Shown here: in pieces, positions 1 to 27,417 of the stretch
Position numbering within the stretch: the first letter of the stretch is position 1
Layout: every line of letters begins with the position of its first letter
Origin: Fragilaria crotonensis
Taxonomy: Eukaryota; Bacillariophyta; Fragilariophyceae; Fragilariales; Fragilariaceae
Assembly (NCBI GenBank): GCA_022925895.1
Contig: JAKSYS010000753.1
Location: forward strand, 1-27,417
Reading direction: 5' to 3'
DNA: 27,417 bases
Translations under genes and position numbers: made by a program
Notes under the pieces: model-generated
Database searches by the model: none
What the model saw: only the letters and a program-made list of their open reading frames with translations
What the model was told of the DNA's origin: nothing

Positions 1-196
1 ACTAACCACCCCATCCCCATATGATAAGTTGGTTTTAATTGAGAGGAAGTCAAATCCTATAATGACGAAAGAATGCAAGTACTCTAGGCGCGCCATTGTG
101 AATGATGGCTTCACTCGTTACCGTTTATGGCTCTTGCGTATTGCCGGAATCGGCAACGTTGTGAAAAACGAAGGAAGTTTCACCGTCACCTTCATA

Positions 197-3100
197 TCAA
201 CAAGAATCGATATGAACTTCTTCGATAACAGTATTTGCCAACGCCCACTCATGCGAGATTGCAGGTAGGCTGCTTTCAAATGTGTTGGTGTTGGTGGCGA
301 GTCCACTGACGGTGTCGCCCTCGTGCGCAGTATCCATTTTTGCTTCCTCAATTCGTGAGGGCAAACGCGATTCTAGTGTAGTCGTCGACATGCTAGGCAT
401 GCTGAAACTTCCTAGCTCGCCCAGAGAGCTGTTGGTAGGGCCGCTCGCCCCCTTCGCTATTGTAGAGTGGCTCCCATCATCCATGGAGCTATTTGAGTCA
501 GAAACAAGCTCCAAACTCTCCCCTCGATGTGTGCGCTGCAAAATTGACGAATGACGCTCCCTTCCTGAGATCGATGTGGTCTGCCGGAAGGAAGAACTTC
601 CACTGAAAGGGAAGGCCATACTTCGTTCTCCCTCGTCTAACAGGTAGCCGTAGTCTCTCACTAACTGACGACTCTTCGCAGTCGCTCCCCAATCATCATA
701 TAGTTCACCAGCATTTCTTAGATAATACGAAGCCCATTCGTGATCTCCAATATTCAGAAAGTAGAGAGCTGCACGCTCGTTGGCCAGCGCTGCTGTGTTT
801 GTGAAACCTGCACGTCGGCAGGCGACAATTGCAGACTCATAAAGGCTCTTCACTTTCTCCTCGGACTGGTTCTTGAGCACAGCCATTTCTGCATTAAGGT
901 GTAGCAAGAAGTGCAACACGTTGATATTGCCCTTTTGAACCCACTTTTCAATCTTCTTGATTAGTTTTGAAGCAAGGTTTTGATACTTTCGCGATGCTGT
1001 CTTCTTGGCGACAAGGATGGCACCAAATGCCTCCATCCAGAGTAGAACATTCACAAAGTGCATGGTACCATCTATTCCCTGGGGACGCGAGAAGACCAGT
1101 TTGTCCAGGTAGACACGAATCACTTCGTAGTCGTTGAAGTACAATCCAAGTAGGAGCTTCGAGAACCAAACTGATTCGAATCGTTGCGGCATATCACTGT
1201 TCAGAAGCACCGCTTCCTTCATCGCCCTCCCATCCAGAAGGGTCGGATCTGACAATTCCGTTTCGGAAGTTAGATTAATGACACTTTGATGATGCACACA
1301 TAGTAGCTCTCGCGCCGTTTGCATGTTGTAAACCTCCATCTCTTTGCTAAATGAATCCATATCTTTCAACAAGTTCCTCAACGGTAGCCCAACGAAAAAG
1401 AAAATCGACAAATAGAAATGGCAGCAGTAAAAACCATAGAGTGTGTCCCCGACCTCGAAGCCCACGTTGTACCCGCGAAGTAAAGGTTCCAAACTTTGAT
1501 GGAGTGGGCTCTTCAAATGGTCCAAGCCGTTATAAAAGTTCATGTACGTCCTCGGAATTCCCGACTTCGATTTTTCGGCCAGCTTCATCGCGACCAACCC
1601 GTACCGGTGTCCTTCATCGAATTCCCCCTTGAACGCGAGAAGGTTGCCGTAGCAGGCCAAAATAGAACCCGCTTGATCGGTGAAACCATGCTTCAAAATA
1701 AGTGCAGTGTTAATGAACACGAGGGTGCCAACCATGTAACTTAATCGAGCGTGGAATGCAACAGTCACCATTGTGTTAATGATCCTTACAGCAGCAATTT
1801 TTGAAGGATCATTTGCCGATGGAAAACTGAGAAGCTCTGCGTCACTCTTTCCTCGCAACAGCCTTTTCGCCTTCATCATGGAAAAGATGACTGTTAACTT
1901 AGTAACGCGTCTCGGTAGTTTGACACCAAGGCGATTAAGAATGCCAAACCCTTGTTCCAGACATTCGTCAATTCGACCTTCCGCGCTGAGTGAATCAATA
2001 CAAACAAGAAAGACAGGAATCATTTCGTCGATTGCACGGGCATTCCGAATGACCTCATCGACAGTCCTGTGGCATTCAGTGAAATTTCCAAGACACCCAT
2101 CCGTCTTAGCTAGCAAGGTAAGCAGCTCCAATCGGAGTTTATAGTGAGACCAGCCGCAATCTTTCGACAACTCGACACCCCGATTGAGGTACTCCGAAGC
2201 TGGTCGGTAGGCAGAAGCATTCAATGCTGCTTTTGCTGCTTCTAGATTCAGCTTAGCCAACTCAACAGCATCATCTGCATGGTGAATAAGATGTGATCCA
2301 AGATTTAGTTGGTTTGCTGTAAGAAAAGTGAGCCAGTCTTGTGCGGGCTGAATTGTCCTGCGGTGCATCAAGAGAACCCTTCCGATCTTCAGATGTAGCT
2401 CGTTGCCGTTGCCGTTCTCAGTGACAAGTGAGTAGAAAGCTTGGTGAATCTTGTCGTGCGCAAAGCGATACACCATCGACCCATTCTGTCGATTAATAAT
2501 CCCGTTCGCCGATGCGAGTTCCAAAGCATGCGTCAATTGTTCTCTCGACAAGCAATTTACTGCGATGGGTAGCTCCATGTTGAGAAGCAGCGTCTCGACT
2601 ACCAGCGTCAAATTTTGCCCCCAAGCATGAACCAATGATCAAAGCGCTCTGGCGTCTTCTGGTAGAGCATCGATTTTCGCGAGGAAGATGTCAACTATGT
2701 TTTCAGCAATGGCAGTATCGGCTTTTATCTTTTGCAAGTCCCATTCCCAGCGAAATAATAATGTGGAATATGTAATTAACCGCATTCCTCGGCGGCCTTC
2801 ATGAACTGAATTGCAAAGTGCGGATGGCCTGCAGTTTTTGCATGGACAACGGTACTTAGAGGTATTGTATTGCTTGTTGTTGTCTTTAGAACTGTTGCTA
2901 CAAGGCAATTCAACTGCTCGACATCGAGATTGTCAAGGTGGACGTTCTGAAAACGACAACCCTCTGAAAGCTTGGAAATATGCAACTCCATCTCAGCAGA
3001 GACCTCGGTATCTCTATAAACTCCAATCATCAGCAGTCGCGTAAGGTCCTTATCAGCCGCAATGCTCAACATCAAATCCCAACTCTCTCGGTCTGCCCAT

Positions 3101-3621
3101 TGCAAGTCGTCGATAAGGAGAATCACAGCCTTTCCTGTGGCCATCGTTGCTTGGAGTAAGGCTCGAAACGAAATCATGAGACGAGAAAAGGCGAAGGATT
3201 CGTTGCATAGGGGTTCAGGTACATCCGACCCAGACCCAATGATACTCGCTATTCGCGGGAGTGCCTTCCTAACAATGAAGTCCTCTCCTCCCAGAGCTTC
3301 ACACAGCTTCTCTCTGACTTTATCGACGTCATCTGATGCGACCACTTGATCACATAGATCGCTGAGGGCATCGACGATTGCCGAATAGGGGGATCGTGAA
3401 AACGAGTCAAATTTCCCAGAAACAAAGTACCGATTCCAGCTCTCGTCATCCAGCATATTGGCGAGCGACGTCTTGCCACTTCCGGAGCTTCCATTGATGA
3501 AGAATACTTCGGGCTGGTTCAATCTCTGAACTCGATCGGCGGCTCGTCGAAGAGCATCAATCTCGGAGGCTCGGCCGTAAAGCGGCAAGTTATCGAAGTT
3601 TAATTGAAACTGTGCCTTCAT
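197..3621 (-). CDS. Large predicted ATPase (AAA_16/COG3899 type) with helical-repeat C-terminal region; three frame breaks
   Basis: Likely a signalling STAND-like ATPase of about 1,140 aa. The N-terminal piece (3621 to 2776) starts MKAQFQLNFDNLPLYGRASEID, where LYGRxxEI is the usual opening of this ATPase module. A Walker A motif GSSGSGKT follows at residues 44-51 and a Walker B VILLIDDLQWAD at about 166-176. After the ATPase come long amphipathic helices of TPR/MalT-like character and a Ser-rich tail ending near EEVHIDSC. The frame shifts at about 2780 (CC run), 2641-2643 (AAA run) and 2605-2622 (adjacent A, T and C runs). Restoring one base at each of the first two sites recovers expected family sequence such as LIIGSCLGAKFD. 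In bacteria and diatoms this ATPase is often fused to kinase or histidine-kinase domains, but none is visible here. The breaks may be assembly errors or real decay. The ATG at 3621 is chosen because the domain begins right after it; an upstream exon cannot be excluded. Confidence 0.72.
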
Positions 3622-3730
3622 TGTCGAACTCTTTTGGAACGTCCGTTTGAATCCTGAAAGTCGAATTTGCTGAGTTGATTTGCTCGCTATGCGAACATTC
3701 GATTGAGCAACACCTGTGAAAAAGAATCAT

Positions 3731-3772
3731 ATGACACATGACACATGACACATGACGCATGATACATGATCG
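3731..3772. repeat. 7-nt tandem repeat, six units
   Basis: Three perfect ATGACAC units are followed by ATGACGC, ATGATAC and ATGATCG. The repeat lies about 110 nt upstream of the ATPase start, in its presumed 5' region. It is a short minisatellite that decays toward one end. Confidence 0.9.
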
Positions 3773-4384
3773 CGTGTTTTTCTCGGGCGCTCGGAGGCCT
3801 ACCGGTAGCGTACTCAGAACAGGGTCACAGTCACTGAGCGATGTCTGACATACGTCATACCTATTCTTTGTGGTAAACTCTATAACCACAAAAGCTTGTT
3901 GAAGTGAAAAAACATGTGTCCTGAAAGGACAATCTGTCCTTAAGGGTGGAACCATTGCAAATCTGACTTCTGATATGTCACCAGAACCCGTATGCGACAA
4001 AGGAACCATTTCTCAGTGTAGTTCATACATCGAATAAGGTGTGTTAAATGTTCACATTTGGTTTACTTAAGGATAATTGTCTTTTTAGTCGTATTTTTCA
4101 TGGTTCGAGATTCGAAATTTAGTGGTGGAAGAATAGCGAGGAAGTCATAATGACATTACCGTACGCACGATGTGGATGCTTGGCACTGTCATTGACTGCG
4201 GTAGCATTACAACCCAGCTTTGAGGGTAACAAGGAATGTATGCTTCTACTAGCAGTCACACCAATGATGTCATCAACAGTTGTGTTCAGGTCCACGCTAT
4301 CACATACATGGCTTTGATTTGGAATGCTCTGCTCATGATTGTCCTGGGTAGGTTACCCGATTATTCTTCATCACCTTAGAATCC
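3773..4384. other. Gene-poor stretch, weak coding remnants
   Basis: No intact gene seen. Around 4210-4380 two overlapping frames look faintly protein-like: one reads FEGNKECM, and another gives SSHTNDVINSCVQVHAITYM followed by a hydrophobic stretch (ALIWNALLMIVL). Both are soon stopped. This could be the 5' part of the decayed Cys-rich gene that follows. Confidence 0.35.
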
Positions 4385-4565
4385 TACGGGATGCCATCAG
4401 GCTCCAGCAGACCAACTAAACTGCTGGCCCCGTAATTGTTACAATCAAAATGTTGTGTAGAGTTTCTTGCATGCCTGCTGGCCTAAGTGTGATGCCAATA
4501 AGATTGTGCAGCCAAGAACATGCCAGAATAAGATGCTGCACCATGGTTGTTGTTATCAATGCTGA
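4385..4565 (+). pseudogene. Cys-rich coding remnant with an internal stop
   Basis: One frame reads through this stretch with regularly spaced cysteines and a repeated motif: LNCWPRNC, then after one TAG stop, ACWPKCDANKIVQPRTC and HHGCCYQC, ending at TGA 4563-4565. The repeated C-W-P-x(1-2)-C pattern and lack of other stops suggest a former secreted or membrane-anchored Cys-rich protein. I do not recognise the family. No ATG or convincing splice sites frame it. Confidence 0.3.
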
Positions 4566-5303
4566 CAATTAGGGGAAATTGCACTTTAGTCCATATACAA
4601 GAAGTTTAAGGATTCTTAATTAATATGACCTTCAATATAGTTTTGTACATTTTGGCAATTTTTCCTATGTAGTTCATATTTTATTTATAACCCATTTTGA
4701 ATTTCTAAACTTGCCAATCTTCCACTGAAGATATGGTACTACCCTGATGTGAAGACTCAACAAAAAGCAACCAACATGGTCACTTCTTTTCCATGGAGCC
4801 CTTCTTTGTCATTTGTTTTCTGATGATGGCATTGTTGGCGACAGAGGACGTTCTTTGCATGCAGATGCTATGCTTCTACCTCAGCAACAGTGGTCATAAT
4901 TCATGGAGGCACAGAGCTCTTGTTGCGCTCATTGTGCGACCCCCATGGTGTGGCAAAAGCAGTGACAAACAATTTCAGTTTAGCACCAGTATTCTACATA
5001 ACTTCTTGTATACAGTAGAGTGGAGGATGATATCTTCATGTTGGAAAGCAGCCACACAATGACAACAATTGAAACCAAGCGGCGGCCATGAACATTTCGG
5101 CCATCATGAAGAATACAAGATAAAATAAAACCTAATTATTGGGTTAGTCGCCGTCTTCAATCTTTCACCAAGACCAAAGTGAGTACCCCTCATGAAGAAT
5201 ACTAGTATTGGCTAGTATGATGATGTCATTATATGAAGGATGAGTCTGATTAACAAGCAAATTCATTACAATTTCAATGAATTTGATGAAGACTATGTCA
5301 TAG
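4566..5303. other. Intergenic stretch without a supportable gene
   Basis: The first part (4570-4720) is A+T-rich. An open frame at 4793-5062 has hydrophobic, Cys- and Trp-rich composition with no recognisable domain and is not called. A 13-nt direct repeat beginning TCATGAAGAA occurs at 5104-5116 and 5190-5202. Confidence 0.4.
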
Positions 5304-5568
5304 GATGATGATGTAGCTTTGGACGACTACAGCAAGGTTGACATGGAAAAAGTCTTTCCGAACACTGATGACAACCGAATCAAGGTGTAGATCTACACCA
5401 GGGACAGCAATCATGGTAGAGTTGTTTCGGTGGATTTTTGTCTCAAGGTAACTCAAAACTCAAGACGAGGTAGACTTCATTCGCAGTCAAGTTGAAAATG
5501 GTGGCATCGTTGATGTGGAATGCCGTTTCAAGAGAACAGGAGAAGATGACGCGACAAGCGACAAGTAA
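5304..5568 (+). pseudogene. Decayed 3' end of an unidentified acidic/charged protein gene
   Basis: From 5304 one frame reads DDVALDDYSKVDMEKVFPNT and on to a TAG at about 5388, then IYTRDSNHGRVVSVDFCLK. A one-base shift near 5450 leads to DEVDFIRSQVENGGIVDVEC and a terminal TAA at 5566-5568. The composition is strongly protein-like over nearly 90 codons despite one stop and one frameshift. I read it as the remnant of a gene lying just upstream of the ligase on the same strand. Family unknown. Confidence 0.4.
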
Positions 5569-5878
5569 TACAGTTGGAGTAGATGCTGGACATGACGAAA
5601 ATGAAGTAACTACATGTATGTATAGTAGTAGTATGATAATGACAGGGGGTTACCTTCACATTTACACTTTTTGGCACAAAATGGTGAGTAAACACTGGCA
5701 ATTAACGAGTCAATTAAGTAGTTCCCGAATTAAACCCGAAAATAAGCGTTCGATTCGTCCCCCTGACGCTGCGATTTTCTTTCATGTGATCTTGTGAGAA
5801 TCTTGGAACTCTGATACGATGTTGCTTCGTTAACGCATAGCGCATCGGCGAGTGTTTGCTCAATTCTCAACCCAGAGA

Positions 5879-8386
5879 ATGGAAGCGACAAATGATGAAT
5901 CAATGTCTGTGTTACAGGTTCAGGCTATATGCGAGTGTTCTCACGAACGAGCCATTGAGCTGTTGGAGGCTGGAGGTTCCGTCGAACGTGCTGTCGATGT
6001 TTATTTCAGTCAACAACAACAACAAGAACATGAACAAGAACAACCGGATAATGAGCTTCAATTGCAAGGAACAGGTAATTTTGTTGAAATCCACGACGAT
6101 ATGGAAGAGGAATCATCAGCAGCTTTACGCGATAGAGACGTCATAGTCGACCAAAGTTCGCCGTCGTGCTCGCCTCAGAAGGAATCCGTACGCTTGCAAT
6201 CTCCGAGGCAGGAGCTAAGTTTATCTCCCCTGCCGAGCACTCGCGCTCAGGACAACGACCGGAAACCACCATGGACAGCAAGATTCCATACAAGCAACAA
6301 GAAGCCACGAATCGATGACTCTCAATATCATTCAGATGAACGGTTGCAGTATTTGAGACTTGCAGAAGCCTTTGCCGAGATGGCTGCCACGACAAAAAGA
6401 TTGGCGAAATTGGATGCTCTACAACAGGTGTTGCGCGGCATTATTGACGCTGTGGGGGGAGTTGGTCATGGCGATGAGCTATCAAGACAAAAAGATGGGA
6501 GAATTCTGCAGTATGCCGTGGAACTAATACTTGGCAACACCCTGACGCTCCAAGTGAGTGGATCTGCGGTCAGCAAGGCCGTTATGAATGTCACTGGCGT
6601 GTCGTCTACCCAACTGCGACATGCGTATCGAGAGGTGGGAGATCTCGGTGATGCTTCAGAGCGTTTCCTTCGAAACCAGCGACTTTTAATCGAACCCACG
6701 CCGTTGACGATTGTTTCAGTCTACGAGGCGCTGCAGCAAATAGCTTCGGAGGGAGGCAAGGGTAGTCAAACCGGGCGGCAAGCACTCATGGTGAAACTCT
6801 TGAGATCGTGCAAATCTTCGGAGATGAGATTTTTAGTTAGGACGTTGCTTGGAAATATGCGACTTGGTGCTAATATTCGAACAGTCCTAGCAGCGCTGGC
6901 AATGGCCGTCAACGATGACCCAACGACTAAAGATGAGGCAGTCCAAAAAGTCCAGGAGACGTTTGATTATTGTCCGCGATTGGACAAAGCGTGTCTTGCG
7001 CTACTAGTGGGCGGAGTAGCCCATATGGCCAAGACATGCACATTGCAAGTCGGTACATGTATCAACCCCATGCTCGCCAATCCAGCGCATTCATTGGATG
7101 AAGTAGCGAAAATGATGGTTGATGGGGGGCCGATTGTCGCAGAATGGAAGTATGACGGAGTCCGTTGCCAGGCACACTACACCGGTTCAAAAATGATGCT
7201 ATATTCGAGGCACATGCTCGAAAACACTGAGCAGTTTCCTGATGTTGTCCAGTTCATCACGGATGCCCGAACATCGAAGGCACATTCCTTCATTATCGAC
7301 TCTGAGATTGTTGCAATCCAACGAGGTGAGAACGGTACATGTCGACTGCTTCCGTTCCAGGACCTGTCGACACGCCGAGGAACAAAGGAAGTGAAGGATC
7401 AGATTGAAGTGACGATTTTCGCCTTCGATCTCATGTACTTGAATGGAGAATCGCTAGTCAAGAAACCCTTGTTCGAGCGACAACGATTGTTGCGAGAAAG
7501 CTTCAATGTGACAGCCAGCTTCGCCTTCGCATCTTCAATCTCAATGTCGACGTTTGACGAGCCCGCACTTACTCAGTTTTTACACAAGGCGGTGGCTGGT
7601 GGAGCTGAAGGTCTCATGGTGAAACTCACGGGGGACGGCAAGATGCCGGACCAAGATGATACCAAACCAGCAGTTGGAAGTTTGAAGGAAGGCAAGGTAT
7701 TCTGCCAATACGAATCCGGTGTGCGATCACACACATGGCTCAAAGTCAAGCGAGACTACGTGGCCGGGTTCGCGGATACAATTGACGTGGTCCCCATCGG
7801 TGCATGGTATGGGAACGGTCGCAAAGCTCAGAAAGGTTTCCTTTCCCCAGTGCTGCTGGCCGTGTACGACGAAGAAGATGAAGTATTTCGATCCATTTGT
7901 CGCTGCATGAGCTTCACCGATGCAATGTATACGTCCATGCGAGAATATTACTTTGCCGGAGTACCTTATCCTGAAGGTGTTGGTGTCAACGAAGGTGATG
8001 ATGAGTGTTCAGTGAAGGGCTCATCGTCTGACGACGAGAAGCCCGAAAGCACGGACGATGTCGACATTGCAGCTGTCAACAACACGGACAACGACGAGCC
8101 CACAGAACGTGTCAATTGTTATCCAAGCCGACCTGCGGCATTGGTTGTAACTGGCGAATCCCCATCGATTTGGTTCAAGCCATCGGAAGTCTTCGAAGTT
8201 TCGTTTTCCGATTTGACCTTGTCAAAACAGCATTCGGCAGCAGCAGGTCTTGTGGATCCTACCAGAGGAGTAGCACTGCGATTTCCTCGTTTCAAACGCC
8301 GTCGTCCTGACAAGAGGATCGATCAAGCGACGACTACAACTCAGATCGCTGAGATGTTTACCAAACAAGCAAAACAACAGCGATAA
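5879..8386 (+). CDS. LIG1: ATP-dependent DNA ligase I with N-terminal UBA-like segment
   Basis: Seals nicks in duplex DNA during replication and repair through a ligase-AMP intermediate; nuclear (inferred). Intron-free, 835 aa from the ATG at 5879. The same frame is open upstream, but only a GTG is there. Order: UBA-like helices at about 10-45 (VQAICECSHERAIELLEAGG, then AVDVYF), Gln/Glu-rich low complexity, a basic NKKPR patch, the ligase N-terminal DNA-binding domain, the nucleotidyltransferase core and the OB-fold. Motif I EWKYDGVR has adenylated Lys424. Motif III is IIDSEIVA (D474, E476), IV is EGLMVK (E577), V is WLKVKRDY (W620, K622, K624) and VI is RGVALRFPRF (R796). The C-terminus has the LIG1 signature DQATTTTQIAEMF. 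An acidic insert (about 700-745) interrupts the OB-fold. I see no canonical PCNA box. The 3' end faces the next gene 52 nt away. Confidence 0.96.
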   Translation: MEATNDESMSVLQVQAICECSHERAIELLEAGGSVERAVDVYFSQQQQQEHEQEQPDNELQLQGTGNFVEIHDDMEEESSAALRDRDVIVDQSSPSCSPQKESVRLQSPRQELSLSPLPSTRAQDNDRKPPWTARFHTSNKKPRIDDSQYHSDERLQYLRLAEAFAEMAATTKRLAKLDALQQVLRGIIDAVGGVGHGDELSRQKDGRILQYAVELILGNTLTLQVSGSAVSKAVMNVTGVSSTQLRHAYREVGDLGDASERFLRNQRLLIEPTPLTIVSVYEALQQIASEGGKGSQTGRQALMVKLLRSCKSSEMRFLVRTLLGNMRLGANIRTVLAALAMAVNDDPTTKDEAVQKVQETFDYCPRLDKACLALLVGGVAHMAKTCTLQVGTCINPMLANPAHSLDEVAKMMVDGGPIVAEWKYDGVRCQAHYTGSKMMLYSRHMLENTEQFPDVVQFITDARTSKAHSFIIDSEIVAIQRGENGTCRLLPFQDLSTRRGTKEVKDQIEVTIFAFDLMYLNGESLVKKPLFERQRLLRESFNVTASFAFASSISMSTFDEPALTQFLHKAVAGGAEGLMVKLTGDGKMPDQDDTKPAVGSLKEGKVFCQYESGVRSHTWLKVKRDYVAGFADTIDVVPIGAWYGNGRKAQKGFLSPVLLAVYDEEDEVFRSICRCMSFTDAMYTSMREYYFAGVPYPEGVGVNEGDDECSVKGSSSDDEKPESTDDVDIAAVNNTDNDEPTERVNCYPSRPAALVVTGESPSIWFKPSEVFEVSFSDLTLSKQHSAAAGLVDPTRGVALRFPRFKRRRPDKRIDQATTTTQIAEMFTKQAKQQR

Positions 8387-8438
8387 TCCTCATGATGGTG
8401 GGACAGCTTAGATCGTTACACTTGTATTTGGACATTGC

Positions 8439-9199
8439 TTACGAAGCCTTGCCTGCCGGCGTTATCAACTGCAGAAGGGCCTCACCGGCTGGTATTTCCC
8501 AGCTTTCGTCATAAAAGTAAACACGCACACCACCATCCTCGTGTATCTTGTACCAAAACTTGGTTCTTCCAATGACATCAATTCTAGGTTTCCAGAACAG
8601 TCCTGTCAAGTCTCCCACCATATTCCATCGGCTTTCCACGTATTCATCATTGACGGTAATTTCCAAAAGTTCCGACTTGGTTCCGGTAGCAAGCTTATCA
8701 ACAAGTACCTTGAGATTTTGAGTATTCCGGACAAAGGTATCGCGAGATGTGAAGGAAATGGTCGGATCTGTGAATTGGCAGTTTTCATCGAAACAAGCCA
8801 AATCAATGTCACCGGTCCACAGGTAATTCCGCACAGTGTAGTCATCGCGAATGCGTGTCGCAAGCTCAGAGGGAGATTGGGGCGACGGAGGGAGGTCTGG
8901 TTGCAAAAAAATGGACGAGAAAACGGAGCAAAGGTCGTTACATGTGAGCATGTTGCACAGCACAGATCAAGTCAGACTTGGAATGCAGAATCGATGATCA
9001 ACGTACCCAGCGTCACCTCCTTGATCGATTCGAGTGAGAATCGATTGACGAGATCCGTAAGGATCGACACAATCCCCGTAGGGGATGCTCGTACTTCTGT
9101 GTTTGACCTTACAATTGATCGAACGCGATTGGAGGGAGGAAATGCCTCCCCGCCAATGATGATATGAACAAGCAGCAAAGCAATTGACGCCTTCATCAT
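8439..9199 (-). CDS. Plastid-targeted NTF2-like (DUF2358-type) protein, two exons
   Basis: 216 aa, encoded by exon 1 (9199-9007) and exon 2 (8896-8439). The 110-nt intron (9006-8897) starts GTACGT and ends CAG; joining gives VTLDLPPSPQ, and the spliced length (651 nt) is an exact codon multiple. The N-terminus MMKASIALLLVHIIIGGEAF is a signal peptide running into AFPP, matching the Phe-dependent bipartite leader used by diatoms for plastid import. A basic transit-like stretch follows. The mature part (DDYTVRNYLWTGDIDLACFD, then CQFTDPTISF and FYDESWEIPAGEALLQL) resembles the SnoaL/NTF2-fold DUF2358 proteins of plants and algae, whose function is unknown. Of two Mets at 9199 and 9196 the first is used. 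Confidence 0.85.
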
Positions 9200-9269
9200 G
9201 AATGTGTTGCCAGTTGCCAGGCGACTCTCGTACCAGGTACAGGTACCGTACTGTACTCCAATTATAACG

Positions 9270-9284
9270 GAATATAATATAAAA
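9270..9284 (-). promoter_or_regulatory. Probable TATA-type promoter of the plastid NTF2-like gene
   Basis: On the minus strand this reads TTTTATATTATATT-like sequence 70-85 nt upstream of the ATG at 9199. Next to it (9229-9257) is a GTAC-rich run (GTACCAGGTACAGGTACC) with overlapping palindromes. Assigned by position only. Confidence 0.35.
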
Positions 9285-9391
9285 CTAGCGGGTACCTCCC
9301 AATTGGTCGGACTTTTGGAATACGTGTACGGTATGGGTTCTGCACGGTTGTGTGTACTGTTTGTACAGTTCAGTACTATACGCAAGTAGTG

Positions 9392-9445
9392 CAGTACCCC
9401 AGAGTGGTCATTGGTCATACTCCGTAACAGACGCACGCACTGACG
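9392..9445 (+). repeat. Direct repeat, left copy
   Basis: Begins CAGTACCCCAGAGTGGTCAT and runs through CTCCGTAACAGACG. A near-identical copy in the same orientation lies at 25267. This copy has a 7-nt internal duplication (TTGGTCA); outside it, roughly nine in ten bases agree. It lies outside TE1, on its left. Confidence 0.8.
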
Positions 9446-9514
9446 CAACTACGTATGTATATGCAAATCTTACCGACATCGCTTAACGGAGTACTCCAGT
9501 ATGCATGTATGACA

Positions 9515-9541
9515 CAATAGCGACCAAAGGGTAAAATGACC
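9515..9541 (+). repeat. TE1 left terminal inverted repeat
   Basis: Starts CAATAGCGACCAAAGGGT and ends AAATGACC. It matches the reverse complement of 25206-25231 at about 24 of 27 columns with one gap. Confidence 0.7.
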
Positions 9542-9804
9542 TCATCGATGTCTACTAGACCATTTTACAAATGACCATTTATACAAATATCAGCATCTGA
9601 ATGCAAAGGCGTGTCGTTTTTCACAGCTTTTTACGGGTTTGTTAAATACCTTCCTTCAACCCTTAACGTTACCTAACATCTTTGTTCATTGTAAATCCTG
9701 GATGAATTTAACTGTTTTTTATTTTTCGACGATCCGAGGGCCCTACAACGACGACAGAAGCAACGAGACCGACAGCAACAACAGTTGCTTCTGCATACAA
9801 GAGC

Positions 9805-10185
9805 ATGGTTGAGCCTGCTGCTACCTCCTGGGATCTGGCTGAACCACTTTGTGAAGGAGCTCCCTTCTATTCAGATGTGCTCAAGGCCGATCTCCACCCT
9901 GGTACATTTGTGCTGCTGGTGGGTACCAGCAGTGGCATGGTGCCTTCTAGTAGTATGACAAGGTCACTCAATACGATGGAGGACGGGACGGAAGTTGTTG
10001 CAAGAATTGTAGCTCTGGTGAGCACCAATCCATCATCTGTCAGCGTCAATATCTTCAGGTTCTTGAAAGAGGTCCAACAGACCACCGAGGGCCTCCTGTA
10101 CCCCGACGTGCTGAACGAAAATCATTTAAGGCACTTGGCGGAGATAGTACAGACAACCGAGCTACGTGTGGTTCCAACAAGACAT
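9805..10185 (+). pseudogene. TE1 + strand gene, 5' part (split by TE2)
   Basis: 127 codons from ATG 9805 up to the TE2 insertion point. The frame is open back to about 9714 with a Thr-rich lead-in, so an upstream exon is possible. The protein contains PGTFVLLVGTSSGMVPSS, then VVARIVALVST, VSVNIFRFLKEV and LRHLAEIVQTTELRVVPTRH. The last His codon (10183-10185) abuts TE2, and the same gene resumes in frame at 21825. The beta-rich pattern (a FVLL strand, an xARI strand, V-NIF, then ELRVVP) is loosely reminiscent of a BAH-like module, but that is only an impression. I recall similar, unnamed proteins as repeated in diatoms. Confidence 0.6.
10184..10185. repeat. TE2 target-site duplication, left copy (AT)
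   Basis: AT immediately left of TE2; the matching AT is at 21823-21824. The target reads CATG in the restored gene, and one AT must be removed with the element to keep the frame. Confidence 0.8.
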
Positions 10186-10210
10186 CTAAGGGGGCAAATC
10201 TGAGGTTTAA
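10186..10210 (+). repeat. TE2 left terminal inverted repeat
   Basis: 25 bp starting CTAAGGGGGCA. It equals the reverse complement of 21798-21822 except A versus C at position 12. Confidence 0.93.
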
Positions 10211-10328
10211 CCCTATATCGGAGTTTTTGCATTCGGGATATAAGAAGATAAAAACAGATACATCCGTTAAAAAACAAACCGACATATTGTTCGATGAACG
10301 AGGTCGGAGTTCGTATTCTCTCATTTTT

Positions 10329-10422
10329 ATTCTGATTTCGGAAGTTCAACATTCTGATTTCGGATTAAAATTATTAAGGAATCCGTTTCGAAAGACATTC
10401 GATGGTGACATGTAACATGTCA
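10329..10422. repeat. TE2 left subterminal repeats and palindrome
   Basis: ATTCTGATTTCGGA occurs twice in direct orientation (10329-10342 and 10351-10364). An 8+1+8 palindrome, TGACATGT-A-ACATGTCA, lies at 10406-10422. Such subterminal motifs are commonly transposase-binding sites in CACTA-like elements; that role is inferred. The rest of 10211-10586 shows no gene. Confidence 0.6.
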
Positions 10423-10586
10423 TCTTATCTGACACTGGTATAGAGAAATCTGATGTCATGTATGTCTTTATCCATGGTAATTTACTTCATGTAATTGAAT
10501 GTTGTAATAAGGTATCTGAGGTTTTTTGTAACGATATAAATAATCAAACCAATTAATCAGTTATATTTCATTCACAGTGTATGATA

Positions 10587-12035
10587 TTAAAGCTGCATAC
10601 TTGGGTGCAACGCACGTGACACATTCGTAGCAATCACATTTTCAAACAATGTATCGTAGAGTCCCATGTCATCCTTGGGGACAATTCTGCGCTTTTTGGC
10701 GTCTGGTTCACACACTTGCTTGGCACTCTTTCGATCACGTCGGCGTTCCACAAAAACATTCAACAACTCATTGTTAAAAACGCCTCCGCGTGAAACACGG
10801 TCTTCAACTACCAAATCATACAATTCATTGTACCTTTCCAAACCAGCCTCCGACCATCCAATACCGGATGTTTCGGCAACCGGCTTGCGTGCTACACTGC
10901 AACGTTTTGTTTTTCTCGAGAACGTGTACTTCGGCGCCTAAGACCAATCAAAACTCAGTTGTTAGTGGCAATCTTATTAACACCACGTTGGTGATTTCCA
11001 CACTGATAATTACAAACGTACCACAAGCGCACGTGGGGGTGCCGTGTCCAAACTGTGTCCCTGTTGATTAGTGTATATCTTTGTTTACGAGGCGACTGTC
11101 GTGAGTCATTGCGTGATACGGAAATCATAACACATACATTCAGAACTTAACGTACCTTGCGATGTTCTTCTTCAATTTCCGCCATCCACGTAGCACTGTA
11201 ATTGATTAAAACAAGCAGTAAAAACGCTTCGTCACTAATCGACAAAATGTATTCATGAAAATTGGCAGCGTTGTCACCACAGTACTGTGTCATGATAGCG
11301 TCGCGGTTCCAAATGCTTGACTTGACAACACAAGGCGCATAGATGTCGATTATATGAACATAATTAACAATGTTGGAGCGCATTGCCAATAATGTCTGAA
11401 TGTCGTCATCGCTGCCACTATTGCGTTTAAAGTTTGGGATACGACCATTAACGCCATCTGCCATATAATGTGTAAGTTTTAACAAACGACACGGTGGCTT
11501 ATACTGTTACCAACACGTACCTCGGAAACGCAATCGCATTGTTTTAATGACATTATTGCGATGATCCGTATGCGTTGCAATGACAACCTTACGCATTGTA
11601 GCCCACCATTCTAATGTTGCGTCTTTTATGGGGAGGTTGCAACTCTTTATCACAAGGCCACAAACAGAAGTAGCGCGTTGATCGTACATCCCATGTAAGT
11701 CCTTTTTAAAAAACTTGAGACGCCGGAACAATACGTTTTTAACGCAGTTACGTACCAAAATGCGCCTGCCTTCTGGCGTCATTTTACCGGTCATGTCGGT
11801 GGTTTCATGGTGAAGTTCCATGTTTGAAATACATGCACTTGGCATTACCAAATGCATCGTATCCGGTTCGACCAAAGCTTGTATTTGATCATTGGCAGGC
11901 AATGCATGATACTGTCTTGAAGGAGCACGCATGTTAGTCGCGTTGGCGTTATGATCACATTTAGTAATGCGATTCAAGTCGTCGTCAATGTCAAGGCCAA
12001 GTCCTTGAAAGTTCAGTTTTTTTATTTTTGCTCAT
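10587..12035 (-). CDS. TE2 accessory protein, three exons, function unknown
   Basis: Exons 12035-11521, 11457-11156 and 10937-10587. Introns are 63 nt (11520-11458, GTACGT...CAG) and 218 nt (11155-10938, GTACGT...TAG), and both junctions keep the frame. The ATG at 12035 (MSKNKK) joins the rest only if the A7 run (T7 at 12017-12023 on +) is one base shorter; then the spliced length is exactly 389 codons (388 aa). Pieces include RRILVRNCVKNVLFRRLKFF, EWWATMRKVVIATHTDHRNN, SISDEAFLLLVLINYSATWM and GIGWSEAGLERYNELYDLVV, then a basic stretch KKRRIVPK. This order (WWxxxRK helix, SDEAFxLLxLxNY, GWSxxGLxRYNEL) matches a family I recall as repeated in diatoms and without known function. A DNA-binding or structural role in transposition is a guess. 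Confidence 0.75.
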
Positions 12036-12741
12036 TGTTGCAACAACTAAGGATTATGACATGATGGGAAGGAAATGACATGCATTCAAATGAAATATTT
12101 GTTGCATTAATCTGCGCGAAAGTTGTTTTGAAAATAATAGTTAATTCAAATGAATTATACTTAAACAAGTTTGGGTAGAGATCGTATCATTGATGATTTA
12201 AGTAGCGCACATTATCAACTCTCCGAGTGCGTACGGGACACACATTATTATTACATAGACTAGACTAGAAGAAGTAAAAAGTACTACTGTGCAAAAGGTG
12301 TGTTTACACTGCGATGCACCAATTTGTATTACTAAGATTGTGTGCATAGTAGGGCATACAGTCGCTACCTGCAGTGCTATGCATTGGAGTACTTAATACA
12401 GTGCACGAATTTTCAGTAGCCGTACTACCGTACGCGTAGGGACATTCGCGACCCGTATTCTGAATAGCCGTTATTCCAACGTTAAGTTTCCCGACTTTTT
12501 CAACTCGTGAGATTTGCACAAAGTGAACTGTTGTTGTCCCCATTCACTCTCATCACTTCCTTCATCATTCTTTTCTCAAACTTTGCTTCTTTTCAAAAAC
12601 GATCACCCATTGTAAGTATTGCCATCAGACAGATGCCATGTGGCGATTTTGTTCGAATCAGAGGTCAAACCATTGTGTTTTTGCAAAGAAGTGACATGTG
12701 TTGAAATGAAGATCGTTTGCTGTCAGCACTGCACCGTATTG

Positions 12742-12768
12742 CTGTACAGTACTGTACAGTACTGTACA
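12742..12768. repeat. Tandem palindromic 10-mer CTGTACAGTA
   Basis: Two full units and a partial third of CTGTACAGTA. Each unit contains the palindrome CTGTACAG. It lies in the divergent spacer and could be an operator-like site; only the sequence pattern supports this. Confidence 0.75.
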
Positions 12769-12832
12769 CCATTACTGCCATATCATTCCTACGTGACTAG
12801 TGCAGTGGTGCGGCATAATTTTGTACTGTCAC

Positions 12833-12884
12833 ACGGTGCGACAGTACTGTTACATACACCATACGGTGCGACAGTACTGTTACA
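12833..12884. repeat. 22-nt direct repeat pair at 30-nt spacing
   Basis: ACGGTGCGACAGTACTGTTA plus CA occurs at 12833-12854 and 12863-12884, start to start 30 nt. The unit carries the core CAGTACTG, itself palindromic and related to the neighbouring 10-mer repeat. Confidence 0.8.
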
Positions 12885-13310
12885 GACACATTACGTAGCC
12901 CACATACGGCAAAGCAGTAACAAAACAACTCGCCACCTCTAACAACTGCGATGTGCTCCTCTCTCATGATTGCCTTCTTTGCTCTCTCCCGCAGCAGGTT
13001 CATCAAACGATTTATTTGAATTGTTTTCGTTTCTTTGTTGCTGCGGCTGTGACAATTCAACCAACCAGTATTTTTGAGGCAAGGATTCATACACCAATTG
13101 CACATTAGCTGTGGGGGCTAGTCACCTGCGAGAATCTTGCTCTTGATTGAGTATTGCTGACTCCACGTCGTGATTCACTAGCGAAGCAGCGTGTGCTTGT
13201 GGTTACGTGTATTCCTTGACAAAAAACAGTCACCAAGATTCATTCGAGGATTCTGTTTTCATCAAAGATCATTGGCTGGAGATTGTCACAGCATCGTCAT
13301 CAACCGAGTC

Positions 13311-16300
13311 ATGGAAGCCGGTCGTAAAATCGCCAAAGAAGGCAACAGCAATACGAAGGATAATGAAGATCCCACCTCAGACGAATTAAGTGAGACCGTT
13401 GCTGCCATTAATGTAACGCATGACATGAATAAAGACGAAAGTGCAGAGAGCAAAATCCCAAAATCCCAAGAAGGGATGGCGAAAATGGAAAGCATGTTTC
13501 TTGCTATTGCAAAGCTTGATCCTGTAACAAATGTGACCGACTCACTCACGAATCTTGAAACACACCAGGCGGATCATGCAATGCTTTCCTCTGGGGATGA
13601 AAACCAACCAACAATTCATGACGTTGATGCTACTGATTCCAAAGCAACAAAATCCACCAGAGCACCATTAAAGCCAACAACGTTGAACGATCCCATTGAC
13701 GTTGATGCGACCATTCTTGTTCCGCCAGATATCGATGTCCTTGCCTCTCGAGACGACGAGGTTGCTTTTATTATTCCCCAGCAACTCAAATCCGTTTATG
13801 GATTCACTGGTGTAGACGAATTTCTGATGAAGGATAACGACGCTCGCAATGCCAGGCATGCAGTGAGATCTGCATTTGATTTGCAACCAAAAACTGGCGG
13901 ATATGGAGAGATTGATCTTTACCGCTGCCGGCATTGGTACAAAGATCTCCGATTTGCATCGCTTATTGACAAACCCGGCGATGGTGATCACACTTGGTAT
14001 TTTCGCCTTGTTGTCATAAACCCATCTGCTCCCGATTGGAAACTGGTGAAAAACAAACATTTGCAGCCACGCATTGCCAAGTTCAAGGAGTTGGCACTTA
14101 AGTTTTATGTCAGTGGCTTTGCTCCAAAGTCAACAACAACATCGTCAATTCGGGTAGCATTGGAAAATCAGATTACTATCATGATTGTAACGAAGAAGAA
14201 AGCAGGACCCATCCATACGTGGAAACCGATGTGGGAAGAAAAAAATCAAGGAATGAAGGTTGTTGCAGCTGTCACCTTTAGTAGAACGTTTCCTTCGCGA
14301 AAGGAAAGCATGATGTTGCGGCATTCATTTCCTGGCTTCTTGTTGCCAAGCATGATGCAACGCACCCAACGCAAATTAATGGCTGGCGCAGGCAAGGGTT
14401 TGGATTATTTTTGATTATTGCAATGATCAAATATTGTTATGCAAATGACATTGCTTGCAAGACAGTGGAATCTTTTGCAATCCTACGAACCATCTGCGTT
14501 TCATTTCTACACCATGCTTGGGTTTAAGCAAATAAACGATCATTTCGATGATGGGTTTTCAATGCTTCCGAGACATGTGAGGATCATTTGTCAGCATTCA
14601 AATCTGCGGAATTCAAAATTTCAATCTTCCATGCATATGAAAAGGATGATCCCAAATCCGTTGTTTATCAACTCATGCATTTGCGTTCTGGATGCCTGCG
14701 TCATTTCCAACTTGCCCCTGCTGATGAAGCACAAGCTGTTTCACAGACGCATCTGACACAAACAATGCTTGGAAACTTTGGTGTGAATTTCCACCACCCA
14801 TAGTTCGCGGAATACGTCTGCACTATTCTGACTCTACTATGCGACAATTGTTTGTTGGCCTTCCTTTTGTGAAAGCATTGCTTCCACCTCCGTATGCAAG
14901 TGTTCCTCCTTTGACGACCATGTTTGTTAAAGGAGAAGTGCGTATTGAGCGTCGGCTGTTGCATACAGAAGCCCATGGAGTGAAATGGATGCAAAGTGGA
15001 GAGCTTGACTTGATGATGGCGATTCTTTTGTGCGATGGACGGTATCAAGATTTATGTTTTGTCATGCCATGCTGTTACTGTGATTCGATCGCAATTGCTT
15101 TTGCTAAGTTCGTCGAATATCAGCGTGCCTTAAAGATGGTCAAACTCGGCAAGGAACAAGATCTTGATCCTGTTAAGCTTGCGCAAGCCATCCTGGACCG
15201 ATTCAAAGCTCCTGTGACTCAACTTGCAAGCGATTATTGCAAGTTGAGAAACCACCTGGTGCAGCATGTGATTCACCCAAACCCGGGATCTTAGATCGTC
15301 GGATGATTGTCTTTCCATGCAACGAAAATGAAAGCCATTGAGTGCCACTTTTGTCTTTAACGCTGCGTACAACACGTCTGAAGCTGAAAAAGGAATAAAG
15401 ATGGATTGCGTGCGTGTTTTTTCGATACTGCAGTATGGACACAAATGGCCGACGCAATGTTCCAATTCCCAAGGCATCTTGTGGTTCTTGAATTTATGTT
15501 CGAGTTACGATGCACACGAAAAAACATTCGGACCCATCAGAAGGCAAGTTGGAGTGGCTGTCACCTTTTGGTGAAGCATTGGATGGAAATATGCTTGGCA
15601 CACCTACTTTTCCCGCACTTCATTTGCCTTTGAATTCCGACATTCTTCCGAAGCAATCCAACGATGACACTTACAATTGTGCCTTTGGTGTCATAGCAAC
15701 TTTAGCAATGGTCCTGCGTGATCTGATTGTTGATGATGCTACATTCGATGACCAATTCTCGGCGACAGCATTGGAGTTGAAAAAGTGTGCATTGAAGAAC
15801 GAAATGTATTGCGACATGCCATATAAGAATTTGCAACCACCTTGGGTATCGCTGCCCAAAATCAAGAGGGAATCTTTTCTTCCCGAGTTGCGAGAGCAGT
15901 GGTTTGTCTTATTCGACCGTTTGGCAAAGCTTCAATTCGATGTTGAGCCCAAGAAACTTTTTGCTGATTATCTTGTCCCTGATGTTTACACAAACAACTT
16001 GCCTCTAATCTCGCAATGGCCAGTTGGAAACCAAGACATTTTGTTGGAAGCAAAGGCAGCACCTTCGCCATCGCCGAAAAAGGTCCGTGCTCAGACGCAA
16101 CGAAAGCTTTTGCCAAAGGCACGGCTCAAGACGGGAACAACAATCCAATCTGATTCGACTGCGTTATCTGCAATTCATGAGCAGAATGAAGCATCAAAGC
16201 CAACAAACGACGAAGCGGCAAGAGTGAACATTAATCACTCCGACGAAGCCAATGTTTTGACGCAATCTGACCATGTGGCAACAAACGACAACAATCGTAT

Positions 16301-18252
16301 TGAAGGAGCCAATGTTTTGTTGCTAACGCCAGAAAAAGGAAGTGCGAATATGGATGTTCCCGAAAGCGCAGCTGGTGCATCAATGGAAAGGGCTGTATTA
16401 AATGCTGACGTGCAGACAGAGGCAAGCGCAAACATCACACAAAGTCAAACCTTGGCATCCGATACGAAAGCATTCGAACCAAAACCGCTCGTTGTTCCTT
16501 TGAAGCGCAAAACGGATGCAGTTGAAGATATGGCGGAGGCGTTTCTTAAGAAGATTCGAATCAAAGATCCCCTCGATGCAAAGAAACTGGAAAAGGCTAT
16601 TATTCCTTTCCCAGATCCAACACCAAAGTTCTGTACGCAATCAAAGGCACTGTGTGAGAAGCTTGCTACAGAATACGGAGTTACTGGACTACCTACACCG
16701 ACCATTATGAAACGATCGGACTATGAAGCGGAAATTGAAGAGTACATCGAGCAAAGCTTCAAGGCTTGGAAATGGCATACAAAGGCTCAGCATCAAGCTG
16801 AGCTTGATCGCTGGGCAAGGAAGAAAAATATTAATGGTATTTCCAAGGAGACCATTCGTGACATTGACATGATGATCAAAGCCTTGCAAGACGAGCGAGC
16901 AAAATTCCGAAAATTCTTTGCCAACGAATTTAAGTGCACTCAGAAAACATTGGTACAGAGTGTGAGGTTTGATAAAGCAACGAATTCATTCCGAGCGAAA
17001 TTGGTTTGGACAGAGGAGGTTCCGGTCTTTCCACCTCAAACCAACAACCAAAAGCAAAAGACTCCACAGAAAGCATCGCATTATGATTACATTCGGCAAG
17101 AAGAAGAAATCGATGTGGAGGAAGAATGGGTCAAATCTGAATTCCAACCCATGTTTGATCAAATCATAAATATGCGCCAGGAGGAATCCAACTGGACTCA
17201 GGTTCCGCGAGATGTGGAAGTCTTTATTGGTAAGAAAAAGATCATCCGAATTCGATATTGCCCAGAAAGAAAAAGCAGAATTGTCGACACTGCTGAATTG
17301 GATAAAAGAATTGAGAAGGAAATTGAAGAAATTGAAATGGAACGACGCAAATCCTCTCAGAAAAACGCAAGGAAGATCAGAGAAAGGCATTACTGATAAA
17401 CCCGCGAAAGCGGTTATATCAGAACAGAGGCTCTTGCGTTCTTCTCTGAATAAGGATGTTCTCAAAGGTTTGGATGCCACAGATGAGGATGATGACTGGT
17501 GGGATTCTCAGTTGAAGAATTTGAAGGCTTTGAAAGACCCTCCTCCACGAAAGACAATTACAGTTGAAGGCAAATGGCTTGGAAAGACATCGGATGGTAA
17601 AACGCCAACACTGGAAGAAGATTACGTCCGCAAAACCTTTGGCGATTGCTTCACTGATGAATTGAAACAATCTAAACGAGGCTGGGTTGACATCCCCGTT
17701 GGTGATTTTAAGCAATCTCGCTTGAACCAGCATCCTGAGTTAAAGGTGATTGGCGCACCTGCAATTCAATTCGTCCAATCTGAAGGAAAGGATTTGTGTG
17801 TGAGTAAGTCTCTTGCATCGGCCTTCTTTGCATTGGGATGGCACGATGATGCATCAAAGATTGACGCATTCGGCGAGGAAATCTTGAAAGGCGCAGTTGT
17901 TGATGCATTGCGGAGGGTGGTTAAGCATGCAAGAACTTTACTTCCAACTTGGATTGTGATTAAAAAACTTCCAAGTTCATTCGATTGGAAAGTTGATTTA
18001 AAAGAGGATGAGGTTGTGCTTGGCGTCTTGCAAGCCTCTGACGACAGTTGTTCTCATGCAGTTACCATCCATGGGGATTTTATCTATGATGCAAATGAGA
18101 CAATTGCTCTACGTCTGTGCGATGAGGCATTGGATTATTGCACTTCCTCCGAAACGGTGCAAAGTAAATTTGTTGCTTTCAAACTTGGCTTCCGGTTCTT
18201 TTATGAAGGTAAGAGACCATTGAGACGTTCCAAAATGAGGCTGCCTGCATAA
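13311..18252 (+). CDS. TE2 giant multidomain protein: GNAT-like, Ulp1/C48-like protease and papain-like protease; ten frame breaks
   Basis: About 1,645 codons from ATG 13311 (MEAGRKIAKEG) if frame breaks are bridged. Order: disordered charged N-terminus; a region with VVAAVTFSRTF, GAGKGLDYF and SAFHFYTMLGFKQ that fits a GNAT acetyltransferase fold (14150-14560, tentative); a spacer; an Ulp1/SENP-like domain (about 14985-15720) with WMQSGELDLMMAILL, MIVFPCNENESH (His at 15333-15338), a Gln in PKQSNDDTYNC and catalytic Cys at 15678-15680; a long charged, helical linker; and a C-terminal papain-like domain with DLCVSKSLASA (Cys 17797-17799), HAVTIHG (His 18055-18057) and YDAN (Asp 18088, Asn 18094). 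Breaks lie at 14408-14412, 14473-14476, 14577-14582, 14797-14799, 15282-15284, 15338-15340, 15417-15422, 15468-15470, 15519-15524 and 17361-17365, almost all in homopolymers. Ulp1-like proteases recur in plant and algal DNA transposons. It could alternatively be two or more genes. Confidence 0.72.
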
Positions 18253-18283
18253 AAATATGCATCATGCCCTTGATTTCATTGAA

Positions 18284-18371
18284 TAACGCAGCAAGCGTTA
18301 CAAAACCCATCAGTTGAAGGAAACAATGGGGAAAGTATGCATGACGATATCCTTATCAGAATGTAAGGATA
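18284..18371. other. Two short hairpins between convergent TE2 genes
   Basis: TAACGC-AGCAA-GCGTTA (18284-18300) and TATCCTTA-TCAGAATG-TAAGGATA (18348-18371) lie in the 138-nt gap between the two convergent stop codons. They may mark 3'-end formation for both transcripts; only position and symmetry support this. Confidence 0.4.
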
Positions 18372-18390
18372 AATTTATATAAATAATTAT

Positions 18391-21309
18391 TCAGTAATCG
18401 CCATCTTCTTCCTCCTCCTCCTCTTCTTCAACATTGTCATCGAAGTCAATTGATTTCTCTTCGTCCGAACTATCCGTATGCATTTCCTCGTCATCGTCGT
18501 CGTCAGAAGAGGATGAATATTCATCAACCGGTTTCGTGAACTCGGAAGCCCAACTGTCCAATGGCAAGGCTTCTAGAACTTTTGACATGTCGGGCTTAAT
18601 CGAAATAACAAAACATGGGCCCACAATATTGGATGGTAGAATGACAAGGTATTCAGAGGACCAACACCATTCCGTCAATAGCACTGATTGAACACCGGTC
18701 CGTTCGGTAGTGCTTTGGACTACCAAATGATATGGTTCTGCATTGAGAGCATCCACGGCACAGATCACAACAGCAGCCAGACGGCAGGGAAACGCCGTTT
18801 TGATGTACGTGTTGGTTTTGGTATCCATCACCTCGAACAAGACATTCATCCAATCGTTAATCGGATTGTCGGATTGATACGCAGGATGGCAACGAAACGT
18901 ATATTGGTCACGCACATATTCGGTACAGAAACGGACGTGTGGGCCAAATGTGGTCCACATAAATTCCATCAATGGTGTTGGCAAATGCATCAACCGCACA
19001 TCGGTCTTGGTTGCCCACTGAACGTTTAACATCATATTGGTATTCCGAAACAACACTCCAAATGTTGCATTGCCAGTTGATTCAAAAATAGATGCTGCGT
19101 CCACAGACGGGACACTTACCGCCGTGTTGGCGTCCCCCCAGATTCGTGAATGAACCTCAGCAATCATTAACGAATACGATAAACGTTGAGCTGCCTGCAA
19201 TTCGTACAAAGCACCTGTATGTCGTTTTTGAGCTCTGCGACCTGGCTGTTTTGCCACAGGAATCAACAATGACTCCGGGCGTTGTGCGCAATAATTTATG
19301 GGGGCACCGAAACGTTCCATGTCGTTAAGGATGTGCTTCAATTCATGGAATTTTGGAAATTTCCATGTCTTTTTTTTAAACAAGGGAATATCCTTCTTGC
19401 ACATCTCCATCAGTTTTGTAATCGCATCTGAGACTTGTAAAACGGATTCGTCATGATGTTCAGCTGTCCAATAGGTAGGTTGATTGAGCCACTGGTCAAA
19501 GCACAACAGTGCTTCAAACACATTAATAACCTTTCGTAAACTGGTGCGATCCTTTTGTTGCAGCGCTTTGGATAAAATGATCCACCCTTCATCATATTGG
19601 GCAAGTATGACGAACAAGAATACCAATCCCACACGCTCGGCAGCAGATATCTTTGTTAGGTTGGTAATGCCGTTGCTGAAATCGGTTGCAGGATACACTT
19701 TGCGATATGTTTGGCGGTGCGATCTGTGAAAATGAACGGCCAACGCGTCCAAGGCAGCACGTCGGCGAGTTGGTACATTTTTAAGAACCAGAAATGTGAC
19801 CTTTTCAATTAAACCTTTTCGAAACGCATGGAGAGTTTCCACCGGAGTAGCGCCAAAAATGCCGCGCACTGGATCAGCCATGGGCACGTAATCAAACGCA
19901 TTATTAAGATAATGTTGCGACCACGGCGTACGCACTTTTTGATCGGGGTTGCTGGAGATGCGTGCCATGTCTGCAGCAACCAAAAAGGAACACGTAGCAT
20001 GTGGATTATCCAATTCCGCTGCTGTGACGTTGCACGCACGACAATGGCGTTGTATCCCGGTTGTGTGTGAGCCAAAACGACCACAGAGTGCATCGCCTTC
20101 TTGCATGTCTTGTATCACAAAGAGTATGCAACAAATGACGTCAACGCAGATTGCACCTCTGGGACCAAGAGGAAGTATAACATTGCGAAGGCGGGGTTCC
20201 GAAGTAGTGAAGGAGTGCAATACAGCATAAAGTTCCGCATGGTAATTGCGAATATTGTTTCCTTGAATTTGGGTTTGGTTTTGAGCCGACGATGTCTTTT
20301 GTTTTGGCAAAAATCCATGATAACCCCAGGCCTGAATTTTGCGACGAAAGGGTTCTTTAAAAATTGCTGGCGTAAACATGTATGGCTTCAAGGAAAAGCG
20401 ATCATTGCCGGTGACAGATGTGCGGTCAATCCATTGGATAATTGGCACAAAGAATTGACGTTCAGGATTGGTGATCATACGTTCATATGCATCACGATAC
20501 ACTTGACCAGAGATGGCATCACCAAGTTCACCTTGTGGTGATGCGTATGGCAGCAAGGGATTAACGGGGTCAATTAACAAGTTGTCAGCTGTCATCAGTT
20601 TTGGGTTCTGCAACAACCGCAAGAGTTGAGGCACAAAGTCAAACACAATAACATCACGAGGAGGACCATGAGGAGTGGTAACGTTTACAACCGATGGCAA
20701 GAATTGCGTTGCATTTTTCATACCCGAAAACAACAGATCAATGCTTCGCGAACGCGATAAACCACCATCAGGATAAAATGAATACCTTGCGGCATTGGCA
20801 CCTCTGGCCCATCTAAGCACAGAAGCAAATGCGTAGTCTGGAGCATTCATATCGTCCAATAATTTTAACAACGCAACCGTCCACTTTTGATCATCAGTGT
20901 ACAGCCATGGCTCTTCTTCATTGGAATCAACAACAAGGGGCAGGGTTGCATTTACTTCCCATGCGTAGCCTTCATCATTCGCGGCAAAGTCATCATCAGA
21001 AGGCGCGTCAGTTGTGTTTGTCGCCTCATCGTCGAGCATCGATGCCGACCACGTTTGTGTATTATGCATGTTGGCATTGTTAGGGTTTATCACGTCACGT
21101 CTCATCAGAGATGAAGGTATGGTGGAGACAAACACCACGTCATCTGCAATTGGTTGGTGTCTTGTGTCACCACCAGAAGAGGATTGATCAATGAACGACA
21201 GACAGGATGGGGAAAGTGCAAAATGCATCGTGTATCCTTTTTCATTGGAAAAGGATTGGCGTCGACTTCCACAGTCAGGATTGTGACACACATATCTTGA
21301 AGCCGACAT
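18391..21309 (-). CDS. Plavaka-type (CACTA/KDZ-related) transposase
   Basis: 972 aa, uninterrupted; the ATG at 21309 is chosen because MSASRYVCHNPDC starts the N-terminal zinc finger (C8, C13, H29, C36), while the open frame upstream has no ATG. RNase H-fold DDE features: FFVPIIQWIDRTSVTGND with first Asp D295; ILPLGPRGAICVDVICC; a DALCGRFGSHTTGIQRHC stretch with C423/C426 in the Cys insertion seen in TNP2/Plavaka enzymes; then FGATPVETLHAFRKGL (about 485-500); and WKFPKFHELKHILNDMERFG followed by RPESLLIPVAKQ, where E679 is the likely last catalytic acid. The acidic tail has a long Glu run. Catalyses cut-and-paste excision and insertion of TE2. Its intactness contrasts with the broken neighbour and suggests recent activity. 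Confidence 0.88.
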   Translation of the reverse strand: MSASRYVCHNPDCGSRRQSFSNEKGYTMHFALSPSCLSFIDQSSSGGDTRHQPIADDVVFVSTIPSSLMRRDVINPNNANMHNTQTWSASMLDDEATNTTDAPSDDDFAANDEGYAWEVNATLPLVVDSNEEEPWLYTDDQKWTVALLKLLDDMNAPDYAFASVLRWARGANAARYSFYPDGGLSRSRSIDLLFSGMKNATQFLPSVVNVTTPHGPPRDVIVFDFVPQLLRLLQNPKLMTADNLLIDPVNPLLPYASPQGELGDAISGQVYRDAYERMITNPERQFFVPIIQWIDRTSVTGNDRFSLKPYMFTPAIFKEPFRRKIQAWGYHGFLPKQKTSSAQNQTQIQGNNIRNYHAELYAVLHSFTTSEPRLRNVILPLGPRGAICVDVICCILFVIQDMQEGDALCGRFGSHTTGIQRHCRACNVTAAELDNPHATCSFLVAADMARISSNPDQKVRTPWSQHYLNNAFDYVPMADPVRGIFGATPVETLHAFRKGLIEKVTFLVLKNVPTRRRAALDALAVHFHRSHRQTYRKVYPATDFSNGITNLTKISAAERVGLVFLFVILAQYDEGWIILSKALQQKDRTSLRKVINVFEALLCFDQWLNQPTYWTAEHHDESVLQVSDAITKLMEMCKKDIPLFKKKTWKFPKFHELKHILNDMERFGAPINYCAQRPESLLIPVAKQPGRRAQKRHTGALYELQAAQRLSYSLMIAEVHSRIWGDANTAVSVPSVDAASIFESTGNATFGVLFRNTNMMLNVQWATKTDVRLMHLPTPLMEFMWTTFGPHVRFCTEYVRDQYTFRCHPAYQSDNPINDWMNVLFEVMDTKTNTYIKTAFPCRLAAVVICAVDALNAEPYHLVVQSTTERTGVQSVLLTEWCWSSEYLVILPSNIVGPCFVISIKPDMSKVLEALPLDSWASEFTKPVDEYSSSSDDDDDEEMHTDSSDEEKSIDFDDNVEEEEEEEEDGDY

Positions 21310-21797
21310 CACGATAATAGGATATGCTTGTTGTTTGTGATTAGATTGGCTGCTTGGTGAGTTTGTGAGTAATAAGGCGCAGACAAAAAACTTTGATTCT
21401 TTTACCAAAATAAAAAACGGATGGACGTCAAATTGTGGAGGAAGAAAGGGCACAGTCAAACGAGCATAACAACGTCTTTTTCCCTTGTGCAAAGAAACAA
21501 TTCCGTGTTAAAGAATGCAGGCTATCAGAAAAAGAGATACAGAAATACGACCTAGCATAAATCGATGAAGTGGCATTTTTGTATGAAGGTTTGCTACATA
21601 TATCCGTGAACCAAAACTGAGTTTTCAGAAGTCGGGTGACGTTTACATAATTATCCGGATAGAACATCTGTCAATCACAAAACTCCGAAAACCCATGAGA
21701 ACAATGAAAACGTTAAAACTTCCAGTATTTAGTACTAAGGCATAAATAAATAGCAATAATTTTGCCAGTATATGTGAAAATGTTATCAGAACTATTA
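21310..21797. promoter_or_regulatory. TE2 right subterminal region / transposase promoter
   Basis: 488 nt between the transposase start and the right inverted repeat, A+T-rich. It must contain the transposase promoter. I see no gene and no clear copy of the left subterminal ATTCTGATTTCGGA motif. Confidence 0.4.
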
Positions 21798-21822
21798 TTA
21801 AACCTCAGATGTGCCCCCTTAG
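21798..21822 (-). repeat. TE2 right terminal inverted repeat
   Basis: Minus-strand reading starts CTAAGGGGGCAC. It pairs with 10186-10210, 24 of 25 identical, and is followed by the AT duplication at 21823-21824. Confidence 0.93.
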
Positions 21823-21824
21823 AT

Positions 21825-21977
21825 GGAGATGTTGTGAACTTGTCTTTCGTCTTCACAATGGCATCACTTCAGGATCCATCAAGTCTGTTCTTCACATGCC
21901 AGGGAATGATCATGGCATTTCTATTGCGATTTAGATTTGATCCAGCAGCTTCACCTCGCACCATGGCAATCCGGTAA
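21825..21977 (+). pseudogene. TE1 + strand gene, 3' part (split by TE2)
   Basis: 50 codons continuing the gene begun at 9805: GDVVNLSFVFTMASLQDP, then SLFFTCQGMIMAFLLRFRFD and a stop at 21975-21977. It begins on a codon boundary, so deleting TE2 and one AT copy rejoins His127 to Gly with no frame change, giving 177 aa. The last codons overlap antisense to the end of the - strand TE1 gene. I suspect the true 3' ends of both TE1 genes were lost by an internal deletion near 21960. Confidence 0.6.
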
Positions 21978-24707
21978 TTGTTTAGAGCCCTGAGCCACAA
22001 GGTTTTCCGACCTTCATCGATCACACAGAGATCGATAACTTTATCAAGTGAATCGATGACACGGCGTGTTCGGACATTGTCCATAGTGATTGGACCAAGT
22101 TCCTTTTTCTTAGGATCGTAAGGACACATCCATTGGCAGGGGTCATCCTCACTTCCAAGAATTGCTCGATTCATCAAGCTTTCTATGTCGGAAATAAATC
22201 TTGACACTCTTTTGCCTTCCGCCTTCATGTCATTGTACAAACACTTCTTTTTAGCATTCGACAGCCCCTCGATAAAGGCCATTGTCATGAGCTTTATGCC
22301 ATTGCGGTTCTCCATGTGGAGAACACACGGGAGAGTTTGCATTAACACAAAGTATGCACCTTCCCTTACCTCGCCATGGGAGATTTCTTTGCTAAGCCTA
22401 TTGATTGTCGATTCGCCTATCAAAGCATGTCGCAGCATTTCTCGGCGCGTCTCCAAGCTTCCATTTATATCAAGCCCTCGAAGGATAAGTTCGTTTGTTG
22501 TTAGCTGAGAATATGATTGTCGTTGCGTTGCGTTTGTGGGACAAAAATGAATCGACAGCGGGTCACAAGTTGCTTGAGCTTTGAGATGGAACGATGACTT
22601 CGACATCAAAACGAGTCATCCGTGATTCCGCTTGTATCTCCTCAAGTGCCCCTTCCAACATAGATAGAAGCTCTCGTACTTCCTCCTGCATGGACTCAAC
22701 TTGTTCTGGTGTTGCAGTTGGTTTGTGAAAACACATCCACTCGGGATCAGAGGAGTGCTCATTGCACCATCGGATACATGTTGTATTGTTGGGAGTAGCC
22801 AACTCGTCCGATTCAGTTGCACAACAAGTGCAAGGAAGAGTATGTACTTTTGCGGCACCGCCCTTGCAAAGGCCCTTCCACTGGGCCGATAAATCGCAGT
22901 TGGTCATGCAAGAAAATGGCTTAAAGTCCTCCATCTCCTTTGGCATTGTTGTTGTGTCGGAAAGGTCATCGAGAAATTAAAACAATGCCCCAAACTCAGT
23001 AAAGGTCTCCTTCGTTTCCCGCCCCATCATTATTTTCAATGGTATGCACAAATTCCGAGACTGTGCACTCATTGTGAGTGGATCATCTAGTAAGGGTCGC
23101 TTTGTTGAAGGACATCGGGCAGCAAGATCTGTGATCTTGACTCCACCAGCAATAATCGACAAATTTTTGGAGAGGGATGCTCCATCTATCGAAGACGCAA
23201 TAGATAAACTCCTTGTTTTCCCGATATCATCAAGATAGAATGCCTTTGTTATACACAGCATGGACTTTGCAAAGTCAAACTCGATAGACTCACCCTTCGT
23301 TGTTAGATTTGAAGTAAATGGACAAAATTGGCAAGCATACCACTCGACAACACTGGCTATTCTCTTGATCTCAGACTTTGAAGGAATGATGCTGCCTCGG
23401 AACCGCTTCACACCACAGGTCTCAACTCGACGCAAAACATCAATTCCTTCATACGACAGAGTCCCACCTGCCAAATCCATTTCTCGTAAGATGTTGTAGG
23501 GTGTGAAGACGTTTTCCCGAAAGTATTTCCGGGCTAGCTTCAACAAATGTGGCTGGAATGATGCATGATTCCATAACGCGTTTGCAACCAGAACGCCAGT
23601 GCGATTGGAATTCAAGCGTCGATTGTGTCTTCCCGTCACACCCCTGATGGCTTCCAAAACTGCATCTTGATAGGCTGTCGAGTTCTGTTGACTATTGCAA
23701 TTGTTGGTTGCCTTCATCTTGTCGGCACTGACGTCATCTCGCAGTTTCTTTATATCCCGAGCAAGTTTTAGATTCCATTTCTGAAGCATTTGTATCGTTC
23801 CCTTCAATTCCAGAATCAGGTCTGCATTTCGTTCTTCAGGAGACAAAACAGTTGCTGATTGTGCTGGTTGATTGTTGACTAAAGCACTGCAGTTCCCGCC
23901 ATTTCCACCTTGTCTGCTCCTATCAGAACCATTATTACAGTCGGTCGAATTGAAGATATTATGCGTTGTAGCGTTGACAGCATGGCCTTGAGTTGTCGTA
24001 CATTCAGGTACATTCAATGAAGTACTAGTAGTAGTAGTAGTGGCATGACCTTCTTCTTCCTCGAGTTCTAATTCACAGTTGTATGCTGCTACTACTACAC
24101 CATGTTGTCCTTCATGTTCATCGCCCATGATACTTGAACTAACACTGCCATCCTCACTGTCTGAATCCTTGTTGTTTGTAGGAAAAGTTGCTGCTGCTGC
24201 TGCTGCCACCGACTGCCTGCAATAGACTTTGCATAACGTTGTCGGGTGAGAAAATGATTCATGGTTTGCTACACAACCTAGCCGTGCTGACAGTCTAGAT
24301 GACTTTGTAACCTGATCAGGCGGTAGCGAGTCCCACACATCGCAAGGATGACAGAAGAAGAAGCCATTTCCTTGAAACGAAAAGTGGCGGGCAATCCCGT
24401 AGTCGGAACATGTTGGCTTCCTCTTCCCTCTGAGCAGTCGCTCTGTTTTAATTGGAGGAGTCCTTCCCACTCGATTCAGAGTACTGGGCGGAGTGGACAA
24501 TTCTTCTTCTTGCCGTATTTGAGCTCGTGTTTTTCTTGGTGTCCTTTGTGGTGTTGTACTTGTAAAACTGTTGTCAGCGCTGAATTCTCGCATGGACGCT
24601 TGGGTCAACTTCCTCTTCCTCCGTTTCCGTGTCGATTCGTTGCGTGCTGCACGCCCATACGATGCTTCTGTGTAGAAAACATCATGACCCGATCGTGTTT
24701 GGACCAT
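21869..24707 (-). pseudogene. TE1 - strand gene: long diatom repeat protein with stop, frameshift and truncated end
   Basis: From ATG 24707 (MVQTRSGHDVFY) 576 codons run to a TAA at 22979-22977. The same frame continues (FLDDLSDTTTMPKEMEDFKP), so this is a premature stop inside TTTTAATTT. A one-base shift near 22600 leads into CDPLSIHFCPTNATQRQSY and on to 21869. Features: basic N-terminus; a Cys/His cluster FFFCHPCDVW; Asn/Thr low complexity; a coiled coil LILELKGTIQMLQKWNLKLA; IASSIDGASLSKNLSIIAGG; a Cys-rich stretch CTCCATESDELATPNN; RGLDINGSLETRREMLRHAL. I recall close relatives as abundant in diatoms; in them the protein continues well beyond NNYRIAM. Here the last ~25 codons are antisense to the + strand gene, suggesting truncation by an internal deletion. 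Function unknown; a transposase is possible. Confidence 0.68.
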
Positions 24708-25012
24708 GCCACTAGCAGCAAAGACCAACGAAGTGTTGGTTTGGTATGCAGGAGCAGGTGGTGCGACAAAGCAAGAAGAGATGGATAAGACACTGCTGGA
24801 GGGTGATAGCTTTCTTTACTTTGTTGTGAGAGAGTTTTGTGCTGTGCGATTTGCATGCATGGGTACGCCGTGTACGTAAAGATACGAACTACATCGAGAA
24901 TCAAACGCGTATCTTCTTCAACGACCCTCACGTAGAAGATCTGTACGATAAATCTTTTGAAAACCCGGATGTATCAATAAATTAACGATGACTTCAGGAA
25001 CTTGAGTCAAAA

Positions 25013-25136
25013 CCTACTTTTGCACCCAGGCGAGTTATGCGTTTGCCATTGTACTCGTAATGGGAGCTTCCCATACCGTGTAGGAAGCTGTCATTACACG
25101 GGCTAACGCATAACTCGACTCGGTGCAAAACTAAGG
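25013..25136. repeat. 124-nt fold-back (MITE-like) palindrome
   Basis: Inverted arms of about 35 nt: TTTTGCACC then CGAGTTATGCGTT and GCC on the left (from 25013), mirrored by GGC...AACGCATAACTCG...GGTGCAAAA on the right (to 25136), with about six mismatches. The inner part is also partly symmetrical (GAGCTTCC against GGAAGCT). It sits between the start of the TE1 - strand gene and the right TE1 terminus, so it is either a third nested insertion or a TE1 subterminal structure. Confidence 0.75.
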
Positions 25137-25205
25137 CAGGATGCGCTTACTTAAGAAAACGCAATACTTAGAGGTGTTCGCGACCGTTACTGAGCGCGCG
25201 TTTTG

Positions 25206-25231
25206 GGTCATTTCCCCCTTGGTCGCTATTG
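25206..25231 (-). repeat. TE1 right terminal inverted repeat
   Basis: Minus-strand reading CAATAGCGACCAAGGGGG then AAATGACC; inverted partner of 9515-9541. Confidence 0.7.
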
Positions 25232-25266
25232 ATATACTCCGAGTATTAGACAGTATTCATTTGATC

Positions 25267-25320
25267 CAGTACCCCAGAGTGGTCATACTCCGTAACAGAC
25301 GGACGGACTCACGCACGCAC
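25267..25320 (+). repeat. Direct repeat, right copy
   Basis: Begins CAGTACCCCAGAGTGGTCAT and continues through CTCCGTAACAGACG into an ACGGACTCACGCACGC tail. It matches 9392-9445 apart from the 7-nt duplication there. It lies 35 nt outside the right TE1 terminus. Confidence 0.8.
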
Positions 25321-25359
25321 ACAATTAATTTATAATATAGTACTCGAGTACTCGGAGTA

Positions 25360-25370
25360 GGATATATAAT
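25360..25370 (+). promoter_or_regulatory. Probable TATA box of the membrane glycosyltransferase-like gene
   Basis: GGATATATAAT about 135 nt upstream of the chosen ATG at 25505. An earlier in-frame ATG at 25373 lies directly against this TATA-like sequence, which argues that it is not in the transcript. Confidence 0.35.
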
Positions 25371-25504
25371 ACATGGATGGAAATTGTAGGGTTTTAGTCG
25401 GATATTTGTACATACATGTAATTCGAGATTCGAGTCCTTGTACCGGTAATCATTTTCGACTCGACATAATTCCATCCCTTTCAATCCGAAACAGATTCTT
25501 GACG

Positions 25505-26497
25505 ATGAGCACCTCTGACAGTAAAGCGTTGCCCACTGTGACAACCGGAAGTGCTCAAATGAGGTTCCCAATCCGAGCAGCTGCATTGACCTTACTGACA
25601 CTGATTTTGATGGCCTACTATCAAACGTTGGACACTACGTACGATGCCCTTGTAAGAGAATCAAAACCGGTGAATGAGACCTCTTCCGAGTTGACGACTG
25701 TGCCGTTAACGCCTGCTGCTGAATCTGCACACGAGGAAAAAAATCTTGTTGCGTTTGTAGCTCTTGGAACACAATCATCTATTCCAACAGTCCACCACAA
25801 TGTTCATTCGCACTTTATGGGATGGGATTGTGTTGTGTTCGTTCACAAAAATGAGTCCGAAATTTCACCCGATGACATCATGATGAAGGAGATTGGAACC
25901 AAGTGTTCCATTGTCCGACTGCCGGGATTGTATTGGAGTCATTTCCTGATAACTTTAACGCCGGAAATGGCTCAGCAGTACAAATACATTGCGGTTGTAC
26001 TGGATGACCTATTTGCGCCCACGCATGGTGACACTCCTGTCAACACGGTCAAACTTCTTCAACAAATGGAGCAGTATAATCTGTCGTCCATCTCACCAAC
26101 GATCAAGGGTTCCGTATGGCCAGCAACCCTGCCTCAAGAACGTTGTCTGTGGCATGCTCACCAAATTGAAACGTTCTTTCAAATATTCTCTCGAGACTTG
26201 TTCAACTGCTGGCGCTCGTTCATGCACTTTTCAAACTATCAAGGCTGGTGTTTGGATTTATGTTTGGACCAACAGCTCTGCCCTTCGATCAGTAGACTTG
26301 GCGTGGATGCTACGATGATAGCCTATCACATGGGCAACAGTGGGCCAGTGCGTGACTTTGTGCCTGAATCAGCACTGGTTGGGGTCAACCTGCCTGACGT
26401 TATGGATCGGCCAGTCACGTCAGGGGACTTGGCCTTGTGCGAACAACGGAACTGTTCTCTATACGTTCCAAGCTCAACGAAGTTACATTGTGATTAA
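25505..26497 (+). CDS. Type II membrane protein resembling a Golgi glycosyltransferase (DUF707-like)
   Basis: 330 aa from ATG 25505 (MSTSDSKALP). A short basic cytosolic end is followed by one membrane segment at about 25-40 (AALTLLTLILMAYY), a Ser/Thr/Pro stem, and a lumenal domain starting NLVAFVALGTQ. The core has WDCVVFVHKNE, RLPGLYWSHFLITLTPEM, YKYIAVVLDDL with an acidic pair D167-D168, GWCLDLCLDQQLC and GVDATMIAYHMG. A strand-DD pattern followed by a later Trp/Asp segment fits nucleotide-sugar transferases such as DUF707; assignment is tentative. N-glycosylation sequons at N58, N192 and N316 agree with a secretory location. Start choice: the upstream ATG at 25373 would add residues before a clean signal-anchor and abuts a TATA-like element. 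The 3' end may instead splice to 26593. Confidence 0.7.
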   Translation: MSTSDSKALPTVTTGSAQMRFPIRAAALTLLTLILMAYYQTLDTTYDALVRESKPVNETSSELTTVPLTPAAESAHEEKNLVAFVALGTQSSIPTVHHNVHSHFMGWDCVVFVHKNESEISPDDIMMKEIGTKCSIVRLPGLYWSHFLITLTPEMAQQYKYIAVVLDDLFAPTHGDTPVNTVKLLQQMEQYNLSSISPTIKGSVWPATLPQERCLWHAHQIETFFQIFSRDLFNCWRSFMHFSNYQGWCLDLCLDQQLCPSISRLGVDATMIAYHMGNSGPVRDFVPESALVGVNLPDVMDRPVTSGDLALCEQRNCSLYVPSSTKLHCD

Positions 26498-26592
26498 TGC
26501 TATAAACTCATGTGGAAAAAGTGCAACCCACCTCTGTACGCAGGTGCTGTCATGATTTGATTACCTGTGAATGCTCGAAGCCAAAATTCAAG

Positions 26593-26878
26593 TCACATGA
26601 ATGGAAGCACTCCCGCACTTTTTCCGGATCAAGTCGACGGAGAACACAAGAGCATTCCGTCCACAATTCCAATTCGGAATCTTGGTTGTGGCTTCGATGG
26701 ACATGGACGCGAGTGCCTCTCATGAGATCAGTGTCCGATTTGCATTGCAATTTATCACTACCATGCGATTGAGAACGACATTGCAGACCAAAGAAATGCA
26801 GCTCAATTGGAAGGGCTAATAACGGGAGCCATGGGACATGTCAAGACGTTGTATCCGTATGCCCGTGAGACGTTATGA
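26593..26878 (+). pseudogene. Possible downstream exon or gene remnant with one in-frame stop
   Basis: One frame reads HMNGSTPALFPDQVDGEHKS, then IRNLGCGFDGHGRECLS, a TGA at 26723-26725, and on through DQCPICIAIYHYHAIENDIA and ARETL to TGA 26876-26878. The composition is clearly protein-like on both sides of the stop. A GT at 26482 and an AG at 26591-26592 would join it in phase to the preceding gene through a 111-nt intron, similar to the other intron sizes here. If used, the preceding protein would lose its last few residues and gain about 44. The family is not recognised. Confidence 0.4.
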
Positions 26879-27417
26879 GTGACATCGGCGTCCTGATGGT
26901 GCTACTCGTTGTGGACTGTGGCCTGTTAAATAGCATTGTTTGATACTGTAGTTCCATGTTTCATCTCATACAAGTAGAATCGGTATTAGTAACTACTGGA
27001 GTAGTATTTAGTAGTACATGGGTAGTAGCACGTACTACAGTAGTACTTGGAGTTCGCCCGTAGCTTTCTCCAGTGTTGGCGTTCCGAAATTGAAAAACAC
27101 TATGACGTCGCCGACTTCGCTGAGTACGTATAGAGTCCGTGTATGCTACTGGTACTGTGTACGGTATTTCTATCCTGTGAGGAGCAGCCTGAGATTCGTA
27201 GTTAAGGTAATGTGTAATTTAATTTACATAATAATTTATGAAGTCGATTTTTTTAGAAAACTCGATCGGCTCGATTAGTGGGACATCTCTACACAGCCTC
27301 CCTTGCGCCAAACCAACAAACGTCATACCTGTACCACCGGTTCCGTACCTGCTACATGGCCTACCATTCCCATATGTACTACATACTATAGGTATTTGCA
27401 TGACATACAGTATAGGG
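26879..27417. other. Intergenic, GTA/TAC-rich low complexity
   Basis: Between about 26970 and 27050 the sequence is dominated by GTA and TAC steps (GTAGTA, AGTAGTAC, CGTACTAC). The rest is unremarkable and A+T-rich around 27210-27250. No gene seen. Confidence 0.5.

Follow-up and report, generated by a model that had tools for sequence, protein, structure and literature searches.

The window, i.e., the whole stretch of 27,417 nucleotides that was analyzed (contig JAKSYS010000753.1 of Fragilaria crotonensis), harbors a complete Plavaka-type transposon of 11,643 bp. As for the host, silicon transporters scoring up to 646 bits support a diatom. The transposon extends from 10183 to 21825, which is more than the sequence-only reading of this DNA had allotted to it. 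It is bounded by terminal inverted repeats (TIRs) of 28 bp, the left one (10183–10210, + strand) starting with CATCT and the right one (21798–21825, − strand) containing one mismatch. A GA dinucleotide flanks it on the left (10181–10182) and on the right (21826–21827), forming a 2-bp target site duplication. The termini, CATCT..AGATG, fit the CA..TG ends expected of Plavaka. Identical ends are found in two other copies, C449 and C686, which lie at different sites with different target duplications. All five insertions in which two ends could be read show 2-bp duplications, each of them different (GA, CA, AA, TA, and TT), and a search with the TIR pattern matched 16 places, versus 0 for the reversed control.

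The element carries three genes. The transposase gene (18391–21507, − strand) matches Pfam PF18759 with 36 bits (cutoff 26.3, E = 6.1e-9), and its product exhibits a CxxC motif at residue 488 and HxxxH motifs at 591 and 720. The assignment to Plavaka, already proposed from the letters, is thus borne out by transposase, TIRs, and target site duplication alike. Convergent with the transposase gene is the gene under study (13311–18252, + strand), the second of the element. A third gene (10590–12031, − strand) consists of three ORF pieces (10590–10937, 11150–11506, and 11510–12031) and is kept in the C2/C454 subfamily, where the longest matches are 40–56% identical; it shows no Pfam match above any cutoff. 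Across the window, Rfam gives no match at gathering threshold.

If read across its full extent, the second gene would encode a product of ∼1,650 residues with three modules in the following order: a GNAT domain, an Ulp1/C48-like region, and a C-terminal Cys/His/Asp-Asn domain. The N-terminal region with the GNAT domain lies at 13794–14588 (+ strand), its identity coming from relatives, and is followed by a conserved region (14779–15132, + strand) that is 48% identical in the C2 subfamily and separates it from the core of the C48-like region (15273–16076, + strand). A linker with a conserved charged region (16719–17703, + strand) then leads to the C-terminal domain (17746–18210, + strand). The linker belongs to no known family, searches giving nothing more convincing than a GAPDH in the PDB (E = 0.023) and a best Pfam match of 0.0036 in one of six members.

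In the window, this gene is frame-broken. Several frame changes, one of which is a TGA directly after the His codon of the C48-like region, split it into ORF pieces at 13182–14414, 14285–14527, 14427–14756, 14552–14803, 14728–15294, 15332–15574, 15492–17396, and 17170–18252. When near-identical copies are compared, indels exceed mismatches in two of three comparisons (23 to 4 for C2/C454, 42 to 34 for window/C686), which suggests that the frame breaks are probably for the most part assembly indels and not decay. Old decay as the main cause is not favored by these two pairs. In the third comparison, window/C449, there are 22 indels versus 104 mismatches over 8.3 kb, and the left 3.4 kb are just 89% identical, which shows that real divergence exists. 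Spliced introns are not favored either as an explanation for the frame changes, since C449 (1414 aa) and C872 (1145 aa) read through the same stretches in frame.

As for the N-terminal module, several lines of evidence strongly support that it is a genuine GNAT domain. The core motifs can be read in the window, WRRQGFG at 14384 and FHFYTMLGF at 14499–14525. At least two relatives score above a Pfam cutoff, C874 for PF13673 (24.7 bits, cutoff 23.6) and the distant C312 for PF00583 (24.7 bits, cutoff 20.7). In a PDB profile search, the best match is NAA50 (E = 3.3e-5), and 47 of the 52 matches are named acetyltransferases; the other five (1tiq, 1z4e, 2cnm, 5zgn, and 3i9s) we take to be GNAT proteins as well. 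The acetyl-CoA-binding R-x-x-G-x-G motif is well conserved among the 13 distinct rows with letters there, with its first R and G present in 12 and its second G in all 13, and the Tyr of the FY..GF motif is present in 11 of 13 distinct rows. Pfam recognition is uneven across the family: the pieces read from the window are without a Pfam match at the GNAT, the domain scores below every cutoff in C449, C2, C872, and C347, and the whole ORFs of C314 and C687 show no Pfam GNAT match.

The second module is probably a C48 domain, judging from its residues and from profile comparisons of mixed outcome. Its putative catalytic residues are encoded by CAT (His, 15336–15338), CAA (Gln, 15654–15656), and TGT (Cys, 15678–15680); for both Cys domains, the codons found in the window agree with the catalytic positions noted earlier. 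His, Gln, and Cys are invariant in the 12 aligned copies of the main family. In a wider set that includes fragments, they are found in 25/29, 26/27, and 26/27 distinct rows with letters, respectively, the exceptions being partial or frame-broken reads. The position taken by motif for the Asp of the triad reads Cys (FRYC) in 12 of 12 copies. An Asp is found there solely in the distant C312 and C317 (IHYD and VYFD), which are without the His. Since the His is replaced by Asp or Asn in distant relatives, protease activity is not universal.

The best Pfam family for this region is PF02902, which matches 3 of 11 members without reaching its cutoff (best 17.3 bits, E = 0.0044, cutoff 20.7). With a profile built from eight other C48 proteins of the same genome, eight ORFs of the family, which are near-duplicate pairs from four subfamilies, rank above all 665 reversed decoys. 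With the same profile, at least six other family ORFs that contain the region, including those of the window's subfamily (L015 and L016), miss E = 10, and the top rank of the reverse search went to a reversed decoy. Alignment by hhalign to the genome's other C48 proteins gave 29.8 in local mode with the long alignment, versus 21.6 for the best of 100 shuffles. The long alignment in global mode (9.9, versus 17.3 for the best of 100 shuffles) and the short alignment (27.2, versus 31.4 for the best of 60 column shuffles) stayed below their controls. A PDB search with the longer alignment returned an unrelated protein as its sole match. Pfam recognizes 63 C48 matches genome-wide, all of them more than 10 kb away from the 72 places where the C-terminal domain is found, and viral contigs, a collection without eukaryotes, contain no relative of the C48-like region.

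The C-terminal domain exhibits Gln 17776, Cys 17797, His 18055, Asp 18088, and Asn 18094, none of which varies among the 27 distinct near-full sequences, which span two deep clades. In papain-like (clan CA) enzymes, Gln, Cys, His, and then Asp or Asn follow each other in this order, a pattern seen in all 27 sequences, with Gln 17776 sitting at an oxyanion-type place. It is this residue pattern that suggests a papain-like domain, an assignment weaker than that of the C48 module. No papain-like family is found for the domain in Pfam, NCBIfam, PHROGs, or the PDB, the best values being 0.036 (Pfam) and 0.005 (PHROG), each in 1 of 13 members, 0.071 (NCBIfam), and 0.5 (PDB, an unrelated protein). 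Two single-sequence AlphaFold models of the window's domain, with pLDDT of 37.1 and 36.0, are unusable. OTU proteases show a D-x-x-C motif and a His followed at once by Asn or Asp. An OTU identity is not favored since the Asp near the Cys is variable and the distance from His to Asp is 11 residues. Viral contigs and genome contigs, both collections without eukaryotes, yielded no relatives. The domain may represent a cysteine hydrolase family without a described member. Of the sequence-only reading, which placed three enzymatic regions in one gene, the GNAT has proven real, the C48 region is probable, and the papain-like region has the status of a residue pattern.

The same architecture is seen in other copies of the genome. 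The C-terminal domain is found at 72 places in the genome. A GNAT lies upstream at 54 of them (18 have no GNAT match there), a transposase downstream at 37, and both are present at 32. Of the Plavaka matches of this element's type, 31 of 36 show the linkage, versus 1 of the 42 that belong to the other type. The order of the modules is retained even in a far relative, and dN/dS is 0.05–0.36 in all measurable pairs except one. With the same order recurring genome-wide and purifying selection acting on the domains, the arrangement reflects more than chance.

Do the three regions belong to one gene? A single unbroken frame with all three modules is found at none of the loci examined, and shared frames connect the modules piecewise. 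GNAT and C48-like motifs are found in one frame at 12 loci, two of which overlap, so that 11 places remain. Near copies contain overlapping long ORFs, 1145 aa from the N terminus to the linker in C872 and 821 aa from the linker to the C terminus in C259. In C686, a GNAT/C48 ORF (914 aa) and a linker/C-terminus ORF (567 aa) are in the same reading frame, separated by 94 codons that contain five stops. With frames shared and order kept, the regions do not behave as separate unrelated genes in other copies, and the putative catalytic Cys is conserved across copies in both domains. Separate host genes lying in tandem are a poor explanation, since order and strand are kept across subfamilies and long frames span neighboring modules. 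Together, these findings show that 13311–18252 is a conserved second gene of a Plavaka lineage in a diatom.

What might such a gene do? From its sequence features, we consider it somewhat more probable than its opposite that the three modules form one multifunctional accessory protein, whose action on acetyl and ubiquitin/SUMO-type marks of the host, or in the processing of transposon proteins, would favor transposition. The GNAT domain would acetylate a protein, with histone tails, the transposase, and a repair factor as candidate targets. Silencing or repair proteins would lose their ubiquitin/SUMO-type modifiers through the two thiol-hydrolase-like domains, which might alternatively cleave proteins of the transposon itself, and the net effect would be an element that stays expressed and able to transpose. 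A more specific version, which we put forward tentatively, is that one protein writes acetyl marks and erases ubiquitin- or SUMO-type marks via two different cysteine hydrolases, a C48-like one with a rebuilt triad and one of a new papain-like family, thereby opening chromatin, disarming silencing, or steering repair. This combination would be common to a much diverged second element type of the same genome and hence old.

Other readings have to be weighed against an accessory protein of this kind. The great length of the product and of its linkers, the presence of two Cys/His domains in one gene, and, in a distant relative, a Cys pattern resembling a zinc finger that lies between the modules would suit a self-processing polyprotein. 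In this case, the long chain itself or the transposase would be cleaved by the thiol-hydrolase domains, and the targets of the GNAT would be transposon proteins, without any anti-silencing role; we regard this as unlikely, the Ulp1 and OTU domains of transposons having been linked in print to ubiquitin/SUMO pathways (PMC2836005). That the presumed Asp position of the C48-like region is Cys in all 12 aligned copies, and that C312 and C317 no longer have the His, could instead mean that only the GNAT is active and that the other two domains are inactive protease folds binding SUMO- or ubiquitin-marked chromatin. Binding alone would not need the invariance of His, Gln, and Cys in the main family or of five residues in the C-terminal domain, which makes such a role improbable. 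Finally, gene capture by transposons is frequent and this genome is rich in C48 matches, yet a capture of host GNAT and protease gene fragments as mere passengers that do nothing for the transposon is very hard to reconcile with the same order across diverged subfamilies, purifying selection, and linkage to one Plavaka type.

For a multifunctional accessory protein, the nearest functional precedents would be, by analogy, transposon-borne Ulp1/OTU domains and anti-silencing proteins. The fungal Plavaka and PlavakaB elements resemble the present one in their Plavaka transposase, CATC..GATG-like termini, and 2–3-bp target duplications, and fungal Plavaka also in carrying an additional gene for an enzyme that is proposed to counteract silencing (PMC12730594). 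In contrast, PlavakaB has CATCA..TGATG termini, so that the fifth terminal base differs (CATCT here), and the enzyme in some fungal Plavaka is a TET/JBP dioxygenase, whereas here a GNAT and two protease-like domains are found, in a diatom; the main text on the fungal elements contains none of the words "protease," "Ulp1," and "acetyltransferase" (PMC12730594). The literature searched, mainly titles, abstracts, and passages (including PMC9297572 and PMC11244446) with little coverage of subscription papers, yielded no Plavaka with acetyltransferase or protease genes. Ginger1 transposons likewise encode an Ulp1 or OTU cysteine protease domain with a connection to ubiquitin/SUMO, once alongside a PHD finger, and a role for such domains was put forward as a possibility (PMC2836005). 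However, the protease there is fused to an integrase-like transposase, with one protease type per listed element, and the passages on Ginger1 make no mention of a GNAT (PMC2836005). Mutator-like elements, as cited in the same paper, are DNA transposons with an ULP1 gene that belong to another superfamily, the Ulp1 domain alone being mentioned (PMC2836005). Closer in host are CryptonF and CryptonS of oomycetes, stramenopile transposons with a C48 peptidase besides the recombinase; these are tyrosine recombinase elements, described in the relevant passages without mention of a GNAT or a C-terminal Cys/His/Asp domain (PMC3212892). The VANC protein of Arabidopsis VANDAL elements also counteracts host silencing, although, as portrayed in the passages concerned, it is a sequence-specific DNA-binding protein and not an acetyltransferase/protease fusion (PMC10398659, PMC5735166). 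While transposon-borne Ulp1/OTU domains have long been known, the gene described here additionally contains an acetyltransferase along with another thiol-hydrolase-like domain. A conserved, selected three-module gene in dozens of copies offers a concrete, testable handle on the writing and erasing of marks and on silencing of the own element. If the proposed role is true, it would extend the idea of Plavaka anti-silencing enzymes, as put forward for TET/JBP in fungi (PMC12730594), to protein marks and to diatoms.

The three-module gene (13311-18252, plus strand), which a sequence-only reading had described as transposon-borne, is indeed enclosed by a complete transposon (10183-21825), which has a GA target duplication and whose terminal inverted repeats (TIRs) are 28 bp long and start with CATCT. 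The Plavaka transposase (PF18759, 36 bits) lies at 18391-21507, convergent with the three-module gene, and the end opposite to it carries a third gene on the minus strand (10590-12031). This third gene is made of three ORF pieces, which show no match over cutoff in Pfam and whose longest matches in a related subfamily (contigs C2 and C454) are 40-56% identical. Elements on contigs C449 and C686 have the same ends as the one in the window, with CA and AA target duplications, respectively, while the C2/C454 subfamily has related ends and TA and TT duplications. In the 62.1-Mb genome searched (881 contigs, including the window, C728), the TIR pattern occurs at 16 places with up to three mismatches, versus none for a reversed control. 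The same genome encodes silicon transporters (matches up to 646 bits), in support of the host being a diatom. An 844-aa DNA ligase ORF (5852-8386, plus strand), with an N-terminal UBA-like match (E 1e-4), adjoins the transposon, which is flanked by a 36-nt direct repeat (9412-9447 and 25280-25315, 92% identical, 15.9 kb apart).

The same architecture recurs in this genome. When matches of genome searches were clustered into places, we found 72 for the C-terminal domain, 64 for GNAT and at least 39 for the transposase, for which counts are lower bounds (44 of 628 candidates scored). Of the 72 C-terminal places, 54 have GNAT on the same strand no more than 8 kb upstream, no fewer than 37 have a convergent transposase within 6 kb downstream, and at least 32 have both. 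Reciprocally, 37 among the 39 transposase clusters listed adjoin a C-terminal domain, which is missing downstream of 10 of the 64 GNAT clusters. Pfam Plavaka matches were typed by hand from the profile range matched, leaving out the 14 weakest of 92. For this transposon's type, 31 of 36 matches have a C-terminal place no more than 6.5 kb away, compared with 1 of 42 for a second type, the other 41 being without a three-module gene within that distance. Among the five exceptions of this type, a GNAT match lies close to those on C874, C108, C390 and C869.

In the window, the three-module gene is frame-broken, its coding signal switching frame several times. Near copies differ by 23 indels and 4 mismatches over 12.2 kb (C2 vs C454) and by 42 indels and 34 mismatches over 11.7 kb (window vs C686). 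Single-base indels account for 14/23 and 31/42 of these, and 14/23 and 28/42 fall inside runs of at least three, a pattern that resembles an unpolished long-read assembly of repeats. True divergence is also present, since the window and C449 differ by 104 mismatches and 22 indels over 8.3 kb, their left 3.4 kb being 89% identical. In C449, a single 1414-aa frame spans GNAT, the C48-like region and the linker. In C686, ORFs of 914 and 567 aa, in the same reading frame with five stops within the 94 intervening codons, jointly span GNAT to the C-terminus. A second subfamily has a 1145-aa frame from the N-terminus to the linker (C872) and an 821-aa frame that starts past the C48-like region and reaches the C-terminus (C259). 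In the distant relative C317, one frame extends over at least 1135 aa, from GNAT across the C48-like region and into a zinc-finger-like Cys pattern, at which the stretch examined stops. At 12 loci examined, representing 11 places, a single frame contains both the GNAT and the C48-like motifs; all three motifs share one unbroken frame at none of the loci examined. Because the long frames overlap between copies, we infer that the three modules form one polypeptide.

The distant type (loci L027, L028, L062 and L091; contigs C687, C312 and C317) has the same order of GNAT, C48-like region and C-terminal domain, and adds the zinc-finger-like pattern, which was seen by eye and in C317 has no Pfam match. 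No transposase was recognised in the flanking stretches examined.

As for the individual modules, the proposed acetyltransferase-like region is a GNAT domain. Its profile matches 52 distinct PDB sequences at E ≤1 (best NAA50, E 3.3e-5), 47 of which are named acetyltransferases, and the remaining five we take to be GNAT proteins. At E ≤1, PF13508 matches 9 of 10 members and PF13673 8 of 10; curated Pfam cutoffs are passed by C874 and the distant C312, with C449, C2, C872 and C347 falling under them. ORFs of C314 and C687 gave no GNAT match in Pfam, and the window's own broken pieces matched no Pfam family. Of the 13 distinct rows with letters at the acetyl-CoA motif, 12 retain it.

The second module had been read as a C48 protease-like domain; its motif stands, and its membership of the C48 family is probable. 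All 12 aligned copies carry the same His, Trp, Gln and Cys, and the presumed catalytic Asp position is Cys (FRYC). C312 and C317 have Asp there, but the distant type has Asp or Asn in place of the His. The best Pfam family, PF02902, matches only 3 of 11 members (E 0.0044, 17.3 bits), none of the 11 reaching its cutoff of 20.7 bits, and the 10 kb on either side of each of the 72 C-terminal places contain none of the genome's 63 Pfam C48 matches. In PDB, the sole match of a short alignment was yeast Ulp2 (E 0.42), and that of a longer one an unrelated protein. Of 12 C48 stretches from elsewhere in the genome, eight were used to build a profile. With this profile, eight family ORFs (four pairs of near copies) ranked above all 665 reversed decoys, all aligned at the Gln-Cys motif (best E 0.025, vs 3.9 for the best decoy); at least six others, including the window's subfamily, stayed above E 10. 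A reversed decoy came top in the reverse search, which was not discriminating. With hhalign, the short alignment scored 27.2 against the genome's C48 proteins (shuffle maximum 31.4, 60 shuffles), and the longer one 29.8 in local mode (maximum 21.6) and 9.9 in global mode (maximum 17.3; 100 shuffles each). We term this region C48-like and withhold assignment as a C48 peptidase. Several of the other C48 loci (L034, L037, L040 and L041) have an FPGDPR-type N-terminus in common and may be part of a different mobile family.

All 27 distinct near-full sequences of the C-terminal domain (24 main family, 3 distant; 33 distinct rows with fragments) keep Gln 17776, Cys 17797, His 18055, Asp 18088 and Asn 18094 unchanged. 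This residue order is papain-like, as had been proposed, and a named family did not emerge, there being no convincing match in Pfam, NCBIfam, PHROGs or PDB. Two single-sequence models of the window's domain (pLDDT 37 and 36) are too low for fold reading.

All three domains are constrained at the protein level. Among seven copies per domain, Nei-Gojobori dN/dS was 0.05-0.36 where measurable (not obtainable for pairs whose dS was zero or saturated), bar one 0.52. For GNAT, it was 0.10-0.23 at dS <1.5 and 0.20-0.36 at higher dS. Values for the C-terminal domain were 0.09-0.18 at dS of roughly 1.2-2.2 and 0.36 for C872/C259, a close pair. Those for the C48-like region were 0.16, 0.26 and 0.52 in three close pairs, the last (C872/C259) on few changes, and about 0.05 where dS approaches saturation.

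Protease domains in DNA transposons are already known. In the portions of the open-access literature available to us, we found no description of a single gene that combines GNAT with two thiol-hydrolase-like domains, nor of either kind of domain in Plavaka. Our data establish the anatomy, linkage, conservation and selection of the three-module gene; by analogy with known systems, we propose that its product would most likely edit marks on proteins, either at the element itself or on factors of repair and silencing. Ulp1 and OTU domains of transposons have been suggested to work through ubiquitin and SUMO in transposition or repair (PMC2836005), oomycete Cryptons carry C48 peptidases (PMC3212892), and TET/JBP enzymes on Plavaka and other fungal elements are thought to counter silencing (PMC12730594).
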